Assembly: GCA_015039465.1 (NCBI GenBank) | Contig: MU130698.1 | Span: forward strand, 499,742-563,741 | DNA from: Phlegmacium glaucopus | Lineage: Eukaryota; Basidiomycota; Agaricomycetes; Agaricales; Cortinariaceae | Reading direction: 5' to 3' | DNA: 64,000 bases | Part shown: piece by piece, positions 1 through 64,000 of the stretch | How the letters are laid out: the number at the start of each line of letters is the position of its first letter | How positions within the stretch are numbered: the stretch's first letter is position 1 | Program-made: the position numbers and the translations under genes | The notes under the pieces: model-generated | Seen by the model: the letters and a program-made list of their open reading frames with translations, nothing else | Told to the model about the DNA's origin: nothing | Databases searched by the model: none

Positions 1-176
1 GTTTAGTGTCTTTATAAATATCGTGGGTTAAGGTTTTTTTCATGTGTTAATGTATTCTGTCTACGACTCTATAATTTCTATAATTTAATAAAATTATAGA
101 AATTATAGAGTCGTAGACAGAATACATTAACACATGAAAAAAACCTTAACCCACGATATTTATAAAGACACTAAAC
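1..176. repeat. 176-base palindrome (inverted repeat with almost no loop)
   Basis: Bases 1-87 are the reverse complement of 90-176 with about one mismatch, at the centre (87/90). The structure could fold into a hairpin of about 86 base pairs. It ends exactly at base 176, one base before the mirrored block begins at 177, so the two anomalies share a boundary. The left arm may continue beyond the window. It could be a true palindrome, such as a transposon end-to-end junction, or a fold-back sequencing or assembly artefact at a contig end. It has no coding content. Confidence 0.93.
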
Positions 177-2681
177 AATATAAAAAAAGTCTAAAAATTT
201 GGATCGGTTTCTACAAGTCCCGACCGGTCCCGTCGGGTCCCGTCGGTCTCGGTCGGTCCGGTTCCAATAAAAAAAGACTACATCAATCTAACCTACAAGA
301 ATAAAATGAGACCATTGTAGGCCAAAAGTGACCCAAATTTATTGTGGTTAGACCCAGGGTCTCCAAGTTTATGTTGTTCCCCCAAGGAAAGACCGCAATT
401 ATGTTCGGAGGGGTAGTAAAAGAGGCGGTATATCATTCATGATCCGTTGACTTACAGGTACCTTTCATCAGTCTTTAACTAATAGTGTTTTAGTTCTTTC
501 GCTGTTTACGACTGGGGAACTTTAACGAAATATTTCAAAGACCAGTAATAGGTTTCCCATAAAACTCCACAACCATAGTTAAAACTATCTATATAGAAGT
601 GGGATCTTATAAGCACTTCTTAGTCGTTCTGCATCTTGGAGCCCTCGTTCTCCCATTTACATACATTAAATGGACGTGACTAGGGGGGAACCCGTCCAAA
701 GCATTGCTCTCGCTGTAGTGCAGGTGGCTCGGAACTACTCTAGGCGAAGAATAGTAGAGTGCTCGCAACTCACACCTTTCGTCACTCAACCACATGTGAC
801 CCTTCAACTCAACCATTCGTTACTAACTATTCAGGCTAGATCTGCGAATCTCATGCATGCTGCTGGTTCCGTCTTCTTCTTACTCTACATTTACTTCCAC
901 AACGGACGTTGCTCTTAGAGGTTTTTTTCTTGATTCGGTTCGCTCAAGCTCCTACTTCCCTTTCATGTGTGGTTTTGGTATCTTCGGTCCCGTTTTTTTG
1001 ATGTACATCCACAGCATGTAAATTACTCGGATCATCTGTATATTTATCACTTATAAAGACGAGTGGACCACTAATTTGGCCATAATTGACTCTTATTCTA
1101 GACTTTTATCTAAAGCTCAATATTGTACTTCCGGCGATTCTTCTCTTGTCTTGTCCCTTGCTTTTATCTATGGTCAAACAACTACTCCCACAGACTAGAC
1201 TCATTTATGCTTCTAGTACTCGAAACCTCCAATACGTATCCTTTCTTCACTGAAGTGAAAGTCTTAGGTCAAGTGCTGTTCAAATTCTCCCACGTCTCCT
1301 ATCGACGCTAATCGTTTAGCCACTGTCGAGGCTCCTACAACTACCGGTACCTAAGCACGAACACTTCTATCATAGTTATACCTTTCAATACCGTATATCT
1401 ACTGGGTAATGGAACTGAAACCACTTCCTCCGATTTAGAGACTTTACTCACGACCTCCTTTTACAGTCGTTCTTAATTTCATCCCCTTCTTAAGATGACT
1501 GCGGAACCGTTACATTAGAAGTGCAATACTCAATTTGGTACTGACTTCGAGTTGTACTTTACGTTGCATGTCTGTCTTGACGGACACACCATTGATTCTA
1601 CTCATACTAGGTACCTTGTAAGTTTTTCTTCCGCCCGCATGGTTTTGACCGTTCGTGGTTATAGTAGAAAACAATCGTTGTCAGCGATGTAGTCTTCTGT
1701 TGTAACGTTCAGTTGATTACTACGGTGAGTGACTCGATGGCCGATTTATATATAAAGGCGACGAGTGATATCCTTCTACTTGTAGTTGCTAACTCTCAAA
1801 CCAGTATACTATGCTGTTACATGCAACGGTATACGCGTAACATTCCTTCGACACCTTCACAGTAGGGCTACAAGCCGCGTTTTACATTACGATTTACGTG
1901 GAAACATGATAGTTGTGGCAGTAAGGGACGTCTCTTTAGTTATTAAACAGAAGCAATAACTTACATCTAACAATGATTGTCACTTATACTGACTCTAGAC
2001 ATACCATCACTCGTTTGGTTCCTTTTTACCAGTGGTCTGTTTAGACATTGCTAACCGGAAAGAAAGTTACAATAAGGAATAAGAAGAGTGCATGTCAGTG
2101 AGAAATCAGTAAGTAAAGAAATGTGTCGAAGGTCTGGAACCATGACCTAGGCCGTGACAGGAAAGAGGAAATAAGATAGAGCCAACGTCAATGACAAGAT
2201 AAGAATAGAGTTGGATAGATTCTTGGAGCATATTTTTGGGTCAGCGATCTATCACAATGTCAAATCACTTAAGCTTTATGGAAATGGGGCAGAAAACTCA
2301 AGGAGGTACACAGCTTTGGTGAGAGGACAATAGATTGGTAGTGTCGTCAGTGCTAAAGCGGTGTTTTAGAGTGGAGATGTGAGGATGCAAGTCTTCTACC
2401 TTAGTTTTAAGATAAAACGAGGTTTCTATAGTGTCTTGAGAGTGGTCTATACATGGCCAACACGACGTAAAGGGGTCAAACACTATGACTTGCACATCTG
2501 ACATTAGCGGTGTAGTTAGTTACGGCGGGGTCCTCGCAACGCCAATCCCTCCATGTGTGGATCCACCCAATGGCGTTGAACTAACTACCATAGTTCATGG
2601 TATTCTTCCCACTGGATCTGTATTAAGTTATAGTATTATCTGTACCTAGCTCGGCGAATGACATTCGAACTATATGGTTCC
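177..2681. other. Mirror block: direct complement (not reverse complement) of 2682-5186
   Basis: Base n in this block is the Watson-Crick complement of base n+2505, read in the same direction. The pairing starts at 177/2682 and ends at 2681/5186. Across roughly half the block that I compared line by line I found no indels and five substitutions, at 1483, 2524, 2571, 2574 and 2587. Read backwards without complementing, the block spells the sense strand of the DUF6534 gene that lies on the minus strand of 2682-5186. Open frames inside it have no biological meaning; the longest is about 80 codons and none resembles a protein. The partner is the natural copy because its exons continue to the right beyond 5186. 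Confidence 0.95.
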
Positions 2682-3126
2682 TTATATTTTTTTCAGATTT
2701 TTAAACCTAGCCAAAGATGTTCAGGGCTGGCCAGGGCAGCCCAGGGCAGCCAGAGCCAGCCAGGCCAAGGTTATTTTTTTCTGATGTAGTTAGATTGGAT
2801 GTTCTTATTTTACTCTGGTAACATCCGGTTTTCACTGGGTTTAAATAACACCAATCTGGGTCCCAGAGGTTCAAATACAACAAGGGGGTTCCTTTCTGGC
2901 GTTAATACAAGCCTCCCCATCATTTTCTCCGCCATATAGTAAGTACTAGGCAACTGAATGTCCATGGAAAGTAGTCAGAAATTGATTATCACAAAATCAA
3001 GAAAGCGACAAATGCTGACCCCTTGAAATTGCTTTATAAAGTTTCTGGTCATTATCCAAAGGGTATTTTGAGGTGTTGGTATCAATTTTGATAGATATAT
3101 CTTCACCCTAGAATATTCGTGAAGAA

Positions 3127-5469
3127 TCAGCAAGACGTAGAACCTCGGGAGCAAGAGGGTAAATGTATGTAATTTACCTGCACTGATCCCCCCTTGGGCA
3201 GGTTTCGTAACGAGAGCGACATCACGTCCACCGAGCCTTGATGAGATCCGCTTCTTATCATCTCACGAGCGTTGAGTGTGGAAAGCAGTGAGTTGGTGTA
3301 CACTGGGAAGTTGAGTTGGTAAGCAATGATTGATAAGTCCGATCTAGACGCTTAGAGTACGTACGACGACCAAGGCAGAAGAAGAATGAGATGTAAATGA
3401 AGGTGTTGCCTGCAACGAGAATCTCCAAAAAAAGAACTAAGCCAAGCGAGTTCGAGGATGAAGGGAAAGTACACACCAAAACCATAGAAGCCAGGGCAAA
3501 AAAACTACATGTAGGTGTCGTACATTTAATGAGCCTAGTAGACATATAAATAGTGAATATTTCTGCTCACCTGGTGATTAAACCGGTATTAACTGAGAAT
3601 AAGATCTGAAAATAGATTTCGAGTTATAACATGAAGGCCGCTAAGAAGAGAACAGAACAGGGAACGAAAATAGATACCAGTTTGTTGATGAGGGTGTCTG
3701 ATCTGAGTAAATACGAAGATCATGAGCTTTGGAGGTTATGCATAGGAAAGAAGTGACTTCACTTTCAGAATCCAGTTCACGACAAGTTTAAGAGGGTGCA
3801 GAGGATAGCTGCGATTAGCAAATCGGTGACAGCTCCGAGGATGTTGATGGCCATGGATTCGTGCTTGTGAAGATAGTATCAATATGGAAAGTTATGGCAT
3901 ATAGATGACCCATTACCTTGACTTTGGTGAAGGAGGCTAAATCTCTGAAATGAGTGCTGGAGGAAAATGTCAGCAAGAATTAAAGTAAGGGAAGAATTCT
4001 ACTGACGCCTTGGCAATGTAATCTTCACGTTATGAGTTAAACCATGACTGAAGCTCAACATGAAATGCAACGTACAGACAGAACTGCCTGTGTGGTAACT
4101 AAGATGAGTATGATCCATGGAACATTCAAAAAGAAGGCGGGCGTACCAAAACTGGCAAGCACCAATATCATCTTTTGTTAGCAACAGTCGCTACATCAGA
4201 AGACAACATTGCAAGTCAACTAATGATGCCACTCACTGAGCTACCGGCTAAATATATATTTCCGCTGCTCACTATAGGAAGATGAACATCAACGATTGAG
4301 AGTTTGGTCATATGATACGACAATGTACGTTGCCATATGCGCATTGTAAGGAAGCTGTGGAAGTGTCATCCCGATGTTCGGCGCAAAATGTAATGCTAAA
4401 TGCACCTTTGTACTATCAACACCGTCATTCCCTGCAGAGAAATCAATAATTTGTCTTCGTTATTGAATGTAGATTGTTACTAACAGTGAATATGACTGAG
4501 ATCTGTATGGTAGTGAGCAAACCAAGGAAAAATGGTCACCAGACAAATCTGTAACGATTGGCCTTTCTTTCAATGTTATTCCTTATTCTTCTCACGTACA
4601 GTCACTCTTTAGTCATTCATTTCTTTACACAGCTTCCAGACCTTGGTACTGGATCCGGCACTGTCCTTTCTCCTTTATTCTATCTCGGTTGCAGTTACTG
4701 TTCTATTCTTATCTCAACCTATCTAAGAACCTCGTATAAAAACCCAGTCGCTAGATAGTGTTACAGTTTAGTGAATTCGAAATACCTTTACCCCGTCTTT
4801 TGAGTTCCTCCATGTGTCGAAACCACTCTCCTGTTATCTAACCATCACAGCAGTCACGATTTCGCCACAAAATCTCACCTCTACACTCCTACGTTCAGAA
4901 GATGGAATCAAAATTCTATTTTGCTCCAAAGATATCACAGAACTCTCACCAGATATGTACCGGTTGTGCTGCATTTCCCCAGTTTGTGATACTGAACGTG
5001 TAGACTGTAATCGCCACATCAATCAATGACGCCCCAGGAGCGTTGCGGTTAGGGAGGTACACACCTAGGTGGGTTCCCACAACTTGATTGACGGTATCAA
5101 GTACCATAAGAAGGGTGACCTAGACATAATTCAATATCATAATAGACATGGATCGAGCCGCTTACTGTAAGCTTGATATACCAAGGGTCATTCTGATTTG
5201 TAAAGTAATACAAAGTTTGAACGCAAGAGACTGGAAAGTGGGATGAGGTCGTATCCATGATTTGGCACAGCAATATATGTACCTCCATATAAGCTGCCAA
5301 AATCGATTAGAACCTCGCTGAAAACGAGCAGATGAAAAATGTACGCTGCTGCGACAACTACGCTGATGAAAACTGCACCATAGCTATAATAACCAATATC
5401 ATCAATCATCGATATATTTGCATTGTCAAGGACGAACAACACTAACGTGTTATCCAAATCTGGCAACAT
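3127..5469 (-). pseudogene. DUF6534-type multi-pass membrane protein gene, probably disabled
   Basis: I recognise the agaricomycete DUF6534 layout (predicted seven-helix membrane proteins of unknown function). The chosen start gives MLPDLDNTL at 5469. A membrane segment with FISVVVAAA follows, then VQTLYYFTNQNDPWYIKLT (about 5150-5220), then an exon reading VTLLMVLDTVNQVVGTHL (about 5045-5100) and one reading FSITNWGNAAQPVHIW (about 4948-4990). The C-terminal part includes AINILGAVTDLLIAAILC, ILFSVNTGL, NTFIYISFFFCLGR and a tail STLNAREMIRSGSHQG. Introns have GT-AG ends. An in-frame TGA at 3777-3779 sits where relatives have arginine (LNLS-stop-TGF). I could not thread about 1 kb in the middle (roughly 3.9-4.9 kb), more than such a gene normally needs, so insertion or decay is likely. 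Nearly all of the gene is duplicated as the mirror block to its left. Confidence 0.75.
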
Positions 5470-5502
5470 TGCAGAAGATTGTGGGGGGTGAGCGCTGAGC
5501 AC

Positions 5503-5761
5503 TGAGCTCGCGAGGTAGCTTAGAGATGTGGGGAACTTAGCAATAACATCTGGTTTTCAATAGCGAGGTCTTTATAAAATTTAGACTCTGGATAATTCCG
5601 GGCATCATTCATTTCCACGTATTTGTGGGGTGGCGTCGAATGACTGGATTCCCTTCAGGGTCAGTCAACAGAATGTTAGGTTTGCCCCTTTTTAGTTTTC
5701 AAGAATATGTCTCTAACCCCAAAGCACAATGTGTGGTTTAATTCTATGGGGAACCACGGAT
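5503..5761. other. Intergenic, upstream of the DUF6534 gene
   Basis: No coding sequence seen. This stretch would hold the promoter of the minus-strand DUF6534 gene. No clear TATA element was found. Confidence 0.5.
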
Positions 5762-5840
5762 GATTCTAATCAGAAACCCCCTTTCCCATGTTGGAGATGA
5801 ATCCAGAGGTGCCGGACTCATCCCGTGTGAGTCATGTGAT
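5762..5840 (+). repeat. Detached end fragment of the MULE-like TIR family
   Basis: The sequence starting near 5762 repeats the first bases of the element at 5894: a GATTCTAATCAGAAACCCCC core followed by the sub-terminal TTGGAGATGAATCCA block. It then diverges. It looks like a relic end of the same family lying just outside the complete copy. No partner end or target duplication was found for it. Confidence 0.7.
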
Positions 5841-5893
5841 CAAACCCCTATAATAAATTGTCGCTGACTGGACTCTAACCAAACCCTAACTGG

Positions 5894-6948
5894 GGATAAT
5901 TCTAATCAGAAACCCCCTTTCCGCCAGAAACCCCCGGTTTCTTCTGCATTTGGTTGGCCTTATTTGTAGAAACCCTATGTCGGAGATGAATCCAAACGCA
6001 CCGAGAGCGTGCCGTGGACCAGTGCCGGTCTGCTCTTTCGGACAGGTTGCATGACCTACTCCTTGTCACAATATAAGTGGTATAATTATCTTATTTACTA
6101 GATAATTGTGTTATCTAAAATGTGATATTTGACGACTACAAGCTAAGTACAAACAGAGAAGAAGAAATACCTGCCTCGCACAAGGAGCGAGGGAGGGGTT
6201 TGGCCCGTTTGGATGGTAGGAGTCTTTCTCATTGTCCTTCATCCGAAACGGAAAAAAAAAATAAAAGCCTCTCCAGCATGTCATGTAAGGGTGGGGGCTA
6301 TGAGAGGAGGGGATTTCCCTCAGTGCTGGCGCTCATCTTTGCCACAGGTGGCTGCCTGAGTGACTTCGCTTGGTCATTGCACAATCATTGCAGGCACCGG
6401 TGTGTATGTCGAGAGGTCAATTAATAGACTATTATTCTAACCAGTAATAAACAATAACGAATAAAGAGAAAAATTTATTGACAAACTCGGGAGGCGATGC
6501 CTCCTGAGCTCGTCATATTGAAGATGCAGGGTAATCAGAATAAAGCAGAGCTAAAGGGTATTAAACCTCAGTGATAATAAACAACTATATTCGAAGATAT
6601 ATACCTAAAGGGTATTAACTAAAGGAGAGTAAGTAATATATATAATACGATGAACGAACGACTTACACCTCAGTGATAATAAACAACTGAGGTGTCACAT
6701 AAACGACAGTGACCTTTAAGCAAAAGAAATTATGTAATACTAAAAGTAAGTAGTGTAATGAGTTCAACACGTCATTTGTCGGTCTTGTCAGTAGTCATCG
6801 TCGGCATGGTTATTCGGCCAGCACGTGACAGCGTCGGACCTCAAACATTTTGAACATCGGCTATCAGCAACAACCCGGGTTTCCATGCAAGCACTTTGGA
6901 AACCCTGGGGTGATCCCAAGAAAGGGGGGTTTCTGGATAGTTTTATCC
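5894..6948 (+). mobile_element. MULE-like non-autonomous TIR element, copy 1 (1055 bases)
   Basis: The left end GGATAATTCTAATCAGAAAC and the reverse complement of the right end (GGATAAAACTATCCAGAAAC) are terminal inverted repeats. The element is bracketed by the 9-base direct repeat CCTAACTGG (5885-5893 and 6949-6957). A 9-base target duplication is what Mutator-like elements usually make. No transposase is present, so it would depend on an enzyme from elsewhere. Copy 2, inverted, lies at 9567-15111. Relative to copy 2, copy 1 carries about 290 extra bases near 6515-6800. It also contains the intact sequence (about 6870-6920) that is split by the KDZ transposon in copy 2. Confidence 0.82.
6515..6800. 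repeat. Extra segment inside MULE-like copy 1
   Basis: Copy 2 goes directly from the gatgcctcctgagc block to the cagcacgtgac block, but copy 1 has about 290 additional bases between them. The extra segment contains the direct repeats CCTCAGTGATAATAAACAAC at about 6567 and 6667, and a palindromic ACCTCAG...CTGAGGT at its right end. It may be a small insertion in copy 1 or a deletion in copy 2. The exact boundaries were not resolved. Confidence 0.5.
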
Positions 6949-7308
6949 CCTAACTGGACCCTAACCAAACCTCTAAATGGACCCTACAGGGTCTTGCAAT
7001 ATGGTTTGCACAAAAAACTTGCAGCGAAGCGTTATGATGTGACTGCTTGTCAATCAAATTTACCCGAATGAGGTATAGATGGTCGGATCTTGGCCTTCAA
7101 GTCAGTGTTGTGCCGGTCAGTGACTAGTTGTGACAGTCAGGCAAGTTGTCTGACCATGGGGGTCAATGACTGCAAACAACCATGACCCTACCACAGTCGC
7201 TGATGTAATACTATTAGACGTGTGGCGACCATTGGGTGACCGTAAGCAGCGATGCAACATCAATGATGTCGTGGGTATCGTCAATGATGTGATGTAAAAG
7301 AAGTGATC

Positions 7309-7343
7309 ACCTTGCTGTAAAGCAAGGTCTCTCCTGGGTCTAA
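7309..7343 (+). repeat. Hairpin repeat, shared with 51480-51514
   Basis: ACCTTGCTGTAAAGCAAGGT is an 8-base-pair stem with a short loop, followed by a pyrimidine-rich stretch and GGGTCTAA. The reverse complement of 51480-51514 gives nearly the same 35 bases, and weaker similarity extends about 60 bases further. A hairpin followed by a short spacer and CTRR is the form of a Helitron 3' end, but the next base is A rather than the T expected at a Helitron junction. Confidence 0.55.
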
Positions 7344-7727
7344 ATCACCTGACAAAATTATTGTTGTTTAACTTTGACATGCTTCAATACAAACAAATAC
7401 TCCACTTGTTCGTCCTGGGCTGAATTGGCCAATTCAGGCCAAATAATAGTTATGCTTTGTACTTATTTGCGTTGAACTCTTTCCGGCGTATTAATTGAGG
7501 TCCATCCCTCATAATCGACTTTTACGAGCGTAAATTTATTGTTCGTGTCCGTTCTTGTTTTCGCCCACCAAAAAACCCCGATGTCCACACAAGAATACTT
7601 CAATTTTCCGACAAAAGTCGAAATTGCAGATCACGTTCCTGCACATGCTTACTTGAACCACAACCCCATCATTTTGTCCTCTTACTTCGAGTTCGAATCG
7701 TTCTCCTCGTTCACTCCATCACTCATG

Positions 7728-8205
7728 TCTTACACTGATGTTACATCCCCATCCCCTCTCAATTTTCTCAATTTTCACTCCACTTCGTTCACTCTTGCCT
7801 GACACTATCTTTGTCGCTGGCAGGTCCACCTTCCCTTTTTCTCCAGCGATCTTCTGGCTGATTGAATGGTTTACCTCCGTGCGTTACTTATTGTTAATTA
7901 AACCCCATCTACTTATCCACTACAGGTATTGGAAAACATGGTCCCGTCGTCTAACACGTCAACGAACATCGCCATTGTCGACTCCCTTCCTCAGGTCTTA
8001 CGTTGATCTTACATCCCCTCCTCTCCTGTTTTCTTTGCTTTCATTTCCACTTTGTTGACTCTTGTCTGATACCACCTTTGTCGCTTGCAAGTCAAAGATC
8101 CATATCTTTCCAGCCATCTTCCTGCTGATTCAATGCGTCACCTTGGTGCATTATTTTTCCCTATTTAAACCCCATATACTTATTGAGTACAGGTATTGAA
8201 AACTT
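7728..8205 (+). repeat. Two diverged tandem copies, period about 267 bases
   Basis: The unit begins with TCTTACACTGATGTTACATC at 7728 and TCTTACGTTGATCTTACATC at 7996, and ends with TACAGGTATTGGAAAAC at 7921 and TACAGGTATTGAAAACT at 8188. Blocks in between also line up, for example the cagcgatcttctggctgatt and cagccatcttcctgctgatt segments. The copies are well diverged, which suggests an old duplication. The open frames here are not convincing as genes. Confidence 0.7.
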
Positions 8206-8443
8206 TCGGACGGGTCTCCTTAGCTACTCACAATTAAGGAAAGAAAACCAGACAACGGCAGTTTCAATACATGTCTTTCAACCTTTCCCATGTGTTTTCC
8301 TACCTGGTCACCATCAACGAAACAAAACCGGGAGGGAAATAAACAAAATTTGGGGGTGAAATGATTGGTTCGTATTTTAATTGGTCTATATCTCCCCGTC
8401 ATTATTTACTAGCGTTTCACAGTCTATTGACACTTCCTTTATC

Positions 8444-8820
8444 TCCCTCTCGATCCGCCAAACGCAAGCGGTCGCCTTACAAAAGCCTCCTGCTAAAAGG
8501 TCCAACAGTCCTCCCCCAGTCACCAACCAAAAAAAAAAATCAAGTAAATGCAGTGAACGCTTTCCACTCAGGTAATTAAATTGTGTCATCACACACACAC
8601 TTCGATCTTAATTTTCAAATCAGCAACCAACATAGGCAGCAATGCCGACCTTACCGCAGGAACGAGCCATTCAAAACCAGAACAGCCCATTTTGCTGCCA
8701 TCGTCAAAGGCAGATGGCAAAAAAAGAGTAATCAATGAAGATGAAGACCCTACCACTACTGAAGGTGAATCAGTGGTCTCTGACAGTCCCCTTAAAAAGA
8801 AGAAAAAACCGACCAATTAG
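8444..8820 (+). pseudogene. Truncated copy of the 3' end of the gene at 33260-34622
   Basis: The first exon piece (about 8444-8571) reads SPYKSLLLKGPTVLPQSP and the second (about 8628-8820) reads SKADGKKRVINEDEDPTTTE then a lysine-rich tail and stop. The intact gene has SPYKSLALKGPTFLPQSP and SKVDGKKRAVDEDDDATATE at the same places, with an intron at the equivalent position (after the HSG or HPG residues). Keeping the intron shows that DNA, not mRNA, was copied. Everything upstream in the parent (about 250 codons) is missing, so this is a captured fragment inside the TIR element at 6985-9276. It is probably not functional. Confidence 0.75.
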
Positions 8821-9767
8821 TCCCTCGGTCTTTACTTACAATCTCGCAGAAAAACCCCCCTTGTTTCATAATCGCATTCACTGATAGCTTCATGTATTGT
8901 ATTTTTATGTATCACTTTGATATTAATGTGTTTTCGAAATTCATCTTTTTCAAAGAAACAAATACATCTGAGTGTTTATTATCAGTGAACACTAACATAT
9001 CAATACTAAATCTGCTACGTAGCTCAGCAAGGTGTCAGTCGACGAAGTTGGCCCCTAGTTGATAAGCTGGTTTGGGAGTACCACGTGATGAGAAAAGTCA
9101 TGGTCGTTTCACAGTCACTGACTCGTCATGACCTGATTTTCAACTTTCAGTCACTGACTGTCCAACACTGCTTCAAGTAGCTTCACTGTATTACTATAGT
9201 GCATGGAAATGTGGCTGTCAGTCACATCAAACACTGCAGCGAATTTTTTGTGCAAACCACATTGCAAGACCCTGTAAACAGGAGCAATGTACAAGATTGC
9301 CAAGCTTGAAAATTGTTTCGGCAACAAACCAGCCGCTGCCAAGCGTAGTCGAGCTTCGAATTTTGCTAAATAGAATTATCCGGGGACCACGTGCCAATTA
9401 TAAGATGGTAAGGACCTAGGGTCGAGTTGAAGCTTAGGCTCGATACCAGCTGATATGGGATGGATACTGATTTGGGATCAGCTTACCTACCATGGACTTG
9501 AGATGAAATTGTTTGTCGATCAAAATGAAGCCAAACAACGCACGTGTAGATACACTAACACTTTAGGGATAATTCTATCCAGAAACCCCCCTTTCTCGGG
9601 ATCACCCCGGGGTTTCCAAAGTGCCAGAAAGTTCCGGATTTCGAGAGTCCGCCCCTCCACGCTGTCCACATCCACACGATGTGGACGATCACATCACGTG
9701 GGCAGGCTGGATCTAAATTTTTGCGCCGCCTCGCACTGCATAGATATATAATCTAAGGCTGAATATA

Positions 9768-12019
9768 ATGACAGTTAACAACTTCATTAACCTTGCTGAT
9801 CGCTTTCCCGAAATTTTAAACCATGAAATACTCCTCAAGATTTCTTCTTTCCTTCTCTATGCACCCCGCTTTAAGAATGAAATCCTTCTTTGCCAGTCGT
9901 CAAGCTGGCCTGCTAATGTAGCTCCATTATTCTTGCCGGAATCAGTTGCAATACTTCTTTCTCAGTTGTGCAGCATTGATCAGAAGTCGGCAGAAAGCCT
10001 GTGGTTGTATCTGAAGGACACTGTGTGGAATTATGCTGAGAAGGAGAAGGTTGTCGAAGAGAGGTTCAAATTGTATGGAAAAGACCTTGGTATTAGTGAG
10101 TGGTTGTTCCCATATTTTTGAACATTTAAAGGTATTGATCATATAAATATTTAATAGCTGCTTTGTATCCCCCTATGAAGTACTGCACGAATAACCAATG
10201 CAACAGGCAGGCGAAGGGTCTTAAGCTTCAGAAAGCGGACCAAACACAAGCTATTCTCTATACATTAGATAAAGGTGCTCTTCCGGTATGGGTAATTAGA
10301 TTTCAGTGCGAAGGTGAGTCTTTTTAAAGAGAAATTGATTAACTTATCCAATTTTTTTCCCGCAATGTGTTTAGGTTGTCAAACGGCTTACTACCATAAC
10401 TATTTCGTCGAGAATGGCCTACGCCATTACTACGATGGTGATTTGCCAGCGATTATTCAGGTGGGAGAACATCAGTATGTGGAACGCAGGCTGGTGGATA
10501 TGTGGACAACGGATTCAAATATTGCATGGTATGTTTTAGCTTTGAATATTCTCAGTTAATTCTAAGTAGTTGACAAAAACCTCACAGGAAATCATTCACG
10601 AACTGCGCTCGAACATACAAAGTTGCTCTCTCAGGGGCAGATTGTATTCCAACCAACTGGCCGTTCGAAGCTGTGCTCAAAGGGGATCATGTCCAAGATG
10701 GATTCACCATTGTTTCCCTGCTCGAAGATCACCGCGAACGCAACTCAACCCTGATTCTACCTCATACAGGAGAGCAAGCCAATCGTTTCACTGAGGCCAT
10801 CAAAGCACGGAATGCTCGTATCAAACTCTATGGGCAAACAGAGGTTAATCATCGATGTGATATGTGCATGCGTAAATATAAAGATGACCGGGGAAATCGT
10901 AAGTCTAATAATTATTATAAGTATTGGTGGCAAGAAACTGAAACAATTTTCTGTGGTCAAAGCCGTAAAATCGGTATGGGTTACTGTTATGGATGGTGTG
11001 ACATTGGGGCATACCTGTTGTGCCGTTCATAACTGCAAAATTCCCTTAACAACCTCGCGGGATCGATATTGTGCAACGCATCGTGGCCTAAGTAATATAT
11101 GTGCTATCAAGGACTGCAATAAACATGTTCTCAAAGATAAGCGGACCTGCGCTGATACATCCCACCAAGAGGTCGAGCGAATTTACATTTTACGTGGGGA
11201 GTCTCGTGTTCAGCTGCAAGAAAAATTGAAACGGCAGCGTGTATCTCACCCAAACGATGGAATTGCAGAAGAGGTTGAAGCAGGCGAGCTTATTGATGAT
11301 GAGGAGGAAGAAGAGTTTGAAATTGATAAGCTTGATCCAAACTTGGTTCATGGCGTCAATGAGGGGATTTTGGATCTGCGAGGGATCTCTCCATTGCCAG
11401 CAAGCCCTCCCACTAGCAAGAAGAGAATCTCAGCACAGTTTGGGCGGAAGAGAACTCACAACGAACAAATTTTGGTTGCTCCTTGTGGTATGATTCTTGC
11501 ACGCGAAACATTTTTTGGAGCTGAAGCCATTGCAACCTGTGCGGTAAGCCTTTATTTGCCTTGGATTATAAAGATAAGTCAAACATTTGATATATGAAGG
11601 AGTTCATAAGGCGTACATTCAGGATCAACAGTGGTCAAAAACCTAATCACATCTTCTTCGACAATAATTGTTCTCTTGCCAAACATGTCAAGGACGATCC
11701 CTTTTTTGAAGACATAGGGCTTACTGTTGATGTCTTCCATTTCAACTGCAAGCATTCAGTCAAAGATGCATTCTGTCAAAGCAACTGCAACCCTGTAATG
11801 TACCCTGAGCTCCTGGGAGAAAATGGGAAAGCCTGGTATTTCAATTCTTCTATTGCCGAGCAGACAAATGTATGGTTGGGAGGGTTTCATGCAATTCTTC
11901 GTGAGATGAAGGTTGAAAGGTATAATCTTTTTTTGGACCAGATGATCCTACTTCGAAACAAAATGACCAACAAAAAGCTACAGAAGGGTGGAAAATGTCC
12001 GTTGATCATGAAATTCTAG
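9768..12019 (+). CDS. KDZ transposase with CxC5/CxC6-type cysteine clusters
   Basis: This is the probable transposase of the surrounding element, expected to cut and paste the element in the nucleus. Six exons join in frame: 9768-10095, 10158-10313, 10375-10528, 10588-10898, 10963-11543 and 11600-12019, giving 649 residues with no stop. The N-terminal 110 residues are helical. Cysteine pairs follow (KYCTNNQC near residue 119, QCEGC near 162), then CDMC, GHTCCAVHNC and RYCATHRG, matching the CxC5/CxC6 cysteine clusters associated with KDZ transposases. An acidic linker is next. The C-terminal domain has HIFFDNNCSLAKHV, VDVFHFNCKH, FCQSNCNP and NSSIAEQTNVWLGGF, typical of the catalytic region in this subfamily. 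I did not assign the catalytic acids individually. The start is the first ATG in frame, inside the left inverted end region. Confidence 0.85.
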
Positions 12020-12145
12020 AAATAGTGTTGTAGAAATACAAAATGCGACGACTTCTGTTACAGAGACAATGATACAAAGCTAGATACCTGAAAGAGGCAT
12101 AAAACGTATAACAATAGTATTACAAGAAGTTAAAGTACTTAATAA

Positions 12146-14032
12146 TTATGCCTCACCCTCATCTGAAGAGTTGTTGCGCTTGCGTGCTGCCTTGAGACGA
12201 GAACGGGGTGCAGGGTTTGTCAACATGAAATTTGCCCAGTAGCCGGATGCTGTACGGCCTGCAGACAGTGCCACATGCTTGGCCTCCAATGATGCCTGCT
12301 GCCACCTACCACGATGTTCATAAAAGGTGGAGCGAACATATGGAACCCAACGGCCAAAGTGGGCTTCGAATACTTGGCAAACTCTTTCATCATCAGCTTC
12401 ATTGGCATCATTAAAACAGTTGACAATATCAACAGCAAAGAAATCTCGTGGCCACCTTGGGTTTTTCAAATGACCATTTGGTGGAACATACGAAATGGCT
12501 GATTCAAGCTCTTGAGGCTTAATGGTGGGCGTGATGCTTTGCGAAGAGACCTTTGATGTGGAGGCAGTGGAGGAAGATTGCCGAGGGGGAGTTCGTGTTT
12601 GGTTGCTGAAAGGACGGGGCTCTGTGAACTCAATCCCAGAGTCACTCTCATAGCATAACATCTGCGCGTACTCTGACATCTTCCTTCTGACAACACATGT
12701 TGCGGCACGGGAATGGGAACCCCGTGTGGGTTGTGGGCGAGCTGGGCGAGCTGGAGGCTCATCATCAGATGAGATAGTATGTGGTCGCTTAGATACAGAA
12801 GATGTCGATGCTTGAGAAAGTTCATGAGCAGAAATATTCCTCTTGACATGACCGCGTTCGCCAGCAAGGTTTCTTCGCACACTTGGTTCTGTGGTTGATG
12901 AAGTAGAAGCAAGGAAACTCTTGAAGTTTTCGCAATACTGGACGTGTGTGGCCTTGATGAATACTCGAGGGCTGTCCTTCAGGTCGACGACATGGTTGAG
13001 CTTGACTGTCGTCCAGTGGCCAAGGCTGAAGCGGAAAATGTTGAAACATGTATTTATTGAGATGTTCATGAAGCCGGCTGATGAAAGAATGGCCTCGTTG
13101 AGGATAAAATGTGGCCAAGCAAAGCCTTCTTGGACTTCAAAGGGAGCTGGGACACAACCGTCCTGCAAACTGTGAGCAAAGATTTAATTTATAAAGTGAA
13201 AAAAAAATACCTCCATCCACGCATATACGAACACAGTCTGCTGAGCCTTCCGTTTACTTTCAAGCCGAGTAGCTTCCATCTGCCGTCCTTTTTCTCTCAG
13301 CGTCTCCTCAAGAGCAATTTGGGTCGAAAAGATTTCCGACATGTGTGAGGCAAAAGCCGGCTCCATACGGGTATGGATTGGAGTTGTTGATGGGGGGGAA
13401 AGCCGGGGAGGAGCCATTGCAACAGTGCTTTGATAGAGTCTTGGGTCAAGGTTCATAGAAAAGGTGTTGGAAGGCGGTGCTGCAGGAACTGAAGGCAATG
13501 GAGTTGGTGGTGACGCTGCTACCATGAAGGACTTGGACATTGGGTGTGAACTCTTGTGAGCTGGGTCCACGCATCCACCCGCCTCAATACAATGGGCCTT
13601 GCACATTCGTCGGCCACAGCCTTTGCGAATTCGTGTCGAGTTGCAACCCAGGGTGGGGCACGTAGACTTATGTGGTGCCGGTAGAGAAGGACTCAGATGG
13701 GTGGCTTGTGACCTCAGAGTAGGGGACGAAGCAAGAAATTCTGGTCCAGAAAACGCAGGGAGTTGAGTGTTGGAGGCAAGAAGAGGCGAGAGGGAAGGTG
13801 ACCGAGAACCTGGAAGCCAGCGAAACATGTTGCATGTTTCGCCTGTCTCGGGGTTCCTATTCAGACACTGTAGGGACATTAGAGAATTTCAAGTTTGAGA
13901 ACATACATATCTACTTACTTTAGCTAGCCAACGCCCTTGGTTTCCATTGGCGTTTGATTTGACGGGCGCATATTGTATTTCACGATGGCAGGTCGCACAA
14001 TTGATGGACAGTACTTCACGAGGCAAAGACAT
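12146..14032 (-). CDS. GRF-type zinc-finger protein carried by the KDZ element
   Basis: Exons 13919-14032, 13211-13867 and 12146-13162 join in frame to 595 residues. The N-terminus has C12-x2-C15, then GRWLAKC (C39) and C50-NMFRW, the pattern of a GRF zinc finger (a single-strand nucleic-acid binding module found in several nucleases and helicases). An intron splits the finger between the second and third ligands. A second cysteine block follows, CPTLGCNSTRIRKGCGRRMC with KAHC and GGC. A proline/serine-rich stretch, a basic coiled segment and a lysine/arginine-rich C-terminus (about the last 20 residues) complete it. It lies wholly inside the KDZ inverted ends and converges on the transposase. 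The role is unknown; a DNA-binding helper for transposition is an inference. It could also be a captured host gene. Confidence 0.75.
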
Positions 14033-14419
14033 ATTTGGGAAATGAGTTGGTATTGAATAATTGGCGAATGAGGTGCTAAATAGGGCGGCAACGATAAAGA
14101 GAGACAGAAACTGCAAGGTAAGAGATCAGCGCTCAGCGCTCAGCTCTTATTTTCTAGGTTAACCAGCAGGAAATAGAAATACTCACCGAATGAAAGTAGT
14201 TAAAAAACATACTGTGCGTGTGCAGCTCACTGCGAATAAAAAGTAGACTCTAAAGTAGAAGGAGAACAAGGCGATGAGCAACTTGAACTTGAACTCATGT
14301 TTGATGTGGATCATGTGATGTGATCAGCGGTGTCCGCACAGTGTGGACGTGGACAGCGTGGAGGGGCGGACTCTCGAAATACGGAACGTCCTCCAAAGTG
14401 CTTGCATAGAAACCCGGGT

Positions 14420-15111
14420 TGTTACTGATAGCCGGTGCTCAAAATATTTGAGGTCCGACCATGTCACGTGCTGGCCCAACGATGACTGAGGCTCAGGAGG
14501 CATCGCCACCCGAGCTTGTTTCTTTCGTTATTGTTTATTTTACTGAGTATAATAGTAGTCTATGAATTGACCCCTCGACATATGCACTGATGCCTACAAT
14601 GACCAAGTGAAGGCAAGCCCTCAACAACAACGAGCCCCAGCCCCATAGCCCCCTCCCTTAACGACATGCAAGCTGGAGGGGCTTTTGTTTTTTGTTTCCT
14701 CTTTGGATGAAGGACAACGAGAAAGACTCCTATCCCAAACCCCTCCCTTGCTTCTCAAATCTTGTGCAAGGGAGGTATTTCTTCTTTTTTCGTACTTAGT
14801 TTTTAGTCATCATATATTATATCTTATATAACAATTATAGGCTAGTAAATAAGATAACTACCTTGCGATTGGCCCATGATGTACTTAATAACTTATAATA
14901 ATATTGTAACGGCCTTTGACAACTATTGGGTCATGTGACCTGTAAGGGCAGACCAGCACTGGTGGACGGCACGTTCCCGGCACCTCTGTATTCATCTCCG
15001 ACATAGGGTTTCTACAAAGAAGCCCATCAGTTGATGGAGGGAGGGTTTCTACCAAATGCAGAAGAAACCCGGGGTTTCTGGCGGAAAGGGGGTTTCTGAT
15101 TAGAATTATCC
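14420..15111. other. Right part of MULE-like copy 2, non-coding
   Basis: This holds sequence homologous (inverted) to about 5894-6870 of copy 1, including the GTAGAAACCCTATGTCGGAG block near the end. No gene is seen. Confidence 0.7.
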
Positions 15112-15317
15112 ACACTTTAGGGTACAATTGCAACGAATTAAGGGGCTCGACAGAGTTCGAGGGACTCCTGGTTGAATCTGTTGATTGCATTCAACTCTTC
15201 ATAATTAGAGAATCAATGAGAATGATTGTGTATTGTCACTTCTGTCAGGAAGGTTCGCATTCATATGTGCCTTTCCAAGATGCCAGATAAAATCCTTAAC
15301 AACTCTTGAAGAACCCA

Positions 15318-16998
15318 TCAATTCAATGTATGATTTATTTTTACTTGAACTGTTAAAAAAAACCGACGTGAATCAGAAAACTTCTGATAAAAAACATAGA
15401 GATATTTGTCAAAACGCACGTTCTTGCCATCAGCCCACTTCTTTCCAGCGACCTCAAGATCCCAAGCTAGGGCAGCTTCAAAGAACTTTCTATCCTCCTC
15501 ATTACCCTTCACATCCAGCAGCTCATACTCATACGATTCCCAATCTGGCGCGACTTCAACGACGGGCTTGGCATCGAGCCCGCGCAAGATGAGCGTCCCA
15601 GTGATGATGGAATTGCCCGACGTGCCGAGCACACCTACGGAGCCGAAGAGGTACTTGCGGGAGGCTTCAAGGCGGTTGAAAAACCCACCGATTTGGTTGG
15701 AAGACATGAAGGTTTGGGTGAGCTCTTCGTTGTATTTGAAGTCAATGCGCCAGACGGAGAATCCGGCATAGTCGAAGCTAACCAACAATTAGAATGGCGA
15801 AGAAAAGTAGCAAGAACAAAATACATACTTGGCGAAGAACCACTCAATGGCACCACCGGCGCCGCGAGCTGCCTTGTTGGAGTAAGCACGTTTCCAGTCC
15901 TCGAGGTTAAATGTAGACTTGGGGAGGTCGTCAAGGGGGTTCTTACCCTTGGGCTCAGTGGGGACATCAGGCTCCTCATCATCGTCATCGTCATCAGCAG
16001 CCTTGGCCTTGGCCTTCTTCTCCGCCTTGGATGCCGGAGCAGCGCCTGCGGCAGCAGGGGCAGGAACAGCAGCTGGCTTGGCTTCTTTTTTGGGAGGGAT
16101 GAACTGGGTGGCTTTCTCGATGTAGACCGTTTCCGCATAGATGTCTTTGATCTTTGGCTGGTTAACGATGGTTTCCAAGTGACGCATGAGATTGGGGAGC
16201 TTTGCACGGAGGGGGGCGTCGATGGTGATGCCGACGGCTCTCTGGATGATGGACGCGATGAAAATGTCCGCGAGGGTGATGCGCTCGCCGATGAAGAAGG
16301 TGCGTGTTGAGATGTGGCGCTCGAGGGTGTTGAGGGTGCGGGTTTGGCTTGCGGTTAGGGATGTGTGTGTCTGTGAATGAGGTTTGGAATTTTTAATTGT
16401 TGATAATAATGAGGGGGATACTGACGTGTTTGTTGTAGGGATAGAATCCGTCGCAGAGGTCGGAAATGAATTGGGTGTAATTGTTGATTTCGCTTTCTGC
16501 GAGATTGACCCATTGATCAACGAGTGCTGCGTCTTCGACCGATCCGCCTAGGAGACCAGAGTTGGGTGCAAGGCTAGCCACTGAAAATGATGTGATTAGC
16601 GAATCGGATAGATAAAAAAAAGGATTATCAAAAAAGGAAAGAAAAGTCATCAATATAGGGATAACAATGGAGCGATTTCTTGTTAATAAAGGCGATAAAA
16701 ACTCACGATAACGAGCAATCGCAGGGCCCTCGAACAAAGTGAATCCATCTGCGCTTTCCCAAGCCGGGATCTTTCCATGGGGGAACTTGGCCAAGAATTC
16801 AGGCTTCTCGTTATCGACGAAATGCACATAGCTAGCTGGTTGAGAGTACTCGATGCCTGCAAACGCAGCAACAGCTCTGATCTAAGATGAGAAATAAATT
16901 AGATTTTAAAGGAGAAAGATAATGAAATCTTTGAATAGACTCACAGCCCTTCCCTTGGCCTGTTTGGGGACTGTGTACAGGGTTCCGATGGGCGCCAT
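15318..16998 (-). CDS. Translation elongation factor 1 gamma (eEF1Bgamma)
   Basis: A subunit of the cytosolic eEF1B guanine-exchange complex that reloads eEF1A with GTP during translation. Five exons (16945-16998, 16707-16881, 16426-16580, 15829-16370, 15318-15777) join in frame to 461 residues. Residues 1-80 are the GST N-terminal domain (MAPIGTLYTVPKQAKGRA, HGKIPAWES, FEGPAIARYLAS). Residues 95-210 form the GST C-terminal domain (SLTASQTRTLNTLERH, ITLADIF). A lysine/alanine and aspartate-rich linker follows, then the conserved EF1G domain (FNLEDWKRAYSN, GFFNRLEASRKYLFGS, FFEAALAWDLEVAGKKWADG). Relatives end a few residues after that last motif. Here the frame runs on about 28 more residues (see findings). 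This is the only classical housekeeping gene in the window and is probably functional. Confidence 0.93.
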
Positions 16999-17797
16999 TT
17001 TATTCGATCTACACGGATTTTGGCAGATGGGATGGAGAAGGATGGGAGAATGAGATAACACGTTGGCCGTCGTCGTGGACCATGGGTAGAAAAAGTCTAT
17101 TTTCGGAGTTGTTATGGGATTGGCGATTGCGCTTATTTAGTCCTACGAAATCTCCAACAGACAAGTCCGAGTCGCGAGCTCAATGTGTGCAACAACGTTG
17201 ACTACACCACTTGTATCGGCCCCGATGGTTTCCTTCTTCAGTCTGAAGCCCTTCCAAGACGCCATCGACGAGTCGTTCTACTCATCATCATCAACTTCAA
17301 TGATGAGGTGGCATTAAATATCCATAGTGCCACTTACCCTGAGTTAGATTGCTGCTTGAGTGCTTGGAGACCCATCGAAAATTGTGGCAATGACTCCTTT
17401 TTTCCGACCCTGAGGTGATTTTGGGCAAGATGATGGGGTTAGGAAGAAAGACGTTTACTGAAAAGTCTTCCTCGTGACTTTTATATAATTATATTTTGAT
17501 TCTTCTTTCTTTGCTAATGTGTTGCACTTTAGCTGCTTGGGTACTTAATGCGCCCAATTGCCATTGACCTATATTGACATGCCTATTACTTACCAATTCC
17601 ACAAAAACCTTCAGATCATATGATCGTTATACCGTCGGTTGCTGGGCAAGCCTTTCGATTTTATGTGCGAGCGCTTCGGAGGTGAAAAAATCGGCAAATA
17701 CAAACTTGAAGTTGCTCTACCCTCATCTGAAGCTAACATTGCGGGTTTCCTTCCAAGAGATGCCCAAGACAATCATTTGAATTATTCTCCATTAAGA
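16999..17797. other. Promoter side of eEF1Bgamma and non-coding DNA
   Basis: The region upstream of the eEF1Bgamma start should hold its promoter. A short plus-strand frame at 17185-17418 contains SVCNNVDYTT-like and serine-rich text but matches no family I know. No other feature is seen. Confidence 0.4.
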
Positions 17798-18183
17798 TTA
17801 CCATGAATCTAACGACAGCAGCTTATCTACAATGCTTCGCGCACTTTCCGTCATCCCATCATAACCCGGGAATGTCGACCCATAAATTCTATCGTCGATT
17901 AATCTAACCAGCCTTAGTAATGACATGCACAATATTAGATTGATACAAGACAAAGCTACTAGTAGAGGCACCTACCTCAAATTCAAGCCAATCGAAAAAG
18001 CCAGATTCGTGTTCAAAATAGGAATAAAGTGATTAGAAGGTGTGTTATAATACGTTTGAAGGATTTTGTCCGTCAATTCCAAGTTAACTAGATCCAGAGT
18101 CAGGTCAGCAGTCAATGTGGCCTTCCAGGTGTTGATGGCATCACAAATGGTACCCGAAAACGCAAAATGGGGTTTGTGCTCAA
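17798..18183 (-). pseudogene. 3' part of an unrecognised gene, 5' end missing
   Basis: Two exons (17976-18183 and 17798-17912) join with GT-AG ends into one frame ending in a stop. It reads HKPHFAFSGTICDAINTWKA, then LDLVNLELTDKILQTYYNTP and, after the intron, LVRLIDDRIYGSTFPGYDGM and SIVDKLLSLDSW. The text looks like real coding sequence because the splice restores frame, but I do not recognise the family. No start codon lies upstream. The reading breaks at about 18190, where sequence similar to hAT elements begins on the opposite strand, so the 5' half was probably lost to that insertion. Confidence 0.5.
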
Positions 18184-18232
18184 TGACCCCAACAGCTCCG
18201 AGCCTCAGCCTGCCTCAGCGCACAGCTGATTA

Positions 18233-19050
18233 AGCTACCAGGAAGAAAGCAAAGATTTCACAAACAAAGGGGACAACCAAAGGGAACAAAGGATACTGCA
18301 CCAAAAAAATCTCAGCCGGCTGCTAAAGCTCCTACTGCAGCCCAGAAAAAGGCTTCTGCCAGCCATCGAGCTAGTGTTGAAGATGTGCCCGACGACAATG
18401 ACGCTACACGGCGTGCATTCCCCCAAAATCCGGCAACAATTATTGAGTCAGATGATGACGATGATGTTCTCGTCGACGTTCAAAGCAATAGTCAACCAAA
18501 GACAGCAACATCCAGCTGTCTAGGAGCGAGGAAAAAAGCAGGGGCGTAGGGATAAGTGGTGAGGATGAGGAGATGGAAGACGAGCCTGCCGGAAGTGAAG
18601 GATCAGAACTAAGTGAGTCCGTCTAATATCTTTCACATACTAATGAAGGTCTTCAACACGACTAGAATGCAACAATTTATGCCGTTTTCAAACCAACTCC
18701 AAAAGTCGGGTACTAATGGCCGACAAGCTCCTGTTTTTACATGCGCTACAAAGAATTATCGAGGAAAGGGACATATTCCGAGATCTGTGAACCGTTTTCT
18801 TGATAAAGGTGATGCATCATCGACAAGTAAATTTTAAATCCGCTACTAATGACCAAATCAAATCAGGTTCCCCAAAGCGAAAACAAAACCCAATGAGAAA
18901 ATGAGGCCAGGTTTCACGGACGCTCTTCACGGCCATGGACGTTATCTGGTGAGTTTCTTTCCTAGATATCGTACTTATCCAGGCCTGAGCTTTTAGAGGC
19001 CGATGTCGCGGAAATGAGTTTATCCTCGAAGTCCCTGAAAGTACGTTCCA
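18233..19050 (+). pseudogene. Remnant of a hAT-type transposase N-terminus
   Basis: Pieces in different frames resemble the start of agaric hAT transposases. There is a basic, alanine/lysine-rich leader with KKSQPAAKAPTAAQKKASAS, and an acidic TIIESDDDDD segment. A BED-finger-like region follows (PVFTCATKNYRGKG, then RFLDKGDASSTS near 18790-18830), and an EAADVAEM-like piece near 19000. Stops and frame changes separate the pieces, and nothing of the catalytic domain follows. No inverted ends were located. It is a dead fragment. Confidence 0.5.
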
Positions 19051-20000
19051 AGTTTTCGTATCAGATATTCCTCTATATTCAAATAAGCCTGCAGAAGAAT
19101 AACTGTTACAATGAGTGGATCAACGACCTCACTCAGGTTGGAAGAGAGACCCTCGCAAACACGCGAGGGCAATACTATTATTTACATCATGATATATACC
19201 ACACGGATGACAGCGAATTCGACTAAACCCTAAGCTTCGGCGAATCCGCTAACGAGGATGATGGGACTAAACAACTGTGGCATTTACGCGGCGCTTACTC
19301 TCGCCTCAAATCAGATTCCCAACAATAACAGACCTCTTAGCATTTCCCCACCGCGTTCGCGATTTTCCTTCTCTTCAGGGCTTTGCATGCCGCTGTCCCT
19401 CTCTTCGATGCAATGAGAAATACCCCTTTTTTTGATTTTTCGGGTTGAAAGTCGAAGTTGGGAGATGAACAGACTTTCCCTTGGCCAAATGCGCAATTTT
19501 ACTGACCACAATGAATTGGAAAATTCAAATCAGATATTAACGATAAGTATATACGTAGGTAACGGAACGTCCGAGCATAAAGGCAATGACAAAATTATGT
19601 GATGAAGAAATCTAATATTAGAATAGACCGTACATGTAGATCTGACAAACTATAACAACGAAAGAATCCAGAAAAATATAGCAGCTACAAACCCCTGTAT
19701 GATGCCGACAACATTAAAAAGCGAAATATATCGTCATTTGCATTGGATTCCCCGCAGGGTATTTTGGGATTGAAAAAGAGGCCACACGAAATTCAAACGT
19801 GATTCGCTAATGAGCGGAAGATGAAATTTCGGATTAAATGCCTGACCACTTAGAGACGAAGATGAAGAAGAATCTTGGAATATGTGTAATTTCATATTTG
19901 CGCGCTATTCCATATCCGTGGGAAATTTATTAGCCGCCCAATCGCAGGACGACACTTTGCGCCATCTTGATTCCCGAATTCCTACCTTCACAATATCAAT
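19051..20000. other. Intergenic, promoter side of the gene at 20001
   Basis: No coding sequence is recognised. The 90 or so bases before 20001 would contain the core promoter and leader of the next gene. Nothing distinctive was seen. Confidence 0.4.
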
Positions 20001-22319
20001 ATGCCCGGCCCAGGAAACAAGAAGAAAGCAAAGGTGAAAGTCAATCCATCGTCGCAGCTTCAGCCTCAGGCACAAGTGGTGTCTAGCACATCAAAAACCT
20101 CTCCAGCTTCACTTTGCCTCACGCTGGAAGAGGATGAAATGACCCGTTGCAGCCAGCCAGCCACTCATGGCCATCCTCGTCCAGACCGTTGCAAGACACA
20201 TCAATCCCAGTATGTGACTATGTACAAAAAGTACAAAGACGCTGCGAAAATCGTCGACGACATGAAACAAAGCGGGAAGATCCCGACTAAGGATCAAATC
20301 GATCGATGTATCGACCATTCTGCGATTTTGGAGAAATCTCGTTTGCTAAAGAAGTACAACGAAGCTATTCGGGTGGAGAGAACAGGTCGTGAGATACATG
20401 GTAAACGTTTCTTTTTGAAAAGTGAGTGGTCTCGCACATCAGTAGGGCAGGAGAAGGATGCTATTGGCTGACGGATGTCAATGTTAATACTCTACAGTTG
20501 ACGACGGGCACAAAATTCGGATAAAATTTTTGGCCAAGGAGATGATTCGAGGCGTTAATCTTCTCATTCAGGCCCAATCGCTTGCGTACAATTTATACAT
20601 CGCGGATAATCCTATGCCTGAGTGGCTCAAAAGCCCTCGCCTCGATCCGCAAGATGCAGAATTCAATGACAAGCCATTCACAGCTGAGGATATCATCCAA
20701 GCAGCGCAAGAAATGGATCGTCGTGGCTCGTATATTGGTGCTGGTAGCAGTGAAGGAGCTGAACCCGAGAACATAGATTTGATTGACCTGGAGATGCACT
20801 GGTGCGTGATTTCCCTTTCATTTATCACGACCCTACTTGGAAGGACGATATCATTTTCCTCTCATTTCTAGGCGTAAGGCTGCTATGCTCCATGCTTTTG
20901 AATATATCATGGACCCGGAGGCTATACCTAAAGACATGGTTGGATCGTCGACTGTCGAACCAACACCATATCAGAAAAAAGGCTGGTTGCTCACTCACAC
21001 GATCTTGAAACAATTCGCCCTTAGGATACTGTTTTACGAGCCCACCTTGTCTATGAAGTGTATCGGGAAGGTTTCCTTCAAGGACCTCATCCTCAGTGAC
21101 GAGTTTACGTTTGAAGATGTAGCACACTTCTTCCTCTTGTTTAAAAAGAGATTGAGCATTGGATTGTTATGGTTGAAGGATTCTGTCTTGGAAGCGCTTA
21201 CCATAATACATCATGGCACCGCTGGGACCTCGGCTAATGTGGGCGACCCAAGTGAGTTTTAAATCAAGTGAATAATAGCAGCCACGGTCGCAGCAATAAC
21301 GCCGCGTCGTAGAAAACCGAGTCAAAATCCTTGACGGATGGATCTTCAATATAGCCCATATAAAGGAGATATCAAATGAGGCCTGGTTTGTCAGTCCATT
21401 TATTTTGTGTAATCCGGTGCAGGTGATTGAGCGAATTGTTTAGATGATAATTCGAGACGCAGAACCCCCTGCCAATGTCGAAAATCGATTTATGCGTCTT
21501 TGTAACACATACGATGATATGATTGGATTTCTTTCCTTCGGCGCACTCGGATCCGTCCCACCTCCATCATTCTGTGAAAAGGTCGTCGCATACAGAAATC
21601 ATCTTTCCTTGGCAGGGGTCATCATCGCCGACATGGTCTCATCCCCGAAACCACCTGCACTTCAAGGGCCGGTACCCTCCACCCATAAAGCGAAGAAACC
21701 AGGATGCATCATGTGGGCGGAACTTGAAACCAGGGGATATGTATTTGGCGCAGTCAAACCTGATAAGGATAAATTCTCTGACGCTTTTCTGGACGAGCTC
21801 AAGGCCCGTCCAGACCTATTCCATCTCATCATTCGATCAGAAGATACCGATCCCAAAGGTGCGGTCGAACACTATGGACTCACTGCCGATGAAATGACCA
21901 CGATGCGAGCCAGGAATTTTGAAGCTCCCGCGGCTTCACCTGACAATCGCCCCATCGGTTATGGAGATTGGATAATTGGCAGATCGGCGAAGGACATACT
22001 TTACGGGACCGATCAGCGGTGCTTAGGATATCTCACAGCTTTGAATCGACAGTCCAGCGCGGGGTGGTTGTTCCATTTCAAGAAATTCCCAGTGAGATAC
22101 TTCGTCGTCATTGACCCCGTTCCCAATCGACACCATACAAGTTTAGTACAGCAACTTGCCTGGGCAGCATTGCGTGTCAAAGGATATGGGCGAGGAGAGT
22201 TTGAATCCCAGAAGTATGCAAAGGCATCAGATGCTTTTTTTGACAAATGTGCACATGAACGTCTTTCCTGGATGCCGAAAGAAGCGGGAGGCTGGAGTAC
22301 AACTAAGATGACTCCTTAG
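20001..22319 (+). CDS. Hypothetical protein, 685 residues, agaric-specific type
   Basis: Five exons (20001-20421, 20498-20801, 20872-21251, 21313-21389, 21444-22319) join in frame with GT-AG introns and give 685 residues with no stop. A basic leader MPGPGNKKKAKVKV is followed by a small Cys/His cluster, MTRCSQPATHGHPRPDRCKT, with an H soon after (residues about 50-70) that could bind zinc. A long helical region comes next. The C-terminal 290 residues include CIMWAELETRGYVFGAVKPD and a tryptophan-rich end, ERLSWMPKEAGGWSTTKM. I do not know a function. The intact multi-exon frame argues for a working gene. The fourth intron was placed by frame continuity (alternative acceptors give stops). Confidence 0.7.
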
Positions 22320-25300
22320 TTTCCTCGACTTGAAATTAGAGATTTGCCTGTACACGTAGAGCATTCAGTTTTCTCCAATTACCTTTGGGTAAAATTTCGT
22401 GACCCATCACGTGTGCAAACAAGGGTGTTGACCTCATACTATTACTAACAGTAGCTCCAGTGCCTTAGTGTAGACCGAAGCGATGCTCTATACATCGTAC
22501 ATCGATGCAATATGACGACCTTGCACCCCTTGCACACGCGCAGGTCAGTGCTCCATCACGTTCCTGGTCCTCATTGTTCCCACACGCCTAACAATTTAAT
22601 AATTGCGGATCAGGACTTTCCCCCAGTGTGCAGTGGAGTCCTACTCTGCGATTAATATTGTTAGGTAAGTACTATCAAAACTACACATCTTAATTGTCTA
22701 ACGTATACCAAAGTATACAGCAACCCTGGACCATCACCACATTTCAACCCCTTCGTCCTCAGCGGCGTCGGTGACAAATATCCAGAATCACAACAATGAC
22801 AGTAAAGGCTCAATACTCAATACTCAGCGCTCAGCACTCGACTCGAGTCGAGTCGAGCCTTCGAGCTGAGATGATGCGAGAGTAACAAAGCCTTGGATAT
22901 GAGATAAAGGAGGAAAAAGAAACACCATGGCGCATGACCTACCTATCGTACGTCTCTCTTTATACGCTCAAACTGTCACTAACTTCTCCCTGTTTATTCT
23001 TTCAAACAGCGTGCCACCTCCTTGAGCTCTACCCATAGTCCAAGCCCCACCATCCAACCCTCCCTCTTGTTGGGCTCGCTTTGCTCAGTCAAAATTCATT
23101 CTAAGTCCTTTATATTCAGGAAATCCTTCTAATTTAGTAATACAGCTACAAAAATAATCGCTCTAGCACAGATGAGACCTGCACTCTGCCAAGCCCATGC
23201 CCTCGTTATCCTGGTTGACGTGTCGTGCGATCTGTAGGGAGATGGTATACGAATATGGGGCGGAAGAAGAGTTGAAATTCGAAGATTCCAGTTCCAAGGT
23301 AAGCACACTTCAATAGATAAGTTTTAAAGTGAGTCAAGTTGAAATTCAATTCTGTTATATAGACTTTGAACACACCTCCTAGTCTCCACCCACACACAAC
23401 CTCAAACTTTCGAATTCGCGAACAGGAACAAGCCTTCGAACTCTGAAGCTTCTAAGCCTCAAGCCTACTTCCCCCCGCCTTCCTCCCTCCCTTAGCTCGC
23501 CCTAACAAACCCAGCCCTAACCCAAACCCAACCCAGAACCCAAACCCACCCAATGCTACTCCGAGTCGAGTCCTAGTCGTCGTCACATTCTTGCTTCCCT
23601 GCTTTCCGAGTCTCATATCGGGATTATTGAAATTGAAATTGAAATTGAAGAACCATCGAGATTCAAAGGATCGTCAAGAGGGTACGCTGTGCCAGGGGGA
23701 GTGGATCAAGAGCTCGAGCTGATGACTTAGTAAATTTGTAAGGTGCATTAGAGGTTCATCGGGACGGCCTAACGCATTCGTTCTCCATCATATCTTGGGG
23801 TAGGCAGGCTCAACATCTCAAGCCCGAAAGGTCACTCAGCCAGTCCAGGATCCACTGTTTCTTCAGACCCATGAGTTCATGCGCTGGTGATTGTCGGTCG
23901 AACTCGTGAAGTGTTTTTCTGTCATCCAACCATACGCCACTACCCAGAAACATACGCTGCTTAGAGGGAGACTTGCTCTCTAGTGGCCTTGTGCTTAGGG
24001 TGTGTTGCTTGAACGCATGCGATAAGGGGTAGTCTTGTCACTCTTATCATCCTTTATGTCGGAGTCTCCACCTTCAGCCGTCTTCTAAATGAATTCTCCC
24101 GTTGGGACAACCATGCCTCCATGAATTCCAGATGGCTTGAAGCTTCGCAAGGTCGTCTATACTCATTTCATAATCCTTTTTGCCACTGGAACGACTCAGC
24201 CTCAAGATATAACGAACATGCGATAAGATGGTTGGGAAGCCATGATAAGGATGAGGGTAGTGGGTAAAATCCTCTGCAGGTGGTCGCATAGGTGGATCAG
24301 GTAGAGGGAACTTTTGTCGGTGTATCGATATCTCTTCGTGAGCAATGAGAATGCATTTGTAAACATCGTATCAATATTTTCAAAGTAAATATTTTCATGT
24401 TCCAGGCAAACTCGAGCTCGTCAAGCTAGGTCTACGTGATTAGAGTCAGCCATGTTTTCAATCAGACAGCGTGTAACGAATCGGCTACAACCATCGTTAT
24501 ATTATCTTATCTTATCTGCCAAAGACTCACTCTTTGTTTCTAATTATTTTTCTATCTTGTTGTTTATCTATCGTGGCTATCTATTGGTATATAAATGAAG
24601 AACCGAAATGTAAATAGTCTTAGCGAATCTTTAAAGTCTTTACTAACCGTCTTTCGAGAGCTTTCGAGGTTCCTCATTGTGTGACGAAATCAAAACTCAG
24701 TCACTTTACTGTCTCATCTTTTCGTTACACAGTGTTTCGGACTGGCTTTGTCAACGCGCTTCTTGGCCACCTCTGACATGTTTATTTCCGTCAACAATGC
24801 GCTGGGAGGGGGTTGTTTCTGCGCAGGTAGGTTCATAGGAGTAGATGGGTGGATTGCATGAGCCATCACTGTCGTTGTCATCCATTGCTCGAGAAGAAGG
24901 ACCGACAAGTCGCAGACTGCTTGTTCATCAAGGCTGTCCAGACATGTGATCTCTGCCGGGTCAGTGATTTCCTCTTTTTTCAGCAGTGCATTATAGCCAT
25001 GCCCTGACTTGTCCTCTGCTCAGCGTTCAGTCGTAGCCGAAAGTCCGCGACTGTATAACACTATAACTCCAGAACCTCTTGCACAACTCGTTCAAAATCA
25101 GTTGAAACTTGATTCACCCTCCTCGTAAGTCGTGACAATCTTGCGTGCAAGCATCTTGTTCAGGTTGAGACGCGCCAACTCCAGTACGGATGGCTTCGAT
25201 TCACTGCAAGACGACGCATGGGTGATTTCTACAATATGCTCTATGATGTATCCCATGAACTCCAACATTTGGTTATAGTTCTCGACGATCCTCCTAAGTA

Positions 25301-25397
25301 CACCAAAGAAACATCGACTTGATGGTACCCCAACTCGCTTCTGCCTTACTAGTTGTGGCTTCTCAACTTGATCCCAGTCTCCTGACAATGCTCAGCA
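22320..25397. other. About 3 kb without a convincing gene
   Basis: Short minus-strand frames at 24074-24289 and 25098-25388 look coding-like in composition, but I could not join them into a known protein. A run of imperfect CCCTAACCC/CCCAAACCC units lies at about 23500-23550 and an (ATTGAA)n stretch at about 23625-23650. A self-complementary CTCGACTCGAGTCGAG tract lies near 22840. I see no complete gene. Confidence 0.4.
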
Positions 25398-26320
25398 AAT
25401 GAGATCCTTCTGCACAGGATATCATTTGTTGTTCAGAAAGCGCCTTCCTCAGCTCATTGACGGGGGCAAGTCTCTATTCAGATCGGATGGCCGTTCAGCT
25501 GAAAGACAACATCGTTGTCAAGTTTGGACCCAACCGTTGGCCAAGAAGAGCATAGCATGCTTCATTATGTCGTTCGCCACACCTCAATTATCAATACCTT
25601 CTCTGGGCTTCGTGGTCATTGGGGATAGGTCATACATGTTCACAACTTCATACCTGGCGAGACACTGGAAAAGCGATGGCCAATCTTAGGCACTCTCGTC
25701 TACATAAAAAGAAGCCTACTCACTCCTGTTTTCCTCTTGACACCTTGTTCACTTCCCACAAAGCTCGTTGGAAGCGTTCGTCCTCAATTGGGCAATCCTG
25801 GGACCATGCTCCAGGCGCGCAAATGTATAGGTATAGACCTATCATCAACGCAGCTGGAAGACCACTTCAAAAGGAGGACTGGTTTTTTATTACAGGGGTA
25901 ACCCCTTCGGTTACAGTCCCGCCGTCATCTCTCTGTCGGAACAACCTGCCATCCCTCCTAACAACCGCAGTAGCTCAGCCAGTTCAGGTTCCCTCTACAG
26001 TCACTGGAAACGTTTCTGATGCCACCAACAATGGCACAGAGCAGCCTCTGAAGAAAGAAGCTCAAGCAGGAGAGGATGTTTCGAACAGTGTGAGGAGAAA
26101 GACTTGGACACTTCAGGTGATGAGGATTTTAATATTGAATACGTGGGATACGTTCCTATGGGCTCCTCTAGCTTGGAACCGGATGCTGGACGCGATTATC
26201 GCGATGTTGCCTAAATTGAGAAATAAGAGAAGGGTGATCTTCAAACCAGTTCCTTTCAAGTTTCGGACTGGCTGGTTGTTCCATCTCCCACAATTTGAAT
26301 TGGGTCAAAAGGTCACATGA
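25398..26320 (+). pseudogene. Decayed aminoglycoside-phosphotransferase-like (APH) gene remnant
   Basis: Fragments in different frames match the style of fungal APH-family kinases: DNIVVKFGPNRWP (about 25507), then HYVVRHTSIINTFSG (about 25570), then FIPGETLEKRWPIL (about 25650). Stops and frame changes separate them, so it is not functional as read. Further right (25850-26220) another coding-like stretch with PLQKEDWFFITGVTPSVTVP and, after a likely intron, FNIEYVGYVPMGSSSLEPD may belong to a second, unrelated small gene that I do not recognise. Confidence 0.45.
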
Positions 26321-26743
26321 CGAACTCGAGGCAAGACGGACCTGAACTAAGAGGAAGATCTCTATTCAGTTATCCAGATTCCTTCCGACATCTAATGAAT
26401 AAATCCAAATTTTGAATTGGTGTGACAAGCGGCAACAAGCATGTTAGTCAAATGACCGTTTTCCCTCCGACATGATAGGGAGGTAAATTTAGATGAGAAC
26501 AAGTAGTCTAGTGATCGACTTTTTCAGTTGATACAAATAGAGTTTGTACTACTAAATTATGAATGTTCAACGTTGACATTCAGAAAGTGAGGCTGGCTAT
26601 ATTCGGATATGCCAATTTTTTTTCCGCCGATTCAACTTGCATTTCTTCACTGTCTATTGGTGAATATTTTTAGCTATCCTTCAATCATTCCTCTATATAA
26701 GCAGCGCAAGCCATTGATTTTGCATCGATAACAACTCCTGTAG

Positions 26744-28431
26744 ATGGATCGCGACTCCTATCTCAAAATCTACCATCTTCGAAATGCCCACACAGGGCGA
26801 TACATCATCGGTTATGGAGACATGTCTTTATGGTGTATGCAACTCGACTTGACAAGCGTATCAGAGGACCGTGGCAAGGTGAGCAGTATCACGTTCGTTT
26901 ACACCTGCAAGTATTCCCCTTCCTAGGGTGGGGAAATCAGGAGCACATAATTTCTGATCAGTCTTGCAAATGAAGTGGAAAATTGTTAATGGCATAGACG
27001 ATAAAAAATACTTTCGGAATTTCGTAAATCCCTTCTACATTGCTGCTGCGAAATACTCGAACGACTATTACGAGGTCATGGGTTCACCCCAGGGATCTCT
27101 TATGTCCGTTCGTAAAGATGGAAACGCATTCACAATAAGGTAAGTAACAATTTCTTGTTCCGTACTACTCTGAAAATAATTCATGATTATGTCAATATTA
27201 TATGACAAACGCCCCTAGTTATGGTAATGAGTACTTTCTGTACAACGACGAGAATGATGCATGCTATGCCGTCCCAAGAGTATGTCATTTACAATCACTT
27301 ATTTCCTGCTTAGCATCATTTTTCATTTTAAACAAATCAGAACTACTCCAATCAGTGGTCTAGGTATCAGTGGTACCTCGACGAATCCCCTAAACTTCCT
27401 CTGCCGGAAGGCGTCTACAGAATCCGTTCGTTCAACGGCAACTACCTCCTTACAATGCCTCCTCAAAACGCAACGGGGGAAAGCGAAACTCCATACGTCA
27501 CCCGACATAACCCCAATAATGAAGCACAAAAGGTGAGAGCCAACTATTTTATATTCCTCCAGTATTCAACTATGGAAACATCCTGTTTCGATATTCAGTG
27601 GGTGGTGACACCAGAACAGAATGGCTACTATTATACAATCTCTAACCCTGAAACCAACACTTATTTAATGGGTTCTGGGACTTGGGTTTCTCGAGGCGCC
27701 TTTCACCCACGTTCGTATGCCTTTCAATGGAAGTTGGAGCACTCTGGCTTGGGTGTCGCATTCTTGTAAGCTGTGACTTAAGTAGCTCTACTGTTTAAAG
27801 CGTTAAAAATTAAACTCGTAGTATTCGAAGCGGCACGTCATCAATTGGGTTCCCGAACTATGAGGCTGAGGACTTCAGTAACGTGGGTCCTTATAATTCA
27901 TGTGAACATCGAAGTTGCAATATCAATAATATTATAGGTCACTCTTCAACCTGGTGATGTAAGCCTTCTCTTCTTTCTTTCTTTTCTCAAAACATTGGTG
28001 AATAATCATTTTGTAATACTAGAAAATACCTAGCCAAATGTGGTTCTTCGAAATTTACAACCCAGTTACTCCTGCGAAATTCCATCGCTTTCTGGAATCT
28101 AAAAATTACGTCCTCGAATCTAGCCGCAACAACCAATATCTGAAAGTGGTACCACAGTCGGATGAACTACTTTCAACCTCTAATCGCAATGATGCTACAG
28201 AGGTAATGTTGCCACCTCCATTTTCAGATTCATACATTTCGCATATCAATAATACCTCTTTTGTAGTTCACTGTTACGTATGTTGACAGCAACTCTGCAA
28301 ACTTCACTTTGACTTTTCCGACCTCTTCTGGCACGTCAAACATTATTGCGGACCGATGGCGCGTCGTGACCTCAGCAAATGAGACGAAGGAATGGGTAGT
28401 GGTCCCTCATAGTTCGGGAACTGCCTATTAG
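26744..28431 (+). CDS. Beta-trefoil (ricin-B-like) repeat protein
   Basis: Nine exons (26744-26878, 26976-27139, 27219-27279, 27341-27532, 27599-27765, 27822-27882, 27938-27958, 28023-28202, 28267-28431) join in frame to 381 residues. There is no signal peptide. Repeated units have the beta-trefoil look: YHLRNAHTGRYIIGYGD, VYRIRSFNGNYLLTMPP, YTISNPETNTYLMGSG and WFFEIYNPVTPAKFHRFLES, with W at the end of most units (WKIVNG, WVVTPEQ, WKLEH, WRVVTS). Such cytosolic trefoil proteins in mushrooms are often lectins or protease inhibitors; which one applies here is not known. The frame ends in TAG at 28429-28431. Sequence beyond still reads like a further trefoil unit (FVKPPPLNFEKV, then FAFDYQSEDQEQSWRFHIVP at about 28625-28685), so the last unit may be cut off. 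Confidence 0.72.
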
Positions 28432-28746
28432 TAAGCCAAACGTTTGAAAATTATCCAGGACAAAGGCATTTAATTACATGGGCTCGTTCAATCTAGTATT
28501 CGTGAAGCCACCACCGCTCAACTTCGAAAAGGTTTCAGCACTCAATCAATACAATTCAGAAGGAAATCATACGTGCGTTTTCCTTGTGGATGTGAAACGT
28601 CTTTGCCTCATGATAACTATCTAGTTTGCTTTCGATTATCAGTCCGAGGATCAGGAACAGTCGTGGAGATTTCATATCGTACCATGAGAATACAGGGATG
28701 GTTGAACGACTTTCTTTACAAGAAAAATGTAAGATGTATATTGGTC

Positions 28747-29110
28747 TTATTGTAACTCTTCGGTATAGAAGAAGGCTGGTGTTTGCTGTCTGTATAAATT
28801 GAACTGCAAGACTGACAAGGCAGATTCGAAGAAACACTGGACGAGCCTATCGCGCACTTCTTTCGCGTTCTCCAACAAAGGTTTGATATTTTCAGGAATC
28901 ATAGCAAGCATCACCTTCGGTAGGATTAGGTTTTGGCAGTGGTCTGGGGGTGGTGTGGATGGAGCTCCGAACCAGTCTTTGAGCTCTGAAAAATACAATA
29001 AGCAGTCAAAGTAAATAGTAGAAAATTGTTGTCGATGAAGCCCAACACAGTCGCTAAGCTTTCGGGAGGGCCAATATGACTGGGGGCAGAATTAAGTAAA
29101 TATTTGTACA
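28747..29110 (-). CDS. Possible 3' exons of an unknown minus-strand gene
   Basis: The exon at about 28747-28985 reads KDWFGAPSTPPPDHCQNLIL and then a helical stretch with PENIKPLLENAKEVRDRLVQ. A short upstream exon (about 29035-29085) reads HIGPPESLATVLGFIDNNFL. A GT-AG intron can join them. The stop is at 28747. It converges tail to tail with the trefoil gene. No family is recognised and no start was found, so this is tentative. Confidence 0.3.
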
Positions 29111-31874
29111 AAGGCCTACAGTGATGAACAAGAGACCGAGGCCTTGCTTGGAGTGACACACTTCGAGGTCGAGTTGTAAGTAGGATTATGGCCCACACCC
29201 GTGTTTTAAAAGAGTGAAAGATAGAAAGAATTCGAGCTTACCAGACGAAATTAGATGGTTCAAGCCCGTCTCGAGCTCTCCGTACCACATTTATCCTCGC
29301 GCTGCCCATCCTGAGAGTCAGGATCAGATTCTATCCGCTGTCTCTCCACCCTGAAGTCCTTTCGTTGTTAACCAATTTGGGCTTTAGAGGCGTATCTTGA
29401 GGCATTGAGGTTGTAGTCGTGGCGGACTCCCGGTTGCAGGAGGTTTGAGGGAGGATGACACATTGACTCGGAGGAGGACGCGATCCTCGAGACATTGTGT
29501 GAATGCGGTATGGGGGGTCGCTGAAGGGAGAGAAAAAAAAGTCATGGTCTATGGAAAAAGAAATGAATTTAATGTAAGTAAAACTTATACTTAGCCCGAC
29601 AACTCCAATCTTACGTTCTCATCATCCCAACCTCATTTCCCGTCCCCACTCCGTCATATCGGGTGCATGAAACATCGATTTTGGATGTCGCTGGTGTGGT
29701 CTTGAAGCCACACGTGTCACTGCCTAACTGAGAGCTTCTCCGAATCCGATGACTTTTAGACGAATCTGTACAAGAGTGATTAATAAATGTTTAATTCAGA
29801 GACACAATAGGGGGCCTCGTTTTTCCCACTCCGTCTCCCAAAATCATCCCGGCTCTCATTTCGGGTTTGCAAGTTGTCGATATTGCATACGCTGGCTCCT
29901 TCGCATGACATCGTCGATCTAGTGCGTATTTAGGTATTTAGATTAGATTATGTCGTTGTTCTCTTTTCGCGTCTTGCATTTGGAAACATATTAGGCTATT
30001 TCATTCGTTGCTTATATGTTAGACGAAATCTCTATGACCGAGTTCGAAATTGTGGATCTTGGTCATCGATAACTAGGTGTTATGATGGCAATGATGCAGG
30101 GGGGAGTGAGTACTTGAAGTCAGGATGGCGAGCCCGAGGAAAAGATCGCAAGTTTGAATCGAAGATCTATAAAAAAAAAAGTCTAAGCCAAAATTCCAAA
30201 GAGAAAGCTCGAGAAAACGAGAATCCATACGGGCCTCAGAGGGAGGCGGGACGCCTAATATCCTATCAAACAAAAAAAGCGAGTAACGCATACCTGCAAT
30301 GTATTATCAAGGGATAACGTACGACGGACTACTTCCAGGTCGTATTTTGCTGATCCAGGTGATAAATGATAGTGATAAATATTACTTACCTGTAAGATGC
30401 AAATTATCACGGCAGCTTGATTCAAATAAAGGTGCCGCCGACAACAGCTTTCAAGTTTCGTGGCGATGTAAAATTTTGAATTCGAATGTTCGAAAGACTC
30501 ATTCATTACATGCTTTGTTTTTCGAAAGAAGGTATTACTGCCGCGAGTCCTCGAAAGAAGTAAAGTAAGCGGTCGAGGCGGTGTAGCGAAGTGCAAGAGT
30601 TGGTTGTTGTAAGCCTACTGCAGCAAAGGCAAAGAACTTGCTAATCAACAGAAGGATTTCTGAGTTTAAATCTTGGTGCCACGCATTTCATACCTCCATG
30701 TTCCCGTCGTCCTCCTCGCTCTCCAGCCTTCATATGCGCGTCGAATCACCATCTACTAACGGCTGTGACCGTCCGGAACCAGCTTTTCCGTGGTTTCTCT
30801 TTCCAGCCCCCGCTCGACTCCCTTGGTTTCGTTGTTTTTCGGCAGATGTTACTGCCCATTCTCCTGATAATACACGTCTAAGATATTTCTAGGAACGAGG
30901 CAACATTCCTTGCAATTCATAACGTGTGCCTAATCGTCTAGCCTTACTCCAGGATTGTCACTGTTCTCGGCCCCAATCTTCAACCACGTTCTCTGTCGGC
31001 AGTCCATATTGGCAGAAAAAATGCTCTCATCGAGTAAAACTCTGCCTTCCTGCAACACCCACTTCTGCATTGGTCCTATAACACCCACGTGTCCCTCGTC
31101 CATCCTCATGCTTCAGCATTCCTTCTCTATCCCTCAAATGTAGCCTCAAACACTACCGGATGAAGAAGGGATATTTATACGATACAAACGTCTTGTAAGA
31201 TTGGTGAAGAAGCCACGTAACGACGAAGATGTCGACAACAACGACTACCCTATATTACCCGTGAACTTAGCAGCCTGGATCGACGCGGACATGCGGGATG
31301 CCAAGTATCACAGGTCCATATTTGGCCAGCAGGAAACAAATACAGAGGACGCAGACGGAGGAGGGGCTGGGACGGTCGGAGTCAGAGACCGCAGCTGCAC
31401 GATTAGGTTGTTGACAACTTGAACCGATCTTTGGACGTGGCTGCCGGCATGAGTTCTTAGTCACTCTCCTGGTGCTTTCGCTCCCTCTCCACCTTGCTCC
31501 CATCTTCGTCGTCTCCACTGCCTCATAAAACACGAAATTCCAACATCATTTCCTACTGGCTGACGACGTCTTCAGACGGCAGGGAAATGAGCTGACATCG
31601 AGAGCACCTCTTCCCTTGCCGCAACGCCGATTTACCCATCATGCCAGCACACCCATCTTCGTAATGCTGGTTCTCTTTGCCCCTCTCACGCCCATTATAT
31701 GCGATGTTGTTGCTTTAATCAAAACCCAAGGAGGTGAAGATTATAGACTCTACTGCCGAACTTCCATGATTTTGCAGACCTTAATAATGTGTGTAGACAA
31801 TGGTTACTTTAAGTTTTAATGCACATTTTTTTCACGAAAAACATCGAGGAATTGACTCCCCCCCTTGACAGTCC
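29111..31874. other. About 2.7 kb without a recognised gene
   Basis: Only short frames without family resemblance are present on either strand. The 30650-31400 stretch is slightly GC-richer and has a few exon-like pieces but no protein I recognise. I looked for tRNA B-box sequences here and did not find a foldable tRNA. Confidence 0.4.
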
Positions 31875-32674
31875 TTAAAGGTTATCATTGCCTCTTCTCG
31901 CTACCATTTCCTCTACCATTATCGTCTGAGTTGTCTCAATGTCAAGGCCATGATACCTTGGATCATAGATCATTGCAACAAGCTCGTCACTATCCGGGAA
32001 GCGCTCATGTTTCTTCCCACTAAATCCGAGCCAACCAAGTTCATATTCCGGGAAACCCACGGAGTCGAGGTGTACACCATATGGCGCATCGTTCGGCGAA
32101 TCGGTGAGCAAGTAACATTTACGCTCTGGATAAAACCTGGATTGTCGGCAGAGAGGTTGAATATGAAACTGAGGATGCACTCATACACACAAAAATTAGC
32201 TTACCGGCTAAGCGCTTGGATGAATTGCTGTGCCTTCGCAGAATCGACTACGAACAGACGGCCTCCCATCAAACGAGATATCTGCTCTTCTGTATGTGTG
32301 ATGGGAGGATCGAGTGCAATATTAATAGATTCTTGATTCCCATGATGCCAAGACTGAGAAATAACGAGTCATTATCCACTTAAATCATTTGAAATGACTC
32401 CAATTAACTCATACCCAATCGTAGCGATTAATGTAGACGATGCCTTTGTCGTCGTGCTTGTTGTTATTGGAAATACCAACCAGTGATGCACGATAAACAT
32501 ATTCGATGGCTGATACATCTTCATGATGGAGAACATAACCAATCTGCCGTTTTCGGAGATGGCCAGTGGGTGCAGAACCGTCCTCTTCCTCAACGAAAAC
32601 GCGTGAAACTTTCCAAGGTCCAACCCTCGCCGCTACACGGTATCGGAAATCGTGTTGAAGAATGGTACCACCTC
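31875..32674 (-). CDS. Hypothetical protein, 5' end unresolved
   Basis: Three exons (32415-32674, 32205-32353, 31875-32136) join with GT-AG ends in one open frame. The text includes LQHDFRYRVAARVGPWKVSR, GYVLHHEDVSAIEYVYRASL, KGIVYINRYDW, ISRLMGGRLFVVDSAKAQQF and YLLTDSPNDAPYGVHLDSVG. There is an acceptor-like site at 32675, but I could not place the first exon with its start codon. I do not recognise the family. The clean splice joins and conserved-looking text suggest a real gene. Confidence 0.5.
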
Positions 32675-33065
32675 CTATAGGATGTTGTATTGGCCCAACC
32701 CTTCAACGACCGAGTCAACTTAGACGAAATTGAATAAGATATGGAACGCACATCCCATCATGAGAATCATTGTTCAACCCCTCTAAAATGCATTGCATTT
32801 GACCATAGAGAAGTTCACCTGTACAGTTGAAAGCACAGGGAAAGTCTGACTGGACATGGAAGTTTGACACACTCATGAGGGGAATGAGGTTGAAAGTTAT
32901 TTATTTCATGGGAGTTCACAGTACTTAAATCGTTCAAGAGCGGAATATTCCGGATTAGTGTTTCCGAAGTCCGGTTCAGTCCAGTTCTCACCCTCAATTT
33001 TGCACTAGGGGTCGACTGCGTCGACATGACACCTTGCTGACTTTGTAATCTTTTTGCAATCCGAC
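32675..33065. other. Intergenic, likely 5' region of the gene at 31875-32674
   Basis: It probably contains the missing first exon and promoter of the minus-strand gene to its left. No other feature is seen. Confidence 0.35.
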
Positions 33066-33167
33066 ACATTTAACTATTGAAGACAGAGTAAAACATATTT
33101 AATTGTAAATTTATGGAATGTTATGATACCAGCACATTTAACTATTGAAGACAGAGTAAAACATTTT
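33066..33167 (+). repeat. Short tandem duplication, period 68 bases
   Basis: CACATTTAACTATTGAAGAC with the following AGAGTAAAACAT occurs at about 33066 and again at about 33133, with about 36 unrelated AT-rich bases between the copies. It lies just downstream of the hypothetical gene at 33260. Confidence 0.8.
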
Positions 33168-33259
33168 TAAGAGTTGACTTTGACTCATGATAATCTAATT
33201 CCATCGAAAGGATTTATTCTGAATCAGCAGCCATTCGATGCAGGTAGGATTGAAGATAT

Positions 33260-34622
33260 TTACCATTTGTTTTGCTTTTTCTTTTTTTTTGCCGGACCTT
33301 CGACGAGTGGGGATTCTCCCTCGGTGGCCGTAGCATCATCGTCTTCATCCACCGCCCTCTTTTTTCCATCCACTTTCGACAACACAAGTGTACCGGTGTC
33401 TTCTTGGGTGAGAGCGAGTTCGGGAATGGACCTTGAATTATTGTTTTCTGAATTGACACTGGGGCCGGGGACGGGGACGGGAGTTGATGCTCTGGCGATG
33501 AGGGCTGTTGATATTGACATTAATTTTGTAATAAACATTGAGAAATTGTGTCGTTACCCGGGTGAAATGAGTTGGCAGCCCTTATTTGGTCTCTCTTTTT
33601 GCTGGGGGATTGAGGAAGGAACGTGGGCCCCTTTAGCGCCAGGCTTTTATAGGGAGATGGCACCCGTCTGGTGGCAGGCTCGAGAATCTGAATCTCTGTC
33701 GCTGTCGCGGAAAATGTGTTGCTTCCTATTCCATTGCTATTTTTGTCTCTGATCGCATAGTGTCTCAATTGGAAGTGAACGAGAACCAGGGATCCTTTGA
33801 GCGAGAGCTCCAGGTCGTGAATTCTGATAAGTTTGCCTTGAGTATCGTACACACGCATTGGGTCCACTCGCCATTTATGAATGATATTTTCGAAAGTGGT
33901 CTGGAACCTGTCTCCGATTGGGTATCCATTTGACCAGTCCTCGTCGTCGGTGGCTGTCATTGGCATGATTAGATTGTGAATATCTTGAGATTTAAGTTAC
34001 GTACAATCGTATGGGATGCTCTGTGCTCACATCGTCAGTGTTGGGATGTATATAACTTTCAGCAAAATAAGCACCCACCCTCTTCTCGAACAGAGGCCAA
34101 GAGAATTTGATCGCCTTTTCTCGCTTTGATGTATCCCAGGTTATGAAATGTACTGGGCTGGGACCGTCAGTCACCACTTTCCTTTGAAGATTTTCGAAGC
34201 ATTCAAGGCCGGTTTGGAAGTCTGACTTGAATTCTGGGTGTCCGTCGGGGGCGACTATTTGGAATTGCACTTTGGCCGTTTCTAAAGCAGCATGAGGGAA
34301 GCCAGGATTGAAGTTGCCATGGGCGTCTACGAAAAGTCGATCGCTGGATACGGTGCCGACCACGGTACATGTCGCTTTCTCAGAGGGAGTATGCTGGTTA
34401 TCAAGCGCCGCAATCATTAGATCGTTCTGGTTGCCGGTTTTCATCCACGCAATTTGAGAAACAAAGTCAGCTGAAGCAACATAAGTTGGCGTATTTAGCA
34501 AGGTTGCCCGCATCCATGGAGCACTAAAGTCGGACTCGTGGGAAATTGCTGGCGTGCTTATGAGCTGATTGAGATTTGATTTAGTCCATAAGAAACAAAA
34601 TTTCGCACCTAACAGTATCCAT
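33260..34622 (-). CDS. Hypothetical protein, 382 residues (parent of the fragment at 8444-8820)
   Basis: Five exons (34609-34622, 34079-34556, 34005-34020, 33558-33953, 33260-33504) join in frame to 382 residues. The tiny 14- and 16-base exons were placed because they restore frame with GT-AG ends. The N-terminal half contains APWMRATLLNTPTY, IAALDNQHTPSEKATCTVVG and TWDTSKREKAIKFSW. The middle has DDEDWSNGYPIGDRFQTTFE and LRHYAIRDKNSNGIGSNTFS. The C-terminal 80 residues are charged and end in a KKKKK run that could act as a nuclear signal. I recognise it only as a type of uncharacterised agaric protein. Part of its 3' end is copied inside a TIR element 25 kb away. Confidence 0.68.
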
Positions 34623-35094
34623 TTTTTTTCCCTTGGATTGGAGGGAAAGGAGGAGCAGCAGAAGTTTCTTTAAATTTAAACTTACGTTCCTTATCTTTGT
34701 CCCATCGACGGTCGGGTTACGATAGTAAAACCGGCGGAAGTCTGTTTTTCAAAATGCTGGTCTTCATTCATTTTTCCATTTTTGTTTAAAGCGCCTGCAT
34801 CCGTCCATCAGGAAGCAGGAAATTTATAAGTATTTTCTTGGTAAAATCCATTGTGCAGATAGTTTTCGGCTCATTGCCGTAGTGGCCAGTAGCTACTGTG
34901 TGTCTAGGTAGTTTGCGTTGCTTCTATGTTCTCCCAATAGCTATTAGCTTACTGTCAGTAGTCTCAATATCCTTTCATCAGAGACCTATAGCATCGGTAG
35001 AAGAGGTAGTTGAGACAACTCAGCAGTAGTGATCTTGACCAAGAATTCCGATGAAGCCAGGAATAAAAGTAATTAATCATAGGGAGAAATGATG
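34623..35094. other. Intergenic between hypothetical gene and Plavaka element
   Basis: No gene is seen. It probably contains the promoter of the minus-strand gene at 33260-34622 and the 3' end of the Plavaka element. The reverse strand near 34880 reads CACTACGGCAATGAGCCG, a conceivable transposon end of CACTA style, but no matching partner end was found. Confidence 0.35.
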
Positions 35095-37619
35095 TTATTT
35101 TTGGTGATGAAGACGCTTGCGGGATACATGGAGATCGAGTAAGTACCGTAGAAGGAAAAAATCATGATGGCGAAGATAGGGATTGAGGAAAAAGCTTGTT
35201 GCATCGTCAAGAACTGTAGCTGATGTCCACGTATTGGGTACATTGCGACCAAATTTTGGAGCAAGGTGGCAGCTCCGTACTATCTTGGTCACAGGAATGA
35301 TAGACGCGCGTTGACGATGGTTGTGAGACGACCTTGAAATTGTGAACATGTTCGTGTCGAGATCAGGGGCCTTTCGGAGTGGCGTGTACCAATGGACGTA
35401 GGCAAGAGGATGGTTGTATTGGCCGAATTCAGCGGGCAATTTGAATATTACCCGCACCTGAGCAACACGGAGTCCTACAGAGGAGAGAGTAAGTACTAGT
35501 ACTAAGGAGTGAGGTTAGATGTTTAGATTTTAAGCGTACCACTTAAAGGACCACCCGCTGCAACGCTTGGGCTCTCTTGGACAAGCACCGTACTAAATCG
35601 ACTTGGAACAGCTTGTTTTATACCTTGCGAAGTGATCGCAGCTTTGACCGCTTTGACGGCATGGATAATATCTGGTGTCGATTTCGATGTGACTTCAGGG
35701 ATTGCGGGGAGGACAAATCTGACTTGCTTGTAGAGATCAAATGTAGATGTGGTAGTTGGCGCGGTGTTGCCAACCAGTGATGTGGTGCCAATGAACGAAG
35801 AAAGGTGTTGTAAGAAATCTACTGCTCCAAAATCATCAACAAGGGACCTTACTGAAACGCTGTGCAGAGCGGGTTTCTTTGCAATGGCATAACATTCCTT
35901 CATTTCATCTTCTGCAGTTAATTCCTCTTCGTCATCCTCTTCGTCATCATCATCGTCATCTTCGCCTTGATCCGCCCCATCCTCATCACCGTCCTTCAAT
36001 ATGTGAGCAGTATAGCCTGGAACAGCCCATTGAAGGTACAGACAGAAGCGCTGGATGGACTCCTGGCGGCGGAGCCAGATCGTCATTTGCTTGATGAATT
36101 CTTTCTTATTGGTTGCCTTGTACCCCATTTTCGCAAGATCAATGTGCAGGCGCTCGGTGCCTTCTGTGTTGAATCCGTCAGCGGTTCCATGTGATCGGAT
36201 CGCGTCGATGTAGTGTTTGATATTGTGAAGTTTACTGATATTAAAGTGTTTTCGTATGTCGAGGTCGTTGAAGATGTATTTGTTGTCATGGAAAGTGAGC
36301 CAGGCTGCATCGAGGAGACCCAGAGATTCATCGGTGTGGGTCTCAAAGTGAGCATAGTAGATGAAATCCAAGACACTGCGAACAGCGCGGATGACGGCCG
36401 GGTCTGTGGCATCCGCAAGGACTGCGAGAAAGACCTTTTCCATATTTTTATGCTCAGTTCCAGTCCACTGTGTCGTTAATGAAATACCTTTCTTGAAATG
36501 TCGGAGGCTTGGATGAGGTGACATGGACTGAAACCGCCGGTCAACTTCACCCACACCACCTTCAGTCGCTTCCGTTGCCCAACTTGAGATGTGGTCCTTG
36601 AAAATGCCCTTATGGAGTTGATGGAGGATGTCGGGTGTCATGCTGGTGAATATATTGCAGTGGGGGAGATCTTCCCAGAAGGGGTTGACTGCTCGAAGGC
36701 TGTGTTTGTCAAACTCTGGTGGGTTTTCGCCGTTGGCTTCTTCACCAAGGACTCGGATTGTTGTTTCAGGATCCCGCAACTCAGAGAAAAGTCGAGCGCC
36801 ACGTTCTTTGGGATCTACGATACATCTTGGACAGGCGCTTTCTTTGCAACAGGCGACGAGACATTGTTCTGGATAATCAGCGATGTAAGCAGCCAAGATT
36901 GGATAGACGGTCCGGATGAAACCATCAGCGCATTGCATGTCAACGCCGTTTTTCCCAGCATCAACCAATGGCTTTAGAAGGGTACGCATGCATTCGTGAA
37001 ACAGTTGATAGCCCTCGATAGAACGCCTTTTCTTCGAGAAGCATTCAAGCTTAGAGACAGGTAAGTAACCAATAAGGACCATAGCTCGCGCAGATGGCTG
37101 ACGACGGGTTTCTTTCTCGATGTTGCCAATGCTCATGTACACAGGCCATGCTTGCTTATCGCCAGCGTAGCGTGTGAGCTGCGTCTTGTCAGAAGAGACA
37201 ATAACAGGAGCAATTGTGACACCATCGGGTAACTCCGTCTAAGAAGGCAGTGTGAGTTCGTTTCTCACCTCACATACTGATTGACCATTACAAACCTGCA
37301 TAGACCACCACCAATCGCCTGTCCACATCTCGCTATACTCACGATTTGTCCCATCTTTATTTCTGTAAACTCTCTTTGGTGCGTAAAATTGTTTTCCTTT
37401 GAATGCTGGGTTTGCCATTAACTCCTTGATGCATTCGACAGGATCCCTATGCCAGAGCTCTGCATCCTCCGTCTTTAGATCGCCGTTTGTACCCATAATA
37501 TCACCTTGGATCCGAAATGGCGTGCATGACTCAGACTCTCTGCCTCCATCGAAGAAACACAAGAATTCCACAGCAGTCCCTGAGCCTGAGGTGCGTCTCC
37601 CACGTAAACAGACAGCCAC
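35095..37619 (-). CDS. Plavaka transposase (CMC superfamily), N-terminally shortened
   Basis: Exons 37296-37619, 35540-37238 and 35095-35474 join in frame to about 800 codons without a stop. The text matches Plavaka transposases: AELWHRDPVECIKELMANPA, EMWTGDWWWSMQ, IAPVIVSSDKTQLTRYAGDK, SARAMVLIGYLPVSKLECFS, ADYPEQCLVACC then CPRC, MTPDILHQLHKGIFKDH and HGTADGFNTEGTERLHIDL. An acidic stretch (D/E-rich, near 35930-35975) precedes the C-terminal domain. Family members have some 250 further residues before CTPFRIQGDIMG; here similarity stops near 37520, where the opposite strand begins to encode the DUF6532 gene. The first 35 or so residues given are therefore probably not native. It could still be expressed from a chance start. 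Confidence 0.8.
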
Positions 37620-39401
37620 TGGGAAACAAAGTGCACTGGGTAAGCTTGCACATTTCGTCTGAATATGTAGGGTGTTATATTCAAGTGTTATTCTCTTTTA
37701 CTTTCAGATCAAAATGCTGTTGACGCCAATGCAAAGAAGATTCAAAACCTTACAAAAAAGCTCGCGAAGGCAAAACAAGATGAAAAAAAGGTCAAACAAC
37801 TTGGTTCGTCAAGCTTATGTTCATCGTATTTTGATATATGTATCATATCTTTTAATTTCTAGCTTTGCAGCTCGACAGTGATGAAGATGAGTACGAAAGT
37901 GAGGAGAAGGATTCTGAGGATTTACCAGGCTTTCGCACTTCGGTATTACCATTTAACATTAATCCTCGTCTTAAATTCTCATGGGCTGACAAATTCTGTG
38001 GCTAGATTACCCAACTCCCATCCGTGAAAGTACCTTCAAAGCCAAATCAATCCACGAAACTGCGTCGCTCAAATGTTAGTCAGGAACGTGCAGGTCTAGC
38101 TAACCCCACTATGCACCTCTCGAACCGGACATTTCTCAAAGTACCGCACGAGCCAACATCTGCTACACCTGAGCCTACATATCCGAGTCACGGAAGTTCC
38201 CCATCTCGTTATACCTCACCATCAAGTGCTGGTTATGCAGGCGACGCGCTTCCATCTCATTCATCTCCTTATGACAGCTCATCCCAACACTCTTCATTGC
38301 CGGCACCACCCCCACTACAGAATAAGCAGTCCCTTCTTGTGGCGGAGCTCCTTGCGGGTGTTGCAGCCAGTAGCCGGCCCAAAGCATTGGATTACGTTGA
38401 TGTTGTGAACGCCCTTCTTGTGCGAACTATGTTCGACTATGAGGGTTTGGTTTCAACTCACGACGCTTTCCCAAGTCCTGCTCTGCATCGTCAATGGGCT
38501 CTGCGTTGCTGGAAAAAAGCATCTAAAGATGCTGATGAGTTCTACGAACTATCTGATAGAATGTGCAACCTTGTAAGCTCTTTTTTTGTACCACCGCTTA
38601 TATTCTGATAAACCCTATCATATGAAGATAAAAAAGCGTGGCTCGCGAATCCGTGGTCATGTCCTGGCGATTGTTCGGCCACAAATTATTGCAATATATG
38701 GCTTCAACCGTAAAGTTACCCCACAGGCAAAAACACGCAACAGGACATTGTGCGAGACGCTCTTGGACAATGGGGCTTTTCATTATAAGGTTGTATTTTC
38801 TTCTGACTCGACATATCATTCAATGTTTATAATCAAATATCCCTTCAGGATACTGGCACGCTTACCGGCTTTGGTCAAAATAAGATTATATCTGAGATTC
38901 TATATCTTGCATGGTTCGAAGACAAGACATCTCAAGGCCCACTTCTTCAGCATTACTTCAACCCTATCCCAATTGAAACACTCGCCTTTATCCTCACTGT
39001 GGTACATGCTTTAACATCTCGCCTCATTTTAATTTCACTGACATGGCATTGTAGATTGATTTCTGTCTTCGTGAGTGGTCAACTGGGACTTTTACACAAG
39101 CAAAATTCTTTGAAAAGGACGTTCTTGATACCCACAAGTCCTACCGTCTTGAAGTTGAGGCCTGGAGCGCTATCAACCCTGCTGTCATTGAAAATATCCA
39201 TAAGAAGTTATTCAACCGTGCGCTGTGAGTGTCTTCATCACCGTGATAGATCATTACTAACAGATCATTAGTCGCAGTGCTGGTGTTGTTGATTCCACCT
39301 CCACAGTACCTTCTTGCCTTCAGGGTGCAATCAAGGACCGTGTACAGACAGAGCTTGATGGTCGAACTGGTGAGACAGATAGTGAAATCTCAGATGCATA
39401 G
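37399..39401 (+). CDS. DUF6532-domain protein, start uncertain
   Basis: Eight exons (about 37399-37639, 37708-37803, 37863-37942, 38006-38572, 38628-38789, 38849-39001, 39055-39224, 39272-39401) join in frame with GT-AG ends. The N-terminal third is polar, with SDSLPPSKKHKNS, a short coiled segment (KKIQNLTKKLAKAKQDEKKV) and a serine/proline-rich stretch. From about 38390 the DUF6532 domain follows: ALDYVDVVNALLVRTMFDYE, RGSRIRGHVLAIVRPQIIAI, QHYFNPIPIETLAFILTVID and LREWSTGTFTQAKFFEKDVL. DUF6532 genes are agaric-specific, function unknown, and I recall them beside Plavaka transposons. The first exon overlaps the Plavaka exon on the other strand from 37399 to 37619; true coding probably starts near 37515. 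Confidence 0.72.
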
Positions 39402-40826
39402 ATATTTGTGGTATTTGGCCTTCTGCCTACAGTTAGGTAGCTTGAATATGTGTATATAGTCAGGCTTGTACTAAATATAAATTCTATCTGTCTCCCAATC
39501 ACTATTGTCAATTTCATTTGAACAAATGACCAGAGATTGATCCTAGGACTCTGAGCCTGAGTATACTACTATGAGCCAGTAGCCTTCATAGATTGGAAAC
39601 AATGCAAGCAACAGATAATTAGGTTGGATTACTGAGCCATGGGTTAACTTGGTAGCTTTGGTAGACAGAGAGCAATTGATACAACCTAGAGCTACCTAGT
39701 GGAATTAGAAAACTATTGGTATCTACTGAGATTAACAGGCAGCTATGGAAGCTATGCACCAGGGGACTTGTGTACTGAAAAACTCAGGATACCATGGCTA
39801 CTGGGAGCTACTGACTCAAGTCAGCTCCTCCTGATGTCCCTAATAATAAAAATATCAGAGATCGTGAACCATGGTCGGTGGTCGTGTATTGGTTGCAAAG
39901 TTCGTTGGCCAGCCTGACATGAATCGTGTTGAATAGCTTCATGAGAGATCGTGCAAGTGACATACCTTGCAAGGCATTGCTTCACATCCTCAGTGATTTC
40001 TGGAACGGCGGTTTTTAATTTTTTTTACACTATCTTGGAAATGATCGGAGTGGATGGGCGGATGCAATCTGCGGAATGTAGCGAATTGGGCTGCAAGAAT
40101 ATTTACAACTAGGAAAAGGCTTGTGAGTCTCGCTTCGCCTGACATGTCATACTTCGCATCTTTGGAAATGCGAAGTCAATATCTTTATATTAACGTCATG
40201 TGAAGTTGCTTTTGCTTACAATCGAAATTCTCGAATTGTTGAATGGGTCCTACGAAAATGTGGATAAGTCAATGCCTCACATTTATTATTTGTAACCTTG
40301 AGCTGAACATTCGATATCTTGCAAGTCGTTGCTTAATAACACGTTGGTGCCGGCATCGTCATCTGGAAACAGGGGTTACTGCGGCTATTGGAATGGAGAT
40401 ATTTATTTTATTTGGGTGGCGGACTTAATTATGTAATAGGAAGCATTGTCATGCGTTGTCTCGCTCAAGACGATGATGGAAGGATTAGTGAAGCAATTCA
40501 ACAATAGTGTTAGTGAGCACCGCCAAAGGTTGTCTGATTATGGAGTGTATATCGACCCAGTCGGTTACAGACTTTGGCCACTGTTGTATGTGATGCAAAC
40601 AAACATCTATTGTTTTTTCTCACAAGGGTAGCCTTGTGAGACATTCCGCGTTGGTACCTCGACGGCGTAATGGAAAGCTATCTACGATGGCTTGAAAACA
40701 TTTGCGATTGAAGATCGTTGCTACCCTGACGATTATAATTAAATGATGAGGTCATAACGTCTAGTTCTGTGAATCGTCTCTTTCTCCCGTCCTTCGTTCT
40801 ATTGTGTTTGCATTCTGCTGCGTGTC
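39402..40826. other. About 1.4 kb without a recognised gene
   Basis: It contains several CTACTGGG/AGCTACT-type words (39540-39830) but no clear repeat structure and no convincing coding sequence. It may include the outer end of the DUF6532/Plavaka insertion. Confidence 0.35.
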
Positions 40827-41623
40827 ATGACTACGTTGCTGCATAAGTTTGTTTTGTCCTATCCCGACGTTACACTCTCGCACACAGAATATGGGCGGCA
40901 TTTCCACCTAGGCCATGGCGCCCGCTTGTTTTCTTCACCAACGCAACATATTCAATCCTTTGTGGAGATAGAGGGGTTGCCTTATCGGTTTATAGTGGTC
41001 GGTCGATTGATGTCTTTCAAGGTCGTCGACGATCCGGTAAGTGGCCTCAATATACATGAAGATATTTAGTGTTAAAATCATTATATTCTCAGTTTGGACA
41101 TCATCTATGTATTAACATCGGTCAAATTGAATCTCCATCGGCTTTTGCAGACATGTTTCGTCGCCAGCTGGTTACATTACAGAGGGTAGAGGAAAGTGAC
41201 AGGGCGAACGTCTATATTCATGGGCAGGTTTGTCATCAAACATAAACATAGGAGGCAGCATGTTCATTAATGAGTTAGCATATTCAATGGCGTACTTCGA
41301 ATGACCAGTTGGCATTAACAACTTACGCCCAATATGATATTCATAACTCCCCTCTATCTTCCTCAGATATTGGATCCTTTGTGTTGGCGACTGTCGAACT
41401 CCGGTGCTTAGATGTTATTTGCAGTGCTTCTACATTTTTGAGGGTAAGCCTCGTTATAATTCATCCATTGTTGCTTTCGAAGACAGCTGTGATTTAGTCG
41501 TATTGGATGGAGGCTTTTGAGCTAGGTTCCCTAAAGGCGAATAATTGTTCGGACGAGGAATTTGTTAAAAATATTATTGAGCATTGGCAATTGTTAAATC
41601 CTTCCATCGTCTCAAATACATGA
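40827..41623 (+). CDS. Hypothetical protein, 211 residues, left of the Helitron
   Basis: Four exons (40827-41036, 41093-41227, 41279-41443, 41498-41623) each have a length divisible by three and join in frame to 211 residues. Text includes YPDVTLSHTEYGRHFHLGHG, FVEIEGLPYRFIVVGRLMSF, ANVYIHGQIQWRT and IGSFVLATVELRCLDVI, alternating strands that look like small beta-barrel modules. I do not recognise a family. A fold similar to single-strand DNA-binding OB domains would make sense beside a Helitron, but that is a guess from the strand pattern only. No stop or frameshift interrupts it. Confidence 0.5.
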
Positions 41624-41821
41624 TTTCTTTCGAGTGTGTAGTGTTTCGGACCTGAACAGTCCATATCTGCAAAATCCCATTCGGTTTTATTTATGTTATT
41701 TAGTTATTTATTTGATGTTGTCATACGTCTACAATCTAGTTCAATTGTTTAGTTTCGGTGAGGACAGAGGCAATGCTTATAATGAATCGTACTCCACGGT
41801 TATCTTTCAATGTCAAATACA

Positions 41822-42812
41822 TCAGGGCAAAGCTACATTCATACTATTTGGACATCTGGGGTTGACACACTCCAAGCCCAATCGCCATTTGAAATCCGAA
41901 TCTCCAATGTCATTTATTGACGAGCATGAGGACCCACATTCACCGCTGCCATCAAAACCTGCCCAATGCATAAGTGCAACGCCTTCGAGTGTACTAGTTC
42001 GTCTCCAGATGCATGCGCAGGCATATTCGCATGGTGCATTTCGTGGGTAATACGCTCCGATATATTGAATGCCGCGCCTAGCCAGTTGGTCAACTTCAAA
42101 TTGATGAATTCTGACCATTCCACGGACTGCTTCACGTCGTGACAACAGGTTGGGATAGAAGCAATACAAATGAGTTGGTGTGAGGATGTTGTATTGAGAC
42201 GTGAAGGATGAGGATACAAGGACGGGGACGATTGACGATGTCTTGGAAAGCGTGATTGTAGTGATTGCGCCCTAAGCGTGGTGTTGATAAGTAAAATAAA
42301 TTAAAAAAAGAAAGCTATCCCAATAAAGAGAGCTTTACTGAGGTTCGTCTCAATTTAACAAAACGAGTTGCACACTCGTCATAAGGGGCGCTCGGACACC
42401 CATCAAAATCAACAGTCGACCCTGAGCAGGTGAGGTATGCCTTCAACCTCTCCAGCCCGTATTGTGACCCATCAGGGACAATGATGTTTAGATCTTTAGG
42501 CGTTACATCATCAATGCTCAGAACATTCCAAGCGGCAGAACCAACGACCACGGCGCTGATGTCTTTTGTTAAGATGAAGAAGGTCGAGATATCGTCAACA
42601 AAAGGTCTGAGAATGTCATTGATGCGTCATCGAATCAAAGCCTGGACAGTTCTTCTGGCATAGTTATTGCCCTGGCTGAGTTTGACTAATGTCGTCCACG
42701 AGCAATGAATGGCGATACTGGTAAGGAGCTCTGCGACGCAGAATACGGCCGTGGCTGCAGACGATGTCTTATGGCGTAGGCGTGAGGAACGTCTGACAAT
42801 GTTTTCATTCAT
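41822..42812 (-). pseudogene. Hypothetical agaric protein gene with one internal TGA
   Basis: Exons 42339-42812 and 41822-42271 join in phase to 307 codons. The text fits an uncharacterised agaric family with a nucleotidyltransferase-like core: VVVGSAAWNVLSIDDVTPKD, LNIIVPDGSQYGLERL, then IVPVLVSSSFTSQYNILTPT, YCFYPNLLSRREAV, CACIWRRTS and KWRLGLECVNPRCPNS. One in-frame TGA at 42627-42629 interrupts it between ALIR and RINDILRPFVDD. Reading continues perfectly on both sides, so it is a single-base lesion, probably CGA to TGA. Related genes are usually one of several lineage-specific paralogues; the cellular role is unknown. Confidence 0.6.
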
Positions 42813-42905
42813 GTTGTTAGTGACAGGGGAAGAAGGCGGTAGATAAACAATTTTATTTTTATTTTGGTTCTGTAAGTTTTGAATTCCATACAGACAGCAC
42901 GACAA

Positions 42906-43643
42906 TCATCTGCTAAGGTTGTGTTTGAAAAACCTAAAAATACATTAGACGATGTTGGTTTTTAATTTAAAATCGGGTGAATGAAAAAATGGATGCGTTA
43001 CACATACATTTTGAGCCTTTGACGGATTTCAGGGATTTCGTGAGTGCGGATATCCATCATTCCTTTCAGTTTACTCCACTTCAGAACCAATAGGTTTCCC
43101 CACCAGGGTCGTCCGAGCTTGGGGAATGCATTGTCAATCAAAATGTTTCGATCACAATGATCGGTTTCATTGTCTTGGGGCTAATCGAACGGAAGCGTGG
43201 TGCGAATGGCGAAAGTCAGCATACATCGTTATCTGGAATGGAAAGATGATTCGGCTGACCTGCGGCTCCATCACCAGGCAATAGACAATGTCTTCATTCG
43301 CTTCGGTGGTGTCAATTTCTGGAAGTGGGATGAAGCTTTTACTTAAGTCCATGATGTTTCGAGCGCCATGGTAGTCCATGGCCAGCCATCGTTGTATCGC
43401 CATATCTTGAGGCCTCCAAGGGTAATTGACTCCAAAATCAACCGGCACCGAGACGATATGAAATCTGGAAGTGCATGTACCTAGCAGGAGTCCGTAGTAG
43501 TTGTCTGTTTGCTGTTAACATGGTGTTCAGTCCACAACGAAAGTTCTTTAATTTTATTTATTTATTTTTAATTTTGTCTTGAAACGTACCGGCACTTGAG
43601 TTCTGATTTGCTTGTGAACGAGGTCTATATTGGTGTCTTCCAT
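42906..43643 (-). pseudogene. Hypothetical gene with a one-base frameshift
   Basis: The start ATG is at 43643. The first exon (43590-43643) joins to an exon starting at 43511, reading VPQTDNYYGLLLGTCTSRFH, then FGVNYPWRPQDMAIQRWLAM and LPEIDTTEANEDIVYCLVME. A short intron leads to ITMYADFRHSHHASVRLA. There the frame hits a TGA, while the next frame continues with DNETDHCDRNILIDNAFPKL and, after an intron with AT-rich interior, ends LKMFFKHNLSR and stop at 42906. The switch falls in a CCCC run near 43178, so one extra C is the simplest explanation. The family is unknown. It starts only a few bases from, and is divergent to, the plus-strand frame at 43630. Confidence 0.5.
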
Positions 43644-44445
43644 ACCAGGGGATCTAGCATGTAATGATGAGAAAGAAAGGAAAGGGGTAGAATTCGTAAA
43701 CTTTATACACCATCAGGTAGTAAACAGAGTCCAACAAACTTTTACGCCGTTCTCATCGACGGCTACCAAGTGTAAGCGAATCGCGCAGAACATCGTTCGG
43801 TCATATGAGAGAATGTTAGGGAATGGGACCTTCGAGGATAGGTAAATAAGAGTTTCATCCCACAAGTTTTGATACGATTTTGCTTACGTTGTGAATTTAA
43901 AAGTGAAATATTAAGCTATTGGATGTTCATTGATGGGGTTCCCATTCATGAGGAGATGAATAAAGCCAGCGTCAACATTATACGTGCCCTATGTAATTCT
44001 CAGCCAAGGGTAACTTGGGCAAGAATCAGTTCACGACAGAAATTGTATCAGTTCATTGCGTCGCTCGACTTGGACACGCAATTCGCCATTCGGCATGGCG
44101 TTCAATCGCGGTTATGGGCGAAATATGCACATTCGATGTCGGGTGGTGGCACTTCCGCAACGGGCAGCACTAGTCTTCCAAATAGCACGCTGGGAACTGG
44201 TACACTAACGATGTTGAATGAAGTGACGTCTCCATTGAGTTCCGATACTCCCAGAGTTAACAGGTAAATGATCGTTGACTGCTGATTGAACATTAATTTA
44301 CGTTGTCAAAAGGAGACACACCGTCGATGACACCCTCACCTTCTTCGATGGGCAGATCATGCATGAGGTGTTACACCTGTATTCGATTACGAATTTAAAA
44401 AAGACCTGTCAACGACATTTCAGCTGTTCAACATCGACGATGTGA
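43630..44445 (+). pseudogene. Frame upstream of the Helitron Rep-helicase, start and end unclear
   Basis: Exons about 43630-43841, 43916-44263 and 44313-44445 join with GT-AG ends. They read FVNFIHHQVVNRVQQTFTPF, SYWMFIDGVPIHEEMNKASV, LYQFIASLDLDTQFAIRHGV and RRHTVDDTLTFFDGQIMHE. No ATG opens the first exon. Past QIMHE the better-looking continuation (TPVFDYEFKKDLSTTFQLFN) lies in a different frame, suggesting an indel near 44360. It may be an N-terminal part or companion of the Helitron protein that starts 37 bases later. I do not recognise a named domain. Confidence 0.45.
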
Positions 44446-44481
44446 ACAGCAATATATACGCTCATTAGCCAAGCATCAAGT

Positions 44482-47400
44482 GTGATACAGAGTCAAATTC
44501 GCGATGAGATCGTAGAAGAGATCCGGGGAGGGGTCCAAAAGTATGGTCGGAACCCAAGGCCTAATCTGGTTATTCAACAAGTCCCAACCGCCGAAGTACA
44601 GCGCGATGTAGGAATAGACGGTGATGATGGTTGGCCACTGGGAGAGGACGTTAGCATGCTAGAACTATGTCAAGGCCGTTTTATGAACGCGCCTTCCAAA
44701 GAAGTGATTGACAGCGCGAGGTCGCAATTTATCGATCGAACCAGCAACTCAGCAGTGGCTATTGGCATCTGTGTGACATGTGCCCAGGAGACACCCGTCA
44801 AGGACTTAACACGGTATCCCATTGAACATATACCTAATCCACATCGATTGAGGCCTGCAGCACGCCATCCACAACACGATCTCTATCGCAGAATGTTACT
44901 CCATCCGCAGGGAATGATCAATGAAACGTCTGGACGTCTATGTGATGATTGTGTTAGGGCGCTTAAGGCCGATAAACTTCCGATGCTAGCACTCGCCAAT
45001 AATCTTTGGATTGGACAAATTCCACACGAACTAGCATTCTTGACTCTTCCGGAGCGAATTCTTATAGCTAAATATTTGCCTGTCGCATATGTCATCAAAC
45101 TGTATCCAAAAAAAAGGGGGGCACGCAACTGGGACAAACGGCAGATGCACAGTGGTCTCAAAGGCAACATTTCCACCTATCGATTAGATCAATCGCAGAT
45201 CGTATCTATGATTGACGGCTCACTAATGCCGGCGCTAGCCAAAGTTCTTGCCGCCACAATAGGCATAACTTTTGTTGGTCCCAAAAACCTTCCAGAGAAA
45301 AGCATGCCAAGTTTGTTTCGTGTCAGGAGATTGCGGGTCAAAAAAGCTTTGGAGTGGCTAAAAGAAAACAATCAATTATACAAGGATATAACGATATCTC
45401 CTCTGCATCTTGCTGAGTTGCCAGAAGATGGAGTTCCATATGAATTGTTGGCAACCGCTAGACATTCGACAGATATTAGCATGCTATATGCAGAACAGGA
45501 TGGATATGTTCCTCCTCAGGGGGACAAAGCAATTGAGGACGAACAAGGTATGTTTGGTGACTCATAGTAGCCAACGAGCGATTAATTCTCCGGCTTTCCT
45601 TCACCCACAGAAGTGAATGGAGATTCGAACATTGAAGAAGATATAAGTGGGCGTCCCTGGCTCTGCATTAAAATATTGAGATCAACTTACAATTCGAATT
45701 TAGACATGGATGATGCTCATGATGTGGACGAAGAGCCGGCCGTTGTGCCTCTTGCACATCTGGGTGTGGTCGACGTCGATGGAGTTGAAGTTACAGAGTC
45801 CGAATTGATGGCACATGTGTTAGCAAATTGTTGTGAGTCTAGGGTGGAGGAGGATTATATGATACGAAGGGGAAGTGCGTTTGTCAATGAATATGCCAGG
45901 ATAGACCCAGCAACGGGGCAGCGGAACGATGGGGGCCCTAGTGACGCCAACCACCTTTTGGGCTGTTTCCCCACACTCTTTCCATATAGGCAAGGAGGTT
46001 TCGAGGTCAGTCGTGAGGTGAACGTGCCGTACGAGGTTCATGCTCGATGGGCGTTGCGCTATGAAGATAGACGTTTCCGAAAAGACCCCCATTTTCCATT
46101 CCAAGTCTTCGGTGTGTGCCAGAAGAGGCAGGTCTGTCGAGCATCGTGCCTTCAAATGAAGAAGGATTTCTACTTTCAAAATCAGAATGTTCTATCTTCT
46201 ATAACTGCAGACGATCTCACCAAAGCCAGTCAGGAGGAGACCCGCGGGGTGCCCTTTTCAAATCCGGCCGTTCAAATGTTCCGTAGCCTTCTGAGCACTG
46301 TCAAAACCAAAGTTCAAGGATCAGACGAATCTCGGAGGTCGATCAGGGGTAAAATTTGGGGAACAAACATACTTCACAACCCTCCAAGCCTTTGGGTGAC
46401 GATCAATCCTTCAGATATGCAAGATCCTATTGCTGGGGTCGATATCGACTTGGATGCGTTCTGTAATACGGCAGGCCCAGATAGTGCGAACAGGGGTCTC
46501 AACATAGCGTCGGATCCTTATGCCTCAGCGAATTTTTTTCATTTTATCATCGGGACGATTCTTGAGGTGTTGATCGGGATCACCAAACAACGAAATGGGA
46601 CGATCAGAAGAAAAGAAGGGATATTTGGTGTTGTGAAGAGTTACATAGGTACTGTGGAGGCACAAGGCAGAGGCTCGCTGCACTTGCATTTGCTATTATG
46701 GCTGGACGGCGCGCCAACTGCGCAAGATCTGAAACGAGCTTTGAAAGACAGCGCGTTCCGTGAAAAAGTAAAGCACTTCATTAAAACAACAATACGAGCC
46801 GATATCGATGGAATGATTGCGGCTGACGTCGTCGCAATGCCTAAATTAGACGCTGTCTCTTACTCACGGCCTCTGGATCCACGAAAATCTGAGGATGCTA
46901 AGCTGATGAAGACTACGGAATTGGAGATCGCACGTACAACACAACTTCACAGCTGTTCCATGGCCAATTGTTTGAAGATTGTGAAAGGTCAAATCCAGTG
47001 CAAGCGTCGAGCACCATTCGCATTGGCATCGGATGACTGGGTCAATAGTGGGGGTGCTTGGGGCCCTAAGCGACTGTGTGGCTTCTTAAACAATTGGAAT
47101 CCTCCTTTGTTGATGTCTATCCGAGCAAATCATGACGTAAAACTCTTCATGAACGGGAGGGACACCGGTGTATTAACTTGGTACATTACCAATTATGCAA
47201 GCAAAAAGCAACAACGCTCTTCCAATGTGTCGGCCTTGCTAGCGAAACGGGTAGCATTTCATAAAGACGAGGAAAAGGCACGACGGGACCTGACAGACGT
47301 CAGCAGACGCTTGATTCAACGATGTGTTAACACACTAACGCGCGAGAGGGAGTTCAGTGCTCCAGAAGTCATAAGCTACCTGATGGGATGGGGGGATCGC

Positions 47401-50209
47401 TTTGAGTTGCATCATCACGTCTCAATTTATACTGATGCAATCATATTGGCGCTAAAGAAAAAATATCCTGGCCTGAGGGAAAAGAGGTAACATTGTGGAA
47501 ATCATTTTTATATCTGATACTAACATATTGATGATGGCCAGAGGCGAAGATACATCTGAAGAAGGTCTGCGGGCTCGCAATCATGTAATCACGATGGATT
47601 CTGGAGTGATCACGTTGAAAGATCAGCTACATGAGTACATGTTCCGCGGGGAGGAGCTGATTGAAATGAGTCTTTTTACCTTCGTTCTTGACACATATGA
47701 TGGAAAGGCCAACAGGGAGGACGACGCAGACGATGAATCAAGACCAATTGGAAGGCCTCCAAATAGACGGGTTCGGTATCGACAGGGCTTTAACAAGACT
47801 GGTCGCTGCCAAATTTTCTGGACAGAAGGGCATGAAACCCTACCACAGTTTGTCGGTAGCTGGATGCCACGAAGTGATAGACCAAGCGACAGGGAACTTT
47901 ATTGTGCGGCCATGCTTGCTCTCTTGAGGCCTTGGAAGGATCTCTGCGATCTGAAGACGGAGTTAGAGACATTTGAAGAGAGCTTTGAAAGGTTCTTACA
48001 AGGCGCAGGCAAAAGGATCCAAGCCATCATCGAGAATATCCAGTATTACTATGAATGTTATGATGCTGCAAAAAATCGGCAGCAAGAGATGCACCTCGAC
48101 AGTAATGAAAGAACTATTGACTTCGAGGAAGACGCCTGTCCAGAGGACCTAACAACAAACTCGCTAGTTTTTGATTCTCAACGGCACGAGACGACCGAGG
48201 AGGAAATTGAGCTTGCGTACGACTCTAGGGGTGCAACAAGAGAACGGCTCTATGCAGAGCTTACAATGTACACAGCGATTGACTGTGGAATTTTTTCGGA
48301 GACAAGACCGCTGACAGCGTATCTGCCGGGCACAGCGATAGCAGATGAGAGTGAGATTGCGACATTTCGAGCATGGGAGGAGCAATTGAAGAATGCGACT
48401 AGAACGGGGGTTGACGATGCCGGGCCAAGTTTGTTTTCGGACAGCGATTTCAGTGTCCCCATGGTTAGGTCTGTAGATGAAGCAGGTGTCGAAAAATCGC
48501 GAGATGGTGGCAGATGTGCGACGGGTCAATGCGAAATTTCCAAAACTAATGAAAGTTCACGACCCAAAAGAAGCATGTTGAATGAGGGACCAAAGACGTG
48601 CACATGACATTATCGAAAAACAGCTTGTAAAACGATTAGCGGGTAGGCTCCATGGCAATGTAAGCACAACATAGATATACTCACATCAACGACAGGACAG
48701 GACACGCCCCAGCTCCGGATGCTTGTCTTGGGTCATGGTGGTACCGGAAAATCAATGTTGATAGGAGCAATAAGCGAAACGTTTCAGGCCTTAAGCTCTC
48801 TTGACAAACTCGCTAAATGTGGAACATCAGGAGTATCGGCGGTCATAATTGGCGGCCAAACATACCATTCGTGGGCAGGGATACCCGTCAACAAGCCAGG
48901 CAAGGACAATTGGGTGGAGAAGGCCAACCAGGATATTCAGAAGCGAAGAAAACGAAACATTGCAGGTCGTCAGTTCTTGATAACGGACGAAATTTCTATG
49001 TGCACAAAACAATTGAAGTACAGAGGATCGGAGATTGTGTCAAGAGTAAGAGCGTCAGAAGGAGTTGGCAAAGGCTCGGAATGTTTTGGAGGGATGCACG
49101 TTGTGGATTTCGGGGATTTTCACCAGTTCCCGCCTGTGCGCAATCCGAATGCAGCATTGTACTGTGATCGGCCTAAAACCGATGATGCACATGCGCTAAA
49201 GGGAAGATCGATTTTTTTAGAGTATGACAAGGTGGTGATCTTACGGAAACAGATGAGAGTTGTGGATGATGTGTGGACTGGGATATTGAGCAGACTGCGG
49301 GTTGGGGAGTGTAGCGCGGAGGATATCCAAGAAGTTCAAAAATTGGTTTTGACGAATATTGAATGCGAGATGCCCGACTTCTCCAAGGCGCCATGGTGCG
49401 ACGCGACACTCATTACACCTCAGAACGCCGCGAAAGATATGTGGAACGCCGCTGCGCTGGATAGACACTGCCGATCATCTGGAAACAGGAAATACATCGT
49501 AATGGCAGAAGACACCGTCAGCGACTCCGGAGAGAAACCAAACAGGGCGACGAGGCTAGCGGTAGCAAGCCTGAAGGATGATGCAACCAAAAATTTGAAG
49601 AGACGAGTAGAGTTGGCAGTGGGTATGAAGGCGATGGTGATCTTGAACATTGCAACAGATGCTGAGCTTGCAAATGGAACACGGGGCACAGTGGAAGGGA
49701 TTGTGTTGGATCCAAGGGAAAGAAACACAGTTCCTGACGAAGAGGGCAATATCCGACTCCTTTTTCCTCCTTCTGTAATCTATTTCAGGCCGGATCTACC
49801 GTCAAGGATGACCTTTGATGGAGTCGCGCCTGGTATCATTCCAATTTCACCCACACTCCTCAAGTTTAACGTCGAGGTGGACAGACAGAAAGTGAAGATC
49901 GAAAGGAGACAGATAGCGATAGTTCCTGGGTATGCCTTTACGGACTACAAGTCGCAAGGCCAGACGTTGGAATACGTAATCGTTGACATTGCTAAACCTC
50001 CATCGGGGAGCCTGTCGCCATTTAGCGTGTACGTCACTCTTTCCAGAAGCAGGGGCCGGAAAATGATTCGAATTTTGAGAGAATTTGATCCAGGATTATT
50101 CATGCATCATCCTTCCGAAGATTTGAGACGGGAAATGACAAGACTGGAGGAGCTGGATAGGAGTACGAAGCTGGAACACGGAGTAACAAATAGGACTACC
50201 CAGGTTTAG
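44482..50209 (+). pseudogene. Helitron Rep-helicase gene, one-base frameshift
   Basis: Exons 44482-45547, 45611-47486, 47542-48642 and 48696-50209 encode a Helitron replicase-helicase of 1851 residues once one extra base in GGG at 48586-48588 is discounted; with it the frame stops at 48607. The N-terminal 350 residues match DUF6570, with C96-x2-C99 and C154-x2-C157. The Rep part follows: the HUH motif is HLHLLLW (about residue 713) and the paired tyrosines are YITNY (residues 880 and 884), expected to nick one strand for rolling-circle transposition. The PIF1-like helicase has Walker A GHGGTGKS (about 1360), Walker B DEIS (about 1445), GDFHQFPPV, and YVTLSRSRG near the end. All key motifs are kept, so the break looks recent, or it may be a sequencing error. 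Helitron ends were not located. Confidence 0.85.
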
Positions 50210-50234
50210 GGACCTCTCTTAAAAAAAATAATGA

Positions 50235-50702
50235 ATGAGCCAGGCCAGAGATGATACGTTCGACGTGTACCTACCGCAAGTTTGTGTTGCTATAAACGAT
50301 TCATTAATGACAGGTCGGGAAATGGTTATAGCGATCGACAGAAATCTCGGATTGACCTGGTTTACATGTGATGTTCGGGAAAAAGTAGAAAGTAGCGAAA
50401 AGGAATTTCAGTTGAAACCGCTGGCTGATGTATTGAAGGGTGTGCTAGCGATTAAGAGCCATTCGCAACCATGGATCACGAACCGCCTTTTGCAGAAGCA
50501 GGAATGGGGAGAGGGCGAGCCCGAACTAGGTAGGTGGCACTCAGCATGCACGCATCGTAGAGGGCGTTCAGGTGGTTCGGGGTGTGTCTTGATGAGTAGC
50601 GTGAGTGAACTTTTTATGGAGAAATATATTAGGTGGCATCAACGCACGCATAGCGTACGTTATAGCATGGTCGACTGGAGCATTTGCAAGCTATGCATTT
50701 GA
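50235..50702 (+). CDS. Small hypothetical frame after the Helitron helicase
   Basis: A single 155-codon frame begins 26 bases after the helicase stop. It reads VYLPQVCVAINDSLMTGREM and LGLTWFTCDVREKVESSEKE, then turns arginine/glycine-rich (RRGRSGGSGCV). The first 90 residues look coding-like and the rest less so; an intron may begin near 50530. No family is recognised. It could be a Helitron passenger or chance sequence. Confidence 0.35.
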   Translation: MSQARDDTFDVYLPQVCVAINDSLMTGREMVIAIDRNLGLTWFTCDVREKVESSEKEFQLKPLADVLKGVLAIKSHSQPWITNRLLQKQEWGEGEPELGRWHSACTHRRGRSGGSGCVLMSSVSELFMEKYIRWHQRTHSVRYSMVDWSICKLCI

Positions 50703-51479
50703 GAGCTGGTTGGTGGGGTGGTGGTACTGTGGATGCCTAGACCACTCGGTTCAACATTCCTTCATGATGACTCAGCAATAAGGATTTACATAATTGGTAC
50801 TTACTAGTATCATACTATACCTGCCACACAAGCCTCGTCATTGACAACCACAACTGCCTCATCAATTGTGAAAATAGCCTGATAAACAAGACCGTTCTAA
50901 CTATTCCTCCAACATGAATCGCGAAATTACATGTGTTTGATAACATAACTTAAAGTATACAACACCCCAAGACAGGGCTCTCCCTAGACGACCGCTTCGT
51001 TCGCCCTAAGATCTACCGCTCGCATAAGAATTTTCAAATTTGGAGAGAACCGGCCCGAGGGAGGAAGGAATAAAATATGTAGATTAGTATAACTTATCCA
51101 TTGAATCTTGTACTAAAGTAGCGACGCCAGAGCAAATGTATGTGGCTCGAGAGTTCATGGATTGCCTTTAGCAGCAACAGGAATTGGGGGAGGGCGACGA
51201 TATTTGCAATCGGAGTGGTCGCGAAATTAGGAGGAGTCCACTGCTTGGGACAGCGTGGTGCGAAGGTTTGATATGCTGTGAACGAAGATGGAGGGTGGTT
51301 AAGTCGCCTGTTAACTAAAGAGCATGTCAGTCGAGTCGCAGCATGAGGGGATAATCGATGATCGGGGACAAACAAGTACAACAATCATCTAAAACATTTC
51401 GGTGCTTTTAAAGAGTTCTGCCATGAACGACATTGTATCTTATTTATTTGTATTTGTCAAAAGTGAGGGATTGTTTTGT
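50703..51479. other. Non-coding, between Helitron gene and hAT element
   Basis: No gene is seen. The Helitron 3' end (hairpin followed by CTRR and T) should lie here if the element is complete, but I did not find a convincing one on the plus strand. Confidence 0.4.
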
Positions 51480-51514
51480 TTAGACCCTGGAGAAACCTTG
51501 CTTTACAGCAAGGT
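51480..51514 (-). repeat. Hairpin repeat, partner of 7309-7343
   Basis: It contains ACCTTGCTTTACAGCAAGGT (51495-51514) preceded by TTAGACCCTGGAGAA. Its reverse complement matches 7309-7343 closely, and similarity extends outward for about 60 further bases. It lies about 95 bases left of the hAT element. The orientation is opposite to the Helitron gene, so it does not ser­ve as that gene's 3' end. Confidence 0.55.
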
Positions 51515-54500
51515 AAAGAAATGTCTGGTTTAGAATCTGTGGCAATTCATGTGCCGATCTGTGCGGCGATTTATGCGATGGGAAAAACTTGTAAAACGTG
51601 ACTCATAGATAGGGCTGCACACCGTCACCGTAAGCATACGGGTGTACGGACGGGTCCGATGGGTAATTGCCTGTACCGTCAGAGCCTTTGCTCCTCAATA
51701 ATGAGCCGGCATATTTACGGATAGATACCCGTTCAAGCCGTCTGTGAACGGCCATCAACGGCCGTAAATTTACTGATGGTTGACTGTTGCATTGGCTTAT
51801 CAACCAGTTGCGCAACCGCGAATCTCATCCTCCTACGCTGTTCAGAGCCTGCTCACACGTCATCGAGCAATAATGCTTCCCTACATTTTTTCAATCACGC
51901 CAATTTCTTACCTCCTTCCCTCAGGAGCTGGAGTTCAAGCATGTCTCAAGAGGTCAAGCCAACTTTGTTCCCATTGACAACAAAATCCATCGCCTCGCAT
52001 GCTTGTGCATGGTTTTTGACCATTTTTTCAATATTTATCATCTCACCCATTGCTCTTATCTCGTTATTCAACTTCTTTGCAACCATCTTCAATCCCAGAC
52101 CTTTGGAAGGATGCATTGCGTTGCTCAAGACCTCACCACTTGGTGCAACTGTGATTGTAGGATATTTTATGGCCATTTTAGTCATATGGGGTGCATATTC
52201 CAACTATCTTAGGGAAAATACTTACTGACATTCTTAGAAATAGTCTCTCTCCTGTTTCCCAACATCCTACCTTTATGTTACATTGTCAGGAGGCTTTTCC
52301 ATCGGTTTTGATACCATCGAAGCCATATATCACACATGTGGCTTGATCGCTTTGGGCGCCTTGTCAAAAATCAACGTGTCTTTACTGTTTTTGTTGCTCC
52401 ATCCTCTGGTCCAACAATCCCCCTTCATAAGTTTTTAAATATGGTGAAAGATGGTCGCTTATATCATGATATTTTGCAGTGGTTTCTGACGATACTACTA
52501 TCAACGACATCAAGCTTGCCTTAGCACATTATCAAGTCTTCCCAAAATCCCACCAATTTTTTTCAAATATTTGTATGAATGGTCTGCATTCAGCTCAGCT
52601 CAAAAATTCGGATACAATGAAGGACCTTCTTGCTGGTCCTTTGACTCATTTTTTTCATTTGCTGTATGATGCTTGGTGGATCAGGTATGATCCTGTCCAC
52701 AATTCATTGATACTCACTTTAACTAAACCTGTAGAGGCTGGAGGAGCAGTGGATGAAAATGGAAATTTGAAGGATGCAGAGGATATAGTGTGGTATCACA
52801 ATGTAGATGATGCAGTCCCTATTGCTTCTGGAAGCAATCCTCCATGTATGCTTGAAATCTTTTTTATCACTCTGATGCTTGTCTTATTTCTCTGAACACC
52901 AGGTACTACTTCGGGAAGAGCTTGCAATACCACCCACATGACTGAAAGTCTGGAAGCAGAGGCTCAAACATCTGACACAGAAAACAAGAAAAAGCAATGC
53001 AAACGAAAGATTAAAGCTAAAGAGATAGATATTGACTTGGAGGGTGACACTGAATATATTGGTTCATCAAGTGAGAGTGGTAGTTCATCAGATGAGGGCG
53101 GTGAGAGTAATGAGGTTGAAATTTTGAACAAAGAGGTGATCTTGACACTTCATCCCACATACAACTGTCTTAACCTTGTTACAGCTTGCTGATTCACTTC
53201 TGTCAAAGACCATTCCCGCTGGCCAGAAGCGGTTGTCAAAAGCAGATGGCAAGAAACCCAAACGACCTAAAAAACATCAGCGAAAGATTGTGGATGATAC
53301 ATTGGAGGATAATGTTCCCATAGCTCCAGTTGCCTCAACTTCACAAGTTTCTGCAACAAAAAAGGCAAGATCTTTTAGCTGTCTATTTGGCTAAAGAGCT
53401 CATTTATCATTTAGGCGGGTGTCAAACATAATCCAATTTATAACTTTTATGAAGAGTGGGATGTAAATAATGAGGGAAATTTAGGAAATCCAGGCGACAA
53501 GCACTACAGGTGTTACCACAGCAATCGCAAGATTTTCACTGTTTTGAAAGCAATGAATTATAGTCTAAACAGTGAGTTTAAACATCTCCCGTGTTATCCA
53601 CTCTAAATTTTGGCCAGGTATGATTGCGCATATCCGCTCGCAACTTTAAGCCTATGCATGATCTCTTTCTTGTTATGAAAACTCGTGGCACTCCAACTGA
53701 CGACGAAATTCTTATGGCCTCTGGGAAGAAAGATTTCAATGATTTGCATCACACAGAGTATTTCAAGGTCATTGAAGCTCAAGCTGCTGGTATTTAAAGA
53801 AGTGTTTTAAAAGCAGCAAGTAAAGGCCATGGTATGTTCTATTATTTTTTCTCATCGTGAACTGATCTTTACAATCTTCTTCCTAATATTAGGAGCCCTG
53901 GAATCAAGAAACTTTTGAGAAACTTCTAATTGAGTGGATGGTTGTTTGTGATCAACCCTTTGATGAGGTCGACCCATATCAAAATTTACACTTCTGAAAA
54001 GAGATGGTGTTAAAAGGCGGGTCATGAAGCTTGGGGATGAGACTGTAGAGGAGATAAAGGCCTTATTTGCGGTAAGGCTTCTTGGTCCTGACATCATGAC
54101 ATCTGTTTCTTATGTTTTACCTGGCAGGCTTTGGAGGGCAAAGTCAGCTTTTCTCTTGACGCCTGGACATCCAGCAATTGCTACGCTTTCCTGGCCATTG
54201 TGGCCCATTATATCACAAATGAGGGGCAGTGTGGTGAGTGTCTAAATAACTATTTATGTATCTACGGCTCATATTTCCTCCAGAAGAGCTACTCATTGAC
54301 TTCCGGGAGTTAATTGGACAACACTCAGGAGAAAATATGGCAGCTGCAGTCTGGTCAACTCTGGAGACTTACAATATCCAGAGCAAGGTTTGTCAAAATA
54401 ATGCCTCTGCATCAATAATTTCTTCTGACATGTCATTAGATCATTGCTATGATGATGGATAATGCAAGCAACAATGACATGTTAATGGAGGCTTTGGAAT

Positions 54501-55483
54501 CACGGTGTCACGATGCAGGCATTGAATTTTCTGCTGCTGCTGCACGTATGCAATGCATGCCCCATACTATCCACCTTGCAGCTATAAAGGTACTTTTTTC
54601 TGCTCGCTCTCCTTGTTCTTAATCTGATAAAAACTCAGCTCCTTGAAGGTATTGGTATAATGTTGAAATCAAATGCTACACAAGCCTGTTCAAATCTCAA
54701 TTATCAAGACGACATTAATGCAGATCTCAATCGCGAGCATGATCTCAATGCTATGGCTCCTGACGAAGAAGCAGATGATGAAGACATAACTATAGAAGCT
54801 GCTGATCATGTTAAGGCAGCAGTTCAGAAGGTTATTGTTTGTTTCATGATGGTTGTTATTGATTTCTCATTGTGATTACCATCTTAGCTTCAAAAAATTG
54901 TTCGTTCAGTGTGCTCGACTCCTCAGCATTGAGAGAGTTGGGCAAGACAGATTCAGACTGTAAATGCACAGAACAACATATTGCAACCAAATCTCATCCT
55001 CATCCTTGACGTCAAAATCTGCTGGTCATCAACACATCAGATGCTTTGTTGTGCCCTTGATTATTGCACTGCTGTTGACACTTTCTCCTGTTTTCATCAA
55101 GATCTGTGGTTACTATCAAGTGACAAATGGGAAGCCATTGAACTAATTACAATGTGGTTAAAGTCATTCTGAGCAGCTATGACTCAGATGTCGGCAACTC
55201 ACACTCCTATGCTTTCTACGACACATGCCATCTTTCGAGGCCTCCAGGAGGACCTGCATGACATTCTCCAAGGCTCTTCCGGATGCTGTCTCACATTCCC
55301 TGAAGAAGGGGCTCATGGACGCACACCTCAAACTAAGTGATTATTATTACAAAATTGACCAGTCTCCATATTATCTCTGGTCGTCACATACTAAGTCTTA
55401 AATTTTATTGCTATTATTATATCTTAGTCTTAGATCCATGTATATCTTATGAAGCTTTGAAAGATGAATTTGCTGGAGACGCT

Positions 55484-56850
55484 ATAAATTGTTGTTTGTG
55501 TTGTTAATAAACACCAACCAGAGAGCAATGGACTAGTCTTTAAGTCAAAAGCCTCCCTGTTGTTCGTTTAGGGAAGGTATAACCTTAGACTTGTATCACA
55601 CAGAGGTAGGGGGTGAGAATAGAGATGAGAAGGATGAGGATGAATGAGGGAGAGTCTTCAGTAAGACTATAGCAGTTGACAGTGGGTTGACAGTAAAGGA
55701 CTGAAAAAGCGAACTCAGAGGGGTTAAGGAAGAGGATGAGGAAGAATAAGAGGGAGTCTTCAGAAAAACTATAGTAATTGACAGTGGGGATAGATTGACA
55801 GTTAAAGGCAGAAAAAGCAAACTTGAGGAAGGAATTCACTGGAATTCCACTGAGATGATGATTGTTGGGGGGTAAGAATGAATTGAACTGAGCTACCTAT
55901 CCTGGTACAAAAGAGCAGTATTTATACCTAAGGATGAGGCTATGTAAAACAAATAAAAAAAAGAAAGAAGTACGCGCTGTCAGAAGAGGAATGAAGAAAG
56001 GACAGCTGCGAGAAGAAAGAAACAATGGAAAAGAACAAGGAACAGTAAAAAAATCTGTACAAGTGTCAAAGTGTGAGAGAAAAGAAAAGAAGGCAGTGCG
56101 CATAGCCCAATAGCAAAAATATATCAGCTCCATAGCCGTGTGGTCATGTCAAAATATGAAAGGTCCTGAGTCAACACTTGAAAGGTGCAGCCTTGTTCCC
56201 GAGAAAACACTACTTGCCCATAATCCCATGTCGCGCAGCCTTGATAACACTTGACACTCTGCGAGAATAATCCTCTGCTGCTGATTCATCTGCAATTCCT
56301 GCTTAGTCGTGATCCTCCTGGACTTCCTAAATTGTCATAAAGAGGGTGGGAAGGCTTCAGGTACTGCGTGAATGATGGTTTTGGCAATAAGTGATAAGAT
56401 AAGAGGTAGATGAGTGAGGATAGAGGACTGAGTGCAATCCAGGAGTGAGGTATGGCAAGATAGATAGCTGAGGCAAAGACTTGTGGGTCCATAGCCACAA
56501 CAACAATGACAAAGCCTTTGACATAATGGGAGATGTAGCTGATGCGTCCATAAACGGGCCGTTCTTGAAATGATGGGCCATAGATGCGATCAAATGTGAG
56601 CCGATGACCGATGCAAATAGTAGATTGATCGCTTTGTTGTATCACTAGCCAAGGGACAAACAGATGGTAGATGTTAAGGAGCATGTCAATAGTGTAAATG
56701 ATAGACAACATAGTGGAAGACATTGAGGATATGATGAGTGATGAGGATGTTAACGTTGAACGAATGATTTTGTTGACCAGGAATGCGATTCAGGGCTGCT
56801 TCCAAAATAGGTAAGTGAATTCAAAGTCCGCTTATTTTCATGATGGCAAC
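55484..56850. mobile_element. Insertion inside the hAT gene (class unknown)
   Basis: hAT coding text stops after FAGD at about 55480 and resumes near 56880 (DQLEAAKLNLRMHFHAKYSS). The intervening 1.4 kb has no hAT similarity. It contains a tandem duplication of about 100 bases (55630-55728 and 55733-55830, sharing GAGTCTTCAG and AAAAACTATAG-type blocks). Minus-strand open frames here lack family resemblance. The ends were not resolved, so I cannot say whether it is a solo LTR, a MITE or a large intron-like expansion. Confidence 0.4.
55630..55830 (+). repeat. Tandem pair of about 100-base units
   Basis: Both units contain AGTCTTCAG, then an ACTATAG block, TTGACAGTGGG, TTGACAGT, and AAAAAGC with AACT. 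They lie side by side with about 80% visible agreement. Confidence 0.7.
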
Positions 56851-57811
56851 TTTTAAGCTTTGTTCTCACGCTCCCAATCAGTATTGGTGCGCGATAACAT
56901 GACTCCCTTGGATCAACTAGAGGCTGCCAAACTCAATCTCCGTATGCACTTCCATGCCAAATATAGCTCACTTTGGAATACACCAGAATCTACTTGTCTT
57001 CCATCTACTCCATCTTCCTCAATGCTTTCAGTGACCTCCGACTCAACAAGCACTGTATTTCAGTCTAATGGATCACCTCAAAAGAATTTCATGGCAAGGT
57101 TCCAGTGTAAGCGTGCCCCTGTTGATGAATTATCAGAGTTCTGGAGTTTATCACAAGAAGACTTCCAGCACTGTGACCCGGTCCAGTGGTGGTATGGGTG
57201 GCGTGCACAATTCCCGAACCTCTATTGTCTTGCGCGGGATATTTTTTCCATCCCCGGTATGTATCCTAACTTCATAAATTCAGTGACAGTACATTTAATC
57301 ATGTGTTAGGATCTGCTGTCGCAGTAGAGCACATTTTCTCAGGTGGTCGGGACACTATTTCTCTTCGTCGGGCTAGTCTTAAACCAGAGACCATTAGGGT
57401 CCTGATGTTGGTCAAACATAGACTAATCCTTATACGACAAGAAAGACACTGTTCTTAGCTCTACACTCCTCTTGTTATTTTCTTGTTATTCCCTGTTCAT
57501 ATATCTTGTTCCATCTCTAGATTTATTATTATGTTTATTTGAACAAAAACTGGGCAATTTATATAGTAGGCAAACAGCCATTTTTGACCTGTACTGTACC
57601 ATCAGGGACTCATGATGAGGAAAATACAGGATGGCTGTGAGGATTAGGCAGTACCTGTAATATGGACGGTGCGCAGCCCTACTCATAGACAATGGCATCT
57701 AACTTGTACTATTACTAAGTACCTTTCTCCCATCCTGATGTGCTACACCCTCAACCAAGGTGCATATACTCCATTTTCTCATTTTGGATTGTTTCTTTCA
57801 AGTACGTTACA

Positions 57812-58954
57812 TAGGGATGCTGAAGTTTGGTTCTGAACCAGTCCAGAGAACCAGAACCAGCTGAACTGACCCGTGGTTCTGGTTTGGTTCTGGTTCTGGT
57901 TCTGGTTCTGGATTGGCCAGAAATCTGAGAACCAGTTCTGAACCACTTTATCCCAAGGCAAATACTTAAGTAAGATATCTACTTATTTGCATATTAAATG
58001 ACACATTGTACCTGTATCTATAATGAAAATATTTATCCAAGTCACCAACACTATATATTTCCAATCAGAAGTACATCATTCTTTGGTCTGGCATAGTACA
58101 TAATCAATAACATGTCTCATTTACTTTATAACTTCAGGTTTACCGTTTTATTAATATACTCATATTGCAAGAATCCAATTTATAGTTGTCACCTAGCAGA
58201 GGATCCAAAGAGGAAAGGATAAGGATCCCTGCTAAAGTGAGGGGGGATTTAAGTACTAATATAGAGATAATGGAGTTATGGAAAATAAATAATCAAATAG
58301 TGTCATGTGAAAATAATAAAATGATAAGTGGTACAATACCAGAATAAATGAAGAATAACAAGTTTGTACTTCATTATTAATATTATTAGTTTTACCTTGC
58401 ACTGATTTATCTAGAATAAGAGGTAACCAATTTAGACCTTTTATAAAAAATAATTTAGAGTTTGGGCTGAACTCAGAACTGGTCATGTTCAGGTACTCAG
58501 GTGAAAGTTGGGGCCAAATGAAAATGAAGAGTGGAAATGAGAGGGGAACTAAGTTTGTTGGTGAGGTGGAATTTACAGTTTTGGAATTAGGTTTGGGTTT
58601 GGGTGTGAAGCTCATTGGGTCTGGGTGTTCATGTGAAAGACTGAAAGTCAGGAGTTGGACTGATTGGATGGAAAACTGAGTGTTCCCTAACAATAGTATT
58701 TTTTCATGTTTGCTATTAGTGATGTCATGGTTATAACACCAATACTACAAACTTCTGGCCTCAACTTTTAAGATATATATATATAAATAAGGTGTAATTC
58801 TAGAAAATAAAACTTAAAATGAAAAATTCTTGTCTAATTGGTGATATCCTAACAAAAGTCTATTTTTAAGTGGTTCTTATGGTTTGAACTGGTTCTGGTT
58901 CTGGTTCTGAGAAAATGGGTCCTGAACTGAACTGAACTGAACTTCGGCATCCCT
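57812..58954. mobile_element. TIR element of about 1.14 kb with GGTTCT-rich ends
   Basis: The left end TAGGGATGCTGAAGTTTGGT and the reverse complement of the right end (TAGGGATGCCGAAGTTCAGT) match for about 17 of 20 bases. Long GGTTCT/AGAACC arrays follow inside both ends. The interior is AT-rich; a minus-strand frame at 58256-58693 is not recognisable. No exact 8-base target duplication was found. A third, partial copy of the end lies at about 59725-59860. Confidence 0.6.
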
Positions 58955-58998
58955 AGTACCCAGGAGGCGTCCCTGCTACCCCTGCAACCCTCTCGTCA

Positions 58999-59202
58999 GT
59001 GTTATTTCAGATCTCCGCTATGGCCAGGATACCTAAGGAGATAATGCAAGTGATCCGCTCTGTGGCCTGGCTTCTGGATGAAGTGGCGGAGGATGCCGTG
59101 GCAGCTACTGCACAGGACGTGGTGAACACTCAGCTTGAATATATGAACGATGAGCTTAAGACTCTCACAGATCACTTCCGAACCACATCAGCGCAGAAGT
59201 AG
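58999..59202 (+). pseudogene. Short helical fragment typical of agaric retroelement leaders
   Basis: The 67-codon frame reads MARIPKEIMQVIRSVAWLLD, then EVAEDAVAATAQDVVNTQLE and YMNDELKTLTDHFRTTS. I recall similar text in the coiled leader of agaric retrotransposon-type proteins, but nothing downstream continues it. Treat it as a fragment of uncertain origin. Confidence 0.35.
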
Positions 59203-59239
59203 AAAAGCAATTAACAGCCCTCTCTGCCACGACTAAAGT

Positions 59240-59720
59240 TTGTTACACTCATTCTTTACAACCTCACAACAGGAAGCCTCCTTCTCCTATCTCTCCCAGA
59301 GTCTCAATGTGCTACATACCCTCAATTCTCCCATCCCAATGTGCTACACCCTCAACCAAGGTGCATATACTCTGTCTTCTCATTTTGGATTGTTTCTTTC
59401 AAGTATGTCACACTCATTCTTTACACTCACAACAGGAAGCCTCCTTCTCCTATCTCTCCCAGAGTCTCAATGTGCTGCATACCCTCAATTCTCCCATCCC
59501 AATGTGCTACACCCTCAACCAAGGTGCATATACTCCGTCTTCTCATTTTGGATTGTTTCTTTCAAGTAGTCACACTCATTCTTTACACTCACAACAGGAA
59601 GCCTCCTTCTCCTATCTCTCCTGGAGTCTCAACATGCTACATACCCTCAACCAACACACATATACCCCTGTTTCTCTGCTTGGATCCTTTCTCTCAAGCA
59701 CACTACACTCATTTTTTTAG
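59240..59720 (+). repeat. Minisatellite, period about 163 bases, three copies
   Basis: ACACTCATTCTTTACA, then ACAGGAAGCCTCCTTCTCCT and AATGTGCTACACCCTCAACC recur at about 59247, 59408 and 59572 (last copy diverged). A single further unit lies at about 57725-57811, left of the 57812 TIR element, so the array was probably split by the insertion. Open frames across the array (up to 147 codons) arise from the repeat and are not genes. Confidence 0.85.
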
Positions 59721-59724
59721 TGAT

Positions 59725-59860
59725 GCCAAAGTTTGGTTCAGTTTGGTTCTTCAACTAATTTTGGAGAACCGAGAACTGAACTGAACCAGAACCGAGAACC
59801 AGAACTGATAGAACCAGTTCTGTCGGTTCTATTGGTTCTGGTTCTCGGTTTGAACTGCTG
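59725..59860. repeat. Relic end of the GGTTCT-type TIR family
   Basis: It begins GATGCCAAAGTTTGGTTCAG and contains inverted GAGAACCAGAAC / GGTTCTGGTTCTC arrays similar to those at both ends of 57812-58954. It looks like two opposing ends brought together, or a small derivative. Confidence 0.6.
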
Positions 59861-60149
59861 AACTGATATTAATTTTCCTGTCTTTTTTTTTGCTTTCATA
59901 TTGGTAGTACAGTATATATATTGTTGTTATTATTACTACTACACTAGTTGTATTTAAAAAATGTACCCTATCATCTTTGACCAGGGTCAACACAGATGGG
60001 GTGAGTCTACATAACTGGGTGGTGAGACAAGTGGTGGGTGCCTGAATGGGTTGAAACAAGTCCCAGTTGGGGCATCAGACATGGCAATGGTGGTGGTGTT
60101 GGTTGCAACAATGGTGGTTGCATAGGTCACGGTGGTGTTAGTGGTGGTA

Positions 60150-60290
60150 GCATCATCTGGTGGGTGCCCAAATGGATGTTGGTTGCGATGATGGTGGTGG
60201 ACTCGCATAGGTGGTTGTGGTGGTGTTAGTGGTGGTGGCATCATCTGGTGGGTGCCCAAATGGATGTTGGTCGCAATGATGCCGTTCGTT
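60150..60290 (+). repeat. Tandem pair, period 90 bases
   Basis: CATCATCTGGTGGGTGCCCA with AATGGATGTTGGTTGC follows at about 60149 and again at about 60239 (one or two differences). GGTGGT-rich DNA lies between the copies. Confidence 0.85.
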
Positions 60291-61464
60291 CATTGTTATC
60301 ATGATTCATCCATCGCCATTCATCTGTTCACTATTATTTATTTATTGTCATCATTCATTCATTGTTGTTGTTTGTTTGTCACGGTTGTCATTTATGAGAT
60401 GTTTGTTGGCTCAGGCTGTCAATTGGCTGTCATAGTGGACATTAGAATTAAATTTAAATTTAAAAACATATCATACCTGTAATTGAACACGTCCATTACG
60501 TTCAGGCTTGTCATTTGTTGTTATTGTTTGTCCATCGTTGATTCATCATCCGTTTGTTTGACATTTGTTTGACATTGTTTGTTGGCCATCATTGTGAATC
60601 ATTTGTTGTTATTGTTTGATTGTTGTTGTGATTCATCTGATGTTGTCAGTCATTCCTTGTGATTCATTCGACATCATTTGTTAGCCATCGTTCATCTGTC
60701 GTAGACTTGTAGTTTACATTAGAATTGAATTTAAATTTAAAAATGTACCCAGGTGATAATTTATTTATGTGGTCAGGGGTGGTGCCTGTGCTTGTCATTG
60801 TTGTGCTTGAGAAAACAATGGCTAGGGTATGGGTATCATGATAAAGCAATATATGCACCATGTACATTGTTGTTATCTGTTCATCATTTGATGTTTGTTC
60901 ATTCATTCAGTTGTTGTTGTTGTCATTTTTGTATTTGTATTAATAAAACTGCATTACTTAGATTCAAAGGTTTTAAATTGTTCTATGATATATTAATAAA
61001 ATTTTCCTTTTTTGAAGTTTTTTTTTTGCAGCTATTTTACAACAGAAAAGTAAAGAATTATTTAATTTTAATACTGAGTATTAATAAGCAAGAGGTTAAT
61101 GAAATCAATTTAATTTATAGTTTCAATAGAAAATTCCTTTGGTGAAGAATTCCTTGTAAGTTAGTTTAAGATATAATAGGTTTAAATAAGAATAAGAAAA
61201 TATATAAAATAGAAATAATAGAGCAATTAAAACTCCTAGAAATTTATTTTATACTTAAACTACTAGGACTTTGCCTATACTATAATAAAAACTTACAACA
61301 AATTTACTTAGAATCTGCTCAGATCACAAGCATTGTAATTAGAATGCTTAGACTTTATTGGATTAGTGGAAGATTGTAAAGTACTCAACTAAGTCATCAA
61401 AACAGACCCATAAAAATAAAAATTAATCTCTTCAAAAGATATATCTTTATACAAGCATTTGATA
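60291..61464. other. Low-complexity and AT-rich non-coding DNA
   Basis: TTG/CATT-rich simple sequence at 60291-60700 contains two copies of GAATTTAAATTTAAAAA-type text (about 60445 and 60722). From about 60950 the DNA is very AT-rich. No gene is seen. Confidence 0.5.
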
Positions 61465-61741
61465 CACTGCTGGCACCAGGTGATGTTTCTCTTAGAAAAA
61501 CTTATTTTTAGACATGTTCTGCCATTTCCAAATAATTTTTCTCATGAAAAAACAAAGTATTTCTGAAAGGGAATTTCTAAAAACACATGATGTGTTTCTC
61601 ATGTGTTTCCCAAAGATAAATTTTATGTTTTTCCAAAGCTTTACCTTTTGGAAACAGCAGGGAAACACCTATTTCACCAAATGATAAAACATATCTAAAA
61701 ATAAGTTTTTCTAAGGAAAACACCACCTGGTGCCAGCAGTG
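61465..61741. mobile_element. MITE, 277 bases, with 50-base inverted ends
   Basis: The left end CACTGCTGGCACCAGGTGAT and the reverse complement of the right end (CACTGCTGGCACCAGGTGGT) continue matching through AGAAAAACTTATTTTTAGA for about 53 bases. The centre is also partly self-complementary (CACATGATGTGTTTCTCATG). GATA or ATA borders both sides, which could be a 2-4 base target duplication. There is no coding capacity. The size and structure fit a miniature inverted-repeat transposable element. Confidence 0.85.
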
Positions 61742-62158
61742 ATAGCTACTTTAATATTAAAATTGCATTATTATATAATTTAATATTTTCAAGTCAATTT
61801 GTAAGAAGCACTTAAAAAAAATTATTCTAGATGATTTTCTTATTAAGGACAAATGATTTTAACTTATTAATATAATATAGAAATTCTGTATTTATACTAA
61901 TCAAACTGCATCACTTGATGATGTTCAAAAGTTTTAAATTAATATTATATTAATAAATTTTTCCTTATTTGGAAATTTTTCTTAGAAGGCATTTTGCTAC
62001 AGACCTAGGGATTTCATATTCTGGTTTAGTATGGATAGGTGTGGTTTATAAATGCCTTTAAGGAGCTTGTATTTGTCAACAATGATCAAGAAACAAATTG
62101 AAAAGGCTTATCAGGTGATACATGTAGATACATTACTTGAGTCACAGGTGTTGGTAAC
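61742..62158. other. AT-rich non-coding DNA
   Basis: No gene, repeat or RNA feature is seen here. Confidence 0.4.
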
Positions 62159-62604
62159 TGTTACGGCGACTATAAGCTTGCACTCGTGTTCGGTGCTGGG
62201 CCGATAGACCAAATAACTAGGGACTTAGATACAACTGCAATCGTGTTCAACAAGTTAAGACTGAGGGCGACAGGTTCTGAGCAAGCTGTGTAGATTAAGA
62301 CCGTAAGAGTACAAAGGTCTAAACTAGGGATCATGGCTATGGGTATGGCTCTTATATACTAAGGGGTCGAGTCAGAGATAAGGGAATGGTCCGTGCTGGG
62401 AGTATGAGTCGGTACGAGTCAGAGATAGAGGGACGGAAGCGATGGCTAAGTGTAGTACATGGAAGGTTCAGGGCAAAGGGTAAATAGGGAAAAGGGGTGG
62501 TGTAGGAAGAGAGCGATAGAGAAGGATGTAATGTACAGTGTAGGAAAGGGGAGAAAAAGGGGTGGGGGCCATGCGCGTACCAGACATTCATAACATTCAT
62601 AACA
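62159..62604 (-). repeat. LTR (446 bases), probably the 3' LTR of a minus-strand element
   Basis: The ends TGTTA and TAACA form the short inverted termini typical of LTRs (TGTTACGGCG at 62159, ATTCATAACA at 62595-62604). Read on the minus strand it has a TATA-like AGTATATAAG (62351-62360) in the middle. The bases just before it on the minus strand, AATGGGCTAA, could be the end of a purine tract. Flanking bases differ on the two sides, so it is not a simple solo LTR. A second LTR, if present, lies to the right of the window. Confidence 0.65.
62351..62360 (-). promoter_or_regulatory. TATA-like box in the LTR
   Basis: The minus strand reads AGTATATAAG, about 250 bases from the LTR start on that strand, a normal place for an LTR promoter. 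No experimental support. Confidence 0.4.
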
Positions 62605-62620
62605 TTAGCCCATTGTTAGC

Positions 62621-63226
62621 CTAAATATCGTCCTCGATTTTGTTATCCTTGAAATATTCTTCTAAATCTTGTTTCTGTTGGTCGGCCTGTTGTTGATCTC
62701 TTCGTGAATTGACTTTGATCTTGTGTTCCGAAAGTAAGAGGATTTGATCCATCTTAAGCGCTTTCGCTGCAATATTGATGTCTTTCCACGTTCGAGTGGT
62801 GGCATGATGACTTCCATAGCGTGGGTTATAAATGACCCAGAGAAGAGAGGCGAATTGTTTAGCAGTGATTCCAGGGAGTTCGATGGCGTCAAATACATTG
62901 GTTCCTCAAATCTTGGATTGTGCTACGGTTTGTCCATCGGCTAGGTCGGAGTTGACGAATGCCAGTCGTTCTGAAAGCCAATTGGATTCTCGATCGAAGA
63001 AGTATCGGTGAACTCGGAAACGAATATGTTCGGTTTGAAAGAAGAAATGACCGCCAGCGATATGAAGCATAGGGGGTAATTGACCAGGTCTGAAGATAGG
63101 GATTCCATTTTCAGGCGTGATGTCGTCGATGTATTCGTGAAATTGGTCGATATCAGTATCCATAGCAGTAGCAGTGTTGAAGTTCATGTTAGCGGAAGTA
63201 ATGTGAGCAGCAGATGTGAGAGCCAT
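62621..63226 (-). pseudogene. BTB/POZ domain gene with one internal TGA
   Basis: Starting at the ATG at 63226, the frame reads MALTSAAHITSANMNF and then a BTB domain of the agaric type: HFFFQTEHIRFRVHRYFFDR, VFDAIELPGITAKQFASLLW and VIYNPRYG, with a helical, glutamine-rich tail (QQQADQQKQDLEEYF). BTB domains mediate protein-protein contacts. A TGA at 62906-62908 (codon 107) splits the domain; the same frame resumes at once and runs to the stop at 62621. The stop lies only 17 bases from the LTR. It is either a decayed host gene or a passenger of the LTR element. Confidence 0.7.
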
Positions 63227-63548
63227 TGTGTGGAAGAGGCGGTAAGGAAGGGGAGAGGATAAGTCGCGAGTTCTTATAAGGAGGAATAGAGTCAGAGATA
63301 AAGGGGAGTCATAGATATGAATGGGGGTATTCTTAGCGTATGACTCAATGTTCTCCGGTAAGGTTACCGTCTTCATCTCCGTCAACGTCGTAGAATCCGG
63401 TTCCGTAAATGTCGGGATCGCAATCTTCTTCCTTTTTGACTTTAGATCTGCATCGGCAGGTGTTACCATCCGTCTGTCCTCGGCACCAAGCAACGTGATC
63501 GTAGAAGAGGGGGAGTCGACAACTAGCACAGTGTTCTGGTTCTTGTCG

Positions 63549-63999
63549 TCATCGTTTGGGGAGAGGGGCTTTATCTTCTTCTTTGTTCTTGGGGCAATTT
63601 CTGGGCCAGTGTCCAGGGGCCACTCGTTTGCAGGATGGGCATCTGTAGGCACCGCATTCTTGTTTGCGATGTCCAAGGGTACCACATTGAAAGCATTTCG
63701 GTCGACTAGTGGGTGCTCGTGTCATGTATGGGATGGATCGGATAAGAGGTATGTTGACTTCGGACGGTTGTCGAGTGAGTGGTTGAGGACGGATACAAGT
63801 TCCAGTCTCTTCAGAAGGGTTGTTAAGAGGAATGTTGTTTGGGAAAGTGACAGGAGAGTTAGGGGGAGCGGGGATCCAGAGGTTGACAGTTGGGATTGTT
63901 AGGGTCAAAGTCTGCTCAATTCGTTTACTTAATCCATTGATTTCAAGGCGGGGAATGAGTTGTCGGATATTGTGTTCTTGAGTCGCATTTGTTTGTCGT
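63549..63999 (-). CDS. Gag-like zinc-knuckle protein, runs off the window
   Basis: The frame is open from the window edge and ends at 63549. It reads RLEINGLSKRIEQTL near the edge, then a proline-rich stretch, then CFQCGTLGHRKQEC, a CX2CX4HX4C knuckle as in retroelement Gag proteins. A second cluster follows (CPSCKRVAPGHWPRNC). A different frame overlaps its last 45 codons and continues to about 63270 with an acidic tail (SPNDDDKNQNTVLVVDSPSS), so a frame change or frameshift may link them. It has the same strand as the BTB gene and the LTR, consistent with one element read right to left. No protease or polymerase is seen between it and the LTR. Confidence 0.6.
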   Translation of the reverse strand, partial: RQTNATQEHNIRQLIPRLEINGLSKRIEQTLTLTIPTVNLWIPAPPNSPVTFPNNIPLNNPSEETGTCIRPQPLTRQPSEVNIPLIRSIPYMTRAPTSRPKCFQCGTLGHRKQECGAYRCPSCKRVAPGHWPRNCPKNKEEDKAPLPKR

Positions 64000-64000
64000 A

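Follow-up and report, generated by a model that had tools for sequence, protein, structure and literature searches.

Reversed-order sequence at the edges of assembly gaps in the public genome of Phlegmacium glaucopus

Two adjacent blocks of the Phlegmacium glaucopus genome that are related by complement without reversal are a systematic text-order error in the public assembly and represent no genuine feature of the DNA itself. The blocks stand at the start of the window, by which we mean the whole 64,000-nucleotide stretch of DNA that was analysed (C240:499742-563741 in a 60.5-Mb assembly of 259 contigs). Judging from sequence comparisons within the assembly, positions 1-2681 are almost certainly text in reversed base order at a gap edge, likely derived from a gap-filling extension that was written back to front. 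The species belongs to the Cortinariaceae, and we take it to be the Cortinarius glaucopus of published papers.

Results

A parallel-complement block at the start of the window

Positions 177-2681 are the unreversed complement of 2682-5186, with 2500 of 2505 bases identical (99.80%) in a gap-free alignment. The same pair had 0% identity when compared directly, 24% when one block was only reversed, and 26% as reverse complement. Shifting the register of the complement by one to three bases lowered identity to 26-27%. The original prediction of two 2505-base blocks in parallel complement with zero net indel was therefore exact. It had also counted five substitutions, with four of them clustered at 2524-2587, and both statements held over the full 2505 bases, the differing positions being 1483, 2524, 2571, 2574, and 2587. 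Positions 1-176 join 177-2681 as one reversed stretch, such that the reversed text spans 1-2681 and the artefact junction falls at 2681/2682. As shown in Table 1, the junction separates reversed text from a natural MITE arm and its flank.

Table 1. Features at the start of the window, with positions numbered from its first base.
Feature	Position	Strand	Basis
Reversed-order MITE centre, first bases after the 2134-N gap	1-176		Complement matches natural MITE copies
Reversed-order MITE arm, complement of 2682-2788	177-283		Block and MITE alignments
Reversed-order fold-back copy of flank 2789-5186	284-2681		2500/2505 over 177-2681; pentamer score
Natural right arm of palindromic MITE, true contig start	2682-2788	+	98-100% to natural copies; TA at 2788
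Natural flank belonging to a repeated locus with paralogues at 76-93%	2789-5186		Genome matches
Separate nested repeat of ~320 bp within the natural flank	about 4550-4869		Genome matches

When compared with the genome, 177-2681 matched itself and otherwise gave short matches only, all of them in reversed text where inspected (C223 was left out). We also scored base order by pentamer composition, using a score trained on natural sequence that included the window's natural part, with each test block from 5001 on removed. Among the 64 one-kb blocks of the window, only 1-1000 and 1001-2000 scored as reversed, and the mixed block 2001-3000 scored just below zero. Independently of any alignment, pentamer composition supports the reversed order of 1-2000.

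Paralogues of 2789-5186 in ordinary text were found at 76-93% identity on C240 itself and on C23. Those along C240 lie at 411-425 kb, 478-487 kb, and 671-673 kb, and occur in both orientations. Farther into the window, an open frame at 35523-37142 (-) matches a Plavaka transposase (PF18759), and open frames within 45613-50209 (+) match Helitron_like_N and a PIF1-like helicase.

Recurrence of reversed blocks near gaps

The same fault is present at other gaps of the assembly. A genome search with the reversed block returned seven further places, five with the MITE (C171, C138, C105, C6, and C120) and two with another repeat (C141 and C223). A gap accompanied the reversed MITE on all five other scaffolds: the reversed text runs up to the Ns at C171, C105, C6, and C120, and at C138 the gap stands farther along (C138:310210). 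At C141, the gap is 90 bases from the matched repeat. For the complemented MITE flanks of C171, C105, and C120, the best match to natural text at another genomic place was 95-99% identical, and for that of C138 it was 92% identical. The complemented flank of C6 had no natural match among the 40 scored of 513 candidates. At C171, C105, and C120, unrelated repeats lie side by side and are reversed together as whole blocks. The reversed blocks that were measured range from 444 bases (C120) to 4443 bases (C171). A biological "reversed MITE" that had transposed to several sites was considered and rejected, as the flanks are reversed too and differ between places.

As a second probe, we used a high-copy repeat in the C171 flank that is unrelated to the MITE. 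This repeat was reversed at 22 candidate places, including the probe's own (25 matches), and in normal orientation at 303 candidate places, of which 40 were scored. A gap lay within 1.5 kb of 14 of the 20 fetched reversed loci versus none of 27 natural repeat loci, the latter (L010-L016 and L037-L056) representing several repeats and including three that end early at contig ends. With overlapping loci merged into distinct places, the counts were 13 of 18 reversed versus 0 of 25 natural (Fisher p = 2e-7). Confining the comparison to the same repeat left 13 of 18 reversed versus 0 of 5 natural (p = 0.007). Natural MITE loci with 500-base flanks were counted separately, and one of 14 adjoins a gap (L034, on C224). 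No gap was found within 1.5 kb at 6 of the 20 reversed loci; when one of these six (C193) was extended, a gap started approximately 140 bases beyond the fetched stretch. The reversed repeat of C105, used as a genome query, matched only itself. Positions 1501-2416 of L070 (C148) are reversed text with no N run within 1.5 kb, perhaps representing a gap that was counted as closed.

Reversal in place restores contig continuity at most junctions

If a block was written backwards, then for any element split across the contig/block border, the piece at the block's gap end should continue the natural piece. We applied this test to 14 junctions with both pieces in view, leaving out L065 and L072, whose natural pieces were matched only beside the repeat. 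The two pieces had adjacent element positions at eight junctions (L059, L060, L063, L067, C105, C171, C120, and the window) and came within four bases at another four (L068, C6, L070, and L074). At the L062 junction ten positions were unaligned, and the left junction of L073 was the one of the 14 that gave no fit. In the window, reversal places MITE position 284 immediately before position 285. The boundary at C171 had been predicted beforehand at 48 ± 1 natural arm bases, and the natural piece indeed ends at 48 with the block resuming at 49.

Reversing the blocks in place restores the continuity of the contigs in register at most junctions tested, which implies that the bases of contig-end extensions were entered back to front. 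Given this in-register continuity, which mere complementing of a copy would not predict, and the recurrence across the assembly, the operation is better described as a reversal of base order. The original prediction had attributed the block to a software or curation fault in which one segment was complemented but not reversed. A fault of that general kind is strongly supported by gap adjacency, recurrence, and junction register, but the one-off complementing has to be replaced by reversed-order extension of contig ends, recurring at many gaps.

The pentamer score at C171 was positive from about 100 bases past the left boundary. Among 500-base pieces, one piece of L069 that lies inside reversed text scored as natural. 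Positions 995-1500 of L069 (C13) are an inverted-repeat insert within reversed text, and the repeat positions flanking it overlap by approximately nine bases. At L073 (C148), 239-2296 is reversed text, and the 380 bases between it and the gap match only the overlapping L074 among the loci compared.

The palindromic MITE, the gap, and an empty site

The element at the junction is a palindromic MITE of ~391 bp with TA at both ends, and its natural copies are spread over many contigs as a high-copy family. Without gaps, the inner part of the MITE pairs with itself over 352-358 of 358-361 bases in 8 of 11 copies, reaching 358/358 in L029. Self-pairing was lower in L022 (312/391), L023 (340/390), and L033 (230/361), which may reflect a register shift from an indel. 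The complement of window 1-283 matched the natural copies L022-L033 at 93-100%, with L023 aligning from position 25 only and L024 in pieces. Natural copies matched 2682-2788 at 98-100%, mostly at 100%. A reversed copy identical to window 1-176 is present at C171.

Immediately before the window are 2134 Ns at C240:497608-499741 (L021 5867-8000), and window base 1, where the block adjoins the N run, is the next base (L021 8001). To the left of the gap, the last 108 bases of the contig equal window 2682-2789 in reverse complement. This left edge is in natural order, as is the L034 locus beside its own gap, which counts against a uniform reversal of gap edges. The natural left flank of 2682, for which the earlier analysis had proposed a search, was located across the gap, at C240:497607 and leftwards. 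In the paralogue L036, which represents the empty site, the left flank from beyond the gap is contiguous with window 2787 onwards, with one TA and no MITE. The empty site has a single TA and the insert a TA at each end, which amounts to the target duplication of a TA-inserting MITE. Judging from the empty site, the gap likely interrupts a single MITE insertion and hides no more than its centre. On this sequence evidence, the missing sequence between C240:497607 and window 2682 is likely only the ~176-bp MITE centre.

How the block may have arisen

A gap-extension origin of the block is well supported. The true contig would have started with base 2682, within the MITE's right arm, and an extension running leftwards from this base would have crossed the palindrome. 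A palindrome reads alike from both sides and would offer two equally good continuations, so the extension likely turned back and retraced 2505 bases of the contig itself instead of entering the left flank. When prefixed to the contig, the extension string was likely complemented without reversal or, equivalently, reversed. Extensions built from raw PacBio reads are expected to carry indels. The block carries none relative to 2682-5186, which is unusual for a raw PacBio consensus and counts against such an origin.

Extensions elsewhere bear on whether the folded-back content is itself correct. At C105, the reversed extension crosses the MITE and enters a right flank, and the left and right flanks together match one natural place (L037). 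At C171, the reversed extension has no match to its own left flank. These comparisons indicate extension without fold-back at both places, so the content of an extension can be right. This would favour a true 2505-bp inverted duplication around the MITE, in which software spoiled the base order only and the fold-back content is real. Such a duplication would agree with the inverted repeat obtained by reversing the block, which has a central MITE in register (284 then 285). It is nevertheless unlikely, as a matching MITE arm ends the left side of the gap and the flanks adjoin without a MITE in L036. A simple MITE insertion explains both gap sides, and no inverted copy is needed. Because L036 makes one MITE insertion spanning the gap likely, the fold-back in the window is likely wrong in content as well as in order.

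The five differing bases speak to the source of the block. All five are the bases of the paralogue at C240:484.7-486.8 kb, and four of them lie near the block's end, in its final 160 bases. In the aligned part around 1483, contig and paralogue differ at 94 positions, and the block agrees with the contig at the other 93; with neighbours so unlike the paralogue, a paralogue-derived tract there would be very short. The five bases would fit paralogue-derived reads or, equally, an ancestral allele carried by the second nucleus, and the proposed origin of the block from the other haplotype was accordingly not established. A single local curation slip, complementing this one segment taken from the other haplotype, could account for the five substitutions, and the specimen may be dikaryotic. 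We regard it as very improbable because the same fault occurs at many gaps and all five bases are those of the paralogue.

Finally, a molecule that truly carries parallel-complementary blocks from some unknown copying process would require no more than the deposited sequence to be taken at face value, but we know of no polymerase or ligase step that makes such copies, and in vivo parallel-complement copying was rejected as extremely improbable given that the blocks lie near assembly gaps and that reading them backwards restores split elements.

Discussion

The extension of contig ends written in reversed order points to gap patching, and ALLPATHS-LG followed by PBJelly is the likely route of the fault. 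Two sources make PBJelly a candidate for the tool. Its description, in the relevant passages of PMC3504050, has it extending contig flanks into gaps that cannot be closed and leaving the remaining Ns. The methods text of a paper including this species, which is called ectomycorrhizal in a passage of PMC8480192 under the name Cortinarius glaucopus, names PBJelly for hybrid assemblies (PMC7550596), which would apply here if this genome was one of them. A literature search on reversed sequence, PBJelly faults, and the assembly of this species found no report of this fault among the papers listed, as judged by titles and the openings of abstracts.

The interest of these results is technical and not biological: a public reference genome carries many reversed-order blocks near its gaps. 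Such blocks escape ordinary searches because their natural relatives align on neither strand. They can give rise to phantom genes, inflate the amount of orphan sequence, and lower repeat counts. They can be detected with complemented queries or by a forward-versus-reversed k-mer score, and both approaches are applicable to other patched assemblies. It is possible, though we put it forward only tentatively, that the fault is general to gap patching, with kilobase extensions of contig ends reversed in many public patched assemblies and the genes or repeats within them counted as missing or orphan. If so, reversed blocks would be missed by homology searches in any frame or on any strand.

The MITE resembles Tc1/mariner-like elements with TA targets and long inverted repeats in being palindromic, having TA ends, and leaving a single TA in the empty site; it differs in being palindromic over nearly its whole length. 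The blocks share with PBJelly flank extension the growth of contig ends into a gap with Ns left behind, whereas reversed extension is not described in the passages of PMC3504050 on that process. The window also recalls the palindromic long reads that fold back at a missed adapter, mentioned in the same source (PMC3504050), in that sequence returns on the opposite strand. Here, in contrast, the sequence turns back in the middle of a naturally occurring palindromic MITE, and its base order is reversed as well.
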